Below are positions 1 through 64,000 of a stretch of DNA of 64,000 bases, piece after piece. Source of the stretch: Bradyrhizobium sp. ORS 278 (GTDB lineage: Bacteria; Pseudomonadota; Alphaproteobacteria; Rhizobiales; Xanthobacteraceae); assembly GCF_000026145.1 (NCBI RefSeq), contig NC_009445.1, forward strand, positions 5,176,501-5,240,500. The letters are read 5' to 3'. Position numbers and translations under genes: made by a program. Within the stretch, counting starts at the first letter, position 1; every line of letters starts with the position of its first letter. Under the pieces are notes generated by a model. That model was given only the letters and a program-made list of their open reading frames with translations, had not been told where the DNA came from and did not search any database.

Positions 1-1905
1 GTCGTCGAGCCCCATCAGCCGGGTCGTGACCTCGGCATTCTCCAGCACGACGTCGTTGGCGATGTCCTCGACACGCGCGAGCTCCTCGGCCGTGATCGGC
101 TTCGGATGGACGAAGTCGAAGCGCAGCCGGTCGGGCGAGACCAGCGAGCCGCGCTGGGCGATGTGGTCGCCGAGCACCTGGCGCAGCGCCTCGTGCAGGA
201 TGTGAGTGGCCGAATGGTTGGCGCGGATCGCGGAGCGTCTGATGTGATCGACGTCGAGCTGCAGCGGGGTGCCGAGCTTGAGCGTGCCCTGCTCCACGGT
301 GCCGATATGCGCGAACAGGTCGCCCGCCTTCTTCTGGGTGTCGGTGATGCGGACGCGGACGCCCTCGCCGGTCAGCACGCCGGTGTCGCCGACCTGGCCG
401 CCGGACTCGCCATAGAACGGCGTCTGGTTCAACACGATCGCGCCGCTCTCGCCCGCCTTGAGGCTGTCGACCTCAGCGCCGTCCTTGACCAGCGCGGTGA
501 CCGCGCCCTCGGCCGTCTCGGTCTCGTAGCCGAGGAACTCGGTGGCGCCGAGCTTCTCGCGCAGCGGGAACCAGACGGTCTCGGTGGCCGCCTCGCCGGA
601 GCCGGCCCAGGCCGCGCGCGCCTTCGCCTTCTGCCGCTCCATAGCGTCGGTGAAGGAGGCCTGGTCGACGCTGATGCCGCGCGACTTCAGCGCGTCCTGG
701 GTGAGGTCGAGCGGGAAGCCGTAGGTGTCGTAGAGCGTGAAGGCGACGTCGCCGTCGAACATGTCGCCCTTGGAGAGCGAGGCCGACTTCTCGTCCAGGA
801 TGGCCAAGCCGCGCTCCAGCGTCTTGCGGAAGCGGGTCTCCTCCAGGCGCAGGGTCTCCTTGATCAGCCCCTCGGCGCGGATCAGCTCCGGATAGGCCTG
901 GCCCATCTCGCGGGTCAGCGCGCCGACAAGCTTGTGCATCAAGGGCTCGCGCGCGCCGAGCAGCTGGGCGTGGCGCATCGCGCGGCGCATGATCCGGCGC
1001 AGCACGTAGCCGCGGCCTTCGTTGGACGGCAGCACGCCATCCGAGATCAGGAACGACGAGGCGCGCAGGTGGTCGGCAATGACGCGCAAGGATGCCTTCT
1101 GCGGGCCCTGCGGATCGGCATTGGTGAGGTCGGCAATCGCGCGGATCAGCGCGACGAACAGGTCGATGTCGTAATTGTCGTGCTTGCCCTGCAGCACCGC
1201 AGCGACGCGCTCAAGGCCCGCGCCGGTGTCGATCGACGGTTTCGGCAGGGGATTGCGGACCCCGCCCTCGAGCTGCTCGTACTGCATGAACACGAGGTTC
1301 CAGATCTCGATGAAGCGGTCGCCATCCGCCTCCGCCGAGCCGGGCGGGCCGCCCCAGATCTTGTCGCCATGGTCGTAGAAGATCTCCGAGCACGGGCCGC
1401 ACGGGCCGGTATCGCCCATCTGCCAGAAATTGTCCGAGCCGGCGATGCGGATGATGCGCGACTCGGGGAGGCCCGCGATCTTCTTCCAGAGCCCGAACGC
1501 CTCGTCATCGTCGATATAGACGGTCGCGGTCAGCTTGTCCTTCGGGAGGCCGAACTCCTTGGTGACGAGCTTCCAGGCGAGCTCGATGGCGTTCTCCTTG
1601 AAGTAGTCGCCGAAGGAGAAATTGCCGAGCATCTCGAAAAAGGTGTGGTGCCGGGCGGTGTAGCCGACATTGTCGAGGTCGTTGTGCTTGCCGCCGGCGC
1701 GGACGCATTTCTGCGACGTGGTGGCGCGGTGGTAGGGCCGCTTCTCGACGCCGGTGAAGACGTTCTTGAACTGCACCATGCCGGCGTTCGTGAACATCAA
1801 GGTCGGGTCGTTGCGCGGCACGAGCGGCGAGGACGGCACGATCTCGTGGCCGTTCGCAGCGAAGAAATTGAGGAAAGTCGACCTGATCTCGTTGACGCCG
1901 CTCAT
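1..1905 (-). CDS. alaS: Alanyl-tRNA synthetase, C-terminal part outside the window
   Basis: Charges tRNA-Ala with alanine in the cytoplasm. Reading the minus strand from the ATG at 1905 gives the class II AlaRS N-terminus ([15 protein letters not shown]), then the catalytic core with [10 protein letters not shown] and the [11 protein letters not shown] segment. The editing-domain zinc/His motif [11 protein letters not shown] lies near residue 564. About 635 codons are visible, against roughly 880 in the family, so the end of the editing domain and the C-Ala oligomerisation domain are cut off by the window edge. It is divergent from the gcv operon. alaS and recA are commonly close in rhizobia, and here the gcv operon lies between them. 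Confidence 0.97.
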
Positions 1906-2091
1906 AGCAATCCAATCGAAGAAGTCCGGGAATTCGGCGGCATTGCTTTTAGACAAGGGACTATCGCGTGTCCAGAAACTGTGCAGAAACATCATGGGGT
2001 TGCTGCACGGCTCCTAAAGCTGGTTGAAAGCCATGGTGACGCGTTGACAGCTCGGTTGAGCTGGTGTTTTCTCCCGCCACTCAACGACAGT

Positions 2092-2288
2092 CGCGTCGGG
2101 AGAGACTGGTCTTCTGAGGTTCTGGTTGAACTTCAAGGGCCGGCGCCGAAGGAGCAACCGCCCCGGAAACTCTCAGGCAAAAGGACCCTCGCGACTTCAA
2201 CTGCATCTGGAAAGAGACGCTGGCCGGGCCTGATCCCGGGAGGCGTCCGCCGACGGGATAATACTCTCAGGCACAGCGACAGATGGGG
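2092..2288 (+). ncRNA. Tandem glycine riboswitch upstream of gcvT
   Basis: Two consecutive glycine-aptamer signatures lie in the gcvT leader. The first starts with CGGGAGAGACTGG (about 2097) and continues through GGCGCCGAAGGAGCAACC and CTCTCAGGCAAAAGGACC (to about 2187). The second starts with TGGAAAGAGACGCTGG (about 2207) and continues through CGCCGACGGGATAATACTCTC and AGGCACAGCGACAGATGGGG (to about 2287). Conserved GGAGAGA/AGAGA, GCCGAAGG-like and CTCTCAGGCA blocks appear in both. In the family, tandem glycine aptamers normally switch on glycine-cleavage genes when glycine is high; the ON direction here is inferred. Confidence 0.94.
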
Positions 2289-2340
2289 CTTCGGTAGTGT
2301 TTTCCGGGACTGGTCCCGAGGAACCGCGCGAGGACCCCTG

Positions 2341-3498
2341 ATGGCTGAACCGGCTGCTGCAACCTCCTCTTCCTCTTTAATGCGAACGCCGCTGCATGCG
2401 CTGCATGTCAGCCTCGGCGGCAAGATGGTGCCGTTTGCGGGCTATGAGATGCCCGTGCAATACGCGCCCGGCGTGCTCAAGGAGCACCTTCATACCCGCA
2501 GCCACGCGGGTCTTTTCGACGTCTCCCACATGGGCCAGGTCGCCCTGCTGCCGAAGTTCGGCAAGGTCGCAGACGCCGCTGCCGCGCTGGAGCGGCTGGT
2601 GCCGCAGGACATCGTCGGCATGTCAGCGGGCCGCCAGCGCTACGCCCAGTTCACCAATGCCGACGGCGGCATTCTCGATGACCTGATGGTGGCGAACTTC
2701 GGCGAGCACCTGGTGCTGGTCGTGAACGCCGCCTGCAAGGAGGCCGACATCCAGCTGCTGCGCGACGGCGTGTCCGACGTCTGCGAGGTGCAGCCGCTGG
2801 CCGACCGGGCGCTGCTGGCGCTGCAGGGGCCGAAGGCGGCGTCGGTGCTGGCGAAATTCTGTGCAGAGGCCGAAGGCATGCGGTTCATGGATGCGGGGCC
2901 GCGCGCGGTCGACGGCCTCGCCTGCTACGTCTCGCGCTCCGGTTACACCGGCGAGGACGGCTACGAGATCTCGGTTCCTGCCGACCAGGCCGAGCAGCTC
3001 GCCGAAGCGCTGCTGTCCGACAAGGACGTGCTGCCGATCGGGCTCGGCGCCCGCGACAGCCTGCGGCTCGAGGCCGGGCTCTGCCTCTATGGCCACGACA
3101 TCGACACGACAACGACGCCGGTCGAGGCGGCGCTGGAATGGTCGGTGCAGAAGGTCCGCCGCAGCGGCGGCGCCCGCGCCGGCGGCTTCCCGGGCGCGGC
3201 GAAGATCCTGGCGCAGTTCGACGGCGGCGCGGCGCGTCGCCGGGTCGGCCTGCGGCCGGAGGGCCGCGCGCCGGTGCGCGAAGGGGCCACGCTGTTTGCC
3301 ACCTCCGACTCGACCGAGCCGGTCGGCAAAGTCACCTCCGGCGGCTTCGGGCCGACTCTGAATGCGCCGGTCGCGATGGGCTACGTGCCGACCACCCTCG
3401 CCGCGCCGGACACCCAATTGTTCGCCGATGTGCGCGGGCAACGCCTGCCGCTGCGCGTCGCCGCCACGCCTTTTGTCCCCAACACCTACAAGCGCTGA
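2341..3498 (+). CDS. gcvT: Glycine cleavage system T protein (aminomethyltransferase)
   Basis: Transfers the methylene group from lipoyl-bound aminomethyl on GcvH to tetrahydrofolate and releases ammonia. The 385-residue product has the family N-terminal sequence (LHALHVSLGGKMVPFAGYEMPVQY in pieces), the FDVSHMGQ motif, the SRSGYTGEDGYEI folate-site motif and the LGARDSLRLEAGLCLYGHD segment near residue 240. The ATG at 2341 follows the GAGGA ribosome site and starts 53 bases after the riboswitch. A longer in-frame extension back to position 106 is open but runs antisense through alaS and the riboswitch, so it is rejected. The gene is followed 9 bases later by gcvH. Confidence 0.97.
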   Translation: MAEPAAATSSSSLMRTPLHALHVSLGGKMVPFAGYEMPVQYAPGVLKEHLHTRSHAGLFDVSHMGQVALLPKFGKVADAAAALERLVPQDIVGMSAGRQRYAQFTNADGGILDDLMVANFGEHLVLVVNAACKEADIQLLRDGVSDVCEVQPLADRALLALQGPKAASVLAKFCAEAEGMRFMDAGPRAVDGLACYVSRSGYTGEDGYEISVPADQAEQLAEALLSDKDVLPIGLGARDSLRLEAGLCLYGHDIDTTTTPVEAALEWSVQKVRRSGGARAGGFPGAAKILAQFDGGAARRRVGLRPEGRAPVREGATLFATSDSTEPVGKVTSGGFGPTLNAPVAMGYVPTTLAAPDTQLFADVRGQRLPLRVAATPFVPNTYKR

Positions 3499-3507
3499 AG
3501 GACGTCC

Positions 3508-3873
3508 ATGACCACGCTGTACACCTCCGACCATGAATGGCTCAGCATCGAGGGCGATGTCGCCACCATCGGCATCACGGACTATGCGCAGGCGCAGCTC
3601 GGCGATGTCGTGTTCGTCGAGCTGCCGCAGGTCGGCCGTGCGCTGAAGAAGACGGAAGCCGCCGCCGTGGTCGAATCGGTCAAGGCCGCCTCCGACGTCT
3701 ACGCGCCGATCACCGGCGAGGTGCTCGAGGTCAACCAGGCCATCGTCGACGAGCCGGCGCTGGTCAACACCGATGCCGACGGCAAGGCCTGGTTCTTTAA
3801 GCTCAAGATCGCCGACAAGAGCGAGCTCGGCGGCCTGATGGACGAGGCCGCCTACAAGGCACACACGGCGTGA
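3508..3873 (+). CDS. gcvH: Glycine cleavage system H protein
   Basis: Lipoyl carrier that shuttles the aminomethyl intermediate between GcvP, GcvT and the dihydrolipoamide dehydrogenase. The 121-residue protein has the expected YTSDHEWL start and the lipoylation motif ESVKAASD, whose lysine is residue 59. Full family length. It sits directly behind gcvT, so translation is probably coupled. A palindromic repeat separates it from gcvP. Confidence 0.98.
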
Positions 3874-3895
3874 TGCTCCCGCGGGTCACCACACC

Positions 3896-4012
3896 CGCCG
3901 TCATGCCCCGCGCAGGCGGGGCATCCAGTACTCCCGGCGGCAGCGGTCGACCAGAGACGCCTCGGCGTACTGGATCGTCCGCTTTCGCGGACGATGACAC
4001 CAACTTTGGATC
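3896..4012. repeat. Palindromic intergenic repeat between gcvH and gcvP
   Basis: The segment contains inverted GC-rich modules: GCCCCGC next to GCGGGGC around 3904-3922, CCAGTACTC near 3926 mirrored by GTACTGG near 3969, and CGTCCGCTTTCGCGGACG near 3978. It begins GTCATG and ends ATGACACC. The same GTCATGC/CCAGTACTC grammar recurs near 54.9 kb, so this is one family of dispersed extragenic palindromes. It sits inside the gcv operon transcript and contains no in-frame stop in the gcvP frame. Confidence 0.8.
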
Positions 4013-4028
4013 TTCCAGCGAGGCCCTC

Positions 4029-6902
<2,874 letters not shown>

Positions 6903-6935
6903 GACCGCCGGCTCTCAAGGTCGCTTGAAAATCGG

Positions 6936-6964
6936 AAGCCGGGTGCATCACACCCGGCTTTCAG
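6936..6964 (+). terminator. Hairpin terminator after gcvP
   Basis: A perfect inverted repeat, AAGCCGGGTG (6936-6945) and CACCCGGCTT (6951-6960), with a five-base loop, followed by T-rich sequence. It lies 34 bases after the gcvP stop. It is symmetric enough to act on the opposite strand too. Confidence 0.75.
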
Positions 6965-7000
6965 TTTGCTGAAAAGATCCGTCCCGCAGTCGCTCCAACG

Positions 7001-7034
7001 AAAACGGGCGCCGCAGTCAACCGACCGGCGCCCG
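7001..7034 (-). terminator. Hairpin terminator after recA
   Basis: The inverted repeat CGGGCGCCG (7005-7013) and CGGCGCCCG (7026-7034) reads on the minus strand as a stem followed by TTTTCG. It is placed 33 bases past the recA stop, as expected for an intrinsic terminator. Confidence 0.75.
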
Positions 7035-7066
7035 CTCCGCTTTGGCTTTCGGATCGCCCGCGAGCC

Positions 7067-8155
<1,089 letters not shown>

Positions 8156-8247
8156 TGGCGCTCCTTATGGCGGGGATTCGCGGGATGGACAAATGGTTAA
8201 CGAGGGCGGGCAACAATCTTGAGGTGAATGTACCTGATCTGTTCTTT

Positions 8248-8262
8248 GTTCGCAATATGTTC
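8248..8262 (-). promoter_or_regulatory. SOS (LexA) box of recA
   Basis: The sequence GTTCGCAATATGTTC is an exact GTTC-N7-GTTC direct repeat, the LexA site described for alphaproteobacteria. A third GTTC occurs seven bases upstream at 8241-8244. It is 93 bases in front of the recA start, so LexA repression of recA is expected. Confidence 0.87.
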
Positions 8263-8535
8263 TTTCGCCCATTGGCGACTTCAGAACCTCCGGCTGTCGA
8301 TGCAGATCTCGGTGGCCGACGAGGCCCCACGAGCAGCCGCGCCACCCTCAGAAAACTCGCGAAGTCACGGATCGCGAGCGCCGCGGGATGACAGACAATG
8401 GTGCGGATGGCGCTGCAGCTCTTTCCTCGAATGCGACGACTCGGCCTCTACCAGAAATTGTAGATGCGCCGGACGCTTGCCACGCCTTTCCCGTCGTGTA
8501 TCCGGAGAGAGCGATCCGCTGCTCGCGAGAACCTC
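8263..8535. other. Gap between the recA promoter and the broken gene
   Basis: No convincing gene is seen. It holds the rest of the recA upstream region and a short fragment near 8368-8393 (GATCGCGAGCGCCGCGGGATGACAG in part) that resembles the end of a dispersed palindromic repeat. Open frames here are short and have no recognisable motifs. Confidence 0.5.
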
Positions 8536-8892
8536 ATGACACCTCACTCGAATCACGCCGTCACCCTGTGGCGCCCCGTCGGGCCGTAGGAAATCGCCTT
8601 GATCCAGGCGACGGGCATGCGCGCGTTTCCGCCGCGCCTGCCCGAACAGCCGATCTTCTATCCGGTTCTCACCGAGGACTACGCGGTGAAGATCGCGCGC
8701 GACTGGAACGTGCCGGCCAGTGGCAGCGGTCATGTCCTGCGCTTTCAAGTCCGAAGAGAGTTCATCGACCGCTATGAGGTCCGCGAGGCCGGCGGCCGCG
8801 ATCATCGCGAGTACTGGATTCCGAGCGAGGACCTCGCGGAGTTCAACGCGGCCATCGTCGGCACCATCGCGCTCGTCAAAAGTTTTCCATGA
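8536..8892 (+). pseudogene. ADP-ribosylation/crystallin J1-like small protein gene with an in-frame TAG
   Basis: Reading from the ATG at 8536 gives MTPHSNHAVTLWRPVGP, then TAG at 8587-8589, then EIALIQATGMRAFPPRLPEQ and a further 77 residues to the stop at 8892. The sequence on both sides of the stop belongs to one continuous protein. From memory, the intact homologues in rhizobia carry Lys or Glu at this point (VGPKELALI-like). A single base change of AAG or GAG would explain it. The remaining 97 codons could be translated from the TTG at 8599, but that lacks a clear ribosome site. The function of the family is not known to me beyond the ADP-ribosylation/crystallin J1 label. Confidence 0.75.
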
Positions 8893-9623
8893 AACAACCG
8901 GACTTCCGCTGACGTCCGAACACCGCACGCCCGTGGTTCTCCTGAGAGGAACGAAGTTCCTGCGCGCCTTCTGCTTTTGTTCGGCTCATCGATTGAGCAG
9001 GCGCTTGAATTTGGTGCAGCTTCGGACCGCACCAGTCGGTTCCATCTTTGATCTACGTCGAGTTGAGTTTGCTGTGAGTTCAACGCCAGACCGTTGCCGG
9101 GACTCTTCTTGTCAGGCGAGGATGTCGAGGATTGAACTCCTGTTTGCTGCGACGACACGAGATCATGGCATGGCCGGTTTCACCTCCTCTATCGCCGCAG
9201 GAGCAAGCCGTCACCTGCAGCAGAGGATGATGGACGACATGTGACCCGAAGGGCGCGGCCAATCCGATGTGTTCGGATGTCGGCAGCGATGTCATCCCAA
9301 CTGCGCGCGACAACCGTTTCTTTCGCAAAAGGAGCTGTTGGAACTGAGCTCATGCATCTCGAGTAGCGGTCTTACATTCGAGCACAACAATCGTTGTCAT
9401 AAACTTTTGGTTGTGGTAGCAAAACACGTATTGAACATGACAGCGAATTTTAAATGGCCCCGGATTTGTTTGTTCGTGTTCGATTTCGTGCGGCGCATGT
9501 CGAACAGTTTACTCGTTCGATAGCGTTGTTTTGTCCTTCCAGGTATCCGGAGGGAGCATCTGCGATACCACCGGCAGGCTCGTCGAACGTCGGCGCACGG
9601 CCCTGAAACCATCCGCGCCAAAG

Positions 9624-9657
9624 AAAGCCTTGGACCCAGGTCAGGTCCAAGGCTTTT
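9624..9657 (+). terminator. Terminator-like hairpin
   Basis: AAAGCCTTGGACC (9624-9636) pairs perfectly with GGTCCAAGGCTTT (9644-9656) around a seven-base loop, and TTTT follows on the plus strand. The stem is 13 bp. No gene ends directly in front of it, so it may end an unrecognised transcript. Confidence 0.6.
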
Positions 9658-9858
9658 GACGCTGGGCGAGCACTGGCGACGCCTACCGCGTCGCAATCGC
9701 GCCGGCGCGGACCTCCGATCTACGCTAGGCGCGCTTCGCCGTTCTAAGTGCCGAACTCGGCAACCTTGATTTGACGCAAGGCGCGCATGCCAGTGCGCGA
9801 GTAAGTTGATCACGTCACTGCCGAACTGCCCTGGTCGGGAAGCTGCGACGCTGACCTC

Positions 9859-9885
9859 GAGCCTCGGATCAGCGATCCGAGGCTC
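9859..9885. terminator. Perfect 12-bp hairpin
   Basis: GAGCCTCGGATC (9859-9870) and GATCCGAGGCTC (9874-9885) form a perfect stem with a three-base loop. No T-tract follows, so a role as terminator is uncertain. Confidence 0.5.
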
Positions 9886-10084
9886 ACGCGTCGGCCGCAT
9901 ATGTGTCGGCGCACTGCTGAAAATGCCGCGTCTTTGATGGCGGCCAACTAACAGCGGCCCTTTATCGAGCGCCGCGAGCGACCGTATTTTACCGGAATTG
10001 ATCCAAGCGGCGTTTGCGCCTCCATTTGCGTTGCGTACATCAAACCCAGCGGCCTGGGGCGGTCAGGGCTCACCGGTTTTGGCA

Positions 10085-10324
10085 ATGCCGCTCTATTTCT
10101 TTCGTATCCGTAACGGCCACTTCTCAGGCGCGTCCGAGTATGGGACTGAATGCGCCGATCGCAATGCAGCGTGGAAAGAGATGACCACGGTCTGCGCCGA
10201 CATGGCCAGCAGCATCTCGCGCAAGCTCGCCGAAAACTCTGAGTGGCAGATGGAGTTGCTCGACGAGACCCGGCAACCGGTGTTTCGCATCCGGATCGTC
10301 GCTGAGTCGCTGGATCAGGCCTGA
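10085..10324 (+). CDS. DUF6894-type small protein
   Basis: A 79-residue soluble protein starting MPLYFFRIRNGHFSG and continuing with ECADRNAAWKEM and ETRQPVFRIRIVAE. This matches the layout of small DUF6894 proteins common in Bradyrhizobium, in which an MPxYFFRI strand precedes a conserved hydrophobic LFRIRL-like end. The ATG at 10085 is chosen because family similarity begins there, although the frame is open further upstream. Function unknown; it stands alone. Confidence 0.8.
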   Translation: MPLYFFRIRNGHFSGASEYGTECADRNAAWKEMTTVCADMASSISRKLAENSEWQMELLDETRQPVFRIRIVAESLDQA

Positions 10325-10483
10325 CACCAGCTTGCCCCCACATCCCTCGCCGATTCTGGATTGCGCTCCCGCCATCCGGCAATCCCGGCTTGCCGAGATG
10401 GGTGCGACTGCCTGTCATTTCGGCATGCGTACTTGATCCAGATCAAGTAGCCAGTTCCAATCCTGCCTGAAACTTAAATCTGT

Positions 10484-10657
10484 ATGGGTAATCTGATCTT
10501 CAAATGTCCGCGAACCGGCATGAACGTGCAGCATTGGCTTGAAGAGCCGAAGCCGGGCGATCCCGCATGCGCCTATGAAACGGTCGTGTGCAAGGCCTGT
10601 ACGCGGCTTCACTTCATCAACCGCGACACCCGCAAACTGCTCGGCGAGAGGGAGTGA
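10484..10657 (+). CDS. 57-residue Cys-containing small protein
   Basis: ATG at 10484 gives MGNLIFKCPRTGMNVQHWLEE, then CAYETVVCKACTRLHFINR and an end at KLLGERE. The cysteines (KCP near residue 8, and VVCKAC later) are arranged like a small zinc ribbon, although only three or four ligands are present. The codon choice matches the genome and the layout resembles small rhizobial hypothetical proteins. No function is assigned. Too short for most gene finders. Confidence 0.72.
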   Translation: MGNLIFKCPRTGMNVQHWLEEPKPGDPACAYETVVCKACTRLHFINRDTRKLLGERE

Positions 10658-10674
10658 GCGGCTGACCGCACGGA

Positions 10675-10920
10675 TCAGTCAGCGCTCGGGAGTCGCCGCA
10701 TCGTGAACTCGATCGCGCCGTCGGGAAGCTCGCGCCAGCTTTCGACCGCGCTCATATAGCCAGCCTTGGGATAGCGGGTCAGATAATCGCGGGCCTTGGC
10801 GCGCGCCTCTTCCCGAGGCAGCGTGAACGTGTCGCGCACGTAGCCATCATGCACACGGCTGTCTTCGTTCCGGCGCCGGGCCGCCATCCGGCTGGCAATG
10901 TCTCGCGGGCGCAACCCCAT
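10675..10920 (-). CDS. Small conserved hypothetical protein
   Basis: An 81-residue basic protein (MGLRPRDIASRMAARRR) with a C-terminal half reading YLTRYPKAGYMSAVESWRE and IEFTMRRLPSAD. No signal peptide or membrane segment. The pattern resembles short rhizobial proteins of unknown function. It is convergent with the 57-residue protein, with 17 bases between stops. Confidence 0.65.
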   Translation of the reverse strand: MGLRPRDIASRMAARRRNEDSRVHDGYVRDTFTLPREEARAKARDYLTRYPKAGYMSAVESWRELPDGAIEFTMRRLPSAD

Positions 10921-11021
10921 CGACGAACTCCAACGCGTTACACCCCGTCAATATAGACGAGGCCGCGCGGAATCCGAGTCATCATGCGGGCCGGACCGGG
11001 TTAAACGGCCTGCCCCGGGGA

Positions 11022-11324
11022 TCAGTTGGTGCTGGCGCCCGTTTTGGGCTTCTTGGCCGCCGTGGTCTTGACCGGAGGCGTCGTCTTCGGCTGTTCCGCA
11101 CTGCGCACATTGCCCCAGGGATCGGAACTGGCCTTGGCGTCCGGGATCTTGCGGATGGTTTCCTTGTAGGCCTTCTCGCGCTCGACTTCCGCCTCTTTTT
11201 CCTCGGGAGTCTTGGCTGGACCATCCGCGAGCAGGTTGACGTTCGGCATCTGGGCTCGCGCAGGCACGCCCCAGGCCCAGCTGGTCAGCAAGGCGACCGC
11301 CATCGTCACGATCAGCTTCTTCAT
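11022..11324 (-). CDS. Small secreted protein of unknown function
   Basis: A 100-residue product with a clear signal peptide (MKKLIVTMAVALLTSWAWG, cleavage after ARA near residue 24). A charged region (EEKEAEVEREKAYKETIRKIP) and a Lys/Thr/Pro-rich tail (TTAAKKPKTGAS) follow. The middle sequence DAKASSDPWGNVR is a motif I recall from small exported rhizobial proteins. Probably periplasmic; no enzymatic motif is visible. Confidence 0.75.
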   Translation of the reverse strand: MKKLIVTMAVALLTSWAWGVPARAQMPNVNLLADGPAKTPEEKEAEVEREKAYKETIRKIPDAKASSDPWGNVRSAEQPKTTPPVKTTAAKKPKTGASTN

Positions 11325-11592
11325 CGGCTACTCCCCGGTATCCGTCGCCTTATACCATTGCCGTGCCAGGCGCCAAGGGTGGATCGGCGCGTCATCCGCC
11401 GTGTCTTGGCGTCGCGCTTCGATGATCTCGCGCCGTCGCGCCGGACTGTCACCCGAACGGCTTTCATCATAGGATTCGAACTCCGGCCTTTTCAAGCCGC
11501 AGGCCGGTGGCCATGGGATAGCTGCCCCATTCGGAGTGGCCCGGCTGACGCCCGCTAAGAGCATAAAGATACGGACTGGGAGGACCTCGCGC

Positions 11593-12033
11593 GTGCAGAA
11601 CGACACCCCTGATTTCACCATCGACCAGGCGCGACGCATCCTCGACGACGTGTTTGCCCCCTGGATCAGGGATCTTGCCCTGACCGTCCAGGACATCACG
11701 CCATCGGCGCAAGGCGAGCCCGGGGCCATCCTGCGCATGCCGTTTTCATCCCGGCTGTGCCGCGACAATGGCGTGGTCTGCGGCCAGGCGCTGATGGCCT
11801 TCGCCGACACCGCGATGGTGATAGCGATGGTGACCGCGAGCGGAGGCTACCGGCCGATGACCACCGTCGATCAGACCACGCACTTCATGCGCGCAGTGGT
11901 CACCTCCGACGTGCTGGCGGAGGCACGCGTGGTCCGGATGGGACGAACCATGAGCTTCGGCCGGGTGACGCTGACGAGTGCCAGCGACGGCAAGCCCGCG
12001 GCCATGGTGTCGAGCGCCTTCGCGATGCTCTGA
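11593..12033 (+). CDS. PaaI-family acyl-CoA thioesterase
   Basis: A 146-residue single hot-dog domain. The core CGQALMAFADTAMVIAMV is the HGG/aD-like helix of the PaaI family, where Asp acts as nucleophile or base. TVDQTTHFMRAV and EARVVRMGRTMSFGRVTL are the typical following strands. The GTG at 11593 is chosen because the upstream frame has no homology-like sequence. It would hydrolyse acyl- or aryl-CoA thioesters in the cytoplasm; the substrate cannot be read from sequence. Confidence 0.83.
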   Translation: MQNDTPDFTIDQARRILDDVFAPWIRDLALTVQDITPSAQGEPGAILRMPFSSRLCRDNGVVCGQALMAFADTAMVIAMVTASGGYRPMTTVDQTTHFMRAVVTSDVLAEARVVRMGRTMSFGRVTLTSASDGKPAAMVSSAFAML

Positions 12034-12178
12034 GCCGGCGGAATCGGAACGCCTAACGGAACCTGAACACAAGACGCGGCCTTTGACCGGGCTGATTTAC
12101 CGCGCTGAAACACGGACATGCTCTATTTTACGCATCTTTGACGCGAAAGGTGAGGCCATCGGCATCGGGTTACAGGCC

Positions 12179-12430
12179 ATGAGCGAGACGACTGACAAGC
12201 GCATCGCGCCCCGGCATCGGGTGCTCAAGCAAGGCAGGCTGGCGTTCGACAGCGGCGGCGTTGTCGATTGCACCGTCCGCAACATGTCCGAGACCGGCGC
12301 ACGCCTCGAGGTGGTCAGCCCGCTCGGTGTTCCCAAGAGCTTCACGCTGATGATCCCCGCCGACAAGTTCACGCGGCGCTGCCACCAGGTCTGGAGCCAC
12401 GACAAGCGGATCGGCGTCGCCTTCGACTGA
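12179..12430 (+). CDS. PilZ-domain protein
   Basis: An 83-residue protein made of one PilZ domain. The N-terminal RIAPRHRV matches the RxxxR c-di-GMP binding motif and DCTVRNMSETGARLEV matches the D/NxSxxG motif. It ends with a strand of the type HQVWSHDKRIGVAF. It would bind cyclic-di-GMP and act as a small receptor. An HD-GYP c-di-GMP hydrolase gene lies 2.4 kb downstream and flagellar genes lie further on, but there is no operon link. Confidence 0.87.
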   Translation: MSETTDKRIAPRHRVLKQGRLAFDSGGVVDCTVRNMSETGARLEVVSPLGVPKSFTLMIPADKFTRRCHQVWSHDKRIGVAFD

Positions 12431-12499
12431 TGCGACGGCCGCGCGGGTCGGGTTGGCCATCGTTGCCCGACCCGCGCGACGGAGGCGTCGCGAAAGCCC

Positions 12500-14011
12500 T
12501 CAGTACCCGTAGCCCCGACGCGTCGGATAGCTCTGAGGGCCGCGTGTGTAGCCACCGCCGCCATATCCGCCGCCGATACCGATCCCGATGCTGACCGGCG
12601 GCACGACCCGTACCGGCGGCCCGTAATACTCCCGCGGCGGCGGAGGCGGTGCATAGACCACGACATCGTCTCCGGGATCACGGCGTGGCAGACGGGCTGC
12701 CCGCTTCGGCGGATCATCGGCGCGCTTCCTCGCCGGCTTCTCCTCGACTCGCTTGGGCGTCTCAGCCTTGCGGGTTGGCGTCTGCGAGCACGGACACGTC
12801 GGTCCGGCTGTGGCGCTGGCCGAAACGATCGGCGGCGCGGCCGCCGGAATTGCTGCATTGGCTGCCGCGACGACCGGCGTCACCACCGGACGATTGCGCA
12901 GACGCTCGATCAGCTTGCGCGCGGTCGGCGTCAGATCGCTGTCCGGATAGCGATCGAGAAAGCCCTGATAGGCGGCAACCGTGTTGATCAGCACAGCCTC
13001 ATTCCAGGCGGCCATGCGGTTGTGCAGATCGAGCCATTGCCGCGCCTGCGGCCCATAGGGCGCCGCCGTGTAGAGCGTGACGAAGGCCTCATAGGCCTCG
13101 ACGCTGCCATCGCCGACGATGATCTCATTGGCCGCCTCGATCGGCTTGCCCTGCAGGCTGCGCTTCCATTCGTCGACGCTGCGCTTCACCGCCTCCGGCC
13201 GCGGCGCGGCATTGGCAGCACTGACATCGGCCGCGGCGATGAAGCGGAAATCCTCGGTCAGCGACGAGGAATCCCATGGCGTCTGCCGCCCCTCCGTCGC
13301 CTTGTTGACCGCGACGCGCACCCGCTTGAACGCCTCCTCGATCGGCAGCCCCGGCTCGCGCGCCGCCTGCAGCAGCGCTGTGGTGTAAGGACTATTGGCG
13401 CCGTTGCCGTCCTCGGCCTCCGCACCGGGCGATGTCGAGTAGGACAAGAATGTGCCGGGCGCGCCGCTCTTGGTGTCGAGCAGCGCCAGGCCCCGGCCCG
13501 CGCTCTGATTGATCGCCGGGAACGGATTGTTGCGGCAGGCATCCAGCAGCAGGATACGCATCCGGCTCGGTACCGAGTTGAGCGTATTGAGAAGATCGTT
13601 GAGTCGCACCGCCTGCAGCGGAATATCCGCCTCGCGGCGTGGATCCACGTCTACTGGAACCAGATAGTTCTCGCCGTCGATCTGCAGGCCGTGGCCGGCG
13701 TAGAACACCAGGGCCACCGTGTCAGGCCCCTTGCTCGCGATCTTGGCCGCGAAATCACCGACCTCGCGGTTGAGATCGCGCTGCGACAGGTCGGCAGCAT
13801 TGGTCACGTCGAAGCCGGACTCCTCCAGCATTTTCGCCATCGCCTTGGCATCGTTCGCCGGATTGGGAAGTGGGGTCACCGAGCGATAGGCCGATTGCCC
13901 GATCACCAGCGCGAGCCTGCTGGTTTCGGCCATGGCGGACGACATGGCGGATGACAAACCGGCCAGCAGGCCGCCTGCGACCAAGGCAGCCCTGAGGGCG
14001 TGGCGAAACAT
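12500..14011 (-). CDS. Caspase-like (peptidase C14) exported protein
   Basis: A 503-residue protein with an N-terminal signal peptide (MFRHALRAALVAGGLLAG) and a p20-like caspase domain: RLALVIGQSAYR, the catalytic His in FYAGHG (His 107) and the catalytic Cys in LLLDACRNN (Cys 159). The C-terminal half has a proline/arginine-rich linker and ends in a Gly/Tyr-rich tail (GIGIGGGYGGGGYTRG). The start at 14011 is preferred because GGAG lies six bases upstream; a TTG at 14023 is possible. Both catalytic residues are intact. Bacterial relatives are often periplasmic metacaspase-like proteins; the target is unknown. Confidence 0.88.
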   Translation of the reverse strand: MFRHALRAALVAGGLLAGLSSAMSSAMAETSRLALVIGQSAYRSVTPLPNPANDAKAMAKMLEESGFDVTNAADLSQRDLNREVGDFAAKIASKGPDTVALVFYAGHGLQIDGENYLVPVDVDPRREADIPLQAVRLNDLLNTLNSVPSRMRILLLDACRNNPFPAINQSAGRGLALLDTKSGAPGTFLSYSTSPGAEAEDGNGANSPYTTALLQAAREPGLPIEEAFKRVRVAVNKATEGRQTPWDSSSLTEDFRFIAAADVSAANAAPRPEAVKRSVDEWKRSLQGKPIEAANEIIVGDGSVEAYEAFVTLYTAAPYGPQARQWLDLHNRMAAWNEAVLINTVAAYQGFLDRYPDSDLTPTARKLIERLRNRPVVTPVVAAANAAIPAAAPPIVSASATAGPTCPCSQTPTRKAETPKRVEEKPARKRADDPPKRAARLPRRDPGDDVVVYAPPPPPREYYGPPVRVVPPVSIGIGIGGGYGGGGYTRGPQSYPTRRGYGY

Positions 14012-14214
14012 GGCGATCTCCAATCTGCGCGTGACGTGCCAGTTGGTCGAGATGGTTTGCGACCCGGTTCATCGTCGAGCGCAAATGTCTTTCGACAATG
14101 CCGGTCCGTCGAGGCGCAATGCCGCGCGCTGGCGGACATCATTGCTGCACGAGATTCCCGCAGCATTGCCGTGATGCGCAACTAGCGTCCGCCGATCCGG
14201 GGGGCAGATGGATC

Positions 14215-14625
14215 ATGCGGCTGACGGCATCACAGATGGGGCTGTTCGCGGCTCTGCTGCTATCCGGCTGCGCCGCCGACAGCCAGTCCCGCCTCCCAGC
14301 ATTCATGCGCGTCAGAGACCCGGAACCGCCACCTCCCGAAGCTCCGCCTGACGTCGCCCTTCTTGTCCGCAAGAACCTCGACATGATCTTCGTGGCCACC
14401 AGCCTGCCGCGCGATCTCGAGGCCACATCCGCGAGACGCACCGATCGCGGCGATGCGTGGACCGCTTGCGTTCGCGCGCAGATCGTCTCGGTCGCCGGTG
14501 CGCCGCTTCGGAACCAGACCTACAAGCTGACAATCCGGCAAAACGAGATCATCGACCGACGGCGCGCGATGGCGGGCGACGATTGTGTTTCTGAAGATTA
14601 CCGCCCGATCATGCCGACGAAGTGA
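14215..14625 (+). CDS. Putative lipoprotein
   Basis: A 136-residue protein with a lipoprotein signal: a hydrophobic stretch, then LLLSGC, the lipidated Cys near residue 20. The mature part begins with a Pro/Glu-rich segment (RDPEPPPPEAPPD). It also has a second region (WTACVRAQIVSV, YKLTIRQNEIIDRRR, GDDCVSEDYRPI) with two further Cys that could form a disulphide. No recognised family. Divergent from the caspase-like gene with about 200 bases between starts. Confidence 0.72.
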   Translation: MRLTASQMGLFAALLLSGCAADSQSRLPAFMRVRDPEPPPPEAPPDVALLVRKNLDMIFVATSLPRDLEATSARRTDRGDAWTACVRAQIVSVAGAPLRNQTYKLTIRQNEIIDRRRAMAGDDCVSEDYRPIMPTK

Positions 14626-14795
14626 TGCAACTCGAAGGTGACGACCTGAGCATTGTCGACCTCAGCTGATCACCACCCGTGACCGTCCGGAACCTGCTAC
14701 CATTTCGAGCGATAGTGTTAGTTCTTAGCTAACGCAAACCAACGACCGGCCAGCGAACGAATGGGCCAAATTTAACGATTCCTCCGCATCATTTC

Positions 14796-15878
14796 ATGCG
14801 CAAGTGCGGAATGATCCCGGACCAGTTCTTCATGAACGTTCATCTCGTTGGCGATGACAAGGCCAAGCTCGCTCTGCTTCGCGGCATGCTGGCGGAGCGA
14901 TGCTCGCTCACATCCGAACTCATCGGTGACGCCGATATCAAGAGTCGCGACATCGACGCCATCGTCGTGGCGGCGGATCTGCGCGATGTCGACAACATCG
15001 CTGCGTTGAAAGAGATATCCGACCGGCTCGCCCGCATTCCGCGCCGCATCTTCCTGACCAACCACAAGTCTCGCCTGTCGACGGTCCAGGCCTATGCGCT
15101 CGGTGCGACGAGCGTGCTGTCGAGCACGCCCAGTCGCAATCAGTTGCTGGGAAAGCTGCTCGACGCGCGACCGGATTCGGCCGCCAACAGCGTCGCCGTC
15201 GACGGTCGCCAGGCTGCGTTCGCAGGTGCGTCCAGCATCGCCTCGATGTTCGCCGCGGTCCTGGGCGGCACGGAAATCAACATCGAGGAAACGCGCCGCG
15301 CGGGCAAGCACATCGCCGAATGCATCGCTGAAAACGGCCTTTCCGACTGGCTCGCGACCGTTCGCCGCCACCATGAGGGCACCTATCAGCACTGTCTGCT
15401 GGTGACGGGAATCACCGTGGACTTCGGCCTGAGCCTCGGCGTTCACAGCTCCGATCTCGAGCGGCTCTACATGGCCGCGATGTTCCACGACATCGGCAAG
15501 GCCACGATCCCGCTCACCATCCTCGACAAGCCGGGCCGTCTCGACGTCAAGGAGCGCGCGCTGGTCGAGACTCATCCGTCGGCAGGCTACGACGCTCTGA
15601 AGGACAACGAGGCGATCAGCGTCGAGGTGCTCGACGCGGTGCGCCACCATCACGAGTTTCTCGACGGCAGCGGCTATCCGGATGGACTGATGGATCACAA
15701 CATCCCGGATCTGACACGCATCCTCACCATCTCCGACATCTTCTCGGCCCTGATCGAATACCGCAGCTACAAGCCGGTAATGGCGCGCGAGAAGGCTTAT
15801 GAGATCCTTCAGGGCATGGAAGGCAAGCTGGAGAAGCCGCTGGTCGGCGCGTTCCGCGACGTCGCGCTGATCCGTTGA
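14796..15878 (+). CDS. HD-GYP domain protein (predicted c-di-GMP phosphodiesterase)
   Basis: A 360-residue protein. Residues 13-130 look like a degenerate receiver domain (MNVHLVGDDKAKLALLRG, IDAIVVAADLRD). The HD-GYP domain from about 190 has HHEGTYQHC, MFHDIGKATIP, ETHPSAGYD, RHHHEFLDGSGYPDGL and TISDIFSALIE. The HD metal ligands and the GYP triplet are intact. It should hydrolyse cyclic-di-GMP. The start may be the ATG at 14796, or the one at 14832 at the beginning of the receiver-like fold. Confidence 0.9.
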   Translation: MRKCGMIPDQFFMNVHLVGDDKAKLALLRGMLAERCSLTSELIGDADIKSRDIDAIVVAADLRDVDNIAALKEISDRLARIPRRIFLTNHKSRLSTVQAYALGATSVLSSTPSRNQLLGKLLDARPDSAANSVAVDGRQAAFAGASSIASMFAAVLGGTEINIEETRRAGKHIAECIAENGLSDWLATVRRHHEGTYQHCLLVTGITVDFGLSLGVHSSDLERLYMAAMFHDIGKATIPLTILDKPGRLDVKERALVETHPSAGYDALKDNEAISVEVLDAVRHHHEFLDGSGYPDGLMDHNIPDLTRILTISDIFSALIEYRSYKPVMAREKAYEILQGMEGKLEKPLVGAFRDVALIR

Positions 15879-15978
15879 GCGGAACTCCGATCATGGTCAA
15901 TACGTGGTAAAACGCGCAGCGCAAATCTGAACTGATCGGCAAGGCCTATCTTGGCAGCTTTGCAATAGCATCGACCCT

Positions 15979-17241
15979 GTGAATGTGCGTCCTTGCGCAT
16001 TCAGGGGGTGTCGGGACGTGGCTGATATCGTTGATCACACGATTGCGCATGCGTCGCCAGCAGCAGGCCGGCGCGGCTTGAGCGCGTCGTCGCCAGCTTT
16101 GGTGCCGCTCGATGCGGTCACCGAGACCGCATGGCGGCAGCTCGCGGGGCGTGTGCTGGAGCCGAACGGCTACTACCTGCCCGACTGGGAAAGCGCGGTG
16201 AACGCGTCCGCACGCGGCCGAACTGGAGCCTCGGCACTGTGCGCCTGGAGCGACGATCCGTCCTCGCGGCTCATTGGGCTGATGCCGGTCACGTCGCTGT
16301 GGCGCGCCTGTCGGCTGCCGCTGCCTGTCCTCGCCAGTGGCCATCCATACGGCACGCTCTGCACACCGCTGCTCGACGCTGACAGCGCGGAGCCCGCAGC
16401 ATTCCGGCTGCTGGATACGGCACGGCGCGCGGGCGCCCGCGCGCTTCTGCTCCGGGACATGTCGGTCGAGGGTCCTGTGATGCAGGCGTTCGACACCGTC
16501 CTGCGTCGTCAGCGCCTGCGATCACGCGTCCTGCAGTGCTATGAGCGCGCCTTGCTCGATGCGACGGTGGACGGCGAAACGGTGCTGCATGACGGGCTCG
16601 GTGCCAAGAAGCTGAAGGAGCTGCGCCGCCAGCGTCATCGGCTGGCTGAGCACGGCGCGGTCCGCGTCGCGATTGCACGCGCGCCCGGCGAGGTCGCCGC
16701 AGCTCTCGAGACCTTCCTCGCGCTGGAGGCCAGCGGCTGGAAGGGGCGCCGCGGCACCGCCCTGATCCAGCATGACGGCGACGCCGCCTTCATCCGTCGA
16801 GCAGCACCGACGCTGGCCTATCATGGCGCCTGCGAGATCATCAGCTTCTTCGCGGGCGAGACCGCTGTCGCCGCCGGTCTCGTGCTGCGCCATCAGGACC
16901 GCGCCTTCTTCTTCAAGCTCGGCGTCGACGAGCGGTTTGCAAAGTACTCGCCAGGGGTTCAGCTGACGCTCGAACTCACACGTCACCTCTGCAACGACCC
17001 GACGATCAGCTCCGCCGACTCCACCGCCGGCCCGGACCATCCCATGATCAACCCGATCTGGCGCGGGCGGCTTTCAATCGGCGACGTGCTGATCCCCCTC
17101 TATGATCGCGATCCGGCGGTCGAGATCGTCCACGCCGCACTGATCGCCCGACGCGAGGCACAGGCCCTGGCACGGCGCTCGGTTCACACGATCCGCGGCT
17201 GGCGGAAGCGCCGGATGGCTACTCCGCAGCCTCAGCGTTGA
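15979..17241 (+). CDS. CelD/BcsL-type GNAT acetyltransferase
   Basis: A 420-residue protein with an N-terminal half containing LEPNGYYLPDWESAV and LIGLMPVTSLWRACRLPLPV. The C-terminal acyltransferase_6 region has KKLKELRRQRHRLAEHGAV, FLALEASGWKGRRGTAL, FFKLGVDERFAKYSPG and ADSTAGPDHPMINPIW. This layout is typical of CelD/FemAB-like acetyltransferases linked to cell-surface polysaccharide. The GTG at 15979 is the farthest start, and starts further in are possible. The 3' end overlaps the converging oxidoreductase gene by 23 bases. Confidence 0.8.
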   Translation: MNVRPCAFRGCRDVADIVDHTIAHASPAAGRRGLSASSPALVPLDAVTETAWRQLAGRVLEPNGYYLPDWESAVNASARGRTGASALCAWSDDPSSRLIGLMPVTSLWRACRLPLPVLASGHPYGTLCTPLLDADSAEPAAFRLLDTARRAGARALLLRDMSVEGPVMQAFDTVLRRQRLRSRVLQCYERALLDATVDGETVLHDGLGAKKLKELRRQRHRLAEHGAVRVAIARAPGEVAAALETFLALEASGWKGRRGTALIQHDGDAAFIRRAAPTLAYHGACEIISFFAGETAVAAGLVLRHQDRAFFFKLGVDERFAKYSPGVQLTLELTRHLCNDPTISSADSTAGPDHPMINPIWRGRLSIGDVLIPLYDRDPAVEIVHAALIARREAQALARRSVHTIRGWRKRRMATPQPQR

Positions 17242-17881
17242 TCTCCGCGGACACCTGACGGATTGCGCGCGCGAGCATCTGCGGATCCTGCGCGCCGGAG
17301 ACGGCGTACTTCTGCGCGAACACATAGGTCGGCACGCCGGAGATGCCTTTCTCCGCGGCCTCCTGCGCTTGTCCCGACACCAGAGCCACATCATCCTCGG
17401 TCGCCAACATCTTGCGAACAACGGCCGCATCGAGCCCGCAGTCCGCGGCCGCCTGCACCAGCACCTCCACGTCGGTGAGATCGCCGCCGTCGCGGAAGTA
17501 AAGCTCCATCAGTCGCTGCTTCATCTCAGGCGCCTTGCCGATCTGGCCGGCCCAGTGGATCAGACGGTGGCAATCGGTCGTGTTGGGCTGGCGCGCGACC
17601 TTGTCGGGCCGATAGCTCAGCCCCTCCTGCTCGGCGGCGGCGACGACGCGGCCGGCGATGCCCTTGTAGGCCTCGACCGACCCGAACTTGGTGGTCAGAT
17701 ATTGCTCGCGGCTGATGCCCTCGCGCGGCACCCAGGGATTGAGGAAGAACGGCCGATAGTTCAGCTCGACCGGCACGTCGGGAACGAGCTTCAGAGCCTC
17801 CTCGATGCGATGCTTGCCGATGTAGCACCAGGGACAGACGACGTCGGACACGACGTCGATGGTCAGCGGCTTCAGGCTCAT
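17219..17881 (-). CDS. DsbA-family FrnE-like oxidoreductase
   Basis: A 220-residue thioredoxin-fold protein with the active-site motif CPWC (Cys 16 and 19) followed by YIGKHRIEEAL. It has the all-helical insertion (TKFGSVEAYKGIAGRVVAAA), TDCHRLIHWAGQIGK and the cis-Pro motif GISGVPTYVFAQKYAVSGAQ. There is no signal peptide, so it is cytoplasmic, like FrnE/2-hydroxychromene isomerase relatives. The start at 17881 was chosen because the upstream in-frame sequence shows no similarity. It probably handles thiol or polyketide-like substrates; the substrate is unknown. Confidence 0.9.
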   Translation of the reverse strand: MSLKPLTIDVVSDVVCPWCYIGKHRIEEALKLVPDVPVELNYRPFFLNPWVPREGISREQYLTTKFGSVEAYKGIAGRVVAAAEQEGLSYRPDKVARQPNTTDCHRLIHWAGQIGKAPEMKQRLMELYFRDGGDLTDVEVLVQAAADCGLDAAVVRKMLATEDDVALVSGQAQEAAEKGISGVPTYVFAQKYAVSGAQDPQMLARAIRQVSAEINAEAAE

Positions 17882-17950
17882 GCGCGTCGCTCCGGGTTCG
17901 CTTGGCGTTCCGCCCAAGATAAGCCTATGCCACGCCGGCACAAGCCAGAG

Positions 17951-18766
17951 TCACAGCGAGGTAACCATCTCCTTCAGCCTGGCGGCGGTCAGGTCATCGG
18001 CCGGGAAGAAGGTTTCCAGCGCCAGCTCCGACAGCGTGATGTCCACAGGCGTGCCGAACACCATGGTCGTCGAGAAGAAGCTCAGCACGTCCGCCCCGAC
18101 CCGCAACCGCAAGGGGATGGCGACGCTGTCGACGGCGAGCGGCGCCGATCGCGCCGGGATCGGATAGGACTTCAGCTCCTCGTAGAGCTTCAGCAGACCG
18201 GCGTCCGCCGTCGCCTCGCATTGCCGATGCAGGCGCTCCAGGAGATGCCCGCTCCATTCGGGCAGGTTCACGGTCCGCGCCGCCAGCCCTTCGGGATGCA
18301 GCGCGACCCGCAGCACGTTCAGCGGTGGCGCCAGCAAACGCTCCGGGACGCCGGCCAATAGCGGCGCGATCAGCCGGTTGGCCGCGACCAGGTTCCAGTG
18401 CCGGTCGACGGCGACGGCCGGGTTCGGCTCATGGGCCTTGAGCACCAGGTTCATCGCCTCGCGGGCCGGCTTCAGCGCCGGATCCTCCAGCGGCCGCTGC
18501 TGGAAGGCGGGCGCATAGCCGGCGGCCACCAGCAGCACGTTACGTTCACGCAGGGGCACGTCCAATCGCTCCGCCAGCTTAAGGACCATGTCGCGCGACG
18601 GCGCGGCGCGGCCGGTCTCCACGAAGCTCAGATGCCGCGCCGAGATCTCGGCATCGAGCGCGAGGTCGAGTTGCGACAGATGCCGGCGTTGCCGCCATTG
18701 CCGCAGGTGCTCGCCGACATGAACGGGTTTGGCGCGGTCGGCGCGCGCCGAAGCGAGCTGTGTCAT
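17951..18766 (-). CDS. XRE/MmyB-type helix-turn-helix regulator
   Basis: A 271-residue protein. Residues 15-75 form an XRE HTH (VGEHLRQWRQRRHLSQLDLA, EISARHLSFVETGRAAPSRDM). The C-terminal MmyB-like ligand-binding domain contains HEPNPAVAVDRHWNLVAANR, LRVALHPEGLAARTVNL and ELALETFFPADD. Such proteins often sense an acyl or aromatic ligand. Start at 18766. It is divergent, 102 bases away, from two small genes that it may control. Confidence 0.9.
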   Translation of the reverse strand: MTQLASARADRAKPVHVGEHLRQWRQRRHLSQLDLALDAEISARHLSFVETGRAAPSRDMVLKLAERLDVPLRERNVLLVAAGYAPAFQQRPLEDPALKPAREAMNLVLKAHEPNPAVAVDRHWNLVAANRLIAPLLAGVPERLLAPPLNVLRVALHPEGLAARTVNLPEWSGHLLERLHRQCEATADAGLLKLYEELKSYPIPARSAPLAVDSVAIPLRLRVGADVLSFFSTTMVFGTPVDITLSELALETFFPADDLTAARLKEMVTSL

Positions 18767-18867
18767 GGGCAGAAGAGCTATCACGAGGACGTCAGCGCCT
18801 CCATGACCTGCCAGGTAATCGAATTGCCCCGCGCCGCCGGCCATCCTCCACATCAGAGGAGATGACG

Positions 18868-19092
18868 ATGCGCAGGCAGCACCGTCCCGAGACCTTCGCT
18901 TTCACGACCCTCAGCCGCTGGCTGGCCGGCCTCGCGACAACGCTGCTCGCACGCTCGCTCAACCTGCCAGAGCCGCTGCTGCACGCCACGGGCAGCCTCG
19001 TCGTCGCGCAGGTCAGCGAGATCGAGGCTCGGGCCGCACGCTCGCTGTGCCCGGCGCGCCTGCGTCGTCGTTTCCTCGCCTGGTTCCGTTGA
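18868..19092 (+). CDS. Small basic protein next to the XRE regulator
   Basis: A 74-residue protein starting MRRQHRPETFAF with LAGLATTLLARSLNLPEPLLHATGS and an Arg-rich end (RLRRRFLAWFR). The ATG at 18868 has AGAGGAG six bases upstream, better placed than the ATG at 18862. Its middle segment has the same LNLPEPLLHATG pattern as MQLPEALLRETG in the next gene, so the two may be related by partial duplication. Function unknown. Confidence 0.6.
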   Translation: MRRQHRPETFAFTTLSRWLAGLATTLLARSLNLPEPLLHATGSLVVAQVSEIEARAARSLCPARLRRRFLAWFR

Positions 19093-19124
19093 AAACCCCC
19101 TCACCGCACCGAAGGAGACTTGCC

Positions 19125-19523
19125 ATGATCGTTTCGTCCACCCTGCTGCGTCGCGCCCTGATCGCCGACGCCGTGTTCAGCGGCATCGCCGGCCTCGCGC
19201 TCACTTTCGACGCGTCGCCGCTGGCGGCGTTGATGCAATTGCCTGAAGCGCTGCTGCGCGAGACCGGCCTGTTCCTGATCGTCTATGCGAGCGTCGTCGG
19301 CTGGCTCGGCTCGCGCGCGCTGACGCCGAAGCCGCTGATCCTGCTCGTCATCGCCGGCAATGCCGCCTGGACCGTCGGCAGCATCGGCTTGTTGTTCTCC
19401 GGCCTCGTGACGCCGAACGTGCTCGGCGAGATCTTCGTCGCGGCCCAGGCCGTGGGAACAGGCGTGTTCGCCGAGTTGCAGTACATGGGGTTGCGTCGGA
19501 GCACGGAAGCGCTGACGGCTTGA
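19125..19523 (+). CDS. Four-helix integral membrane protein
   Basis: A 132-residue protein with four hydrophobic helices (ALIADAVFSGIAGLALTF, ETGLFLIVYASVVGWL, PLILLVIAGNAAWTVGSIGLL, VLGEIFVAAQAVGTGVF). GAAGGAG precedes the ATG by 7 bases. It lies 32 bases after the small basic gene and probably shares its transcript. It resembles small inner-membrane proteins of unknown function. Confidence 0.8.
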   Translation: MIVSSTLLRRALIADAVFSGIAGLALTFDASPLAALMQLPEALLRETGLFLIVYASVVGWLGSRALTPKPLILLVIAGNAAWTVGSIGLLFSGLVTPNVLGEIFVAAQAVGTGVFAELQYMGLRRSTEALTA

Positions 19524-19645
19524 GCCGCGGAGATGACGTGCGCCGGCCGCTGCGACGAGCGGCCCGGCGCTCGATCTCCGCTTGATTTGACATGCATGGC
19601 GAAAGCATCCTTGGCATCGTTGCAAGCCGACAGGAGACCGCCGCG

Positions 19646-20263
19646 ATGCCGCCGCATGTCAGCGGGACGGAAGGTTACGCCGCCGAGGCGGATAGCCTTT
19701 TCGTGCGTTACGAAAGCATCCCCTCCGAGCAGGCGCATGCCGCCGTACTTCACCTGCTGCCGAAGTCGCCCGCGCGCGTGCTCGACATCGGCGCGGGCAC
19801 GGGGCGCGATGCCGCATGGTTCGCGAGCCTCGGGCATCGGGTGGTCGCGGTCGAGCCGACCGACGCGCTGCGGCTGCGCGCGATGCATCTGCATGCGTCG
19901 CCTGCGATCACCTGGATCGATGACAGCCTGCCAGAGCTCGCCGCGCTGGCGGACGGCGACGAGCAGTTCGATCTGGTGATGATGACCGCCGTTTTCATGC
20001 ATCTCGACGAGGTGCAGCGGCGACGCGCGCTGCCCAATATCGCCGCGCGGATCGCGAGCGGCGGCCGACTGATCATGACGCTGCGGCACGGGCCGGTGCC
20101 GCCGGGACGACGAATGTTCGAGATCGACGCCGAGAGCGTCATCGCGCCGGCACGACAGCTCGGTCTCAGCCTTGAACTCAACCGCGACGGCGCGTCGCTG
20201 AACAGAGAAAACCGGGCTGCGGGAGTGACCTGGACGACGCTTGCGTTCAGCAAACCGGGATGA
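19646..20263 (+). CDS. Class I SAM-dependent methyltransferase
   Basis: A 205-residue protein whose motif I RVLDIGAGTGRDAAWFAS binds SAM. It is followed by VVAVEPTDALR (acidic residue of motif post-I), FDLVMMTAVFMHLDE (motif II/III) and a GGRLIMTLRHGP strand. The fold is complete, but the methyl acceptor is not evident. The ATG at 19646 is preferred; the frame extends to 19592. It sits alone between the membrane protein and the SET gene. Confidence 0.88.
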   Translation: MPPHVSGTEGYAAEADSLFVRYESIPSEQAHAAVLHLLPKSPARVLDIGAGTGRDAAWFASLGHRVVAVEPTDALRLRAMHLHASPAITWIDDSLPELAALADGDEQFDLVMMTAVFMHLDEVQRRRALPNIAARIASGGRLIMTLRHGPVPPGRRMFEIDAESVIAPARQLGLSLELNRDGASLNRENRAAGVTWTTLAFSKPG

Positions 20264-20289
20264 GCGGCGCTGGACGCGAGCTCGCCCGA

Positions 20290-20958
20290 TCAGGCCGCCT
20301 TGGCGCGGGTCAGGGTCTTCGCGGGGCTGGACTTGGTCTTGACGCGCTTGCCGGCAGCCGGCCGGCGGCTCTCCGCCTTGGCCCGCGTTGAGGTCTTCGC
20401 TTTCACGCGCTGCTTGGACTTGACCGTCTCTTTGGGAAGCTTGTCGGACGTTTTCTTGGCTTTCTTCTTGGCCTTCTTCGCGGCCTTCCGCTCGTCCTTG
20501 GCCTTTTGCTTGGCGCGCTCCGCGCGCGCCTCGGCCTTCTTCTTCGCCCGCTTCTTCTCGCAGGCGTCGCATTTGCAGCCGATCGGCTTCAGATAGGCTT
20601 TGAAGTAATCGGTGCCGTAATCGTAATTGATCTCCTCGCCCGGCGCGATGTTCTTGATCGCGCGGATAAAGATCTTCTTCTTGCGCGGCTTGACGTCCGA
20701 CTCGGCGTTCGGCTTGCACGAATGATTGATGTAACGGGCGACGTTCTCGCGGACCGAGCCGTCGATGGTCCAGCGGTTGTCGAGCTCGAACAGATATTTG
20801 TTCTCGATCGCATCGTCCTCGGCCTTCTTCGAATCCAACAGCGGTCCGAAGTAGCGGATGATCTTGGTGCCCTTCTTGATCGGCTGGGTGGCGAACAGAC
20901 CGAGCCCCGTCTTTGAGCGGCCGATGCGATAGGGTTTGGTCGAGGGGATGACAGGCAT
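20290..20958 (-). CDS. SET-domain protein-lysine methyltransferase with a Lys/Ala-rich tail
   Basis: A 222-residue protein. Residues 8-115 form a SET domain: GLFATQPIKKGTKI, IRYFGPLL, the catalytic RYINHSCKPNAES with the SAM-binding NHS, and GEEINYDYGTDYF with the catalytic Tyr. It is followed by a post-SET zinc motif CKCDAC. From 125 on, the sequence is a long Lys/Ala/Arg tail (KKAEARAERAKQKAKDERKA, AKKAKKKAKKT). It would methylate lysines on a protein, and the tail could bind nucleic acid. It lies 173 bases downstream of a basic protein on the same strand, its most obvious candidate substrate. Confidence 0.9.
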   Translation of the reverse strand: MPVIPSTKPYRIGRSKTGLGLFATQPIKKGTKIIRYFGPLLDSKKAEDDAIENKYLFELDNRWTIDGSVRENVARYINHSCKPNAESDVKPRKKKIFIRAIKNIAPGEEINYDYGTDYFKAYLKPIGCKCDACEKKRAKKKAEARAERAKQKAKDERKAAKKAKKKAKKTSDKLPKETVKSKQRVKAKTSTRAKAESRRPAAGKRVKTKSSPAKTLTRAKAA

Positions 20959-21131
20959 GATCTATGGGAAGAGATGGACCTCGCGAGGTGGACGTTCTAG
21001 GATAAATTCACGGCGCTGTCAGGTGTTTCCCTGCCCTGTTTCGCGCCGTCCCCAGCTTGCAACACCCCGCGCCGCACGATTCTAAGGACAAAGTGAGGGT
21101 CGTCGGCGCGCGCGATCGACGTCGCGCAGTC

Positions 21132-21830
21132 CTAGCTGCGGTTTGAGCCCTTGTCCTTGATGCGGTGATAGCGGGCGAGCAGCCGCTCGCCCTTGGCGGC
21201 GATCTTGCGCGCGGCGGCCACGGTGCGCGGCACCGGCTCGCCCCAGGCATGGGCCGACAGCGCCAGTCGCGTCGGACGCCCGTTGGCGTCGACCAGCGGC
21301 GGCAGAGGATCGCGGCCGTAGAAGCGCACCGCCCAGCTGCCCTTGCGGCGCATGTCCTGCGGCGTCATCTCCGACATCGTCTTGGTAACGCCGGGGCGCA
21401 GATGCGCGCCGTCGCGTTCGGCGAAGGCCCGTCGTCCCGCCGCGGTCAGACCGCCGCGCGGATCCTTCTCGCGTTTGCGCGCCGCAGGCTTGCGCGTCTT
21501 TGCCTTGCGCGGCGGGGCGCGCTTGGCAGACCGCGTTTTGGCCGAGGAGGCCGTGCGCGTCCTGCTCCGTGCCGTCTTGGTCGTGGCCTTCTTGGTGCTG
21601 GCCTTCTTAGTCCTGGCCTGCGCCGATCGTTTGCGACCACTCGTCTTGGTCTTGCCAGCCTTCTTGGCCGCAACGCTCATGTTGTCGACCAGATTGGGAT
21701 AGGGCCGCCCGGCGCGGCGCGCTCGCGACTTGGCCGTCGCCTTCTCGGACAGGGTCAGATGCTTGGAGGGCTTGCCCGCGCGCTTGCGCGGATTGGCCTT
21801 GCTCCAGGGAGTGCGGGGTGATCGTGCCAT
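21132..21830 (-). CDS. Basic Lys/Ala-rich protein with a C-terminal DUF6321-like domain
   Basis: A 232-residue protein. Residues 50-120 are a histone-H1-like Lys/Ala/Ser/Thr/Arg segment (AAKKAGKTKTSGRKRSAQAR, KKASTKKATTKTARS). The C-terminal 110 residues contain DPRGGLTAAGRRAFAERDGAHLRPGV, WAVRFYGRDP, LVDANGRPTRLALSAHAWGEPVP and RLLARYHR, matching my memory of DUF6321. The name of that domain is less certain than its existence. Likely nucleic-acid binding. Next to the SET methyltransferase gene. Confidence 0.8.
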   Translation of the reverse strand: MARSPRTPWSKANPRKRAGKPSKHLTLSEKATAKSRARRAGRPYPNLVDNMSVAAKKAGKTKTSGRKRSAQARTKKASTKKATTKTARSRTRTASSAKTRSAKRAPPRKAKTRKPAARKREKDPRGGLTAAGRRAFAERDGAHLRPGVTKTMSEMTPQDMRRKGSWAVRFYGRDPLPPLVDANGRPTRLALSAHAWGEPVPRTVAAARKIAAKGERLLARYHRIKDKGSNRS

Positions 21831-21875
21831 GCGTGATCAACGCATGACGCGCCACCCAGTTTCCCGCGTGTCGAA

Positions 21876-22586
21876 CTAGCTCCCGGGCGGCAGCCTCGGC
21901 ACCGTCGCACGCAGCATCGCGTCGAGCAGCGAATCGGCATCGGTTCCCGGCGGCAAGCGGCGCAGGATGTCGGTGAGACGGCCATCGAGCAGCAGCATCG
22001 TGTAGCCATGCACTAGCGACCACGCGCGCGCGATCGCTGCGGCCTGATCGATCGACAGGTCCTCGCCGCCGGCCTGGCCCTCGCCGCGGGCCGCCACCGA
22101 ACCTGCCAATCCCGCGAACGAGGCCTCGGCAGCATCGTGCAGCGACGGGCGCGAATAGTCGAGCCGCTCGGTGCGGAACATCAGTCCGTACATGCCGGGA
22201 TTGGCCTGCGCGTAGGCGACATAGGCATGCGCCCGCGCCATCGCCTTGTCGATCGGCGTGCCCGGAGACTCGCCTGCTGCCTTCATCGCCGCGTTGAAGC
22301 GCGTGAAGCCGATCGCCGCGAGCTCGCTGACGAGGCCGGTGAGATCCTTGAAATGATGCGTCGGCGCGGCATGCGACACGCCCGCCTCGCGTGCAACGGC
22401 GCGCAAGGTGAGCCCCGCAAGCCCGTCGCGCTCGAGCACGCGCTCGGCTGCCTCCAGCAGCGCCTCCCGCAGCGCACCGTGATGATAGGGCGTCACGACC
22501 TCCGCGGCACGGCGCGGGCGCGCTCGGAGCGAGGGTGTCGCGGCGCGGCGTGGCCGGGCCCGAAGCTGTTCAGTCTTGGTGCTCAT
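21876..22586 (-). CDS. TetR-family transcriptional regulator
   Basis: A 236-residue protein. The N-terminal HTH region from about residue 33 reads YHHGALREALLEAAERVLER, GLAGLTLRAVAREAGVSHAA and HHFKDLTGLVSELAAIGF. The C-terminal ligand-binding half has YVAYAQANPGMYGLMFRTERL. The start at 22586 is used because upstream in-frame sequence reads through the operators. An operator copy sits 19 bases in front of its start, so it probably represses itself and the divergent oxygenase operon. Confidence 0.92.
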   Translation of the reverse strand: MSTKTEQLRARPRRAATPSLRARPRRAAEVVTPYHHGALREALLEAAERVLERDGLAGLTLRAVAREAGVSHAAPTHHFKDLTGLVSELAAIGFTRFNAAMKAAGESPGTPIDKAMARAHAYVAYAQANPGMYGLMFRTERLDYSRPSLHDAAEASFAGLAGSVAARGEGQAGGEDLSIDQAAAIARAWSLVHGYTMLLLDGRLTDILRRLPPGTDADSLLDAMLRATVPRLPPGS

Positions 22587-22605
22587 GAGCCTCCTTATAC
22601 AAGCA

Positions 22606-22624
22606 ATTTTGACAGCGTAAAGAT
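22606..22624. promoter_or_regulatory. TetR operator A1 (divergent promoter region)
   Basis: ATTTTGACAGCGTAAAGAT is a 19-bp imperfect palindrome (8-bp arms, 3-bp centre, two mismatches). It is the same length and layout as A2, B1 and B2. It overlaps the probable tetR promoter and lies just upstream of the -35 of the oxygenase promoter. Confidence 0.72.
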
Positions 22625-22629
22625 TTAGC

Positions 22630-22658
22630 TTGACCCGCGACGTTCCTGCCGGTAGGTT
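22630..22658 (+). promoter_or_regulatory. Promoter of the oxygenase operon
   Basis: TTGACC (22630-22635) and TAGGTT (22653-22658) are separated by 17 bp, a sigma-70 type spacing. Operator A2 begins 2 bp after the -10 element and would cover the start point. Confidence 0.68.
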
Positions 22659-22659
22659 T

Positions 22660-22678
22660 ATCTTTACATCGTAAAGAT
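22660..22678. promoter_or_regulatory. TetR operator A2
   Basis: ATCTTTACATCGTAAAGAT is a perfect 8-bp inverted repeat around a 3-bp centre, the best copy of the four. It lies at the predicted transcription start of the oxygenase gene. Its centre is 54 bp from that of A1. Confidence 0.82.
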
Positions 22679-22695
22679 AAAGTGGAGGAACGATC

Positions 22696-24108
22696 ATGAT
22701 CAACGGCGCACACCCCGCCGGGCAGACCCGCAGCGGACGCAACAATCTCGCGCCGATCCCGTTCGAATGCGACGCGCCGATCCTCAAAATCACCGGCGAG
22801 CTGCCGCGCGAGCTCAACGGCACGCTCTATCGCAACGGTCCGAATCCGCAGTTCGACTCGCCCGGCGCGCACTGGTTCGTCGGCGACGGCATGCTGCACG
22901 CCTTCCATCTGGACAACGGACGCGCATCGTATCGCAACCGTTGGGTCCGCACGCCCAAATTCGAGGCCGAGCGCAAGGCGGGCCGCGCGCTGTTCGGCGG
23001 CTTCGGCCGCAAGCTGGCCGACGCGCCTTCTGACCTCACCGATGGCGGCGTCGCCAACACCAACATCATCTCCCATGCGGGCAAGCTGCTCGCGCTCGAG
23101 GAGGCGCATCTGCCGACCGAGATCGAGCCGGGCACGCTCGCGACCAAAGGCTATCAGGATTTCGGCGGCCGCCTGCGCGGCGCCTTTACCGCGCATCCGA
23201 AGACCGATCCGGTGACCGGCGAGCTGCTGTTCTTCGGCTACAACGCCGCGGGCCCGCTGACGCCGGCGCTGACCTACGGCACGATCGACGCCGCCGGCCA
23301 ACTGACGCGCCTCAATCGTTTCGAGGCGCCCTATGCCAGCATGGTGCATGACTTCATCGTCACCGCCAACCACGTCCTGTTTCCAATCCTCCCGCTCACC
23401 GGCAGCATGCAACGCGCGATGTCCGGCCGGCCGCCCTACGCGTGGGAGCCCGACAAGGGCGCCTATATTGGTGTGATGAAGCGGAGCGGCGACATCAAGG
23501 ACATCGTCTGGTTTCGCGGTGACGCTTGCTACGTCTTTCACATCATGAACGCCTGGGACGACGGTCACCGGATCACCGCCGACGTCATGCAGTTCGACGA
23601 GCCGCCGCTGTTTCCGCATCCCGACGGCCGCCCTACCGATCCCGTGAAGTCGCGCGCGCGGCTGTGCCGCTGGAGCTTCGATCTCGCCGGTAACACCGAC
23701 CGCTTCACGCAAACCTATCTGGACGATCTCACCGGCGAATTCCCCCGCATCGACGACCGCCGCGCGGGGCTCGCGAGCCGCCACGGCTGGTACGCCTGCG
23801 CCAATCCCGATGGACCACCGTTCGGCGCCCTCTCCGGCCTCGCGCATGTCGATTGCGTCGGCGCGCGACGCGCGACATACCTGCTGCCGGACGGCGACAG
23901 CCTGTCGGAGCCGGTGTTCGTGCCGCGCAGCCCCGAGGCGCCCGAAGGCGACGGCTGGCTGCTGACGGTGGTGTGGCGCGCCGAGACAAACACGTCCGAA
24001 ATCGCGGTGTTCGGCGCCACCGAGATCGGCGCCGGGCCGATCGCGCTGGTCCATCTCGGTCACCGCGTGCCCGACGGCTTTCACGGCAACTGGGTCGGCG
24101 CCGCCTGA
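22696..24108 (+). CDS. Carotenoid-cleavage/lignostilbene-type oxygenase
   Basis: A 470-residue member of the RPE65/carotenoid oxygenase family (non-haem Fe(II) seven-bladed propeller). The four metal-binding His are visible in FTAHPKTD, MVHDFIVT, YVFHIMNAWDD and the C-terminal DGFHGNW. ELNGTLYRNGPNPQF and WFVGDGMLHAFHL are classic N-terminal blades. GGAGG precedes the ATG at 22696. It would cleave a conjugated double bond of a carotenoid, apocarotenoid or stilbene with O2. It is divergent from tetR and followed by a membrane-protein gene 62 bases on. Confidence 0.95.
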   Translation: MINGAHPAGQTRSGRNNLAPIPFECDAPILKITGELPRELNGTLYRNGPNPQFDSPGAHWFVGDGMLHAFHLDNGRASYRNRWVRTPKFEAERKAGRALFGGFGRKLADAPSDLTDGGVANTNIISHAGKLLALEEAHLPTEIEPGTLATKGYQDFGGRLRGAFTAHPKTDPVTGELLFFGYNAAGPLTPALTYGTIDAAGQLTRLNRFEAPYASMVHDFIVTANHVLFPILPLTGSMQRAMSGRPPYAWEPDKGAYIGVMKRSGDIKDIVWFRGDACYVFHIMNAWDDGHRITADVMQFDEPPLFPHPDGRPTDPVKSRARLCRWSFDLAGNTDRFTQTYLDDLTGEFPRIDDRRAGLASRHGWYACANPDGPPFGALSGLAHVDCVGARRATYLLPDGDSLSEPVFVPRSPEAPEGDGWLLTVVWRAETNTSEIAVFGATEIGAGPIALVHLGHRVPDGFHGNWVGAA

Positions 24109-24170
24109 CCCGGCATCGCCGCCACTTCCTGCGCAAGCCCCAACCGCACACCGGCATTCAGGATGTCACC

Positions 24171-24728
24171 ATGAAACACGCATTGATCGAATTGGGCACC
24201 GACTTCCTGTCGGCCATTTTCTTTCTCGTGCTCTACCTCGCCACCGGCAGCGTGGTCGTTGCGACATCGGTTGCGATCGGGGTCGCTGTCGCACAATTCG
24301 CTCACGCGAAGATCCGCGGCCAGCAGCTCGGCTTCATGACCTATGCCAGTCTCGGACTGGTCATCGTGCTCGGGGCGATCACGCTGATCACCAACGATCC
24401 GCGCTTCATGTTCGCCAAGCCGGCCATCGCTCATTTCGCCGTCGGCGTCATCATGCTCAAACGTGGCTGGCTGCTGCGCTACGTTCCTCAGCTCGTGACC
24501 GACAATATCCCTGACGCCGTCACAGTGGCGGGCTATGCCTGGGCGGCGCTGATGTTCTCGCTCGGGCTCGGCACCATAGCCGTGGCGCTGAGCGGTGACC
24601 TGAAGCTGTGGGTCCTGTACATCTCGGTGGTCGCGGTCGGCGCCAAGATCGCAGCTTTCGCGATCCAGTACGTCGTCTTCCGCCTGCTGGTGATCCGCCG
24701 GATCCGCGCCGCCCGCGCGGCGGCCTGA
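24171..24728 (+). CDS. YciB/IspZ-like inner-membrane protein, first copy
   Basis: A 185-residue integral membrane protein with about five to six helices. Conserved family signatures are ELGTDFLSAIFFLVLYLATG, TLITNDPRFMFAKPAIAHFA and YAWAALMFSLGLGTIAVAL. It resembles intracellular septation protein A (YciB). About three quarters of residues are identical by eye to the second copy at 25569-26120. It lies behind the oxygenase gene, under the A1/A2-controlled promoter. Confidence 0.85.
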   Translation: MKHALIELGTDFLSAIFFLVLYLATGSVVVATSVAIGVAVAQFAHAKIRGQQLGFMTYASLGLVIVLGAITLITNDPRFMFAKPAIAHFAVGVIMLKRGWLLRYVPQLVTDNIPDAVTVAGYAWAALMFSLGLGTIAVALSGDLKLWVLYISVVAVGAKIAAFAIQYVVFRLLVIRRIRAARAAA

Positions 24729-24870
24729 CGCCGGATCAGACGCCATATTGTCGGCGGCACCGGCCCTCGCTCTGTCGACGCCAGGAGCAATTCGCCGAGA
24801 CGCCGCCCTTCGCGGCCTCGCCTGCCGGCAACCCCTTGATAACCATTCCAGTTGCGTCGCTCCTCACAAG

Positions 24871-24889
24871 ATTTTGACACTGTCAAGAT
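24871..24889. promoter_or_regulatory. TetR operator B1
   Basis: ATTTTGACACTGTCAAGAT is a 19-bp palindrome with one mismatch, sharing ATTTTGAC with A1. It lies immediately upstream of the -35 element. Confidence 0.72.
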
Positions 24890-24894
24890 TCCTC

Positions 24895-24923
24895 TTGACC
24901 AGGAACGCTCGGGCCCGTACTCA
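24895..24923 (+). promoter_or_regulatory. Promoter of the second membrane-protein operon
   Basis: TTGACC (24895-24900) and TACTCA (24918-24923) are 17 bp apart, the same -35 hexamer and spacing as the oxygenase promoter. It is placed between operators B1 and B2. Confidence 0.65.
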
Positions 24924-24941
24924 TCTTTGCACTGTAAAGAT
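24923..24941. promoter_or_regulatory. TetR operator B2
   Basis: ATCTTTGCACTGTAAAGAT matches A2 at most positions (7 of 8 paired arm positions). Its centre is 52 bp from that of B1, almost exactly the A1-A2 spacing. Confidence 0.75.
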
Positions 24942-24960
24942 TAGCTCGGGAGGAGCCGCG

Positions 24961-25545
24961 ATGACGATCTTCCTCATCCTCGCCCCGTACGGCGTCTACG
25001 CCGCGCTGCTGACGGTCGTCTCGGCCACGCTCAGCCTGGTCGTGGGCGCCGCGCTGTGTCTGGCGGTGGTGATGCTGGATGTGGTCAAGGGCCGCTCGGT
25101 CAAGATTCTCGGCCTCGGCTCGGCCATCGTGTTCGCAGGCGTAGCGGCCTACCTTCAGCTCATCGATCCCGCGATGACCGCCTCGGCGGTGCGGATCGCG
25201 GTGGACTGCGGCATTTTCGCGCTATCGCTGGGCTCGATCCTGCTGCGCAATCCCTTCACGCTGCAATATGCCCTCGAGGCCGTGCCGGCCGAAACCGCCG
25301 CCATGCCCGGCTTTTTGCGCGCAAATTACGTCATCACCGGCGCCTGGACGCTTTCGGCGCTGCTGATGATCGTGGGCAACCTGATGACGCTCTACGTCCC
25401 CGGCCTGCCGTATTGGACCGGCCTCGCCATTGCCTTTGCTGCACGCAACAGTGCACTTTATTTCACGCGCTGGTATCCTGAGTATCGCAGGACAAAGGAC
25501 ATCGCCGCGCAGACTGCCGCCGCAATGTCCGGCCAGGATTCGTGA
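24961..25545 (+). CDS. Multi-helix inner-membrane protein of unknown function
   Basis: A 194-residue protein with about six hydrophobic helices (LILAPYGVYAALLTVVSATLSLVVG, GSAIVFAGVAAYLQLI, WTLSALLMIVGNLMTLYV and others). GGGAGGAG is 6 bases ahead of the ATG. The loop LEAVPAETAAMPGFLRANY and the end FTRWYPEYRRT are distinctive, but I do not recognise the family. It is the first gene behind the B1/B2 promoter and is followed by a YciB-like gene. Confidence 0.8.
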   Translation: MTIFLILAPYGVYAALLTVVSATLSLVVGAALCLAVVMLDVVKGRSVKILGLGSAIVFAGVAAYLQLIDPAMTASAVRIAVDCGIFALSLGSILLRNPFTLQYALEAVPAETAAMPGFLRANYVITGAWTLSALLMIVGNLMTLYVPGLPYWTGLAIAFAARNSALYFTRWYPEYRRTKDIAAQTAAAMSGQDS

Positions 25546-25568
25546 CGGTTGGGCCCAGGGAGACGTGC

Positions 25569-26120
25569 GTGAAAGACGTGTTTACGAAGCTGACGGCCGA
25601 TTTTCTCTCGGCCGCCGTCTTCTTCATCCTCTACATCGCCACCGATGACGTCGTGCTGGCCACCGCGGCCGCGGTCGGCGTCGCCATTGTCCAGGTGGTC
25701 TGGGCGCGCATCAAGGGCGTCAGCCTCAGCTTCATGGCCTATGCCAGCGTCGCGCTGGTGATCGTGCTCGGCGGGGTCACCTTGCTGACCAATGATCCCC
25801 GCTTCATGTTCGCAAAGCCCGCGATCGGCCACTTCGCCATCGGCGTGATCATGCTCAAGCGCGGCTGGATGCTGCGCTACGTGCCGCCGATCGTGTCGGA
25901 GACCATCCCGGAATACGTCACCGTCGCCGGCTATGCCTGGGCGGCGCTGATGTTCGCACTCGGCATCGGCACGGTCGCCGTCGCCATGACCGGCGACATC
26001 AAGCTGTGGGTGCTCTACATTACCGTCGTCGCCGGCGGCGCCAAGGTCGCCGCCTTCGCGCTGCAGTTCCTCGCGTTCCGGTTCGTCGTCGCCAACCGCC
26101 TGCGCGCCGCCAGAGCTTGA
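25569..26120 (+). CDS. YciB/IspZ-like inner-membrane protein, second copy
   Basis: A 183-residue paralogue of the 24171-24728 protein, sharing TNDPRFMFAKPAI, HFAIGVIMLKRGWMLRYVP and YAWAALMFALGIGTVAVAM. The GTG at 25569 is selected because homology begins there and AGGGAGA lies upstream. It is 23 bases behind the previous membrane gene, so both are co-transcribed from the B promoter. The duplication with its matching double-operator promoter suggests the unit was copied and diverged. Confidence 0.85.
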   Translation: MKDVFTKLTADFLSAAVFFILYIATDDVVLATAAAVGVAIVQVVWARIKGVSLSFMAYASVALVIVLGGVTLLTNDPRFMFAKPAIGHFAIGVIMLKRGWMLRYVPPIVSETIPEYVTVAGYAWAALMFALGIGTVAVAMTGDIKLWVLYITVVAGGAKVAAFALQFLAFRFVVANRLRAARA

Positions 26121-26257
26121 GCAATGGCTCGAACAAACGCCTAACGACGGCTTGATCGCCGCATTGGGATTATCGGCAAAGATGCGCTATAGGGGCGCGC
26201 GACGGCCCGCGCGCTGATGCGTCGGGCCCCGGCATGGCAACGCCAGGAGAACGATCG

Positions 26258-26554
26258 ATGGCAGTGGACGGCAACTGGAATCTGACCTTGAATACGCCGA
26301 TGGGCGAGCGCAGCGCGACGTTGAGCCTGACGAGCTCGGGCTCGACGCTGACCGGCACCCAGGCGGCCGAGGGCGATTCCGCCGAGATCTTCGACGGCAC
26401 CGTCAACGGCGACGACGTCGCCTGGAAGGTCTCCATCACCAGCCCGATGCCGCTGACGCTCGACTTCAAGGGCAAGGTCGCCGGCGACACCATCTCCGGC
26501 GAGATGGGAATCGGCTTCATGGGCAGCTTCCCCTTCACCGGCGCCCGCGGCTGA
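26258..26554 (+). CDS. Small beta-rich conserved protein
   Basis: A 98-residue protein with alternating strands (GNWNLTLNTPMGERSATLSL, STLTGTQAAEGDSAEIFDGTV, WKVSITSPMPLTLDFKGKVAG, ISGEMGIGFMGSFPF) that suggest a single beta barrel. AGGAGA precedes the ATG at 26258. No signal peptide. Similar short proteins occur in rhizobia, function unknown to me. Confidence 0.75.
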   Translation: MAVDGNWNLTLNTPMGERSATLSLTSSGSTLTGTQAAEGDSAEIFDGTVNGDDVAWKVSITSPMPLTLDFKGKVAGDTISGEMGIGFMGSFPFTGARG

Positions 26555-26561
26555 TCGGCAT

Positions 26562-26700
26562 TTGTAGGGTGGGCAAAGGCGCGCCCCGCTACCGCCGCAA
26601 TGCCGGTGACCTCGCACGCGCCGTGCCCACCATTCTCTTCGATTACGCCGATAGACGGTGGGCACGCGACGCCTGACGGCGCCGCTTTGCCCACCCTACG
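26562..26700. repeat. GTAGGGTGGGCAAAG inverted-repeat element
   Basis: GTAGGGTGGGCAAAGGC starts near 26564 and its complement GCTTTGCCCACCCTAC ends near 26699. GTGCCCACC and GGTGGGCAC form an inner pair. This is a dispersed palindromic element of the type frequent between Bradyrhizobium genes; there is no open reading frame of interest inside. Confidence 0.8.
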
Positions 26701-26734
26701 CTGCCTCGGCACCCTCCGCCGTCGTCCTGGCCTC

Positions 26735-26831
26735 CGAGCCGGGATCCATACGCCGCGGCGAATCTCATGGGCAAAAAAGCCGATCGCCAGTCTGCCTCGA
26801 ACCGCTGCCGCGGCGTATGGGTCCCGGCTCG
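26735..26831. repeat. 24-bp inverted repeat element
   Basis: 26735-26758 and 26808-26831 are inverted copies of a 24-base sequence (23 of 24 match) beginning CGAGCCGGGATCCATACG. The 49 bases between them include GGGCAAAAAAGCC. It is a second kind of extragenic palindrome, directly beside the previous one. Confidence 0.75.
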
Positions 26832-27432
26832 AGGCCGGGACGACGGCGAGTTTTTCCGCCGGCATTTCCGCTTCACATCTCAAACAGCCTGGGACAAGCG
26901 TGCGCGGCCTCGCGGCGGACAACGCCCGAGTGATGCATCGTCATGCCCTTCGACAGCGCAAAGGGCGCAGGGAAGGCCAGGCGTCGGCTGACGCCTGCGG
27001 CCCGCCTGCGAGAAAGAATGCAGGCGGCAGGTACCACAGGTGCAGCCGGGAAACGCCCGGCCTCCCCTGCGCGATGGTCTTCACGGTTATACGCAGTCTC
27101 CCTGGTGCGCCGGCTTTTTGGCCACCATACCGGGACAATGCTTTGCGCATTGCGCGGGAGACACCAGCTTCGGGGTGTCAGGACGCTGCGACTTCCCGTC
27201 CGCGCCGAGCCGTTCGTCCGCGCATCACAAGGATACGCTGCGGCTCGCTTGCGGCCATCGCTCCCCGCCCCGCGTGTCGTGACGATCGCGCGCAACGCCC
27301 CTTCGCAGTGGAGCGGGATGCAGGGAGATAATCACGATTTCCGGAAATTAGCAAGCAAGTTTTTGTTTTTTCGGAATTTTGACTCGCGTCGCGCGCGCCT
27401 GATGCGGATCTGCCGGAAATGTGACGCACTCT
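26832..27432. other. Gene-free stretch with unassigned repeat-like sequence
   Basis: No frame gives a recognisable protein. There are several short inverted pairs (for example GCCGGGAAACGCCCGG near 27046, ACACCAGC-TTCGG-GGTGT near 27160) and an AT-rich patch at 27345-27385 containing TTTTTGTTTTTTCGG. It is probably remnant repeats. Confidence 0.55.
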
Positions 27433-27550
27433 CCCCGTCATTCCGGGGCGTGCGAAGCACGAACCCGGACTCCATCGGGCGACAGCAGACGCAGCCCGAT
27501 GGATTCTGGGCTCGCCGCGCTATGGGCGTCGCCCTAGAATGACGGCGGGG
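27433..27550. repeat. GTCATTCCGGGG palindromic repeat
   Basis: CCCCGTCATTCCGGGG at 27433-27448 is mirrored by CTAGAATGACGGCGGGG near 27534-27550, with CATCGGGC/GCCCGATG as inner arms. The same grammar recurs at 43.7-43.85 kb. Confidence 0.8.
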
Positions 27551-27581
27551 ATTGTGGTGACCATGGTGCCCTGTCCATGCG

Positions 27582-28250
27582 TCAAAACCAGATCTGCATT
27601 GGGACGTGATAATCATCACGCAGCGGCTCGCCCTCGGGCGCGCAACCCGCGCAGTCGCGCGCCGCGAGCGCCACGGCGCAGGCGTCGAGCACGTCGTCGG
27701 GTTTGGCCCCGGTGCCGCGGCGGGCGCGGGTCAGCCAGTCGTCGATGTCGGAGAAGCCTGCAGCGACTAACAGGTCGCGCCGCAGCCTGGCGCCCTGCTC
27801 CGTCTTCTTCGACGGCAGCGACGTGCCGTTCAGGCGCAGGAACACCAGCTCTGGATGCGCCTCGCGAATGTCGCGGTCGCGGTGCGCGCGGACGAAGGCG
27901 TCGACCTCCATGATCTTGCGGCCGAGATGCCAGAGCTGGCGCGAGGCGCGGGGCTGGCCGCGGCGGGTGGCTTCAGCGTTGGCGTCATCGGGATCGGTGT
28001 AGTTCTCCCACAGCCAGCGCCGCGCGCCGGTGAACACGCGGGAGCGATGCGGCGCGAGCTTGTCGCGCGCGAGCGTGTCGCAGGCACGGTTGCCGTTGTC
28101 GGTCATGCCAATCGGGATGTCGATCGCGGCGCGTGTGAAAGGAGATGCAAGGGCGATGGAGATGTCAGCGGGAAAGCTGATCGCGCTGCGGTCCCCGTCA
28201 AGAGAGACCACGACCCAGCCATTGCGGAAGCCATCAAGTCCGAGAAACAT
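27582..28250 (-). CDS. DUF429 predicted nuclease-fold protein
   Basis: A 222-residue protein with the DUF429 pattern: FLGLDGFRNGWVVVSLDG at the N-terminus, AAIDIPIGMTDNGNRACD, AHPELVFLRLNG and a C-terminal PDDVLDACAVALAARDC. The Asp residues of the first and last motifs resemble an RNase H-like active site. Co-directional with, and 27 bases downstream of, the MaoC gene. Confidence 0.85.
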   Translation of the reverse strand: MFLGLDGFRNGWVVVSLDGDRSAISFPADISIALASPFTRAAIDIPIGMTDNGNRACDTLARDKLAPHRSRVFTGARRWLWENYTDPDDANAEATRRGQPRASRQLWHLGRKIMEVDAFVRAHRDRDIREAHPELVFLRLNGTSLPSKKTEQGARLRRDLLVAAGFSDIDDWLTRARRGTGAKPDDVLDACAVALAARDCAGCAPEGEPLRDDYHVPMQIWF

Positions 28251-28277
28251 CCGTCACGACGCTACAAACTTGCTGAC

Positions 28278-28721
28278 TCAGGCCGGGCGCCGCGGCACGA
28301 TGGCGATCGGATTGAAGGTGTAGACGGCCTCATTGTGCTGGTTGAAGGCCGTCCATTTGATCCGCACCACGCCTTGCGGCTTGCTCTGCGAAGGAATGAG
28401 ATCGACGACTTCGCCCTCGAGACGAAGCGCGTCGCCCGGCCGCACCGGCTTGAGCCAGCGCAGTTCGTCGACGCCTGCGCCCAACAGCGGATGCGGGCCG
28501 AAGGGACGCGTCTCCGCCGCGAGCCGCATCGCGATCGCGGCGGTGTGCCATCCGGAGGCGGCGAGCCCCTTGAAGATCGTCTGCTCCGCGGCTGCCTCGT
28601 CGAGGTGAAACGGCTGCGGATCGAATTCGGCGGCGAAGCGCTTGATGTCCTCGCGCGACACTGTCGTCTCGCCGCTCTTGAACGTCATCCCGATCTTGAG
28701 GTCGTCGAACCACTCAATCAT
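28278..28721 (-). CDS. MaoC-family hydratase
   Basis: A 147-residue hot-dog protein with RFAAEFDPQPFHLDEAAAEQ, the hydratase-2 motif with catalytic Asp and His. ASGWHTAAIAMRL and RPGDALRLEGEVVDLIPSQS follow. It likely hydrates enoyl-CoA thioesters. It is 39 bases downstream of the fumarase gene, so fumarase-MaoC-DUF429 forms a probable operon on the minus strand. Confidence 0.88.
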   Translation of the reverse strand: MIEWFDDLKIGMTFKSGETTVSREDIKRFAAEFDPQPFHLDEAAAEQTIFKGLAASGWHTAAIAMRLAAETRPFGPHPLLGAGVDELRWLKPVRPGDALRLEGEVVDLIPSQSKPQGVVRIKWTAFNQHNEAVYTFNPIAIVPRRPA

Positions 28722-28760
28722 GCCGCCCTCACATCCATAGTGGATTATGTCGGTGAGCGG

Positions 28761-30416
28761 TCAGCCGAGGTTCAGCTCCTTGAAGAAGTCGTTGCCCTTG
28801 TCGTCGATGATGATGAAGGCCGGGAAGTCCACGACCTCGATGCGCCAGATCGCTTCCATGCCGAGTTCGGGATATTCGACGACCTCGACCTTCTTGATGC
28901 AGTGCTCGGCAAGGTTCGCCGCCGCGCCGCCGATCGAGCCGAGATAGAAGCCGCCGTGCGTCTTGCAGGCTTCGCGCACGGCCGGCGCGCGGTTGCCCTT
29001 GGCGACCATGACCATGGAGCCGCCGGCGGCCTGGAACTGGTCGACGAAGGAATCCATGCGGCCAGCGGTGGTCGGACCGAACGCGCCGGAGGCGTAGCCC
29101 TCGGGCGTCTTGGCCGGACCGGCGTAGTACACCGGATGGTTCTTGAAGTAGTCCGGCAGCGGCTCGCCGCGGTCGAGGCGCTCGCGCAGCTTGGCATGCG
29201 CGGCGTCGCGGGCGACGATCATGGTGCCGGTCAGCGACAGCCGGGTCTTGATCGGATTCTTCGACAGCGTGGCGAGGATGTCCTGCATTGGCTGGTTCAG
29301 GTCGATCTTCACGACCTCGCCGCCGAGCGCCTGCTCGACCTCCGGCAGATACTGCGCCGGGTGATGCTCGAGCTCCTCGAGATAGACGCCGTCCTTGGTG
29401 ATCTTGCCGAGCACCTGGCGGTCGGCCGAGCACGACACGCCCAAGCCGATCGGCAAGCTTGCGCCATGGCGCGGCATGCGGATGACGCGCACGTCATGAC
29501 AGAAGTACTTGCCGCCGAACTGCGCGCCGACGCCGAGCGACTGCGTCATCTTGTGGATTTCCTGCTCCATCTCGACGTCGCGGAAGGCGTTGCCGTCGGC
29601 GGAGCCGTGGGTCGGCAGCGCATCGAGGTAGCGCGCCGAGGCCAACTTCACCGTCTTCATGCACAGCTCGGCCGAGGTGCCGCCGATGACGATGGCGAGG
29701 TGATAAGGCGGGCACGCGGCGGTGCCGAGCGTCAGGATCTTCTCCTTCAGGAACGCCAGCAGCCGGTCCTTGGTCAGCACCGAGGGCGTCGCCTGGAACA
29801 GGAAGCTCTTGTTGGCCGAGCCGCCGCCCTTGGCCATGAACATGAATTTGTAGGCGTCCTCACCCTCGGCGTAGATCTCGGTCTGCGCCGGCATGTTGTT
29901 GGCGGTGTTCTTCTCCTCGTACATCGACAGCGGCGCGACCTGCGAGTAGCGCAGGTTCCGGCGCAAGTAAGCGTCGCGCGCGCCTTCCGAGAGCGCGGCC
30001 TCGTCGTCACCGTCGGTGATGACGTTGCAGCCCTTCTTGCCCATGATGATCGCGGTGCCGGTATCCTGGCACATCGGCAGCACACCGCCGGCGGAGATGT
30101 TGGCGTTCTTGAGAAAGTCGAGCGCGACGAACTTGTCGTTCGGGCTGGCCTCGGGATCCTCGAGGATGCCGCGCAGCTGCTTCAGGTGGCTAGGGCGCAG
30201 GAAGTGGTTGATCTCGCCGAACGCGGCCTCCGACAGGGTCCGCAGCGCCTCGCGCGAGACGACCAGCATGTCGCGGCCCAGCACCTTCTCGACCCTGATG
30301 CCCTCGGTCGTGATCTTCTTGTAGGGCGTGGTGTCCGGCCCGAGCGGAAACAGCGGCGTGTGCTTGTAGGGCGGGACGGGCTTGGACTGGTCGGGGAAAG
30401 CGGTGGGCGCGTTCAT
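28761..30416 (-). CDS. fumA: Fumarate hydratase class I
   Basis: A 551-residue iron-sulphur fumarase interconverting fumarate and malate. Signatures: [20 protein letters not shown] (first cluster Cys region), [13 protein letters not shown], the [27 protein letters not shown] region and the C-terminal [16 protein letters not shown] and [19 protein letters not shown], which contribute cluster cysteines. Length equals that of class I enzymes. First gene of the operon with the MaoC and DUF429 genes. Confidence 0.95.
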
Positions 30417-30927
30417 GGCGAAATCTCGCAGGGGTTCTAAAGGCGGCCGCCCAAAGCGGTCTTGACAGGTCTGATATCACCCTGGGGCCGACGCGCAACA
30501 TATGGTTCGGCATGGCCGTTCCTGGGCGGGACCATGCCACCTTTGGTCTGAATGACGGGTGGGAGGTAGCTGAAACGGCTGACCGCCCGCTCCCGGACGA
30601 AGGATCAGCGCGCGCTGAGCAAACGGTTGATCTGTGCGTTGAACGCGCCCCGTGACAGCTGACCAGCACTCAAGTCGGAACGGGGGCGCTCGACGTCAAG
30701 CAACTGCCCCTCGGTCAGGCGGAGAGCCGACTGATGCTGAACCCCCGACGTTCTGAACCCCCAACGTTCTGACGGCTTTCGGTCCACGTCCGGTCCATGG
30801 CGCTCCATCGCATATCCAGTTGAGAACTGCTTCGTTTGCCACACCCGCCGGCTTGTGGCCCTGCCCGATCCCATCGGCGCTTGCATGACCTGCGCATGCA
30901 CGCTTCAATGGCAGGGGGGTATTTGGA
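30417..30927. other. 511-base intergenic region before fumA
   Basis: Contains the fumA promoter region and, at 30738-30769, a 16-base unit TGAACCCCCGACGTTC repeated in tandem (one base differs). A minus-strand open frame at 30605-30901 ends with a plausible coding-like tail (RLTEGQLLDVERPRSDLSA) but has no recognisable family, so no gene is claimed. Confidence 0.5.
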
Positions 30928-31407
30928 ATGCAGTCATATCTTCGTTCATTGGGCCGCTCGACCGGACTTGCCGTTCTCGTCGCGCTCGGCCCGTTGCTCG
31001 CGCCGCAGGCGGCGCGGGCCGACCGTTGCGACGACCTCGCCAAGGAGCTGAAGAACGGCATCGAGGGCATCAAGATCGGCCAGACCGCGGCGGGCACCGT
31101 CTATCTCGCCCATCCCAAGGCGCGCGAGATTACGCTCGGCTGCTCATCGAAGAACTTTTCCAACCAGTTGTTCGGGAAAACCGATCGCAAGCCGCCGCCG
31201 GATTTCGTCGAGCTGATGGCGAGCGCGGCGGCGATCGTGTTCACCCTGCCGAAGGACGACATGGCGCGCGGCGTCAGCCGCTGCTACCGCCGGCTCGGCA
31301 TCTTCCGCGGCGACGACGTCGCCAGCCGCTACCGCCGGCTCGACATGCGCTGCGCCAGGACCAAGACGGAATCGTCGATCACGATCACCCGCAGCAAGGA
31401 CCAGTGA
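30928..31407 (+). CDS. Exported protein of unknown function
   Basis: A 159-residue protein with a signal peptide (GLAVLVALGPLLAPQAARA, cleavage near residue 31). Two or more Cys (DRCDDLA, LGCSSKNF) and a Tyr/Arg-rich C-terminal region (RCYRRLGIFRG, RYRRLDMRC) suggest a disulphide-bonded periplasmic protein. The start codon follows GGGGGGTATTTGGA, so the ribosome site is moderate. No family recognised. Confidence 0.72.
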   Translation: MQSYLRSLGRSTGLAVLVALGPLLAPQAARADRCDDLAKELKNGIEGIKIGQTAAGTVYLAHPKAREITLGCSSKNFSNQLFGKTDRKPPPDFVELMASAAAIVFTLPKDDMARGVSRCYRRLGIFRGDDVASRYRRLDMRCARTKTESSITITRSKDQ

Positions 31408-31571
31408 GGCCCGCCGGGACCAGGGTGCCACTGGTTTCTGCGAGGAGATCAGCGCACCGTTCACTATTCGCGCCCGCCACTCACAGTTGCAGACAATTCG
31501 ACCGATCCGGTTGACCCTTCCTTCGTTGGACATGGCCACGCTTGGGCGAACACCAAGCGAGGAGCTGGACC

Positions 31572-31784
31572 ATGTCCGTTTCGAGCGTTTCGTCGCCTTC
31601 AGCGCCGCCTTCACCGCCGCCGGTGTCGACCGAGACGACCAAACCGCAGACCCAACAGACGCAGAGCCAAGATACGCAGTCGTTCAAGGCCGACAAGACC
31701 GGCGACGAGAACGCCGCCGAGAAGCAGGCGTCCCGTCCGCCACTGCCGCCCGGCCAGGGCACGCGGGTCGACATCATCGCCTGA
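31572..31784 (+). CDS. Low-complexity small protein
   Basis: A 70-residue product rich in Ser, Pro, Thr and Gln (MSVSSVSSPSAPPSPPPVST, TTKPQTQQTQSQDTQS) with a charged middle and a RVDIIA end. GAGGAG is 7 bases ahead of the ATG. Composition suggests a disordered protein; a non-coding origin cannot be excluded. Confidence 0.55.
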   Translation: MSVSSVSSPSAPPSPPPVSTETTKPQTQQTQSQDTQSFKADKTGDENAAEKQASRPPLPPGQGTRVDIIA

Positions 31785-31810
31785 CGATCCCACACCCTCA
31801 GGCCAACTTC

Positions 31811-31850
31811 GTATAGCGGCGGCGCCTTCGGCGCTCGCCGCTATACGTGT
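31811..31850 (+). terminator. Hairpin after the low-complexity gene
   Basis: GTATAGCGGCG (31811-31821) pairs with CGCCGCTATAC (31836-31846), with a nested GCGCC/GGCGC stem. It lies 27 bases after the stop and is followed by GTGTTGGG, without a strong T-run. Confidence 0.6.
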
Positions 31851-31959
31851 TGGGTCCGCAGGTCGCGACAGGCGGTCCTGATCGACGTCGAGACGATGCA
31901 AAGATCGCCTTTCGAGCCTTGGGGGCACGTTGAGGCGGTGGCTCTCACCCCTGCTTTCG

Positions 31960-32066
31960 CCCCTCACCCTGAGGAGACCGCCGCAGGCGGGCGTCTCGAA
32001 GGGCGAGGCCCCCGCTGTGGCCTCATGGTTGGAGACGGCGCTGCGCGCCTCCTCACCATGAGGGTT
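31960..32066. repeat. CCTCACCCTGAGGAG palindromic repeat
   Basis: CCCTCACCCTGAGGAG at about 31963 is mirrored by CTCCTCACCATGAGGGTT near 32049-32066, and GTCTCGAAGGGCGAGGCCCC lies in the middle. This is a third class of dispersed extragenic palindrome in the window. Confidence 0.7.
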
Positions 32067-32140
32067 GAGAGCCGCGAGCTGCGCTGCACGTTGGCAATGA
32101 TCATGGACCTGCTGCGCGCTTCTCGACGCGCATTCAGACC

Positions 32141-32845
32141 TCACGCATCCAGCGCCTTGTAGTGGCGGAAAATGCCGTCCTCATTGAAGGGGATGCGGCG
32201 CTCGCTGGCCAGATAGGCTGCGATGTTCGGCCTGGCGGCGACGCGATCGTGCAGCGCGACGAGACCGGGGACGTTGCGCTCGAACGCGGCCATCCGGTTC
32301 GGAAACGCGTAGCGCAGGCCGGCGACGACCTGGAATAGCGACAGGTCGACGTAAGTGAGCCTTCGGCCGGTGACGTAGGCGCCGCCGCCCTTCGCCAAAA
32401 TCTGCTCGAAATAGCCGAGGAATTTCGGCACCCGCTCATTCCAGAACTCGGCGGTGCGCTTTTTGGCGGGGAAGCGCTGATCCTCGTAGTAGAGCGTCGG
32501 CCCGAGCGGATGATGCGTGTCGTGGATCTCGACCACGAAGTCGGTGATCGTGAGCTGCAGCTGGTGCACCCAGAGCTGGCCCGCCTCGGCCTTCGGCGCG
32601 AGGCCGTGGCGGGCGCCGAGGAACAGCAGGATGTTGGCGGTCTGGCCGATGATGCGGCGACCGGCTTTCAGGAACGGCGGCGCGAAGGGCGGCGTGTCAC
32701 CGTCGGCTTCGAGCATCGCGGTCATGGCCGCCAGGCCCTCCTCGCGCGCGACGTCGCGATAGCTGGCGCCCGCCTCCTCCAGCGCCAGCCGCACATATTC
32801 GCCGCGGCCCTGGATCATCGGCCAGTAGTACAGCTCGTAGCGCAT
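32141..32845 (-). CDS. Glutathione S-transferase
   Basis: A 234-residue GST. The thioredoxin-fold N-terminus begins MRYELYYWPMIQGRGEYVRLAL, with GRGE in the position of the glutathione-contacting residues and the cis-Pro/QTANILLFLG motif. The C-terminal helical domain has KGGGAYVTGRRLTYVDLSLFQV and a final RRIPFNEDGIFRHY. It resembles the sigma/beta-like class common in proteobacteria. The substrate is unknown. Confidence 0.88.
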   Translation of the reverse strand: MRYELYYWPMIQGRGEYVRLALEEAGASYRDVAREEGLAAMTAMLEADGDTPPFAPPFLKAGRRIIGQTANILLFLGARHGLAPKAEAGQLWVHQLQLTITDFVVEIHDTHHPLGPTLYYEDQRFPAKKRTAEFWNERVPKFLGYFEQILAKGGGAYVTGRRLTYVDLSLFQVVAGLRYAFPNRMAAFERNVPGLVALHDRVAARPNIAAYLASERRIPFNEDGIFRHYKALDA

Positions 32846-32900
32846 GGGTCATCCTCGGGTGTGATGCGCCCATGCGTGCGACGGATACGGGACGCGCGTG

Positions 32901-33593
32901 TCAGTTCGCCGCGAAACAGTATAGCAGGCCATCGCCGCCGGTGCTCTTCAGATCGGCCTGCGAGCAGCCGCCGTCAGGCCCGCGCGAGGGATGCGAGGTG
33001 TTCCACGATCTCGAGGGCTCGTCGTCGCGCAGGCCGATGCGGTCGGAATGGCCGACCATCGCCGCGCCTTGCGTCGCGCTGGTCCAGTTGTGGCAGGTGC
33101 GGTCCTCGCCGGGTCCGAACGCCGTTCCATCCGCCTGCGAGCCGGTGAGCACGTCATGGCGGTTCGGCGTGTCGCCGCGCCCGTTGATGACCTCGCCCTT
33201 CTCGCTCAGCGCGGTCTGCTTGGAGAGATTGTTGGAGGCGCTGTGCAACTCGGTCACGTCCCTGGCGATGACAACGCCCTTGGCATTCTGCCATGGACCC
33301 TTGCCGATGCGGTCGCGCGCGTTGACCGCGGGCTGGCCGTCGGCGGCCTGGGTGGAGAGATAGGCGCGCCAGGTCTTGTTGGAAGAAGTCTTGGCGCCTG
33401 CGCCCGCCGCCTGCGCCAGCGTCTGGCAGTGCTTGTCGGCGCCGGCGAGGCCGCCGAGATTGCCGCCATTGCCCGGGCCGTTGCTGGTGAGGAAGAAGCT
33501 CATGTCGGCGCTCTGGGCCGACACGGTCGCGATCAGGCCGGGAGCTGCGGCGAGCAGCGCGCTTGCGATCAACAGATTGCGGATCGGTGTCAT
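32901..33593 (-). CDS. Exported lectin-like/endostatin-fold protein
   Basis: A 230-residue protein with a signal peptide (MTPIRNLLIASALLAAAPGL, cleavage after VSA). The mature region starts MSFFLTSNGPGNGGNLGGLAG, ADKHCQTLAQAAGAGAK, WRAYLST, then a GRGDTPNRHDVLTGSQADG segment, CHNWTSA and SWNTSHPSRGPDGGC. This Cys/Trp-rich pattern is what rhizobial genomes annotate as lectin-like, and it resembles the collagen-XV/endostatin fold. The RGD-like tripeptide is noted but not interpreted. Confidence 0.75.
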   Translation of the reverse strand: MTPIRNLLIASALLAAAPGLIATVSAQSADMSFFLTSNGPGNGGNLGGLAGADKHCQTLAQAAGAGAKTSSNKTWRAYLSTQAADGQPAVNARDRIGKGPWQNAKGVVIARDVTELHSASNNLSKQTALSEKGEVINGRGDTPNRHDVLTGSQADGTAFGPGEDRTCHNWTSATQGAAMVGHSDRIGLRDDEPSRSWNTSHPSRGPDGGCSQADLKSTGGDGLLYCFAAN

Positions 33594-33705
33594 GGAGTCC
33601 TCCCCTGGTGGACGTGATGCGGGCGCATCGCTTCGACGCGATGTCGTGTCTGGCTAAGGAACCCGCTCCGGCCCGGTTTATTCCGCCAGAACCCGGGCAA
33701 AGCAA

Positions 33706-33733
33706 AGGCGCCGCAGAGGGCTCCGCGGCGCCT
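33706..33733 (-). terminator. Terminator of the Tim44-domain gene
   Basis: AGGCGCCGC (33706-33714) and GCGGCGCCT (33725-33733) form a nine-base-pair stem, 24 bases past the stop of the Tim44-domain gene. Minus-strand sequence after the stem reads TTGCTTTG. Confidence 0.65.
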
Positions 33734-33757
33734 GATCTTTGTCATTAAGGCTTCGGC

Positions 33758-34741
33758 TCAGCTGACCTGCTGGATCGCCGAGAGCTGCCAGTCGGCGCCG
33801 GGGTGGCGCAGGAAGGTCCAGATCTCCGTGACCTCCTGCGGCTGGTCGGAGCCCTCGACGACGCGGCCCGACGCGCGCTCGATGGTCTTGTCGGCGAGGG
33901 TGAACCGCATCGCCACCGTGGCATAGTCGGCGCCGTTCTCGCGCCAGGATTCCGCCAGGTCGCCCTGCAGCAGCTTCACGCCGGTGACCTTGTTGACCAC
34001 GCCGCGGGCCTGGTTCTGCTCGAGATCGCGCTCGAAATACGAGGCCATCTCGGGCGTCGACAGCAGGCGCAGGCGGCCGACATCCTCGTTCGACCAGGCC
34101 GACTGAATCTCACCGAGCAGGCGCTCGAACGCTTCATAGTCGGCCGGCTGGATCTGGAGCGGCGGCTGGTTGCTGCCGCCACCGAAGCCGCCAAAGCCAC
34201 CACCGAGGCCGCTCAGGCCGGAGCGGAAGCTCTGCTGGCCGTCATTGGGGCCCGGCGTCGGGCCGGACGCATAGGCCGGCTGGTTGCGGCGCTGCCACCA
34301 GGCCATCGCGAAGCGGACCGCGACCACCACCAGCAGGATCTGCAGGATCAGGCCGATGAACGAGGCGAAGCCGCCGAGGCCGGAGAACAGGCCGCCGCCG
34401 AACAGCATGCCGAACAGGCCGGCGCCGAGGAAACCCGCGGCAAGGCCGCCGAGCAGGCCGCCGGCGCGGCCGCCGAACAGGCCGCCGCGGGACGGCGCAG
34501 CCTGATTGAAGCCGCCGGGCTGGCCCGGCTGGGTGATGGTGCGGTTGAACTGCGACGCCGATCCCGGCGCGGTCGCGGTCGGAGGCGGCGCGGAGAAGGT
34601 GCGCGTGCCGCGGGATCCCGAGCTCGAGCCGCCGCCGATCCGGGCGTCGGCCGCCGAGACGGCGAGCACCGTCGGCAGCGCCAAGGACAGGGCCACGGCC
34701 ATCGCCTTGAGGAGGCCGCTTTTGCGCTGCAAGAAGCTCAT
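33758..34741 (-). CDS. Tim44-domain membrane-anchored protein
   Basis: A 327-residue protein. After a short N-terminal signal/anchor (LLKAMAVALSLALPTVLA) comes a Ser/Gly-rich region, then Gly-rich membrane segments (LLGGLAAGFLGAGLFGMLFG, IGLILQILLVVVAVRFAMAWW). The Tim44-like C-terminal domain contains DYEAFERLLGEIQSAWSNED, LSTPEMASYFERDLEQN and EVTEIWTFLRHPGADWQLSAIQQV. Such proteins are inner-membrane anchored and face the periplasm. The start is at 34741, where the signal peptide begins. Neighbour of cckA but separately oriented with its own terminator. Confidence 0.88.
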   Translation of the reverse strand: MSFLQRKSGLLKAMAVALSLALPTVLAVSAADARIGGGSSSGSRGTRTFSAPPPTATAPGSASQFNRTITQPGQPGGFNQAAPSRGGLFGGRAGGLLGGLAAGFLGAGLFGMLFGGGLFSGLGGFASFIGLILQILLVVVAVRFAMAWWQRRNQPAYASGPTPGPNDGQQSFRSGLSGLGGGFGGFGGGSNQPPLQIQPADYEAFERLLGEIQSAWSNEDVGRLRLLSTPEMASYFERDLEQNQARGVVNKVTGVKLLQGDLAESWRENGADYATVAMRFTLADKTIERASGRVVEGSDQPQEVTEIWTFLRHPGADWQLSAIQQVS

Positions 34742-34887
34742 CTGTGTTTCCCATAAGTCCCCGGAATGGGGATGCCCGTAAGATGGGCACTTCGGGCCGA
34801 AAAGGAAGGCGGCACGAGGCCGCGCGGCTGCGGCTCTGGGTCGCGGCTTCAAGCCGCTCGCCCGCCTTGTCCGGCTCTTCTGGTAAC

Positions 34888-37458
<2,571 letters not shown>

Positions 37459-37613
37459 GGCTCGAGGACGCGACCTGTCGGCTGGGAGCCCCAGCCCGTT
37501 CACGCGGCTCCCGCTCCCACCTGCCTGAATCGACGGGTCAAGCGCAAGCCCGTCAAGCCGATATTCCATGATTTATCCGTATTTTGCGGCCCGTTCCAGG
37601 GCCTGCTCGGTTG

Positions 37614-38693
37614 TCATCGCGGCCGTCCCGAGAGGTTGCGCCGCAGCCCCATCACGTAGCCGATGATCTCCGCGACCGCGTGATAATGTTCCACCGGGAT
37701 CTCCTCGTCGATCTCGACGGTGGCATACAGCGCCCGCGCCAGCGGCACGTTCTCGACGATCGGGATGTCGTGCGCCTTGGCGATCTCGCGAATCTTGAAG
37801 GCGATGTTGTCGACGCCCTTGGCGACGCAGACCGGCGCCTGCATGCCGCGCTCATAGGACAGCGCGACCGAGTAGTGCGTCGGGTTGGTGATGATCACGG
37901 AGGCCTTGGGAACCGCGGCCATCATGCGCTTCTTCATGCGCTGCTGGCGGATCTGGCGGATGCGGCCCTTGACGTGCGGATCGCCTTCGGACTGCTTGAA
38001 CTCCTCCTTCATCTCCTGCAGCGACATCTTCTGCCGCTCGTACCATTGCCGGTACTGGAACAGATAGTCGCCGATCGCGACCAGCGCGAGCAGCGCGACC
38101 ACCGAGCCCATCAGATGCGTGGTCAGCGACATCGTCACGCCGAGCAGCTCGGCGACGTCCATGTGCAGCAGCGCTTCGAGCCGCAGCCGCTCCGGCCACA
38201 GGATCATCACCATCACGGTGCCGAGCAGCACCAGCTTGAATAGGCCTTTGGCGAAGTTGGCCGCCGCCTGCTTGCCGAACAGCCGCTTGGCGCCGGACAG
38301 CGGCGAGATCTTGCTCAGCGACGGCTTGAGCGGCTCGCCCGACCACACCAGGCGGTGCTGCATCATGTTGCCGGCGATCGCCGCCAGCATCACCATCAGG
38401 ATCGGCACGCCGATCGCGGCGATGACGGCGAACGACAGGCTGCGCGCCAGCGCCAGCAGCCCCGCGCCGTCGGTGTGGATCATCCAGGAATTGGCGATCA
38501 GATTGCGCATCGGCACCAGCACCGCGGTGCCGATCGAGCCGGAGAACGTCGTCATCACCAGCGTCGCCGCCGCGATCACGAACCAGGTGTTGAGCTCCTG
38601 GCTCTTGACGACGTCGCCGCGCTCCAGCGCCTGGTCGAGGCGTTTTTGCGTCGGGTCTTCGGTTTTGTCCTCGGTATCACCCTCCTCGGCCAT
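37614..38693 (-). CDS. flhB: Flagellar type III export protein FlhB
   Basis: A 359-residue inner-membrane export-gate component with four transmembrane helices (for example FVIAAATLVMTTFSG, FAVIAAIGVPILMVMLAAIAG). The self-cleaving NPTH motif (270-273, in IITNPTHYSVALSY) is intact, and ends with VPLARALYATVEIDEEIP. Its start lies 14 bases after fliR, closing the flgB-to-flhB block on the minus strand. Confidence 0.97.
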   Translation of the reverse strand: MAEEGDTEDKTEDPTQKRLDQALERGDVVKSQELNTWFVIAAATLVMTTFSGSIGTAVLVPMRNLIANSWMIHTDGAGLLALARSLSFAVIAAIGVPILMVMLAAIAGNMMQHRLVWSGEPLKPSLSKISPLSGAKRLFGKQAAANFAKGLFKLVLLGTVMVMILWPERLRLEALLHMDVAELLGVTMSLTTHLMGSVVALLALVAIGDYLFQYRQWYERQKMSLQEMKEEFKQSEGDPHVKGRIRQIRQQRMKKRMMAAVPKASVIITNPTHYSVALSYERGMQAPVCVAKGVDNIAFKIREIAKAHDIPIVENVPLARALYATVEIDEEIPVEHYHAVAEIIGYVMGLRRNLSGRPR

Positions 38694-38707
38694 CGGTCAG
38701 GCTCCCC

Positions 38708-39475
38708 TCACCGCGGCATCAGCTCGTGGAGGACGCCTTCGAAATAGCCGAGAAACGTGCCCATCATCGCGGTGAGCACCAGCGCGAAGATGAGGAAGCC
38801 GATCAGGATCGAGAGCGGCGCGCCGACAAAATAGACCTGCATCTGCGGCATCAGCCGCGCCAGCACGCCGAGCCCGATGTTGAAGACCAGGCCGAACACC
38901 AGAAACGGTGCCGACAATTGCAGGCCGATCTTGAACGCCGCCGCAAATGCCTTGGTTGCCAGCGAGGCGACATCGCCGCTCGGAACCAGTTCGCCCGGCG
39001 CGAAGATCTTGTAGCTGTCGCTCAGCGCCGCGATCACCAGATGATGGCTGTCGGTCGCGAACAGCAAGGTCACGCCGAGCATGGTGAGGAAGTTTCCGAT
39101 CAGCACGCCCTGCTGGCCCTGCGTCGGATCGACCGCGGTGACGAAGCCGAGCCCCATCTGCTGGGCGATCACCGAGCCCGCGACCTGCAGCGCCGACAAC
39201 GTCACCCGCGCGGTCGCGCCGAGCACAATGCCGATCACGATCTCGTGCACCATCATGACCACCAGCGGCGACAGCGCCTGCAGGTCGACCTGATAGGCCT
39301 GACGGTTGAGCGGCAGCACGATCATCGTCAGCAAGAGCGCGGTGGCGAGCTTGATGCGGACGGGAATGTTGACCTCGCCAAGCCCCGGCAGCAGCATCAC
39401 CATCGCGGCGATGCGCGCGAAAGCGAGCATGAACACCGCGGCCAAGGTCGGAAGAAACGAGATGTCGATGCGCAT
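38708..39475 (-). CDS. fliR: Flagellar type III export protein FliR
   Basis: A 255-residue, roughly six-helix membrane protein. It starts MRIDISFLPTLAAVFMLAFARIAAMVMLLPG in pieces. Conserved loops are VNIPVRIKLATALLLTMIV and VDPTQGQQGVLIGNFLTM. The start at 39475 is chosen because upstream in-frame sequence lacks similarity. It sits between fliQ (171 bases upstream) and flhB. Confidence 0.96.
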   Translation of the reverse strand: MRIDISFLPTLAAVFMLAFARIAAMVMLLPGLGEVNIPVRIKLATALLLTMIVLPLNRQAYQVDLQALSPLVVMMVHEIVIGIVLGATARVTLSALQVAGSVIAQQMGLGFVTAVDPTQGQQGVLIGNFLTMLGVTLLFATDSHHLVIAALSDSYKIFAPGELVPSGDVASLATKAFAAAFKIGLQLSAPFLVFGLVFNIGLGVLARLMPQMQVYFVGAPLSILIGFLIFALVLTAMMGTFLGYFEGVLHELMPR

Positions 39476-39645
39476 CTTCAGCGGTCCCGGCGCCGCCGGC
39501 CGCGAGCCGCGGCACGCCGGTTTGCAGAGCGCCAAGCGAGCAAGCCGCTCGCGCCCGATCGAAAGCAGCAGCGCCCCCCGCACCGCCCCTCACGACCGGT
39601 CGCAGCGCCCTTGGCTGGGACAGCTCTGCCGCGCCGGACATTGCC

Positions 39646-39909
39646 TCATCCGCCGATGATTCGCGACGAGATCCGCATCATGTGCTGATGCAGCGCATCG
39701 GCCATGAACGGCAGCCCCAACAGCAGCGTGACGAAGATCGCGATGATCTTGGGCACGAACACCAGCGTCTGCTCCTGGATCTGCGTCAGCGCCTGGAACA
39801 ACGACACGACCACGCCGACGACCAGACCGACCACCATCAAGGGAGAGGAGACGATCACGATCGTCCAGATCGCATCGCGCGCGACGTCGAGCGTTTCAGC
39901 TCCGGTCAT
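39646..39909 (-). CDS. fliQ: Flagellar type III export protein FliQ
   Basis: An 87-residue two-helix export component: TLDVARDAIWTIVIVSSPLM, then VVGLVVGVVVSLFQALTQIQEQTLVFVPKI in pieces, and LLGLPFMADALHQHMMRIS. The start at 39909 gives family length. 170 bases before fliR, an unusually wide gap for adjacent export genes. Confidence 0.96.
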   Translation of the reverse strand: MTGAETLDVARDAIWTIVIVSSPLMVVGLVVGVVVSLFQALTQIQEQTLVFVPKIIAIFVTLLLGLPFMADALHQHMMRISSRIIGG

Positions 39910-40044
39910 GTCCTGTCGTCCCTGATCCTGGCGGCGCCGGTCGAGCGCCTTGATGCTGCACACGGCTCCGGCTCGTCCGGCCCCGCAATTCGTGTGACGT
40001 GGCACGCACCGGGCGCGTCACGTCGTCAGCGCCCGCAAGCGAGC

Positions 40045-40401
40045 TCAGATCGTCATCTTCATCACGTCTTCATAGGCCTGGATCACCCGGTCGCGCACCG
40101 ACACCAGCGTCGACACCGCGACGTCGGTCTCGGCGACCGCGGTGACGACATCCATCACGTTGGCCTTGCCCGAGGCCATCGCGACCGCCTGGCTGTCGGA
40201 CTTGCGTCCGGTCTCCACGACGCTGCCGATCGCATCCTTCAGCAGCGCGCTGAACGACGGACCACCCTTGTCGGCGCCGGCGCCATTGCCGAGGACGTCA
40301 CGCACGCGGGCGAGACCGCCGAAGGCGTTGCCCGTACCATTGGTATCGAGCACGCGGGCGGAATTCGCATAGGCATTCGCTGCGGAAATTGGGGAGGCCA
40401 T
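40045..40401 (-). CDS. fliE: Flagellar hook-basal body protein FliE
   Basis: A 118-residue MS-ring/rod junction protein. SFSALLKDAIGSVVETGRKS and the C-terminal helix VSTLVSVRDRVIQAYEDVMKM are the FliE signature. Follows flgC by 16 bases. Confidence 0.95.
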   Translation of the reverse strand: MASPISAANAYANSARVLDTNGTGNAFGGLARVRDVLGNGAGADKGGPSFSALLKDAIGSVVETGRKSDSQAVAMASGKANVMDVVTAVAETDVAVSTLVSVRDRVIQAYEDVMKMTI

Positions 40402-40417
40402 GACTTTCGTTCCTGTC

Positions 40418-40843
40418 CTAGGTCTTCAGAATGTCGAGTGTGCGTTGGATCATGCGGCGCGTAGCGCCGATGATGTTCAAATTCGCCTCGTAGGACCGCT
40501 GTGCATCACGCATGTCGGTCATCTCGATGAGCGGATTGACGTTGGGGTACTTGACATTGCCGGACGCGTCCGCGGCCGGGTTACTGGGGTCGTATTTGAC
40601 GCGGAACGAAGATTGGTCGGGCACCACCTTGCCGAGGGTCACGACCTTGGCGTCGAGCGCGCGGTCGAGGGCCGAGGTGAAGGTCGGGACCTTGCGGCGA
40701 TAGGGATCGCCGCCGGCCTTCGCAGCGGTGGAATCGGCATTGGCGATGTTCTCGGAGATGACGCGCATCCGCCCGGCCTGCGCGCGCAGGCCCGACGTCG
40801 CGATGGTCATCGAGCGCAGGAAATCGCTGGAGTCGTTTGCCAT
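40418..40843 (-). CDS. flgC: Proximal rod protein FlgC
   Basis: A 141-residue rod protein. It begins MANDSSDFLRSMTIATSGLRAQ with RVISENIANADSTAA, the flagellar rod motif. The C-terminal helix YEANLNIIGATRRMIQRTL is typical. 32 bases after flgB. Confidence 0.96.
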   Translation of the reverse strand: MANDSSDFLRSMTIATSGLRAQAGRMRVISENIANADSTAAKAGGDPYRRKVPTFTSALDRALDAKVVTLGKVVPDQSSFRVKYDPSNPAADASGNVKYPNVNPLIEMTDMRDAQRSYEANLNIIGATRRMIQRTLDILKT

Positions 40844-40875
40844 GCGTGTCGGTCTCCGTCCTCAGATCTCCGGCC

Positions 40876-41283
40876 TCAGCCCTTGCCGATCGCCGTCTTC
40901 AACAAATGCAGGCTCTTGCCGTAGAGCGACGTCGCCGCCGCGTAGTCCATCTGGTTGGCGGAGACCTTCAGCATCTCCTCCTCGAGGCTCACGGCATTGC
41001 CGGCGGGCCGCGTCTGAAATCCGATCTTGCGATTCTGGTCGAAGCTCGCGCTGTCACCCGAGGCCGGGGTGATGTGCGCGGCGCTGGTGCGTGTCAGCGA
41101 CAGCGGGGCGAAGCCTCCCACCGACTGACCGGTTGAATCGAACTTCGGCTCAACTAGATCCTTCGGCTTGAAGTTCGGCGTGTCCGAGTTGGAGACGTTC
41201 TCCGACAGCACGCGCTGGCGCTCCTGGTGCCATTGCATCTTGGTGCGCAATGCCGACAGCACTGGGATATCGTTGATGGACAT
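40876..41283 (-). CDS. flgB: Proximal rod protein FlgB
   Basis: A 135-residue rod protein beginning MSINDIPVLSALRTKMQWHQERQ and QRVLSENVSNSDTPNFKPKDL. The C-terminal half has VSLEEEMLKVSANQMDYAAAT. First gene of flgB-flgC-fliE-fliQ-fliR-flhB (minus strand). A CtrA-type box lies 64 bases upstream. Confidence 0.96.
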   Translation of the reverse strand: MSINDIPVLSALRTKMQWHQERQRVLSENVSNSDTPNFKPKDLVEPKFDSTGQSVGGFAPLSLTRTSAAHITPASGDSASFDQNRKIGFQTRPAGNAVSLEEEMLKVSANQMDYAAATSLYGKSLHLLKTAIGKG

Positions 41284-41346
41284 TGCGTCGCTCGGTTGTG
41301 TCCGACTACCGGACGTTTTCGGTAGGTAGAAATTGCCGCGCTTATG

Positions 41347-41362
41347 GTTAATGAACAGTTAA
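41347..41362 (-). promoter_or_regulatory. CtrA box of the flgB operon
   Basis: On the minus strand the sequence reads TTAACTGTTCATTAAC: TTAA, seven bases, TTAAC, an exact full-length CtrA consensus. It lies 64 bases before the flgB start, as in class II flagellar promoters of Caulobacter. CckA, which activates CtrA, is encoded about 4 kb away. Confidence 0.82.
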
Positions 41363-41402
41363 GAAACGATGCGCTGCCCCCCGGGACTATCCCGGGGTTT
41401 TG

Positions 41403-41420
41403 ACACTTTCTTAGGAAAGT
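41403..41420. other. Hairpin in the flgB-fliO intergenic region
   Basis: CACTTTC (41404-41410) and GAAAGTG (41415-41421) form a seven-base-pair stem with a TTAG loop. No clear role. The rest of 41284-41671 holds the two divergent leaders. Confidence 0.4.
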
Positions 41421-41582
41421 GCTGGCTTTTCGCTCGAAGGGTGCACCAATCCGGGACGGTGGGCGCGGCCAAGAAGTCGTTTTGGCCCGGCCGATTCATG
41501 GGTTATTAAGATACCAAGCGGCAGATCCTGCCGTTTTGCGTTAACGGGTTGGTTCCGGTTCTGAAAGCCTCGTTTCACTGAC

Positions 41583-41630
41583 GCTTGCGTGTTGGCAGAC
41601 TTGCGTGTCGGCAAACTTGCGTGTCGGACA
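41583..41630. repeat. Triplicate 16-bp tandem repeat upstream of fliO
   Basis: Three adjacent 16-base units of the form ACTTGCGTGTCGGCAA (with one to three differences) lie 42-89 bases before the fliO start. It may be a leader element or simple replication slippage. Confidence 0.65.
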
Positions 41631-41671
41631 GGAGAGACTTCGAAAGGACGCGGTATTTGCCGGGGACAGAG

Positions 41672-42721
41672 ATGCAGGCGCTGACGTTCTTCTTCGCATT
41701 CGTGGCCGTGCTGGCCCTGATCGGCCTTGCCGCATGGCTGGTTCGCCGATTCGCCGGCAATCGCCTCGGCACCAACCCGAATCGCGGCCGCATGCCCCGG
41801 CTGGCCGTGATCGATGCCGCCGCCGTCGATGGCCGCCGCCGCCTCGTGCTGGTGCGTCGAGACAACATCGAGCATCTGCTGATGATCGGCGGCCCGACCG
41901 ACATCGTGGTCGAATCCAACATCGTGCGCGCGATGCCGGCCCGCGAGCAGCTGCCGCAGCGGCCCGGCCTCAATGCCGAGCAGCCGGCGGCGCGCATCGC
42001 GCCCGTGCAGGACATGCCCGCCTGGAACGAACCCGAGCCGAAGCCCGAGGCCGCCGAGCTGGCCGAGGTTCCGGTTCCCGAGCTGCCGCCGCGTCCGCAG
42101 CGTCCATCATTCATCGACGAGGTCCGCCGCACTGTGCCGGCCGCGGCCGAGCGGCGCGAGCCGCCGCCCCCCTTCCCGCCAGAGCCTCCGCTGCCGCCGC
42201 GGCGCCCGCGTCAGGACGTGCGCGCCGAGCCGCGCGTGGCCGATGAGCCGCGCCTGGAGCCGCGTCCCGAGCGGGTCATCCCGCGCAGCGAGCAGGCCAT
42301 GCCGCGCCCGCTCCGGCCCGCCGAGCCGCAGCGCCAGGCCGAAGCGGCCCGCGCGCCGGAGGGCCCGCGGCTGCCGCCGGTCCGTGCCGCCGAGCGTGCC
42401 GAACGGATCGAGCCGGCCGAGCGGGTGGCTGCGCCACCTCCGCCGCCGGTCGCGCAGATGCCGTCTCCGCCCCCGGCGCCGCCAGCGCCGCCGCCGGTCG
42501 ATCAGAGCGCCGAGGCCAATCTGGCCGAGATGGCGCAGCGGCTCGAGGCTGCGTTGCGCCGACCGAGCGCGGACGCGCCCGCACCAGGCGGCCCGGCGGC
42601 GCTCCGCCCCGCGCGCGGCGAGCCGGCGGCAGCGTCCGCCCCCGCGCCGGTGAAGACCAGCTTCGAGAACCTGGAGGACGAGATGGCTTCGCTGCTCGGC
42701 CGCCCGAAGTCCTCGCAGTGA
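41672..42721 (+). CDS. fliO: FliO-like flagellar export protein with a very long Pro-rich tail
   Basis: A 349-residue protein. The first 90 residues are FliO-like: membrane segment LTFFFAFVAVLALIGLAAWLV, then the RLAVIDAAAVDGRRRLVLVRRDN and HLLMIGGPTDIVVE core. Residues 110-320 are a Pro/Ala/Arg-rich cytoplasmic tail (PPPPFPPEPPLPPRRPRQ, PPPAPPAPPPVDQSAEANLA). The family norm is near 100-130 residues. The start at 41672 follows the repeat. The stop overlaps the fliP GTG by one codon-shifted base pair (GTGA). Confidence 0.87.
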   Translation: MQALTFFFAFVAVLALIGLAAWLVRRFAGNRLGTNPNRGRMPRLAVIDAAAVDGRRRLVLVRRDNIEHLLMIGGPTDIVVESNIVRAMPAREQLPQRPGLNAEQPAARIAPVQDMPAWNEPEPKPEAAELAEVPVPELPPRPQRPSFIDEVRRTVPAAAERREPPPPFPPEPPLPPRRPRQDVRAEPRVADEPRLEPRPERVIPRSEQAMPRPLRPAEPQRQAEAARAPEGPRLPPVRAAERAERIEPAERVAAPPPPPVAQMPSPPPAPPAPPPVDQSAEANLAEMAQRLEAALRRPSADAPAPGGPAALRPARGEPAAASAPAPVKTSFENLEDEMASLLGRPKSSQ

Positions 42722-43473
42722 GATCGGCGAGCTTCCCGCGTAGAGTTCTCTTCTTCGCTGTCCTGATTGCCGCCGGCGCGTTCGCGGGGAGCGTGGCTGC
42801 GCAGGACATCAGCATCAATCTCGGCGGCGCCGGGGGTGGCGGCGTCACCGAGCGTGCGGTCCAACTGATCGCCTTGCTCACGGTGCTGTCGATCGCGCCG
42901 TCGATCCTGGTCATGATGACGTCGTTCACGCGCATCGTGGTCGTGCTGTCGCTGCTGCGTACCGCCATGGGCACGGCGACCGCGCCGCCCAACTCGGTGA
43001 TCATCGCGCTGGCGATGTTCCTGACCGCCTTCGTGATGGGGCCGGTGCTGCAGAAATCCTATGACGACGGCGTCCGTCCCTTGATCGAGAACCAGATCAC
43101 CGTCGAGGACGCGCTGCAGCGCGCCTCGGTGCCGCTGCGCGGCTTCATGCAGAAGAACGTGCGCGAGAAGGACCTGAAGCTGTTCATGGACCTCTCCGGC
43201 GAGGCGCCGCCGGCGACGCCCGACGAGCTGTCGCTGCGCATCCTGGTGCCGGCGTTCATGATCTCCGAGCTCAAGCGCGCCTTCGAGATCGGCTTCCTGC
43301 TGTTCCTGCCGTTCCTGATCATCGACCTCGTCGTCGCCTCGGTGCTGATGTCGATGGGCATGATGATGCTGCCGCCAGTCGTCGTGTCGCTGCCGTTCAA
43401 GCTGATCTTCTTCGTCCTGGTCGACGGCTGGTCGCTGGTCGCGGGCAGTTTGGTGCAGAGCTACGGGGGGTAG
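42718..43473 (+). CDS. fliP: Flagellar type III export protein FliP
   Basis: A 251-residue protein with a cleavable signal (VLFFAVLIAAGAFAGSVAA) and export-gate motifs SIAPSILVMMTSFTRIVVVLSLLRTAMGT in pieces, NSVIIALAMFLTAFVMGP, ILVPAFMISELKRAFEIGF and VLMSMGMMMLPP. GTG start overlaps the fliO stop. The last 19 bases before the stop are repeated 213 bp downstream around a palindromic element. Confidence 0.95.
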   Translation: MRSASFPRRVLFFAVLIAAGAFAGSVAAQDISINLGGAGGGGVTERAVQLIALLTVLSIAPSILVMMTSFTRIVVVLSLLRTAMGTATAPPNSVIIALAMFLTAFVMGPVLQKSYDDGVRPLIENQITVEDALQRASVPLRGFMQKNVREKDLKLFMDLSGEAPPATPDELSLRILVPAFMISELKRAFEIGFLLFLPFLIIDLVVASVLMSMGMMMLPPVVVSLPFKLIFFVLVDGWSLVAGSLVQSYGG

Positions 43474-43682
43474 ATCAGCGGCGGCTCGTCGGCCTGCGTT
43501 GTGGCGTCAGCACCTCGTAGCCCGGATGAGCGTCAGCCGACGCCACTTCGGCGTCGGCGATAGCGACATCCGGGTTCACCGGCACAGCTCGTGAGAACCC
43601 GGATATCGCGTCCGCCTCCGCCCTCCGGGCGCAGGCTTCCGCTCATCCGGGCTACGCTTCTGCTGGTGCAGAGCTACGGGGG
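43451..43682. mobile_element. Palindromic insert flanked by a 19-bp direct repeat at the end of fliP
   Basis: TGGTGCAGAGCTACGGGGG occurs at 43451-43469, where it encodes the last residues of FliP. It occurs again at 43664-43682, where the reading would again be LVQSYGG and stop. Between them lies a 194-base element whose outer arms, CGTAGCCCGGATGAGCG (43516-43532) and CGCTCATCCGGGCTACG (43640-43656), are perfect 17-base inverted copies. This looks like a small non-coding mobile element with target-site duplication, but a tandem duplication could also give this. Confidence 0.8.
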
Positions 43683-43694
43683 TTAGCGGCCGGC

Positions 43695-43856
43695 GTAACC
43701 ACCGTCATTCCGGGGCAAGGCCGGAGGCCTTGAGCCCGGAATCTCGAGCCTGTCTTGCGTCGATGCCAAACCAGCTCGGGATTCCGGGTTCAATCGTCCA
43801 TGCGCAGCCGCTTCGCGGCTCCGCATCGACGATTGCCTCGGAATGACGGTGAACAA
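43695..43856. repeat. GTCATTCCGGGG palindromic repeat
   Basis: ACCGTCATTCCGGGGC at about 43701 is mirrored by CTCGGAATGACGGTG near 43838-43853, with inner arms such as CAATCGTCCATGCGC/CGCATCGACGATTG. It is the same family as the repeat at 27433. Confidence 0.8.
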
Positions 43857-43880
43857 CCAGCCTTCTGCTCTGCGCCGAGA

Positions 43881-46800
43881 TCAACGGCCCGCGATGGCCT
43901 GCTTGACGCCCTGGATGCGCGGCAGGGCGCCGGTCGACTCCGACGGCGCCTTCGCCGCATCCTTGCCTTCCGGCTTGCCGGTGGCGTCGGGGAAGCGCGC
44001 CTTCATGTCGCGCAGGAAGCCGTCGAGCGTGTCGACACCGGCCGCCATCTTGGCGATCTGGGCGAACTCCGCGCTCGAGCCGCTGGCCGGCTTGCTGGCG
44101 ACGTCGAAGGCGATCTTGTCGGCCTCGCCGGTCATCAGCGGCGCGTATTTCTCACGGAAGCGCGCCAGGCCGATCGCGTCATCCGCCAGCGCGTAGCCGA
44201 CGACGGCGCGCAGGATGTCGCCGCGCTCGGCCGGATTGAGCGGACGGAAATCGCGCCAGCGGTCGCCGTAATACAGCTCGATCTGCTCGGAGGCCTCGCG
44301 CCAGCGCCGCGATGCCCAATAGATGTCGGAGCGTAGCCGAATCGCCTCGCGCCCGGCGACATTGGTGATGATGTCGAGCCCGAGATCGTGGCGGCCGATG
44401 TCGCTGTTGGCGCGCGCCTCGAGCAGCAGCCGCTGCTGGCGCAGCTCGCCGGAGAGATCGGCGATGCGGGTGGTGCGCAGCGCCTCGAGCGCGCGATCGG
44501 GCTTGCGGTTGGTGAGATAGACCATCGCCAGGCGCGCGGCGACCTGGGCGCGCGCCGCACCTTCGAGGCGGCGGTCGACCTGATATTGCAGCAGCTCGGC
44601 GGCCTGGTCGAGCAGGTCGATGCCGACCAGGCGGTCGGCGAGCTTGCGGATCATCTCGTCGCCGCGGCGGCCGATCGGGGTCAGCTCGCGAAAGCCGTAG
44701 AAGATGCTGAGCGCATCGACCGGCGGCAGGTCGTCGGCCTTGCCGCCGAGGAAGAGCTGCGAGAACAGCTTCTGCGCGGCGTCCTGGGCCTGGCGCGCCA
44801 TGTCGGAGTTCGGCATCAGGCGGCTCGCCATGCGCGCGGCCTCGAGCGAGTCGGCATAGCGCCCGGCCTCCTCATAGAGCTGCGCCATCATCTGCAGGGT
44901 CTGCACCTCGACGGCGTCGCCGCGCCATGTCGCCTGCAGCGTCTCCAATTCCTTCAGCGCTTCGGCCGGCTTGATCTCGCCGCGCTTCTGCAGCAGCCTG
45001 ATCTCGAACAGCTTCGCCTCGGCGGCGGCCATGCGGTCGTTGGAGTTGATGGCGGCGCGATACTCGTCGAGCGCATCCTTCTCCTGCGCCATCGCCTCGG
45101 CGAGGCGGCCGCGCAGCACCGCGACGTCGGGCTTCATGTCCGCGGGCACGCCGATCACGTCGAGCTCGGCGCGGCGCTTGGCGGCCCCGGCGAAATCCTT
45201 GATCTCGAGCGACGACTTCATCGCGTCCGCGATCACCAGGCGCTGCAGGTCGAGCGGCAGCGACGCGATCGCGAACTCGACGTTCTTCAGCTTCTCGCGC
45301 GCATCGGCGAACTTGCCCTGCCGTGCAAAGGCAAGGCCCTTCCACATCTGCGAATCGAAATTGTTGCCGATCGAGGAGGTCGCGAGATCTTTCAGCCCCT
45401 GGTCCGGCCGTCCCATCAGGATGCTGGCGACCGCATGGATCATCAGCATCGCCGTCTCGTCGGTGCGCGGATCGTCGTCGGAGATCATCAGATTGGTGAT
45501 GCCGCGCGCCTCTGGATACATGCCGCGCGCCATGTAGAAGCGCGCCAGCGCCAGCCGCGCCTGGGCGCGGCGCTCCGGATCGGCCTCGGCGGTGGCCTTG
45601 ATCAGCATGTCCTGCCGCGGCACGAATGGCTGAGTCTGGTTCTGCTGCCATTCGTCGATGTCGAACATCGGCCGGACCGCAGTCGGCGCCCGCTCCGGCG
45701 AGAAGCCGATCGACGACAAGGTCAGGCCGCCCGGCCGGCCCAGGATCACCTTGTCCGGCGCGATCTCGACGGCGATGTCGTCGGAGTTCGGCCGCACGGC
45801 GATGCCGTGAATGGAATCGAGCAAAGACAGGTCGACGAAGTCCTGGCGCTTGATGAAGCCGCGGATCGGCGGCGGTGCGGTCACCACCAGCAGCGTGTCG
45901 CCGGCGTCGGGATCGGTCATCCGGTGCAGCATCCCGGCGCCAGGGTTGGCGAGCGGGATCATCACATTGGCAAGGGCGGGATCGGTGACGTTGCGCATCA
46001 CCATCAGCGGCTGCTGATTGGCCAGACCCTTGTCAGCGAAGGACAGGGTCCAGCTGCGACCGCCGTCGTCGCTGCCGAGCGAATGCATCTGCGGCCGGTT
46101 GAGACGGATGCGGATCGCCTGCCCCTTGTCGAGCGGCATCCGGCTGACCTCGCCGATGATGGCGCCGCCCTTGGCGCGGATCGGCTCGAGGTCGATCGGC
46201 TTGGTGGAATCGAGCACCATCCAAACCGTGTCGCCACGGCGGAACAGTGCCGCCGGCGTGACCTGGCCGAAGCCGAAAGTCAGGCGCAGGCCCTCGCTGT
46301 CGCGCAGCGCCTCCAATGTCGCCGCGCCGTTCGCGGCCATCTCGGCCGGCTTCTCCATCGGCTTGGCCGTCTCGCCGTTGGCTTGTTCAGGCTTGGCGGC
46401 CTCGGGCTTCGCCGGTTCCGCCTTCACCATGTCGGCCTTGGGAGTCTCGACCTTGGCGACCTCGGACTTGGGTGCTTCGAACTTGGGCGTCTCGGACTTC
46501 GGTGCCTCGGGCTTCGGTGCCTCGGACGCGGCTTCGGCTTTCATCGGGGCAGGAGCAGCGGCCTGCGCCGGCTCGGCGGCAGGCTCCGTCGCCGGCGCCG
46601 CGATGGCGGGCTTGGCCTCCGCCTTCATCTCCTTGGCAATGGTCTCGGAGGTCGGCGGCACGAGCTCGGGCTGAACCGCGGCCTTGGGCTTCTCGCCATT
46701 GGGCTTCTCCGCGGTGGCCTTCTCGGCAGCCGGCTTCTCCGCCGGGGCCTTGGCGCCGGGCAGCGTGTCCGAGGACATCGCGGCCACCTTCTTGTCGGGC

Positions 46801-47630
46801 TGCTGATAGGCGACGTCGATATTGTAGTTCTTCTCCTCGCGGAAGGCGTGGACGTCGACCTCGCCAATCAGGCCGATCTCGACCACGGTCTTGCTGCCCT
46901 CGATGCGCTGGTTGATCGCGGCGACATTCGGCGGCGACACGATCTTGGCATCGGCGAGATCGAAATTGAGGGGCGCGGTGAAGTACAGCGACATCTTCTG
47001 GTCGCTCAGCACCGAGGAGATGCCGACGCCATCCGGAATCTCGAACACGAAGCGCACGAAGGTCGGCTGCACCAGCGCGCGCACCCGGATCGGCGGCCGC
47101 CGCTTGGATTCCGCCTCGGCCCGCTGCAGCCGCAGCGCCCGCTCGGCCGCACGCGCGCGCTCGGCGAGCTCGCGCACGACCTCGGCCGGCAGCGGCGGCG
47201 GCGCGCCCGTCCAGCTGTCCGGCAACAGATCGATGAAGACGCGCTCGCCCGCGACCATGGTGTTGACGCGCACCTTGCGCGACAGCGACAGCCGCAGCGC
47301 CGAGCCGTCCGGATCGCCGCGCGCCGAGGAGATGTAGTCCGGTGCCGCATCGACCCAGCGGTCGATCGGCACATTGGCCGGACGGTCGAACCTGACCAGC
47401 AGGATCGAGCCCGCGGTGGTGACGTCGGCACCGACATCCTCGGAGAATTTCAGCACCAGCCGCGCATAGCCGTTCTGGGCCGACAGGCTCGCCTCGCCCG
47501 GCACCGGAGCCGCACCCGCCGCGACCGTCGACAGCATCAGTCCGATCAGGATGGCCGACAGCAGCGCAAGGCCGGCGCGCACGCGCGCGCGGGCCTGCGA
47601 CCGCAATCCATTGGGAGTCGTGCGCGCCAT
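43881..47630 (-). CDS. Large exported TPR protein in the flagellar operon
   Basis: A 1249-residue protein with a signal peptide (GLALLSAILIGLMLSTVAAG). An AMIN-like N-terminal region (YARLVLKFSEDVGADV, SILLVRFDRPANVPIDRW) is followed by a long Ala/Glu/Lys/Pro tract (residues about 290-450; EAPKPEAPKSETPKFEAPKS). The C-terminal half is a helical-repeat region (ARLALARFYMARGMYPEARG, YRAAINSNDRMAAAEAKLFE, YEEAGRYADSLEAARMA, TPR-like). Last gene of fliL-fliM-DUF6468-motE-TPR. By position it could act in flagellar motor assembly like rhizobial MotC, but there is no sequence proof. Confidence 0.8.
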   Translation of the reverse strand: MARTTPNGLRSQARARVRAGLALLSAILIGLMLSTVAAGAAPVPGEASLSAQNGYARLVLKFSEDVGADVTTAGSILLVRFDRPANVPIDRWVDAAPDYISSARGDPDGSALRLSLSRKVRVNTMVAGERVFIDLLPDSWTGAPPPLPAEVVRELAERARAAERALRLQRAEAESKRRPPIRVRALVQPTFVRFVFEIPDGVGISSVLSDQKMSLYFTAPLNFDLADAKIVSPPNVAAINQRIEGSKTVVEIGLIGEVDVHAFREEKNYNIDVAYQQPDKKVAAMSSDTLPGAKAPAEKPAAEKATAEKPNGEKPKAAVQPELVPPTSETIAKEMKAEAKPAIAAPATEPAAEPAQAAAPAPMKAEAASEAPKPEAPKSETPKFEAPKSEVAKVETPKADMVKAEPAKPEAAKPEQANGETAKPMEKPAEMAANGAATLEALRDSEGLRLTFGFGQVTPAALFRRGDTVWMVLDSTKPIDLEPIRAKGGAIIGEVSRMPLDKGQAIRIRLNRPQMHSLGSDDGGRSWTLSFADKGLANQQPLMVMRNVTDPALANVMIPLANPGAGMLHRMTDPDAGDTLLVVTAPPPIRGFIKRQDFVDLSLLDSIHGIAVRPNSDDIAVEIAPDKVILGRPGGLTLSSIGFSPERAPTAVRPMFDIDEWQQNQTQPFVPRQDMLIKATAEADPERRAQARLALARFYMARGMYPEARGITNLMISDDDPRTDETAMLMIHAVASILMGRPDQGLKDLATSSIGNNFDSQMWKGLAFARQGKFADAREKLKNVEFAIASLPLDLQRLVIADAMKSSLEIKDFAGAAKRRAELDVIGVPADMKPDVAVLRGRLAEAMAQEKDALDEYRAAINSNDRMAAAEAKLFEIRLLQKRGEIKPAEALKELETLQATWRGDAVEVQTLQMMAQLYEEAGRYADSLEAARMASRLMPNSDMARQAQDAAQKLFSQLFLGGKADDLPPVDALSIFYGFRELTPIGRRGDEMIRKLADRLVGIDLLDQAAELLQYQVDRRLEGAARAQVAARLAMVYLTNRKPDRALEALRTTRIADLSGELRQQRLLLEARANSDIGRHDLGLDIITNVAGREAIRLRSDIYWASRRWREASEQIELYYGDRWRDFRPLNPAERGDILRAVVGYALADDAIGLARFREKYAPLMTGEADKIAFDVASKPASGSSAEFAQIAKMAAGVDTLDGFLRDMKARFPDATGKPEGKDAAKAPSESTGALPRIQGVKQAIAGR

Positions 47631-47734
47631 GGTCACAAGCTTCCAGTTCGATATCCGCTGACTTGACGGATACGCCTGCCCCGCCACGCCGGAAGTCTAG
47701 GAGCCGGCGTTTAAGGGGGCATTAAACATGCGGC

Positions 47735-48505
47735 TCAATTGCTTTTCACAGGCACGATCTTGCCTTCGATCTTCGGCAGCTCGGCGCTCGCCTCGGGCTT
47801 TTCGGCGCCGGCCCGGCGCGCGAGCTCGACGGTGAGCCGCTCGGCCGCCTCCGGCGACATCAGGCCGAGAATGTCCGACATCTTGCGCGGCGCGATCTGC
47901 GAGGCGATCTCGATCAGCACGGACATTTCGAGCCGGTCGAAGACCTTGGCGGCATCCTTCGGCTTCATACCCTCGTACATCGTGACGATGCTCTTGAAGC
48001 GGGCGTTGTCGGCCTCGGTCTTCGCAGCCTGCGCGCCCGAGATCCGGCTCTCGATCGCCTTCATCTCCTCGGTCTTCGACTGGATGCGCTGCTCGGCGGC
48101 CTTCAGAAGGCTCTCGCGAATGTCGATCTCGCGCTGGCGCGCTTCGAGCTCCTGGCGGCGCGACTGCAGCCGCTCGAGAATGGCCTTCTCCGCCGGCGAC
48201 ACCTGCTGCTGGTTCTCCTCCGGCTTGATCACGATGCCGTCGGGCTTGGTCTCGGGCGCGGCAGGCTTCGGCGCCTCTTCCTTCTTCTCCTTCGGCTCGC
48301 CATGGGTCGACCCGGTGACGATGTCATTGTCCTCGCGGCCCGGATAACCCAGGTTCTCCTGGGCCCAGGACCGCTTGGGGGCTTGCGGGTCATAGTCGAA
48401 CACGTAGCCGCCGTCGATCACGAGGCCGGCCACCTTCAGGACCGCGAGGCACGCCACCGCGATCAGGACGACGGGAATGACGCGGATGTTACGGAACGCA
48501 TTCAT
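47735..48505 (-). CDS. motE: MotE-like flagellar/motor chaperone protein
   Basis: A 256-residue protein: one N-terminal membrane segment (VIPVVLIAVACLAVLKVAGLV), a Glu/Pro-rich linker, a long coiled coil (AILERLQSRRQELEARQREI, LLKAAEQRIQSKTEEMKAIE). It also has the MgtE-N-like domain (VTMYEGMKPKDAAKVFDRL, LVEIASQIAPRKMSDILGLM). This is the layout of MotE from Rhizobiales, which stabilises the periplasmic MotC. Overlaps the upstream DUF6468 gene by 4 bases. Confidence 0.85.
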   Translation of the reverse strand: MNAFRNIRVIPVVLIAVACLAVLKVAGLVIDGGYVFDYDPQAPKRSWAQENLGYPGREDNDIVTGSTHGEPKEKKEEAPKPAAPETKPDGIVIKPEENQQQVSPAEKAILERLQSRRQELEARQREIDIRESLLKAAEQRIQSKTEEMKAIESRISGAQAAKTEADNARFKSIVTMYEGMKPKDAAKVFDRLEMSVLIEIASQIAPRKMSDILGLMSPEAAERLTVELARRAGAEKPEASAELPKIEGKIVPVKSN

Positions 48506-48990
48506 GCGGCAAGGCCACCGGTCCTTCGACGTTCAGAGAAGGCCTGCGCGGCCGCGGCGACCGCCTTGGCGCCGGAGACGCGCACCGGCTCGGTCGTGAT
48601 CGCCGGCACGGGCGCCGGTGCGGCCACCGGCTCGGGCGCGGCGGCGTCAGGCGAGGTGATCGGGCGCGCGGCGCTGGCGATGCGCGACAGGCGGCGAACC
48701 ACGCCGTCGCTCTCGGCGAGCTGCTTGCGCAGCTGATCCGACATCTGCGTCGCCGCGGCGAGCTGATTGCCGAGATTGTCGTTGACGTCGCGCACCGCGA
48801 GCTTGAGCCCGCCGATCGCGCGCTCGGCGATCTCGGTCGCGGTGATCAGCTCGGCGATGACGGCCTTGAGCGAATGCTCGTCCGCCTTCAGCCGCTTCAG
48901 CCGGGAGTTCAGCAGCATGCAATAGCCGATGGTCAGCACCAGAAGGACGGCCACCAGGCTTTCGATGATCAATCCGAGGGAGTGGTTCAT
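48502..48990 (-). CDS. DUF6468 flagellar-cluster membrane protein
   Basis: A 162-residue protein with one N-terminal membrane helix (LGLIIESLVAVLLVLTIGYCMLL), a coiled coil (LKRLKADEHSLKAVIAELI, AERAIGGLKLAVRDVNDNL) and a Pro/Ala-rich tail. It sits between fliM and motE, the usual position of DUF6468 in alphaproteobacteria. The ATG overlaps the fliM stop (ATGA). Function unknown. Confidence 0.8.
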   Translation of the reverse strand: MNHSLGLIIESLVAVLLVLTIGYCMLLNSRLKRLKADEHSLKAVIAELITATEIAERAIGGLKLAVRDVNDNLGNQLAAATQMSDQLRKQLAESDGVVRRLSRIASAARPITSPDAAAPEPVAAPAPVPAITTEPVRVSGAKAVAAAAQAFSERRRTGGLAA

Positions 48991-50189
48991 TGGGCCTCCA
49001 TCAACTTGTTCTGGCTTTCGGCGCCTTCGAACATCGCAAGCGTCGTATGCGGCTTGCGCAAATTCTTGGTGACACGGATCGCGACGCGGTCGCCGACCCG
49101 GCCCATGCGGCCTTCCGTCAGCATCGTGTTGCCGCAGCGGACGGCGACCAGCGCATCCGGACGAATGTCGAGCGGCAGGGTGTCGCCCACCTTCAGCCGC
49201 ATCAATTGCTTCAGCGGCACGTCGGCCTCGTAGAGCACCGCGTCGACGGCGACTTCGGCCCTGGTGATCTCGGTGGCGAAATGGCCTTCCCAGACCGGAT
49301 CGCGGCCGAACTTCTCGCCCATGAACATCTGCAACAGCACCGGCCGGATCGGCTCGATGGTCGCATAGGGCAGCAGCAGCTCGATGTTGCCGCCGCGGTC
49401 TTCCATGTCGATCCGCAGCTTCACCAGGATGGCCGCATTGGCGGGCCGGCTGATCGCCGCGAAGCGCGGATTGGTCTCGAGCCGGTCGATGGTGAAGCGC
49501 ACCGGCGACAGCGGCCGGAACGCCTGCTCGGCGTCGGCCAGCACCACCTCGATCAGGCGCTTGACGAGATTGGTCTCGATCGTCGTGTAGGGGCGGCCCT
49601 CGACGCGGAGCTGGGTGTTGCCGCGGCGACCGCCGAGCAGCACGTCGATGATGGAATAGATCAGCGTCGAATCGACCATCGCGAGGCCGAAATTCTCCCA
49701 CTCCTCGGCCTTGAACACCGAGAGCACGGCGGGCAGCGGGATCGAGTTCATGTAGTCGCCGAAGCGCACCGAGGTGATGCGGTCGAGCGAGACTTCGACG
49801 TTGTCGGAGGTGAAGTTGCGCAAGCTGGTCGTCATCAGCCGCACCAGGCGGTCGAAGACGATTTCGAGCATCGGCAGACGCTCGTAGGACACCATCGCCG
49901 AATCGATGATGGCGCGAATGCCGGAATGGTCGTCGAGATTGACCTCGCCCGCGGTGAAGCCGAGGAGATTGTCGATCTCCTCCTGCGACAGCACCCGCTC
50001 GCCGCCGTTCTTGGTGGCGCCGAAATCGCGGCTGCCGTCCTCGACCATCGCGGCCCATTGCAGGGCCATCGATTCCGTGAGTTCGTTAGCTGCTGCGGCT
50101 TCCGCGGCCTCTGCGGGGTCCTCCGAATCGAGCGAGGCTTCCCATTGCGCGGCTATCGCATCTTGGTCGACTGGATCGTTGCCTGCCAT
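48987..50189 (-). CDS. fliM: Flagellar motor switch protein FliM
   Basis: A 400-residue C-ring protein. The CheY-binding motif LSQEEIDNLLG lies at residues 67-77, behind an unusual acidic 66-residue N-terminal extension (SLDSEDPAEAAEAAAANELT); in enterics the motif is at the very N-terminus. The middle domain has RNFTSDNVEVSLDRITSVRF and WENFGLAMVDSTLIYSIIDV. The C-terminal SpoA domain has LKVGDTLPLDIRPDALVAVR. Second gene after fliL. Confidence 0.95.
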   Translation of the reverse strand: MAGNDPVDQDAIAAQWEASLDSEDPAEAAEAAAANELTESMALQWAAMVEDGSRDFGATKNGGERVLSQEEIDNLLGFTAGEVNLDDHSGIRAIIDSAMVSYERLPMLEIVFDRLVRLMTTSLRNFTSDNVEVSLDRITSVRFGDYMNSIPLPAVLSVFKAEEWENFGLAMVDSTLIYSIIDVLLGGRRGNTQLRVEGRPYTTIETNLVKRLIEVVLADAEQAFRPLSPVRFTIDRLETNPRFAAISRPANAAILVKLRIDMEDRGGNIELLLPYATIEPIRPVLLQMFMGEKFGRDPVWEGHFATEITRAEVAVDAVLYEADVPLKQLMRLKVGDTLPLDIRPDALVAVRCGNTMLTEGRMGRVGDRVAIRVTKNLRKPHTTLAMFEGAESQNKLMEAQ

Positions 50190-50208
50190 GATCTTGCGCG
50201 TCCGTGCC

Positions 50209-50703
50209 TTACTGAATCACGATTTCCTTGAACAACACCGCGTTGACCTGGTTGGGCGCCAGCGCGACGTTGACCCGCTTGGTGAGCTCCTCCTTGAGCC
50301 GGAACAGGCCCGCCGAGCCGTTGAGGTCGCTCGGCCGGAGCTCGCGCAAATAGGTCTGGAAGATGTCGGTGACGCGCGGCAGCGTCGGCTTGATATGCTC
50401 GATCTGCTTCTCCTCCTTCACCTCGAGCACGATCTTCACCTTCAAGTACTGGACGCGGTCGCCGGGATTCCCGACCAGATTGACCAGGAGATCCGGCACC
50501 TCGACGAAGGCCGGCGGCTTCGGCGCCGGCGCCGCTTCGGCGTGATGCTCGTCAGCCTTGTGGCTGAAGAAGAAGAAATAGGCCGCGCCGCCGATGCCGA
50601 GCAGCGCCAGCGCACCGACGACCATGATGATCAGCTTGAGCTTGCTCTTCGGCGAGCCGAGTTGCTCCTCGCCTTCGCCCGCTCCGCCTTCGTTCTCAGC
50701 CAT
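50209..50703 (-). CDS. fliL: Flagellar basal-body-associated protein FliL
   Basis: A 164-residue protein with one transmembrane segment (LIIMVVGALALLGIGGAAYFFFF), then a periplasmic domain with FVEVPDLLVNLVGN and LRPSDLNGSAGLFRLKEELTKRVN. The end VNAVLFKEIVIQ is the FliL hallmark. First gene of its operon. Confidence 0.95.
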   Translation of the reverse strand: MAENEGGAGEGEEQLGSPKSKLKLIIMVVGALALLGIGGAAYFFFFSHKADEHHAEAAPAPKPPAFVEVPDLLVNLVGNPGDRVQYLKVKIVLEVKEEKQIEHIKPTLPRVTDIFQTYLRELRPSDLNGSAGLFRLKEELTKRVNVALAPNQVNAVLFKEIVIQ

Positions 50704-50867
50704 GGCCTTCGGTGTCCCCAGAGAAAATCACGGGAAGCCAACCGATGCCGCCAGAAAGCTCGATGACGCGAAACCAATGCTCCCAGCGCATCTGCGCTTC
50801 GTTAAGGGGAACGCTACGGTAACAATGGTTAACGGAAGCTTTCTTTTGGTCAGGAGGTGGGAAAATC

Positions 50868-50906
50868 TTGCCGGGCAATTATGGTTAGCGCGCCGTTATT
50901 GCCGGG
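50868..50906. promoter_or_regulatory. Paired TTGCCGGG elements, candidate FlbD (ftr) sites
   Basis: Two copies of TTGCCGGG (50868-50875 and 50899-50906), exactly 31 bases apart, about three helical turns. They lie 55-95 bases upstream of the sigma-54 promoter of flgF. The complement CCCGGCAA matches the first half of the Caulobacter ftr element, as I remember it. Confidence 0.6.
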
Positions 50907-50960
50907 TCTTTCCAGCCCCGCCAAAACGACAAATAATTGATATATAACAATTTTTCTAAT

Positions 50961-50976
50961 TGGCACGGCTTTCGCT
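50961..50976 (+). promoter_or_regulatory. Sigma-54 promoter of flgFGAH
   Basis: TGGCACGGCTTTCGCT matches the -24/-12 pattern TGGCACG-N4-TTGC with one mismatch (TCGC). It lies 116 bases ahead of the flgF start. The flgI promoter has the same TGGCACG-N4-TCGC. Confidence 0.75.
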
Positions 50977-51091
50977 GTACCTCTTGCGAACCCGCCGGCT
51001 TGGGAGAGCTGAAAGGTTCGGAGAAGACCCGGTCGAGACCGCCTTGGGAGAGGCGCCGCGGACGGGATTCGTTAAGAGGGGAGATCGACCG

Positions 51092-51856
51092 GTGGAGAAT
51101 GCGCTTCTCATCGGATTGTCGCGGCAGATGGTGCTGGAGCGGCAACTCGACGTCGTTGCCAACAACGTCGCCAACGTCAACACCAACGGCTTCAAGGCCG
51201 ATCAGCAGCTGTTCGAGGAGTATCTCTCCTCCGGCGCGCATGAGGACAATTTTCCGGGCGCCGCCCGCAAGGTCTCTTACGTCCAGGACCGCGGCACCTA
51301 TCGCGACTTCACGCAGGGCTCGACGGAGCGCACCGGCAACGCGCTCGACGTCGCGATCTCCGGCGACGGCTTCCTGACGGTGCAGACCGCCGGCGGCGAA
51401 CGCTACACCCGCGACGGCAACCTGCACATGAACAACACCGGTCAGCTGGTCACCGCGGCCGGCGACCTGGTGCTCGGCACCGGCGGCCCGATCGTGTTCC
51501 AGCCGACCGACCACGACATCAACATCTCGCCCGACGGCACCGTGACGGTGGTCGAGGGCGTCAACCGCACCGACTCGATCCGCGGCAAGCTGCGCATCGT
51601 CAGCTTCGCCGATCCGCAGAAGGCCCAGAAGCAGGGCAACAATTTGTATGCGGCCGTCGGCGGCGCCGCGCCGCAGCAGGATACGAAGTCGACCGTCCAG
51701 CAGGGCTACATCGAGAAGTCGAACGTCAGCGCGGTCGGCGAGATGAGCAAGATGGTCGAAGTGATGCGTGCCTACACCCAGGTCGCCAACATGCTCCAGG
51801 TCCAGAGCGACCTGCGCAAGAGCGCGATCGAGAAACTCGCCGACGTTCCGGCCTGA
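51092..51856 (+). CDS. flgF: Flagellar basal-body rod protein FlgF
   Basis: A 254-residue rod protein. Starts at the GTG at 51092: VENALLIGLSRQMVLERQLD, VVANNVANVNTNGFKADQQL, LDVAISGDGFLTVQTAGGER and the C-terminal helix KMVEVMRAYTQVANMLQVQS. An upstream in-frame ATG at 50960 would overlap the sigma-54 promoter and is rejected. 25 bases before flgG. Confidence 0.94.
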   Translation: MENALLIGLSRQMVLERQLDVVANNVANVNTNGFKADQQLFEEYLSSGAHEDNFPGAARKVSYVQDRGTYRDFTQGSTERTGNALDVAISGDGFLTVQTAGGERYTRDGNLHMNNTGQLVTAAGDLVLGTGGPIVFQPTDHDINISPDGTVTVVEGVNRTDSIRGKLRIVSFADPQKAQKQGNNLYAAVGGAAPQQDTKSTVQQGYIEKSNVSAVGEMSKMVEVMRAYTQVANMLQVQSDLRKSAIEKLADVPA

Positions 51857-51881
51857 CCGCAGAGACTGAAGGAGACGTAAG

Positions 51882-52670
51882 ATGCAGGCGCTTCACACCG
51901 CTGCGACCGGAATGGCGGCCCAGGAACTCAACGTTCAGGTGATCTCCAACAACATCGCCAACCTCCGCACGACCGGCTTCAAGAAGCAGACGGCGGCGTT
52001 CCAGGACCTGATCTACGAGCATGTGCGCCGGGTCGGCGCGCAGTCCTCCGATCAGGGCACGATCCTGCCCGTGGGCATCGACATCGGCGGCGGCGTCAAG
52101 ACCGTCGGCACGCCGCGCTCGATGACGCAAGGCACGCTGTCGCAGACCGGCAACGACCTCGACCTCGCAATCTCCGGCGAAGGCTTCTTCAAGATCCTGA
52201 TGCCCGACGGCACCTATCAGTACACCCGCGACGGCACCTTCCAGATGGACAATCAGGGCCGCATCGTCACGGCCCAGGGCAACCCTGTGCAGCCGACCAT
52301 CTCGATCCCGCAGAACGCCTCGGGCATCACGGTCAATTCGCAGGGCCAGGTCTCGGTGACCTTGCCGGGCTCGACCACCTCGAACATCATCGGCCAGCTC
52401 CAGGTCACCCGCTTTATCAACAAGGCCGGTCTGCAGCCGGTCGGCAACAACCAGTTCACCGACACGCCCTCCTCCGGCGCGCCGCAGGACGGTATCGCCA
52501 ACCAGGATGGTCTCGGCAGCATCACCCAGGGCAGTCTCGAGCAGGCCAATGTCGACGTCGTCAGCGAGATGAGCGAGCTGATCGCCGCCCAGCGCGCCTA
52601 TGAGATGAACGCCAAGGTCATCTCCGCCGCCGACCAGATGATGCAATCCACCACCGCGTTGTTCCGCTGA
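51882..52670 (+). CDS. flgG: Flagellar distal rod protein FlgG
   Basis: A 262-residue protein. MQALHTAATGMAAQELNVQ, ISNNIANLRTTGFKKQTAAF, LDLAISGEGFFKILMPDGTY and the C-terminal EMSELIAAQRAYEMNAKVI are typical. Second gene of flgFGAH. Confidence 0.97.
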   Translation: MQALHTAATGMAAQELNVQVISNNIANLRTTGFKKQTAAFQDLIYEHVRRVGAQSSDQGTILPVGIDIGGGVKTVGTPRSMTQGTLSQTGNDLDLAISGEGFFKILMPDGTYQYTRDGTFQMDNQGRIVTAQGNPVQPTISIPQNASGITVNSQGQVSVTLPGSTTSNIIGQLQVTRFINKAGLQPVGNNQFTDTPSSGAPQDGIANQDGLGSITQGSLEQANVDVVSEMSELIAAQRAYEMNAKVISAADQMMQSTTALFR

Positions 52671-52688
52671 GGCCTGAGGGAGATCACG

Positions 52689-53744
52689 ATGATGACCCGC
52701 ACCGCCCGTCCCATCCTGCTTGCGGCCGCCCTGCTCGCCTCGACCGCGCTGTCGGCCCTCGCCGGCGAGGCCGACGACCAGATCAAGGCGCCCGTGCTGC
52801 GCGCCACCGTGAACGTCACCGGCGAGATCGTGCGCGTCGGCGACCTGATCGAGAATGCCGGCGTCGCGGCGAATGTCGCCGTCTACCGCGCGCCCGATCT
52901 CGGCACCACCGGCGTGCTGCCGGCCGCGCAGGTGATCGCGACCTTGCGCAGTCACCAGGTCATCGGCGTTGACGTCCGCGACATCAAGGAGGTTGCGGTC
53001 ACCAGGCTCGCCCGCGCCATCGATGCGAAGGAGATCAGTGGCGCCGTGGCCCAGGCGCTCGAGCATCGCAACGGTCTCGGCGAGGCGGCCGCCCTCAGCA
53101 TCAACTTCGACCAGCCGGTGCAGGACCTGAAGTTCGAGGCCTCCAGCAACGGTTCGCTGGCTCCGACCAATGTCCGCTTCGACCCGCGCAGCGGCCGCTT
53201 CGATATCGTTTTCGAGCTCGGCACTGCCGGCAGCACCAAGCTTCGCTACACCGGCACGGCCATCGAGACCGTCGAGGCCGTGGTGCTGACCCGCAACATC
53301 GACCGCAACGAGGTGATCCGCGCGGGCGACCTGCAGACCGAGCGACGGCCAAAGGTCGAGCTCGGCGGCGCCGAGCCGGCCTCGCGCGAACTCGCGGTCG
53401 GCATGCAGATGCGCCGTCCGGTGCGCGCCGGCCAGGCGCTGAAGGCCACCGACCTCGCCAAGCCGGACCTCGTGCAGCGCGACCAGACGGTGACGCTGAT
53501 CTACCAGACCGCCGGCATCTACCTCACGACGCGCGGCAAGGCGCTGGAGTCCGGCACCGAGGGCGACGTCGTCAGCGTGCTCAACCTGCAGTCCAAGCGC
53601 ACCATCACCGGCCGCGTCATCGGCCGCGGCCAGGTCTCGATCGACATCGCCGTCGCCAAACCTGCCCAGACCTCCGAAGCCGACGCCGCGCCGGTCGCCG
53701 TCGCGAGCCGCCTGTCCTCCTCCGCCACCCCGAAAGCCGAGTAA
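52689..53744 (+). CDS. flgA: Flagella basal-body P-ring chaperone FlgA
   Basis: A 351-residue protein with a signal peptide (PILLAAALLASTALSALAG). The C-terminal SAF domain carries VVLTRNIDRNEVIRAGDLQ and GMQMRRPVRAGQALKATDLA, plus the LIYQTAGIYLTTRGKALESG end typical of FlgA. The N-terminal 180 residues are longer than in enteric FlgA (219 total). It helps assemble the FlgI P-ring in the periplasm. Confidence 0.93.
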   Translation: MMTRTARPILLAAALLASTALSALAGEADDQIKAPVLRATVNVTGEIVRVGDLIENAGVAANVAVYRAPDLGTTGVLPAAQVIATLRSHQVIGVDVRDIKEVAVTRLARAIDAKEISGAVAQALEHRNGLGEAAALSINFDQPVQDLKFEASSNGSLAPTNVRFDPRSGRFDIVFELGTAGSTKLRYTGTAIETVEAVVLTRNIDRNEVIRAGDLQTERRPKVELGGAEPASRELAVGMQMRRPVRAGQALKATDLAKPDLVQRDQTVTLIYQTAGIYLTTRGKALESGTEGDVVSVLNLQSKRTITGRVIGRGQVSIDIAVAKPAQTSEADAAPVAVASRLSSSATPKAE

Positions 53745-53749
53745 GTTTC

Positions 53750-54529
53750 ATGTCGACGTTCAAGTTCAATGGTCAGGGCGTTTCGGGTCTGCGGCGCGTC
53801 GCGCTGATCTCGGTCTCCTTCGCTGTGCTGTCCGTCGCGGGCGGCTGCTCCTCAATCGACCGGCTCAGCCAGATCGGCGAGCGGCCGAAGCTGACCGAGA
53901 TCGACAATCCGACCACCCAGCCCGGCTACAAGCCGGTGCAGATGCCGATGCCGAAGCCGGAGACCGTGTCCTATGCGCCGAACTCGCTGTGGCGCAACGG
54001 CTCGCGCGCCTTCTTCAAGGACCAGCGCGCGCACCAGATCGGCGACCTCCTCACCGTCACCGTCAGCATTTCCGACAAGGCCAACTTCGCCAACGAGACC
54101 CAGCGCAGCCGCACCAACAAGGAAGATTCGGGGATCACCGACTTCATCGGCTCGAAGACGCTCGGCGCGCAGGCGCAGAAGGTGCTGCCCGGCCGCATCC
54201 TGACCGCCGACGGCACCTCGTCCTCCGACGGCAAGGGCACGATCCAGCGCTCGGAATCCTTGACCACTAGCGTCGCCGCGGTCGTGACCCAGGTGCTGCC
54301 AAACGGCAACCTGGTCGTCGAGGGCAAGCAGGAGATCCGGGTCAACTACGAGATCCGCGAGCTGATCGTGGCCGGCATCGTCCGCCCGGAGGACATCCAG
54401 AGCGACAACACCATCGACTCGACCAAGATCGCCCAGGCCCGCATCTCCTATGGCGGCCGCGGCCAGATCACCGACGTGCAGCAGCCGCGCTACGGCCAGC
54501 AGGTCATGGACATCCTGCTGCCATTCTGA
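53750..54529 (+). CDS. flgH: Flagellar L-ring protein FlgH
   Basis: A 259-residue outer-membrane ring lipoprotein. The lipobox SVAGGCSS places Cys near residue 33. The L-ring motif is GDLLTVTVSISDKANFANET, ITDFIGSKTLG, GNLVVEGKQEIRVNYEIREL and ITDVQQPRYGQQVMDILLPF. 5 bases after flgA. Confidence 0.95.
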   Translation: MSTFKFNGQGVSGLRRVALISVSFAVLSVAGGCSSIDRLSQIGERPKLTEIDNPTTQPGYKPVQMPMPKPETVSYAPNSLWRNGSRAFFKDQRAHQIGDLLTVTVSISDKANFANETQRSRTNKEDSGITDFIGSKTLGAQAQKVLPGRILTADGTSSSDGKGTIQRSESLTTSVAAVVTQVLPNGNLVVEGKQEIRVNYEIRELIVAGIVRPEDIQSDNTIDSTKIAQARISYGGRGQITDVQQPRYGQQVMDILLPF

Positions 54530-54646
54530 GGCGGCGACACGATCGCAGGACCGGGCGGATCGCATCCCGCCCGGTCGCGAGACGACCGCCGGCTCTGATC
54601 GAGATCGGCAGCAGACAACGAGGACGGTAGAGACATCGACGAAAAT

Positions 54647-54666
54647 CCCTCGCCGCACGGCGAGGG
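54647..54666. other. Small perfect hairpin after flgH
   Basis: CCCTCGCCG and CGGCGAGGG form a nine-base-pair stem with a two-base loop near 54647-54666, 118 bases after the flgH stop. Its role is unclear. Confidence 0.4.
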
Positions 54667-54788
54667 TCAGGCAAGGAATTGGCCGAGCGCGACCATGGTC
54701 ATGCGCATGACCCGCAGCCGCCGTCCGTCCTGAAACGAGCTCCCACATTGCCCAACGCGAACCTAGGCGCCGCGGGTAATGTATACGC

Positions 54789-54817
54789 GGCCTCCGGTAG
54801 CTCCCCTGCCGGAGGCC
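54789..54817 (+). terminator. Hairpin downstream of flgH
   Basis: GGCCTCCGG (54789-54797) pairs with CCGGAGGCC (54809-54817). No long T-run follows, so it is a possible terminator or RNA stabiliser 260 bases after flgH. Confidence 0.5.
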
Positions 54818-54904
54818 GTGTTCGTTTGAGGGATCAGCGATCACTTCAAGCGCGGCTTTTCGTCGGACCTCGTGGTGATTGCGGGAAGGTGACCTCGCCG
54901 CATC

Positions 54905-55020
54905 CGCCGCTGTCATGCTCCGCGAAGCCGGAGCGTCCAGTACTCAGCGGCAGAAGATATTGAACCGGGATCTCACGTCATCCTGGATTGCCCCGGCTCA
55001 AGCCGCGCGATGACAGCGGG
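54905..55020. repeat. GTCATGC/CCAGTACTC palindromic repeat
   Basis: GTCATGCTCCGCGAAGCC begins near 54913 with CGTCCAGTACTC and ends with GCGATGACAGC near 55014. It has the same grammar as the repeat between gcvH and gcvP. The region 54530-55061 contains no gene. Confidence 0.7.
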
Positions 55021-55061
55021 GCTTGCGGGCTGGCACAGCATTCTTGTTTTCTATCGTGCCC

Positions 55062-55853
55062 TCACGCGAACACCGCCTCGACCACGCCCAGCCCGTCCAG
55101 CTCCATCCGCACCCGGTCGCCCGGCTTGAGCCAGAGCGTCTTGACCAGGCTGCCGGTCAGCACCAGCTGCCCGGCCTCGAGCCCGTCGCCGCGGGAGGCG
55201 AGGTGGTTGGCGAGCCAGGCGAGCGCGTGCAGCGGATGGCCGAGCACGTCGGCGCCGGAGCCCTGCCCGGCCAGGGCGTCGTTCACGAAGGCGCGGCCCT
55301 GCACGGCAGCGAGGTCTCCGGCGGCTTCCCGCGGGACGGCGGGACCGAGCACACAGCCGGCGGCAAAGAAGTCGTCGGCCACCAGGGTCGGCGCGCCCAT
55401 GGTCTCCCATTGCACGTAGCGGTCGTCGACGATCTCGATCGCCGCATGGCAGTCGCCGATCGCGTCGCCGACATGGGCGATGGTGAACGGCGCGTCCAGC
55501 GGCAGCAGGTCCTTGGCCAGCCGCACCGCGATCTCGCATTCGACGCCGACGCGAACGAAGTCGGCCGCGCGCAGCGTGACACCCGAGGCGTGCACGCCGC
55601 CCGCGAAGACGCCGCCGGCGCAAGGATGCGGAATGCCAATATAGTCCTGCATCACCTGGCTGGTGCAGCCGATCTTGTAGCCGGCGAAATCGCCGGCATG
55701 CTCGGCGAGCAGCCAGTGAGCCTCATGCTGGATCTCATAGCCAGCCGCTTCATCCTTCGGCTGAAGGTGAGCCGGCAGCGGCGCCAGCGGCGTCCGCGCG
55801 CGGCGGGCGGCCACGATCGATTGCGCGGCGGCAAGGACCTCGTCTGCTCCCAT
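55062..55853 (-). CDS. 2-keto-4-pentenoate hydratase-like protein (FAH superfamily)
   Basis: A 263-residue protein. Characteristic elements: YEIQHEAHWLLAEHAGDFAGYKIGCTS, the metal-binding ECEIAVRLAKDL and IEIVDDRYV region (two Glu/Asp ligands), and WLANHLASRGDGLEAGQLVLTGS near the end. Members hydrate 2-hydroxypenta-2,4-dienoate or decarboxylate oxo-acids in aromatic catabolism. No other catabolic gene is nearby. Confidence 0.85.
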   Translation of the reverse strand: MGADEVLAAAQSIVAARRARTPLAPLPAHLQPKDEAAGYEIQHEAHWLLAEHAGDFAGYKIGCTSQVMQDYIGIPHPCAGGVFAGGVHASGVTLRAADFVRVGVECEIAVRLAKDLLPLDAPFTIAHVGDAIGDCHAAIEIVDDRYVQWETMGAPTLVADDFFAAGCVLGPAVPREAAGDLAAVQGRAFVNDALAGQGSGADVLGHPLHALAWLANHLASRGDGLEAGQLVLTGSLVKTLWLKPGDRVRMELDGLGVVEAVFA

Positions 55854-56014
55854 GATCGTTCAACTCCCGCTGTCGGCCGCTCCAAGCGGCCTCTGAGGTC
55901 TTATGGTTAACAGGTTGTCACGACGCGGCTTTTGCCGCTCACTTCATCTCCTGTCGCGGCAGTTGGCACCGCGCTCGAAGTCAGCCCTGTCCTTCAGACG
56001 GCGGTTCAACCGCC

Positions 56015-57043
56015 TCACGGCCGCACCAGGCCCAGCCTCAGCAGGCTCTCGGCCGTCGCTGCGATGATCTCATCATTCGGCCGCGGATTCCAGCCGAGCA
56101 GCCGACGCGCCTTGTCGCTCGAGGCTGTGCGGCGCAGGCCGAGCAGCGGCTTGACGTCGCGCAATTGCGGTACGGCGAGCGCCACGATACGGGCCAGCCA
56201 GTTCGGCAGCTCGCGCCGCGGCGCCCGTCGTCCCGCGTTGCCCAGCCGTGTCCGCAGCACGGTCGCGATCTCGAGGATCGACAGCGGCGAACCGGCCACC
56301 GCCAGGAACCGCTCGTTGCGGGCGGCGGGGTCGGTCATCGCACGCAGATGCAGGTCGGCGACGTCGCGGACGTCGACCAGCCCGAGATGGATCCTGGGCG
56401 CGGCCGGCGCCCTGCCCTGCAGCATCGCCTGCACCAGCGCAATGGAGGGCGAAAAATCCGGGCCCAGCACCGGGCCGAGCACGGCGACCGGACAGATGGT
56501 CGCAAGCTCCAACGCGCCGCCCTCGCTGGCGAGAAACGCCCAGGCGGCGCGTTCGGCCAGGGTCTTGGACTTCGGGTAAGGCTGCACGTCGGGACCGTCG
56601 AGATCGGTCCAATCGGCCTCGTCGAACGGTTTTGCGCGGGGGCGATGGCCATAGGCGACGGCGGAGAAGGAGGAAGTCAGCACCACGCGCGTCACGCCGG
56701 CGTCGCGCGCCGCCCGCAGCACCCGCAACGTGCCGTCGCGTGCCGGCACGATCAGCTCGTTCTCGTCGTCAGGCACGTGGTCGGGCAGCGGCGACGCGAT
56801 GTGGAGGACGTAGTCGCAGCCCGACACCGCCGCGGCCCAGCCGTCATCCCGGGTCAGATCGGCAGCGTGGAACGACAGCAAATGGGGATCGGTCGCGCCG
56901 CCGCGGGCGAGCGCGGCCAGCACCTCGCTCTGCCGGTCGGGGGTGCGCAGCGTGGTGCGAACGCGATGGCCGGCCGCGAGCAGCTGCAAGATGACATGCG
57001 TCGCGATGAAGCCGGAGCCACCGGTGACCAGAACCTCGCTCAT
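56015..57043 (-). CDS. Extended SDR / NAD-dependent epimerase-dehydratase
   Basis: A 342-residue Rossmann-fold protein. The cofactor motif GGSGFIATHVILQLL at the N-terminus, DLTRDDGWAAAVSGCDYVLHIAS, and VVLTSSFSAVAYGHRP with the active-site Ser are present. The YPKSKTLAERAAW block provides the catalytic YxxxK. The layout matches dihydroflavonol-4-reductase/aldehyde reductase relatives. The start at 57043 lies at the beginning of similarity. Confidence 0.87.
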   Translation of the reverse strand: MSEVLVTGGSGFIATHVILQLLAAGHRVRTTLRTPDRQSEVLAALARGGATDPHLLSFHAADLTRDDGWAAAVSGCDYVLHIASPLPDHVPDDENELIVPARDGTLRVLRAARDAGVTRVVLTSSFSAVAYGHRPRAKPFDEADWTDLDGPDVQPYPKSKTLAERAAWAFLASEGGALELATICPVAVLGPVLGPDFSPSIALVQAMLQGRAPAAPRIHLGLVDVRDVADLHLRAMTDPAARNERFLAVAGSPLSILEIATVLRTRLGNAGRRAPRRELPNWLARIVALAVPQLRDVKPLLGLRRTASSDKARRLLGWNPRPNDEIIAATAESLLRLGLVRP

Positions 57044-57151
57044 TGCATTCACCTCGCCCCCCGAGGGTCGAAGCATGGCAGAGCGCCGTGTCGGGGCCGT
57101 GTCAGGAGCGATCCGCTTCGCCAGCTCTGAACGAGCTCGGTGACTGCCGGT

Positions 57152-59263
57152 TTACTTCGCTTCGCTGAGGGCCGCCGCGGCGCCCTCGCTGCGCGTTTCC
57201 AGCCATGGCAGCTCGAACTGGCAGGTCAGGCCGGTCTCGGCGAAGGTCCGCTGCAGATGCCGGACGGTGCGGGTCAGGAGGCGGCTGCCGAAGCCGACCA
57301 CCGGCGGCTCGCTGGCCGGCGGGCCGCCGCTCTCCTGCCAGCGCATGTGCAGCGCATCCGGCCCGAGCGACCAGTCCACCTCGATACGGCCCGACGGCGT
57401 GGTGAGCGCGCCGTATTTGCTGGCATTGCAGGCCATCTCATGGATGACGAGCGCGAGCTGGGTCGTCAGCTCGACAGGGACCAGGATGGTCGGGCCGCTC
57501 AGCGCGAGCTGATCCGGCGTGCTGGCGAACGGCGCCACCTGGCTTGTGATCAGCGCCGCGAGATCCGCGCCCTGCCAGTCGTTTTCGGCGAGGCTGGTGT
57601 GGACGGTGGCCAGTGCGTGCAGACGCGAGGTGAAGTCGCGGACCTTGACGTCGTGCCGGGGCAGCAACTGGTGCGCCAGCGACTGCACAACCGCGAGGCT
57701 GTTCTTCACCCGATGGGCGAGCTCATGGACCAGCAGCTCGCGCTTGCGGTCGGCCTCCCTGGCGGCGGTGACGTCGATGTTGACGCCGATCATCCGCCGA
57801 TCGCTATCGCCTTCGCCGGGCAGCATGCGGGCACGCGCCTCGATCCACCGGATCGAGCCGTCCGGCAATGGCACTCTCCATTCCGAATCGAGCTCGCCGG
57901 TGATCAGCGCCTGCTTGTTGTCCCGGTCGGCACGGGCCTGGTCGTCGGGATGCACCAGCGCGAGCCAGTCGTCATAGGTCCCCGGGAACGTGCCGGTCTT
58001 CAGGCCATAGAGCTCCTCGATCTCGTCGGACCAGTGGCTGGTACCGGAGCGTCCGTCCCAGATGAAGGTGCCGAGCCGGCCGTATTTCGCGGCGAGCTTC
58101 AGCTGCTCGGCGGTCCGCGACGCATCGTCCCTGGCCTTCGCCAGCATTCCGAAATTCTCCTGGATGATGCGCGCGCTCTCGGCCTGGGCCTTCTCGGCCG
58201 CGGCGAGCCGGGCGTTGAGCGCCCGCACCTCGGGAGGATCGGAGGGCGCGGCCTCACCGGGATTGGTGCTCTTGATTGCGATGCTTTCGAGCGGCCGGGC
58301 GATGCTGCGCCCGATACCGGCCGCCAGCAGCAGCGCCAGCGCACAGATCGTCGTCGCCGCGATCGTCGCGGTCTTCACCGTGGAGGAGATCGCCTGCGCG
58401 AAGGCGCCCTGCTTGATGCCGACGCCGACGGTCCAATCGCTGAGCTGCGGATGAGCGTTGGCATTGATGACGCGATCGCCCTCGATCGATGGAAATTCAG
58501 CAATCCCGTCCTCCCTGGCGGTCGCCCGCCACCCCGCCGACGCCAGCTGACCGGTGCTGGTCGCATTCTTCGGGATCCGGGAGACATAGCGGCCCTGGCC
58601 GTCCATGATGCCGACCAGCCAGTCGGCCGGCAGCTCCTGCTGGGCCAGCAGCCGCGTATAGTTCGCGGCCGGCATGGCGATCGACAGGCAGCGGAACGGC
58701 TTGCCGTCCTTGAAGACGGGCACATCGACGGTCGCCACCCACTCGCCGGAGTTCGGGCCGGTGAAAATGTCCGAGATCGATGGCCGTCCCGACGCAAAGG
58801 CCCGTTCCTGCGAGCGGCGGCCTTCGGGCGTGCGCTCGCCGAGCGGCTTGCCCGGCCGCGCCAGGGTGTTGAGCAGCAGGCGGCCATCGGCGTCGGAGAC
58901 GATGATCCAACCTTCGCCGCTGACCGCACCGACACGGCGCGCCTCCGCCTCGAAGTCGGCAAGATCGGCCGCGCTCAGATCAGGAGACTTCCCCAGGACC
59001 TCGGCAAGCATGATGTAGCGCCGCAACTCGGCATCGACGGCACCGGAGATCGTCTGGGCGGCATAGGACAGCCCGCGCCGGATCGATCCGTCAGCGGATT
59101 GCGCCATGGAAGCGATGACATAGGCGATGAGCCCGACGCAGGGCAGGAACAGAATGCCGGCGAGCAGAAACAGCCGCCCTTTGATGCTGAGCGCGCCGTA
59201 AGAGCGCTGAACTGCTGCCAGCGCGCCGCCGAGCGGGCTTCCCGGTCTTTCGAGCTCGCGCAT
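57152..59263 (-). CDS. HWE/HisKA_2-type sensor histidine kinase with PAS and dCache-like sensor
   Basis: A 703-residue kinase. N-terminal membrane helix (LFLLAGILFLPCVGLIAYVIA), an extracytoplasmic sensor region to about 310 (FASGRPSISDIFTGPNSGEW), a second membrane helix (ATIAATTICALALLLAAGIG) and a PAS domain (GRLGTFIWDGRSGTSHWSDEI). It ends with ELAHRVKNSLAVVQSLAHQLL, the HisKA_2/HWE phospho-His motif, and ATPase elements MACNASKYGALTTPSG and GFGSRLLTRTV. Start at 59263. No response regulator beside it, so it is an orphan kinase. Confidence 0.85.
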   Translation of the reverse strand: MRELERPGSPLGGALAAVQRSYGALSIKGRLFLLAGILFLPCVGLIAYVIASMAQSADGSIRRGLSYAAQTISGAVDAELRRYIMLAEVLGKSPDLSAADLADFEAEARRVGAVSGEGWIIVSDADGRLLLNTLARPGKPLGERTPEGRRSQERAFASGRPSISDIFTGPNSGEWVATVDVPVFKDGKPFRCLSIAMPAANYTRLLAQQELPADWLVGIMDGQGRYVSRIPKNATSTGQLASAGWRATAREDGIAEFPSIEGDRVINANAHPQLSDWTVGVGIKQGAFAQAISSTVKTATIAATTICALALLLAAGIGRSIARPLESIAIKSTNPGEAAPSDPPEVRALNARLAAAEKAQAESARIIQENFGMLAKARDDASRTAEQLKLAAKYGRLGTFIWDGRSGTSHWSDEIEELYGLKTGTFPGTYDDWLALVHPDDQARADRDNKQALITGELDSEWRVPLPDGSIRWIEARARMLPGEGDSDRRMIGVNIDVTAAREADRKRELLVHELAHRVKNSLAVVQSLAHQLLPRHDVKVRDFTSRLHALATVHTSLAENDWQGADLAALITSQVAPFASTPDQLALSGPTILVPVELTTQLALVIHEMACNASKYGALTTPSGRIEVDWSLGPDALHMRWQESGGPPASEPPVVGFGSRLLTRTVRHLQRTFAETGLTCQFELPWLETRSEGAAAALSEAK

Positions 59264-59534
59264 GATCCCCCACGGCGTGTTCCCAGACGGAACAGAAACT
59301 AATTCCGCAGGCGCAGAAAGGTTCCGGACGGTTTTCAAGATGAGGCCCGGCTGTGTCGGGCAGGCCGCATGCGCAACGCTGCGCCAGTCGACGACGCTCA
59401 GCAATGGACGACAGCGGCTGGAAGTCGCGCCCGGTTCAACGGACCGACCTGTTCAGCGTGATCGCAGACCAAACGGTGACGCGGCCGCACCCGGCGGGCG
59501 GCCGCAATCGGGCTCGTCTGGTCAGCGCCGCGAC

Positions 59535-59984
59535 CTATTCGTCGCGATAGACCTTTTCACGCTTCTCGTGGCGCTCCTGCGCCTCCACCGACAGCGTCGC
59601 GATCGGACGGGCCTCGAGCCGCTTCAGCGAAATCGGCTCGCCGGTCTCCTCGCAATAGCCGTAGGTGTTGTCCTCGATGCGCTGGAGCGCGGCGTCGATC
59701 TTGGAGATCAGCTTGCGCTGGCGGTCGCGTGCGCGAAGCTCGATCGCCCGGTCGGTCTCCGACGACGCGCGATCGGCGAGGTCGGGGTGGTTCACGTTCT
59801 CCTCCTGCAGAGCCTGCAGGGTGAGCTTCGATTCGCGCAGGATCTCCTCCTTCCATGCCAGCAGCTTGGCGCGGAAGTAGTCGCGCTGGCGGTCGTTCAT
59901 GAAAGGCTCTTTTTCGGAAGGTTTGTAGTTCTTCAACTTTTCCAAGGTCAGCCCATCTGTACGTGCTGGCGCCGGTCGCGGCAC
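59535..59984 (-). CDS. dksA: DksA/TraR-family RNA polymerase-binding factor
   Basis: A 149-residue protein (from the GTG at 59984; an ATG at 59900 gives 121). The upstream segment GLTLEKLKNYKPSEKEPF resembles rhizobial DksA and supports the long start. FMNDRQRDYFRAKLLAWKEE and the coiled coil lead to TYGYCEETGEPISLKRLEARPIATLSVEAQ. Only one of the four zinc-finger Cys positions remains (C, T, S, A), so it probably does not hold zinc. Binds RNA polymerase secondary channel with ppGpp. Confidence 0.9.
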   Translation of the reverse strand: MPRPAPARTDGLTLEKLKNYKPSEKEPFMNDRQRDYFRAKLLAWKEEILRESKLTLQALQEENVNHPDLADRASSETDRAIELRARDRQRKLISKIDAALQRIEDNTYGYCEETGEPISLKRLEARPIATLSVEAQERHEKREKVYRDE

Positions 59985-60128
59985 CGGCGGACGGAATACG
60001 CCCGTTCGCGGCCGCGTTATATAGCGGCCTCATGTGACAGACAATATTTCCATCGACACGGGCGCCCCGCCGTCCCGCCTTTGTCCAGCCTAAATCGCAG
60101 CCGGACGGCTGGGCCCCAGGGGGCTGCC

Positions 60129-60740
60129 TCAATAGCCGACCGTGAAACGGGCTCGCCGGTGCGCCGGCCGCTCGATTTCGTCGGCCATCGCAACCGCGAA
60201 GTCCTCGAAGGTGATGAAGCTCTTGCCCTCGGCGTCGACCAGCAGCTGGTCCGTTCCCAGCCGGAACTTGCCCGTCCGAGCGCCGAAAGCGATCATGGCG
60301 GAGGGCGACAGGAAGGTCCAGTCGAGGTCCTTCTCCTGCTTGAGACGGTCGAGGAACGCCGCCCCCTTCTCCGCCTCGGCCTTGTACGCCGCCGGAAAGT
60401 TCGGCGTGGTCACGAGCCGCACGCCGGGCGCGACCTCGAGCGAACCGGCACCACCCACCACAAGGTAACGAGATACACCCGAATCCTTGGCGGCGCCGAT
60501 CAGCGCCTCGGCATCGCTGGCCAGGAAGTGGATCGAGCTGATCGCCACGTCGTGGCCGGCCCAGAGCTTGGCCAACGCGGCGCGGTCGTTGGCATCGCCC
60601 TGCACCGCCGTGACGTTGGCGTGCTTTTCGATCTTGTCGGGGTTCCGGGCGATACCGGTGACCTGATGGCCGCGATTGGCGAGCTCGGCGGTAATACGCG
60701 ACCCGGCACGGCCGGAGGCGCCGGCGACGGCGATCTTCAT
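60129..60740 (-). CDS. NAD(P)-dependent NmrA/SDR-like oxidoreductase
   Basis: A 203-residue protein starting MKIAVAGASGRAGSRITAEL (GxxGxxG), then GIARNPDKIEKHANVTAVQGD, a GGAGSLEVAPGVRL segment and LDWTFLSPSAMI. Typical of atypical SDR-a5/NmrA-like proteins. Divergent from an HxlR regulator, 144 bases away, which probably controls it. Confidence 0.88.
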   Translation of the reverse strand: MKIAVAGASGRAGSRITAELANRGHQVTGIARNPDKIEKHANVTAVQGDANDRAALAKLWAGHDVAISSIHFLASDAEALIGAAKDSGVSRYLVVGGAGSLEVAPGVRLVTTPNFPAAYKAEAEKGAAFLDRLKQEKDLDWTFLSPSAMIAFGARTGKFRLGTDQLLVDAEGKSFITFEDFAVAMADEIERPAHRRARFTVGY

Positions 60741-60884
60741 GCTGCAACTCCTGTTTGCGATTGATGCGCTCGGACCGAAGGCCCTGGACGAGATCCCTTT
60801 GGTATCCGATAGTAACTAGATAGCGGAACGAATGCTGGTGTTAAGAGCGCACTTTGAGATCACCAGGTCACGCCGGAGTAACCG
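60741..60884. promoter_or_regulatory. Divergent promoter region for the NmrA-like protein and HxlR regulator
   Basis: The 144-base region contains TATCCGATAGTAACTAGATAG near 60800, with a repeated GATAG and a TAGT/ACTA centre that could be an HxlR site. No sequence decides which bases are bound. Confidence 0.45.
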
Positions 60885-61259
60885 ATGCGAGCTGCCAACG
60901 TCTATTCGGCCGACTGCCCGACCCGCCAGATCCTCGATCGGGTCGGCGACAAATGGGCGGTGCTGATCCTGATCCTGTTGCGCAATGAGCCGTTGCGCTT
61001 CAATCAGTTGCGCCGCGCGATTGAAGGCATCTCGCAGAAGATGCTCTCGCAGGTGTTGAAGAGTCTCGAGCGCGACGGCCTGGTGCGGCGGCGCGCGATC
61101 GCGACCGTTCCAGTAACGGTTGAATATTCTATCACGCCGCTCGGGCTGACGCTCGCCGCCGCGGTCGATCCGCTGCGCGACTGGGCGGAGCGGCATCTGA
61201 AGGACGTCACCGCCGCGCAGCGGCGCTACGACGCGCAGCAGCCATCGAAGGCCGCGTAA
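60885..61259 (+). CDS. HxlR-family transcriptional regulator
   Basis: A 124-residue winged-helix protein. CPTRQILDRVGDKWAVLILI, the RFNQLRRAIEGISQKMLSQVLK recognition region and DGLVRRRAIATVPVTVEYSI are the HxlR pattern. The N-terminal Cys (residue 11, YSADCPTRQ) is the conserved redox/electrophile-sensing Cys. Divergent from the NmrA-like gene, its likely target. Converges with fliX. Confidence 0.92.
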   Translation: MRAANVYSADCPTRQILDRVGDKWAVLILILLRNEPLRFNQLRRAIEGISQKMLSQVLKSLERDGLVRRRAIATVPVTVEYSITPLGLTLAAAVDPLRDWAERHLKDVTAAQRRYDAQQPSKAA

Positions 61260-61298
61260 GCGGGCTTTTTCCTCGGTTGAACTAGCCCTGTCCGGCCT

Positions 61299-61712
61299 TT
61301 AGCCCTGCCCAGACTTGGCGAGCTCCACCTCGACGCGGAGCTCGATCTCCGAGAGGATCGCGTCGAGACCGGGATCACCCGATGTCTGCTTCAGGTCGGC
61401 AGCCGCATCCCGCAGCCGCAGCGCCATCGTCGTGTCGAGCCTGCCCGACAACAGCGAGAGCTTGAGATCGTCGAGCACGTCGAGCGCGCGCTTGCCGCGC
61501 TGGACCGAGCGCCTGCGACGCTCGGCCGGCTCCTCCTCGATACCCTGCAACGCGAGCAGCGCGTCGATGTTCGCAGTCTGCTTCGGCGCCAGGGTCGCGC
61601 GCGTCTCCTGCGTGGTGCCGGCGTCGGGCAGCTTGAAGCCTCCGGACGAGGTCTTCCGCGTGGAGCTGGTCGACGTGTTCAGCGTCGTGCCGTTCGGTCC
61701 ATAGATGCGCAT
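61299..61712 (-). CDS. fliX: Flagellar assembly regulator FliX
   Basis: A 137-residue protein. MRIYGPNGTTLNTSTSSTRKTS, then the C-terminal helical half ALLALQGIEEEPAERRRRSV and RALDVLDDLKLSLLSGRLD. Layout as in Caulobacter FliX, which ties flagellar assembly to FlbD. The start at 61712 gives family length. Divergent from flgI, the same arrangement as in Caulobacter. Confidence 0.9.
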   Translation of the reverse strand: MRIYGPNGTTLNTSTSSTRKTSSGGFKLPDAGTTQETRATLAPKQTANIDALLALQGIEEEPAERRRRSVQRGKRALDVLDDLKLSLLSGRLDTTMALRLRDAAADLKQTSGDPGLDAILSEIELRVEVELAKSGQG

Positions 61713-61763
61713 CGGTGGCTCCCGCAAGCTCTGCGTGTCGGAGCGGAGATTGGCCGCGTCGTG

Positions 61764-61779
61764 GTTAATGGTGCGTAAA
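61764..61779 (-). promoter_or_regulatory. CtrA-like box of fliX
   Basis: Minus-strand TTTACGCACCATTAAC fits TTAA-N7-TTAAC with one mismatch (TTTA). It lies 52 bases before fliX, similar to the flgB box. Three bases away begins the CCCGGCA palindrome. Confidence 0.68.
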
Positions 61780-61782
61780 TGG

Positions 61783-61801
61783 CCCGGCAAATTCTGCCGG
61801 G
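61783..61801. promoter_or_regulatory. CCCGGCA-N5-TGCCGGG palindrome, candidate FlbD site
   Basis: Perfect seven-base arms CCCGGCA (61783-61789) and TGCCGGG (61795-61801) around AATTC. It carries the same CCCGGCAA core as the pair before flgF and lies about 95 bases upstream of the flgI sigma-54 promoter, a normal enhancer distance. Confidence 0.66.
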
Positions 61802-61895
61802 GCGGCAGCTTCGTTCCTCCGGGCCGCCCCGGTTTCACAACAGATCGCGCGATCGATTTCACACTCTTTCAATGAGTTAGCTCGGAGCATCGAGG

Positions 61896-61911
61896 TGGCA
61901 CGGCCCTCGCA
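61896..61911 (+). promoter_or_regulatory. Sigma-54 promoter of flgI operon
   Basis: TGGCACGGCCCTCGCA matches TGGCACG-N4-TTGC with one mismatch, identical in pattern to the flgF promoter. It is 71 bases before the flgI start. Confidence 0.75.
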
Positions 61912-61981
61912 TAGTTAACGCCGATCATGCGGTCATGGGAGTGGCCAAGTGATCACCTGCAGAGTTCGAGGGGAGCATAGG

Positions 61982-63106
61982 ATGCGACGCGTCCGATTTA
62001 CGCGCCTGTTTCAGGCCGCTTGCGCCGCCATGCTGGCGCTGGCCTCTACCGCCATGCCCGCGCATGCGACGTCGCGGATCAAGGATCTCGCCAATATCGA
62101 AGGCGTGCGCCAGAACCAGCTGATCGGCTATGGCCTCGTCGTCGGCCTCAACGGCACCGGCGACACGTTGAACAACATCCCGTTCACCAAGCAGTCGCTG
62201 CAGGCGATGCTCGAGCGCATGGGCGTCAACATCCGCGGCGCCACCATCCGCACCGGCAACGTCGCCGCCGTGATGGTGACCGGCAATCTGCCGCCCTTCG
62301 CCACGCAGGGCACGCGCATGGACGTGACGGTGTCCGCGCTCGGCGACGCCAAGAATTTGCAGGGCGGCACCCTGCTCGTCACCCCCCTGCTCGGCGCCGA
62401 CGGCAACGTCTACGCCGTCGCGCAGGGCTCGCTCGCGATCTCCGGCTTCCAGGCCGAGGGCGAGGCGGCCAAGATCGTGCGCGGCGTGCCGACGGTCGGC
62501 CGCATCGCCAACGGCGCCATCATCGAACGCGAAATCGAATTTGCACTCAACCGGCTGCCGAACGTGCGGCTGGCGCTGCGCAACGCCGACTTCACCACGG
62601 CCAAGCGCATCGCTGCCGCCATCAACGACTTTCTCGGCGTCAAGACCGCCGAGCCGATCGATCCCTCCACGGTGCAGCTGAGCGTCCCGCCGGAATTCAA
62701 GGGCAATGTGGTCGCCTTCCTGACCGAGATCGAGCAGCTGCAGGTCGACCCGGATCTCGCCGCCAAGATCGTGATCGACGAGCGCTCCGGCATCATCGTG
62801 ATGGGCCGCGACGTCCGCGTCGCCACCGTCGCCGTGGCGCAGGGCAACCTCACCGTCACGATCTCCGAGAGTCCGCAGGTCAGCCAGCCCAACCCGCTGT
62901 CGCAAGGCCGCACCGTCGTCACGCCGCGGACCAGCGTCGGCGTGCAGGAGGACGGCAAGAAGTTTGCGGTGGTCAAGGACGGCGTGTCGCTGCAGCAGCT
63001 GGTCGATGGCCTCAATGGCCTCGGCATCGGCCCGCGCGACCTGATCAGCATCCTGCAGGCGATCAAGGCCGCCGGGGCGATCGAAGCCGACATCGAGGTG
63101 ATGTGA
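61982..63106 (+). CDS. flgI: Flagellar P-ring protein FlgI
   Basis: A 374-residue protein with a signal peptide (RLFQAACAAMLALASTAMPAHA). The mature part starts SRIKDLANIEGVRQNQLIGYGLVVGLNGTGD in pieces, PFTKQSLQAMLERMGVNI and ATFATQG-like segments. The C-terminal half is VNPxxQVDPDLAAKIVIDERSG and ISILQAIKAAGAIEADIEVM. Start at 61982 with GGGGAGCATAGG upstream. Its stop overlaps the next start (TGATG). Confidence 0.95.
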   Translation: MRRVRFTRLFQAACAAMLALASTAMPAHATSRIKDLANIEGVRQNQLIGYGLVVGLNGTGDTLNNIPFTKQSLQAMLERMGVNIRGATIRTGNVAAVMVTGNLPPFATQGTRMDVTVSALGDAKNLQGGTLLVTPLLGADGNVYAVAQGSLAISGFQAEGEAAKIVRGVPTVGRIANGAIIEREIEFALNRLPNVRLALRNADFTTAKRIAAAINDFLGVKTAEPIDPSTVQLSVPPEFKGNVVAFLTEIEQLQVDPDLAAKIVIDERSGIIVMGRDVRVATVAVAQGNLTVTISESPQVSQPNPLSQGRTVVTPRTSVGVQEDGKKFAVVKDGVSLQQLVDGLNGLGIGPRDLISILQAIKAAGAIEADIEVM

Positions 63107-63522
63107 TGGCCACCTCCTTCGTCGACTCCTATGCCGGCCGCGTTCCGCTCAGCATGCCCTCGGCGGCCGCGAGAACGGTGCCACGGACGGACATCGAGCT
63201 CACGGACGCGCTGAGCAAGGTCTCGCCAAAGGCTCAGGCCAAGGCCAAAGCCACCGCGACCGACTTCGAGGCCATGTTCCTCAACTCGATGTTCTCGCAG
63301 ATGATGAGCGGCGTGAAGGGCGACGGCCCGTTCGGCGACACGCCGGGCACCGGCGTCTGGCGCTCGATGCTGACCGAGCAATACTCGAAGAACTTCGCCA
63401 AGGCGGGTGGCGTCGGCATCTCCAACGATGTGTTCCGCACGCTGATCCTGCAGCAAGCCAAGAGCAGCAGTTCGGGCAGCAGTTTGGGCAGCAATTCTAA
63501 CGACAGCAAAGCGTCAACGTAA
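63106..63522 (+). CDS. flgJ: Rod-binding protein (FlgJ N-terminal/CheL type)
   Basis: A 138-residue protein containing only the FlgJ N-terminal domain: KATATDFEAMFLNSMFSQMM, GDTPGTGVWRSMLTEQYSKNFAKAGGVGIS in pieces. The peptidoglycan-hydrolase domain of enteric FlgJ is absent, as in Caulobacter CheL. The Ser/Gly-rich end is low complexity. It helps rod assembly in the periplasm. Confidence 0.88.
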   Translation: MATSFVDSYAGRVPLSMPSAAARTVPRTDIELTDALSKVSPKAQAKAKATATDFEAMFLNSMFSQMMSGVKGDGPFGDTPGTGVWRSMLTEQYSKNFAKAGGVGISNDVFRTLILQQAKSSSSGSSLGSNSNDSKAST

Positions 63523-63570
63523 GCGTAGGCATTGCGGGGGTCTGAGGCCGCCGTTCGGAGGAGTTTGAGG

Positions 63571-64000
63571 ATGAGCGCACAGGGCCAGGCGAAGAAGACA
63601 ACCTATGCGGCCGCAGCCACCGCGGCCGAGGCGCGCGCGCTCGCCGACGAGATGGTCAGCGTCATGAGCGAGCTGATCGCGGTCATCGAGCAGGAGACCG
63701 AGCTCGTCCGCGCCGGCAAGCTCAAGGAAGGCATGGCCTACGGACCGAAGAAGACGGAGTTGTCGCGTCACTACGTCGCGATGGTCGGCCGTCTGAAGGC
63801 CAGCCAGGCGTTCATGAAGCAGACCGCGCCGGAACTGCTCGCCACTCTGCACCGTCACCACGACACGTTCCGCGCGATGCTGCAGGTCAACCTGACCGTC
63901 CTTGCCACGGCGCACGCCATCTCCGAGAAGATCGTGCGCGGCGTCAATGCCGAGGTCCAGCGCAAGAACATCCCCAGCACCTACACCGCCGGCGGCCGCC
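63571..64000 (+). CDS. flbY: FlbY/FlgN-like flagellar protein, 3' end outside window
   Basis: Starts at the ATG at 63571 with CGGAGGAG upstream. Visible sequence: LADEMVSVMSELIAVIEQE, TELVRAGKLKEGMAYGPKK, SRHYVAMVGRLKASQAFMKQ and ISEKIVRGVNAEVQRKNIP. An all-helical FlgN/FlbY-like chaperone. flgI-cheL-flbY is the order seen in Caulobacter. It has no stop in the window, so it was not obvious as a closed frame. Confidence 0.75.
   Translation, partial: MSAQGQAKKTTYAAAATAAEARALADEMVSVMSELIAVIEQETELVRAGKLKEGMAYGPKKTELSRHYVAMVGRLKASQAFMKQTAPELLATLHRHHDTFRAMLQVNLTVLATAHAISEKIVRGVNAEVQRKNIPSTYTAGGR

Follow-up and report, generated by a model that had tools for sequence, protein, structure and literature searches.

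The locus described here raises the question of how a TetR-family regulator, a carotenoid-cleavage-oxygenase family protein and several membrane proteins might come under one control, and on what kind of compound such a system might act. It lies in a stretch of 64,000 nucleotides from the genome of Bradyrhizobium sp. ORS 278 (NC_009445.1, positions 5,176,501 to 5,240,500), referred to throughout as the window, and its features are collected in Table 1. The tetR gene, on the minus strand, is divergent from the PF03055 oxygenase gene on the plus strand, an arrangement of the kind found in the closest described system, mycobacterial CcoR/cco1. According to the accessible text of the paper on Mycobacterium kansasii (PMC9861118), a TetR/AcrR regulator is there likewise divergent from a carotenoid cleavage oxygenase (Rv0653c/Rv0654 in M. 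tuberculosis), loss of CcoR raises cco1 expression approximately 100-fold, and the orthologous locus persists even in a species which does not make carotenoids, a further likeness to the system in the window. However, the phylum differs, the likeness is judged by gene arrangement, and neither membrane partners nor a double operator are mentioned in that text (PMC9861118). A preliminary description of this DNA had regarded the combination as not belonging to a described system, which holds in part: a TetR gene divergent from a carotenoid oxygenase gene is known in mycobacteria (PMC9861118), whilst the open-licence papers searched included none joining such a pair to a double operator or these membrane proteins. 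What is new in comparison with CcoR/cco1 are the membrane partners, the promoter layout and a third target.

Table 1. Genes, operators and predicted promoter elements of the locus (positions within the window)
Feature	Position	Strand	Remarks
tetR, TetR-family regulator, 236 aa	21876..22586	-	Pfam PF00440 and TetR_C_33 PF13305
Operator A1, ATTTTGACAGCGTAAAGAT	22606-22624	.	19-bp imperfect palindrome
-35 TTGACC, promoter A	22630-22635	+	5 nt past A1; gap from operator 1 to TTGAC conserved
-10-like TAGGTT, promoter A	22653-22658	+	N17 spacer; predicted promoter
Operator A2, ATCTTTACATCGTAAAGAT	22660-22678	.	19-bp palindrome; the only operator in which both 8-bp half-sites are perfect mirror images
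Carotenoid-cleavage-oxygenase family protein, 470 aa	22696..24108	+	PF03055; conserved iron-ligand His
YciB/IspA-like membrane protein 1, 185 aa	24171..24728	+	PF04279
Operator B1, ATTTTGACACTGTCAAGAT	24871-24889	.	imperfect palindrome
-35 TTGACC, promoter B	24895-24900	+	5 nt past B1; gap from operator 1 to TTGAC conserved
-10-like TACTCA, promoter B	24918-24923	+	N17 after TTGACC; shares first base of B2; predicted promoter
Operator B2, ATCTTTGCACTGTAAAGAT	24923-24941	.	imperfect palindrome
MemX, orphan membrane protein, 194 aa	24961..25545	+	no Pfam family; homologous to FAD oxidoreductase N-terminal domain
YciB/IspA-like membrane protein 2, 183 aa	25569..26120	+	PF04279
Small conserved neighbour ORF, 106 aa	26234..26554	+	no Pfam family

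Operators and their conservation among relatives

The layout proposed in the preliminary description, in which four 19-bp palindromes frame two TTGACC-N17 promoters, was confirmed in its coordinates, with start-to-start spacings of 54 bp (A1-A2) and 52 bp (B1-B2), as was the proposal that tetR itself carries A1, which starts 20 bp ahead of the ATG of tetR at 22586 on the minus strand. When up to three mismatches were allowed, the degenerate operator pattern gave 14 strand-matches in the window, whereas shuffled sequences (n=100) gave 1.79 on average and never more than 6. Across the full genome of 7.46 Mb, A1, A2, B1 and B2 were the only matches to the exact pattern, and just three operator pairs were found at 0-2 mismatches, two in the window and one ahead of a gene encoding an FAD oxidoreductase.

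Conservation of the operators across relatives, which had been put forward earlier as a test of the proposal, was borne out. The pair was found at the oxygenase promoter in 55/55 rows, hence in all 54 distinct oxygenase loci as L009 and L091 are one locus, with a spacing of 53 bp in 35 rows, 54 bp in 17, and 52, 55 and 42 bp in one row each. At the MemX promoter it was present in 48 of the 53 rows (47/52 distinct), and a reversed-pattern control gave a match in 1 of 40 genomes of the genus. With spacing left free, 40 of 43 pairs from TetR-bearing MemX loci outscored all of 215 shuffled controls, among which the highest score was 28.5; the other three TetR loci scored under this value, and the second site of L157 is weak. 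Among loci not named Bradyrhizobium the pair beat every shuffled control in 30 of 33 TetR loci, the spacing there being 45, 46, 49 or 52-57 bp, and across the pairs as a whole the gap from operator 1 to TTGAC was 2-5 nt in 146 of 147. Distant soil bacteria thus show the layout as well. The earlier suggestion of a single TetR regulon is supported; each promoter has two operators, and control would extend over the oxygenase, the membrane proteins and tetR itself. The residues of the TetR recognition helix track the operator bases; no significance can be attached to this covariation because the tree gives only about three switches per residue, which places p<0.05 out of reach. The best sequence matches of the regulator among solved structures, 3on2 and 3cjd, are both named merely as transcriptional regulators.

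Membrane partners of the oxygenase

The genes behind both promoters are as previously described, each including a YciB-like protein (the two being 66% identical), but relatives normally have a single YciB, located behind MemX, the usual order being oxygenase, MemX and then one YciB-like protein. Among 50 same-genus loci, 30 of which are short stretches ending near the YciB gene, only the window genome was found to have a full-length YciB-like protein both behind the oxygenase and behind MemX; in Tardiphaga-type loci (L105, L183, L186, L188, L189 and L191) a short YciB-like stretch occupies the first position. MemX is absent from six of the 50 loci and a remnant in two (in L015, L016, L023, L030, L043 and L045 it is missing and a single YciB lies behind the oxygenase), whilst L056, L085 and L086 are without YciB. 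As 8/50 loci thus have no MemX or only a remnant of it, and three have no YciB, neither is, to judge by gene content, indispensable. The YciB-like proteins, proposed earlier as the partners of the oxygenase, hold this place mainly in the wider relatives of the window, MemX being the more widespread partner.

Both YciB-like proteins exceed the gathering score of PF04279, in which they resemble the YciB/IspZ septation protein A family; however, their best scores against the septation protein A/IspZ equivalogs (54 and 51.7 bits) lie under the cut-off of 180, and MemX is not recognisably a member. One of 10 MemX members gave a weak match to PF04279 (E 0.06), the hhalign probability between MemX and the YciB-like proteins was 0.5%, and the idea that the two form one family was abandoned as hhalign shows no relation. 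The predicted model of MemX (mean pLDDT 77.5) has no similar solved structure, with a best Foldseek E of 0.43. MemX has 3,283 homologues at E 0.001, and in 34 of 80 named MemX loci the stretch examined has no TetR of the same family; this unnamed membrane protein family hereby gains a genetic context.

Proposed control of the regulon and the substrate of the oxygenase

The sequences themselves show the operators, how these are conserved and which genes are present, and on this basis we consider it likely, if some way short of certain, that TetR is an autorepressor which clamps promoters between two operators, with a regulon comprised of tetR, the oxygenase (with YciB-like protein 1), MemX with YciB-like protein 2 and, in trans, the fused membrane/FAD oxidoreductase at 682 kb. 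TetR dimers are predicted to bind the two 19-bp operators framing each promoter, operator 1 ending 2-5 bp upstream of the -35 and operator 2 sitting on or just past the -10, and both bound operators together would exclude RNA polymerase as a steric clamp. It is proposed that a small lipophilic ligand releases TetR and that the oxygenase then cleaves a C=C bond of a conjugated compound; this compound would not be a 4-hydroxystilbene and, in most hosts, not a self-made carotenoid either, and the membrane proteins may handle or buffer it within the membrane. The regulon being tight and its operator readable, a double-operator reporter would offer a direct route to the inducing compound.

The preliminary description had remarked that the flanking operators would suit looping or cooperative repression. 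In such a reading, two TetR dimers some five helical turns apart would touch and lock the promoter, the spacing itself being the functional feature. Within the genus, spacings at the oxygenase and MemX promoters of 51-55 bp are near five turns, and the sole outlier, L052 with 42 bp, is at four turns, which would fit the deletion of one turn. However, the spacings of 45, 46, 49, 56 and 57 bp in loci not named Bradyrhizobium do not keep the helix face, G065 has 56 bp between the operators at its FAD oxidoreductase, and the steadier distance is that from operator 1 to the -35. As the spacing outside Bradyrhizobium-named loci ranges from 45 to 57 bp a helically phased loop is disfavoured, and looping, dropped as an essential feature after this survey, appears improbable. 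Imperfect palindromes may also arise by chance, or could be the site of another regulator, as TetR binding here is a prediction; this is hardly credible given the conservation and the shuffled and reversed-pattern controls, and G041 and G101, two genomes in which nothing matches this TetR at E 1e-30, are without the operators too. A further genome, G048, has a distant relative of TetR and is without this operator. Alternatively, TetR, MemX and YciB could form a core envelope module responding to membrane stress, the oxygenase being a passenger on its promoter. The TetR-MemX/YciB part is indeed kept in four genomes from which the oxygenase is absent (TetR, operators and MemX in G098, G051 and G091; TetR, operators and YciB, with MemX a remnant, in G030), 16 of 43 divergent TetR-MemX loci are without an oxygenase above 300 bits (four of them, L180, L193, L196 and L219, have a weaker match), and MemX recurs as a fused domain of the FAD oxidoreductase. 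This alternative is nevertheless doubtful, as the oxygenase is found on the MemX strand, with TetR opposite, in 26 of the 43 loci, is kept in 109 of 117 genus genomes and stays in the eight loci where MemX is lost or a remnant.

A further alternative concerns the substrate. The oxygenase matches PF03055 as a full-length domain (453 bits across profile positions 2-468 of 469), and His167, 218, 282 and 463, which from the family alignment we take to be the iron ligands, are kept in 53/53 aligned rows (51 loci). It shares the fold family and the four iron-binding His with the lignostilbene-alpha,beta-dioxygenases (LSD, NOV1/NOV2), which are also its best-scoring solved relatives, and its top NCBIfam model is lignostilbene dioxygenase NF053778; the system might be a stilbenoid or lignostilbene catabolic regulon, with the oxygenase cleaving plant 4-hydroxystilbenes or isoeugenol-type phenols, and some of the host genera are root-associated. 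However, the score of 422.6 bits is under the cut-off of 800 (that against the 8'-apo-carotenoid 13,14-cleaving dioxygenase model NF052295, 313 bits, is likewise under its cut-off of 675), and the phenol-binding Tyr/Lys pair of stilbene oxygenases, corresponding to residues 101 and 134 of LSD, is replaced by Phe103 and Glu135 in 53/53 rows (51 distinct loci), the Lys site being Glu or Asp in 15/15 class-level relatives (L128-L142). In MapADO, Y136 and K169, which hold the phenol OH, are reported as essential (PMC12308385). Stilbene cleavage is unlikely because the Tyr/Lys are Phe/Glu in all 53 rows; this option of the preliminary description was given up after the active-site comparison, and a stilbenoid regulon is decidedly improbable.

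A CrtI-type desaturase was not found in 98 of the 109 genus genomes having the oxygenase, thus the oxygenase probably acts on an exogenous compound or on one other than a carotenoid; no paper on the role of the oxygenases in these genomes was found among open-licence papers. It is conceivable, though speculative, that a family of membrane modules, with MemX as its first member, presents lipophilic conjugated molecules to oxidising enzymes, either free-standing by an oxygenase or fused to a desaturase-like enzyme, which together with TetR would create an inducible sensor-and-breakdown circuit for the polyenes or apocarotenoids of others in soil and root bacteria, most of which make no carotenoids.

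The third operator pair

The pair at 682 kb of the genome, with a spacing of 54 bp, precedes a gene for a fused membrane-domain/phytoene-desaturase-like oxidoreductase, the N-terminal membrane domain of which is related to MemX. The likeness to CrtI/CrtISO desaturases and isomerases lies in its C-terminal part (best folds 4rep and 4dgk); it differs from these enzymes in the additional membrane domain and in scores below cut-off, 147.1 bits against 586.9 for the carotenoid isomerase model TIGR02730 and 142.9 against 238.1 for the CrtI family model TIGR02734. The oxidoreductase was found in 6 of 117 genus genomes, four with the operator pair, one without and one ending at a contig end; no operator pair was found at the relative in G014 (51% identical). 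The same operator had been expected at this gene in Rhodopseudomonas-type genomes; as judged by eye, 14 of 16 FAD-oxidoreductase loci outside the genus instead have another repeat pair there, of the GGTACC type. A distant enzyme gene shares the operator in one genus, whilst its relatives elsewhere carry different repeats.

Locus layout and conservation of the operators

The regulon is genuine and widely conserved. It belongs to a kind already known, the TetR-repressed carotenoid-type oxygenase, and what is distinctive here is the promoter layout together with the unexplained membrane partners.

Features of the tetR-oxygenase-MemX locus (positions within the window)
Feature	Position	Strand	Setting
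tetR	21876-22586	minus	
A1/A2 predicted operators			between tetR and oxygenase; flank TTGACC-N17-TAGGTT promoter
Oxygenase, carotenoid-cleavage family	22696-24108		right of A1/A2
YciB-like protein, first	24171-24728		between oxygenase and B1/B2
B1/B2 predicted operators			left of MemX; flank TTGACC-N17-TACTCA
MemX, orphan membrane protein	24961-25545		right of B1/B2
YciB-like protein, second	25569-26120		after MemX
Small ORF	26234-26554		after second YciB-like gene

With up to three mismatches, the operator pattern gave 14 strand-matches in the window against a mean of 1.79 and a maximum of 6 in 100 shuffles, and a scan of the whole genome (G000, one contig of 7,456,587 bp, of which the window is C1:5176501-5240500) found the exact pattern only at A1, A2, B1 and B2; the four palindromes of the preliminary description, paired around two promoters, are thus upheld. 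Allowing one mismatch added a further pair 54 bp apart at 682175 and 682229, and at up to two mismatches no other two of the sites listed for the genome lay less than 60 bp from each other.

The oxygenase was present in 109 of 117 genomes of the genus (E 1e-60), split into pieces in a few. Its surroundings were sampled in 52 of the 109, together with two loci of other genera, and the operator pair stood upstream in all 55 rows, or 54 of 54 distinct loci since L009 and L091 are the same place; the conservation in relatives for which the preliminary description had proposed a search does therefore exist. Spacings were 53 bp (35 rows), 54 (17), 52, 55 and 42. Before MemX the pair was scored in 48 of 53 rows (47 of 52 distinct), at 52 (29), 53 (13), 54 (4) or 51 bp (2). 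The rows scored without it were L056, L105, L106, L107 and L082; at L105 a single site adjoins MemX with the pair further upstream, and L082, though so scored, does have two sites, its MemX being a remnant that led the scoring to the wrong place. Single-operator scans of 40 genus genomes returned 2-8 forward matches in each, and the pattern read backwards, as a control, matched in one of the 40. Four of the eight oxygenase-free genomes (G098, G030, G051 and G091) keep TetR and the operators, directly before MemX/YciB. No operator was found in the remaining four: G041 and G101 have no match to this TetR at E 1e-30, in G090 the operator is not visible because the only piece of TetR lies at the contig end, and G048 has a distant TetR relative (43-46% identical) in a different setting.

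The partner genes are more fluid. Among 50 same-genus loci MemX is missing in six (L015, L016, L023, L030, L043, L045), with only a remnant left in two others (L017, L029), whilst YciB is missing in one (L056) and likewise in L085 and L086. Two full-length YciB-like genes, whose proteins are 66% identical in the window, were found only in the window's own genome, a count limited by the 30 of the 50 stretches that end near the YciB gene; at Tardiphaga-type loci a short YciB-like stretch sits between oxygenase and MemX. Given this variability, neither membrane protein alone defines the regulon.

Several further features were observed in passing. The oxygenase matches of G075 (L093:2120-3488) and G070 (C2:9282074-9283363) fall in two separate pieces, and the gene may be broken there. 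Upstream of the G048 relative (L223:2901-3400, 43% identical) are three ATCTAGAC half-site-like repeats, and the ORF that it adjoins may, as a guess by eye, be rubredoxin-like. A third operator lies upstream of tetR in G098, 115 bp before the usual pair (L081:7276-7294), and one genome has an extra pair, 53 bp apart (L084:7306-7377; G017:C1:2613305-2613376), where one member of a tandem pair of hydrolase-like ORFs begins; by eye both resemble M20 peptidases. In the window's genome, a single operator-like site (L007:2239-2257; G000:C1:3166738-3166756) stands between another TetR-like gene and a divergent methyltransferase-like gene (by eye), perhaps the similar site of a paralogous regulator. 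At 26700-26870, on the downstream side of the small ORF, a long inverted repeat seen by eye (GCCGTCGTCCTGGCCTC... / ...GAGGCCGGGACGACGGC) looks like an intergenic repeat element.

Promoter architecture and possible TetR recognition

Of 334 relatives confirmed when named genomes were searched with MemX, the best 80 loci were kept; they include Variovorax, Caballeronia, Burkholderia, Paraburkholderia, Rhizobium, Tardiphaga, Afipia, Roseomonas and Acidobacteria. Among these 80, 46 have a TetR of the window's family (>60 bits) and 34 have none within the stretch covered; the TetR is divergent in 43, of which 26 have an oxygenase (>300 bits) on the MemX strand, one has it on the other strand and 16 have none at that score, some of these stretches being cut by contig ends and four (L180, L193, L196, L219) showing a weaker match. 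Scanned with a weight matrix built solely from 42 operators of the window's genus, spacing being free from 25 to 130 bp, 40 of the 43 loci gave pairs with a summed score above 28.5, the maximum of 215 block-shuffled controls; they include 30 of the 33 not named Bradyrhizobium, a group that contains some close relatives of each other or of previously used loci. The best pairs of L166 (spacing 64 bp), L169 (30) and L185 (49) stayed below that maximum; the pair at L157 (60) clears it with one strong site and a weak second one, and the other spacings in loci not named Bradyrhizobium were 45, 46, 49 and 52-57 bp.

TTGAC starts 2-5 nt after operator 1 in 146 of 147 pairs (TTGAT in L010), a set which includes at least four repeated places (L091 twice, L143 = L106, L191 = L105) and covers 40 of the 43 named loci. 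The second operator overlaps or follows the place where the -10 region is expected, 15 to 29 nt from the -35 hexamer (12 in L052). The simplest reading of this layout would be two TetR dimers, one on each side of the polymerase site. The preliminary description had suggested looping or cooperative repression, and a loop requiring both operators on the same helical face would suit the window's own genus, where spacings are 51-56 bp with one of 42; however, the 45-49 and 56-57 bp spacings outside Bradyrhizobium-named loci do not keep that face, so such a loop is not favoured and looping is not supported as the essential feature. For the paired-dimer clamp L052 provides a natural experiment: there (L052:3412-3472, G025) promoter A is about one helical turn shorter, with a spacing of 42 bp, and the usual -10 region is gone.

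What we take to be the DNA-reading helix of TetR reads SH[A/T]AP[x][H/N]HF in 38 of 40 loci, the exceptions being L171 (SAAAP) and L185 (RHF); the comparison takes in 40 of the 43. Half-site base seven is A in 97 of 108 half-sites where the helix has Ala, and C in 39 of 52 where it has Thr; at the third base, C goes with His before HF in 76 of 116, and 37 of 40 show A or G where Asn takes that position. L171, which clusters among Thr-bearing TetRs, itself has Ala, and its operators lack C at the seventh base. On a tree built without the helix columns there are only three changes per residue, with two independent pairs on supported branches and three in all; on average the operator follows the residue in 1.5-1.7 of 2, and in none does it go against it. 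This is suggestive of helix residues tracking operator bases, though with so few changes it cannot be significant.

A probable third target and the MemX family

The pair at 682175/682229 precedes the gene for a 707-aa protein, of which the first 190 residues are a membrane domain and the remainder a phytoene-desaturase type FAD oxidoreductase (best folds gamma-carotenoid desaturase 4rep and CRTI 4dgk; model pLDDT 86). Its promoter has the same stereotyped layout: operator, 5 nt, TTGACG, N17, TATGCT, 1 nt, operator. By eye, no tetR-like ORF was seen in the surrounding 11 kb of the window's genome, and a search with this TetR found no relative in the 9-12 kb that surround the gene in G030, G098 and G065. 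The oxidoreductase occurs in six of 117 genus genomes (E 1e-100), preceded by the pair in four (own genome 54 bp, G065 56, G098 53, G030 54); G014 (51% identical) has no pair in front, and G033 (52%) cannot be judged because its contig stops at the gene start. G030 and G098 have the gene and its operators despite the absent oxygenase.

Across the wider family the gene was found in 18 of 248 genomes. Outside the genus, 14 of 16 loci (L108-L121) show by eye two copies of a different repeat, GGTACC-N4-GGTACC or close variants of it, about the probable promoter upstream of the gene, which suggests an exchange of repressors. An ORF resembling another TetR regulator is divergent to the gene in L118 (by reading); at L122 and L123 there is a further TetR relative (32% identity). 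Most simply, the gene would have come under different repressors in different lineages, in Bradyrhizobium under the TetR studied here, in trans.

MemX matched no Pfam family, and the best 120 of its 3,283 homologues (E 0.001) are labelled hypothetical or unlabelled, save one stray kinase label. Its model has six long helices and no similar solved fold. The MemX profile matches the N-terminal domain of the oxidoreductase (97.8% probability, E 7e-13) and gave no match to the YciB profile. As free-standing and fused forms stand under one repressor beside oxidising enzymes, a bolder reading is that MemX handles the lipophilic substrate of those neighbours.

The oxygenase, its relatives and its substrate

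A comparable regulator-enzyme pair is found in M. kansasii, where the TetR regulator CcoR is divergent from a carotenoid oxygenase and represses it; when CcoR is lost, cco1 rises about 100-fold and the cells do not become coloured, and the orthologous pair is present in M. tuberculosis, a species that makes no carotenoids (PMC9861118). The passages of that account that describe the pair mention neither membrane partners nor a double operator nor an FAD oxidoreductase. The term Bradyrhizobium is absent from a review of microbial carotenoid oxygenases (PMC5133782), and titles and abstract openings of the open-licence literature on Bradyrhizobium or TetR with carotenoid oxygenase, or with septation protein, showed nothing on this system.

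Pfam RPE65 covers the full length of the oxygenase, and among NCBIfam models it scores best with lignostilbene dioxygenase, 422.6 bits where the cut-off is 800; the seven relatives that were scanned all stay below the equivalog cut-offs. All 53 aligned rows (51 distinct loci, because the window and G065 are each counted twice; the partial G075 oxygenase was excluded) retain the four iron histidines. The phenol-binding Tyr and Lys of lignostilbene dioxygenase align with Phe103 and Glu135 in 53 of 53 rows; residues 101 and 134 of the bacterial enzyme presumably correspond to Y136 and K169 of the related MapADO, the distances fitting. In 15 class-level relatives (L128-L142, 45-57% identical) the first site is Phe in 12 and Thr or Gly in three, and the second Glu in 10 and Asp in five. 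The MapADO study reports Y136 and K169 as essential for placing the phenol (PMC12308385). Judged from its sequence, the oxygenase looks like an uncharacterised branch.

Of the 117 genus genomes, 11 carry a CrtI-family desaturase above cut-off (E 1e-60), each of them together with the oxygenase. The other 98 of the 109 oxygenase genomes show none, some perhaps hidden by draft gaps, so a self-made carotenoid is unlikely as the usual substrate. The desaturase-type third target would point to a polyene, and the conserved operator makes the inducer findable.
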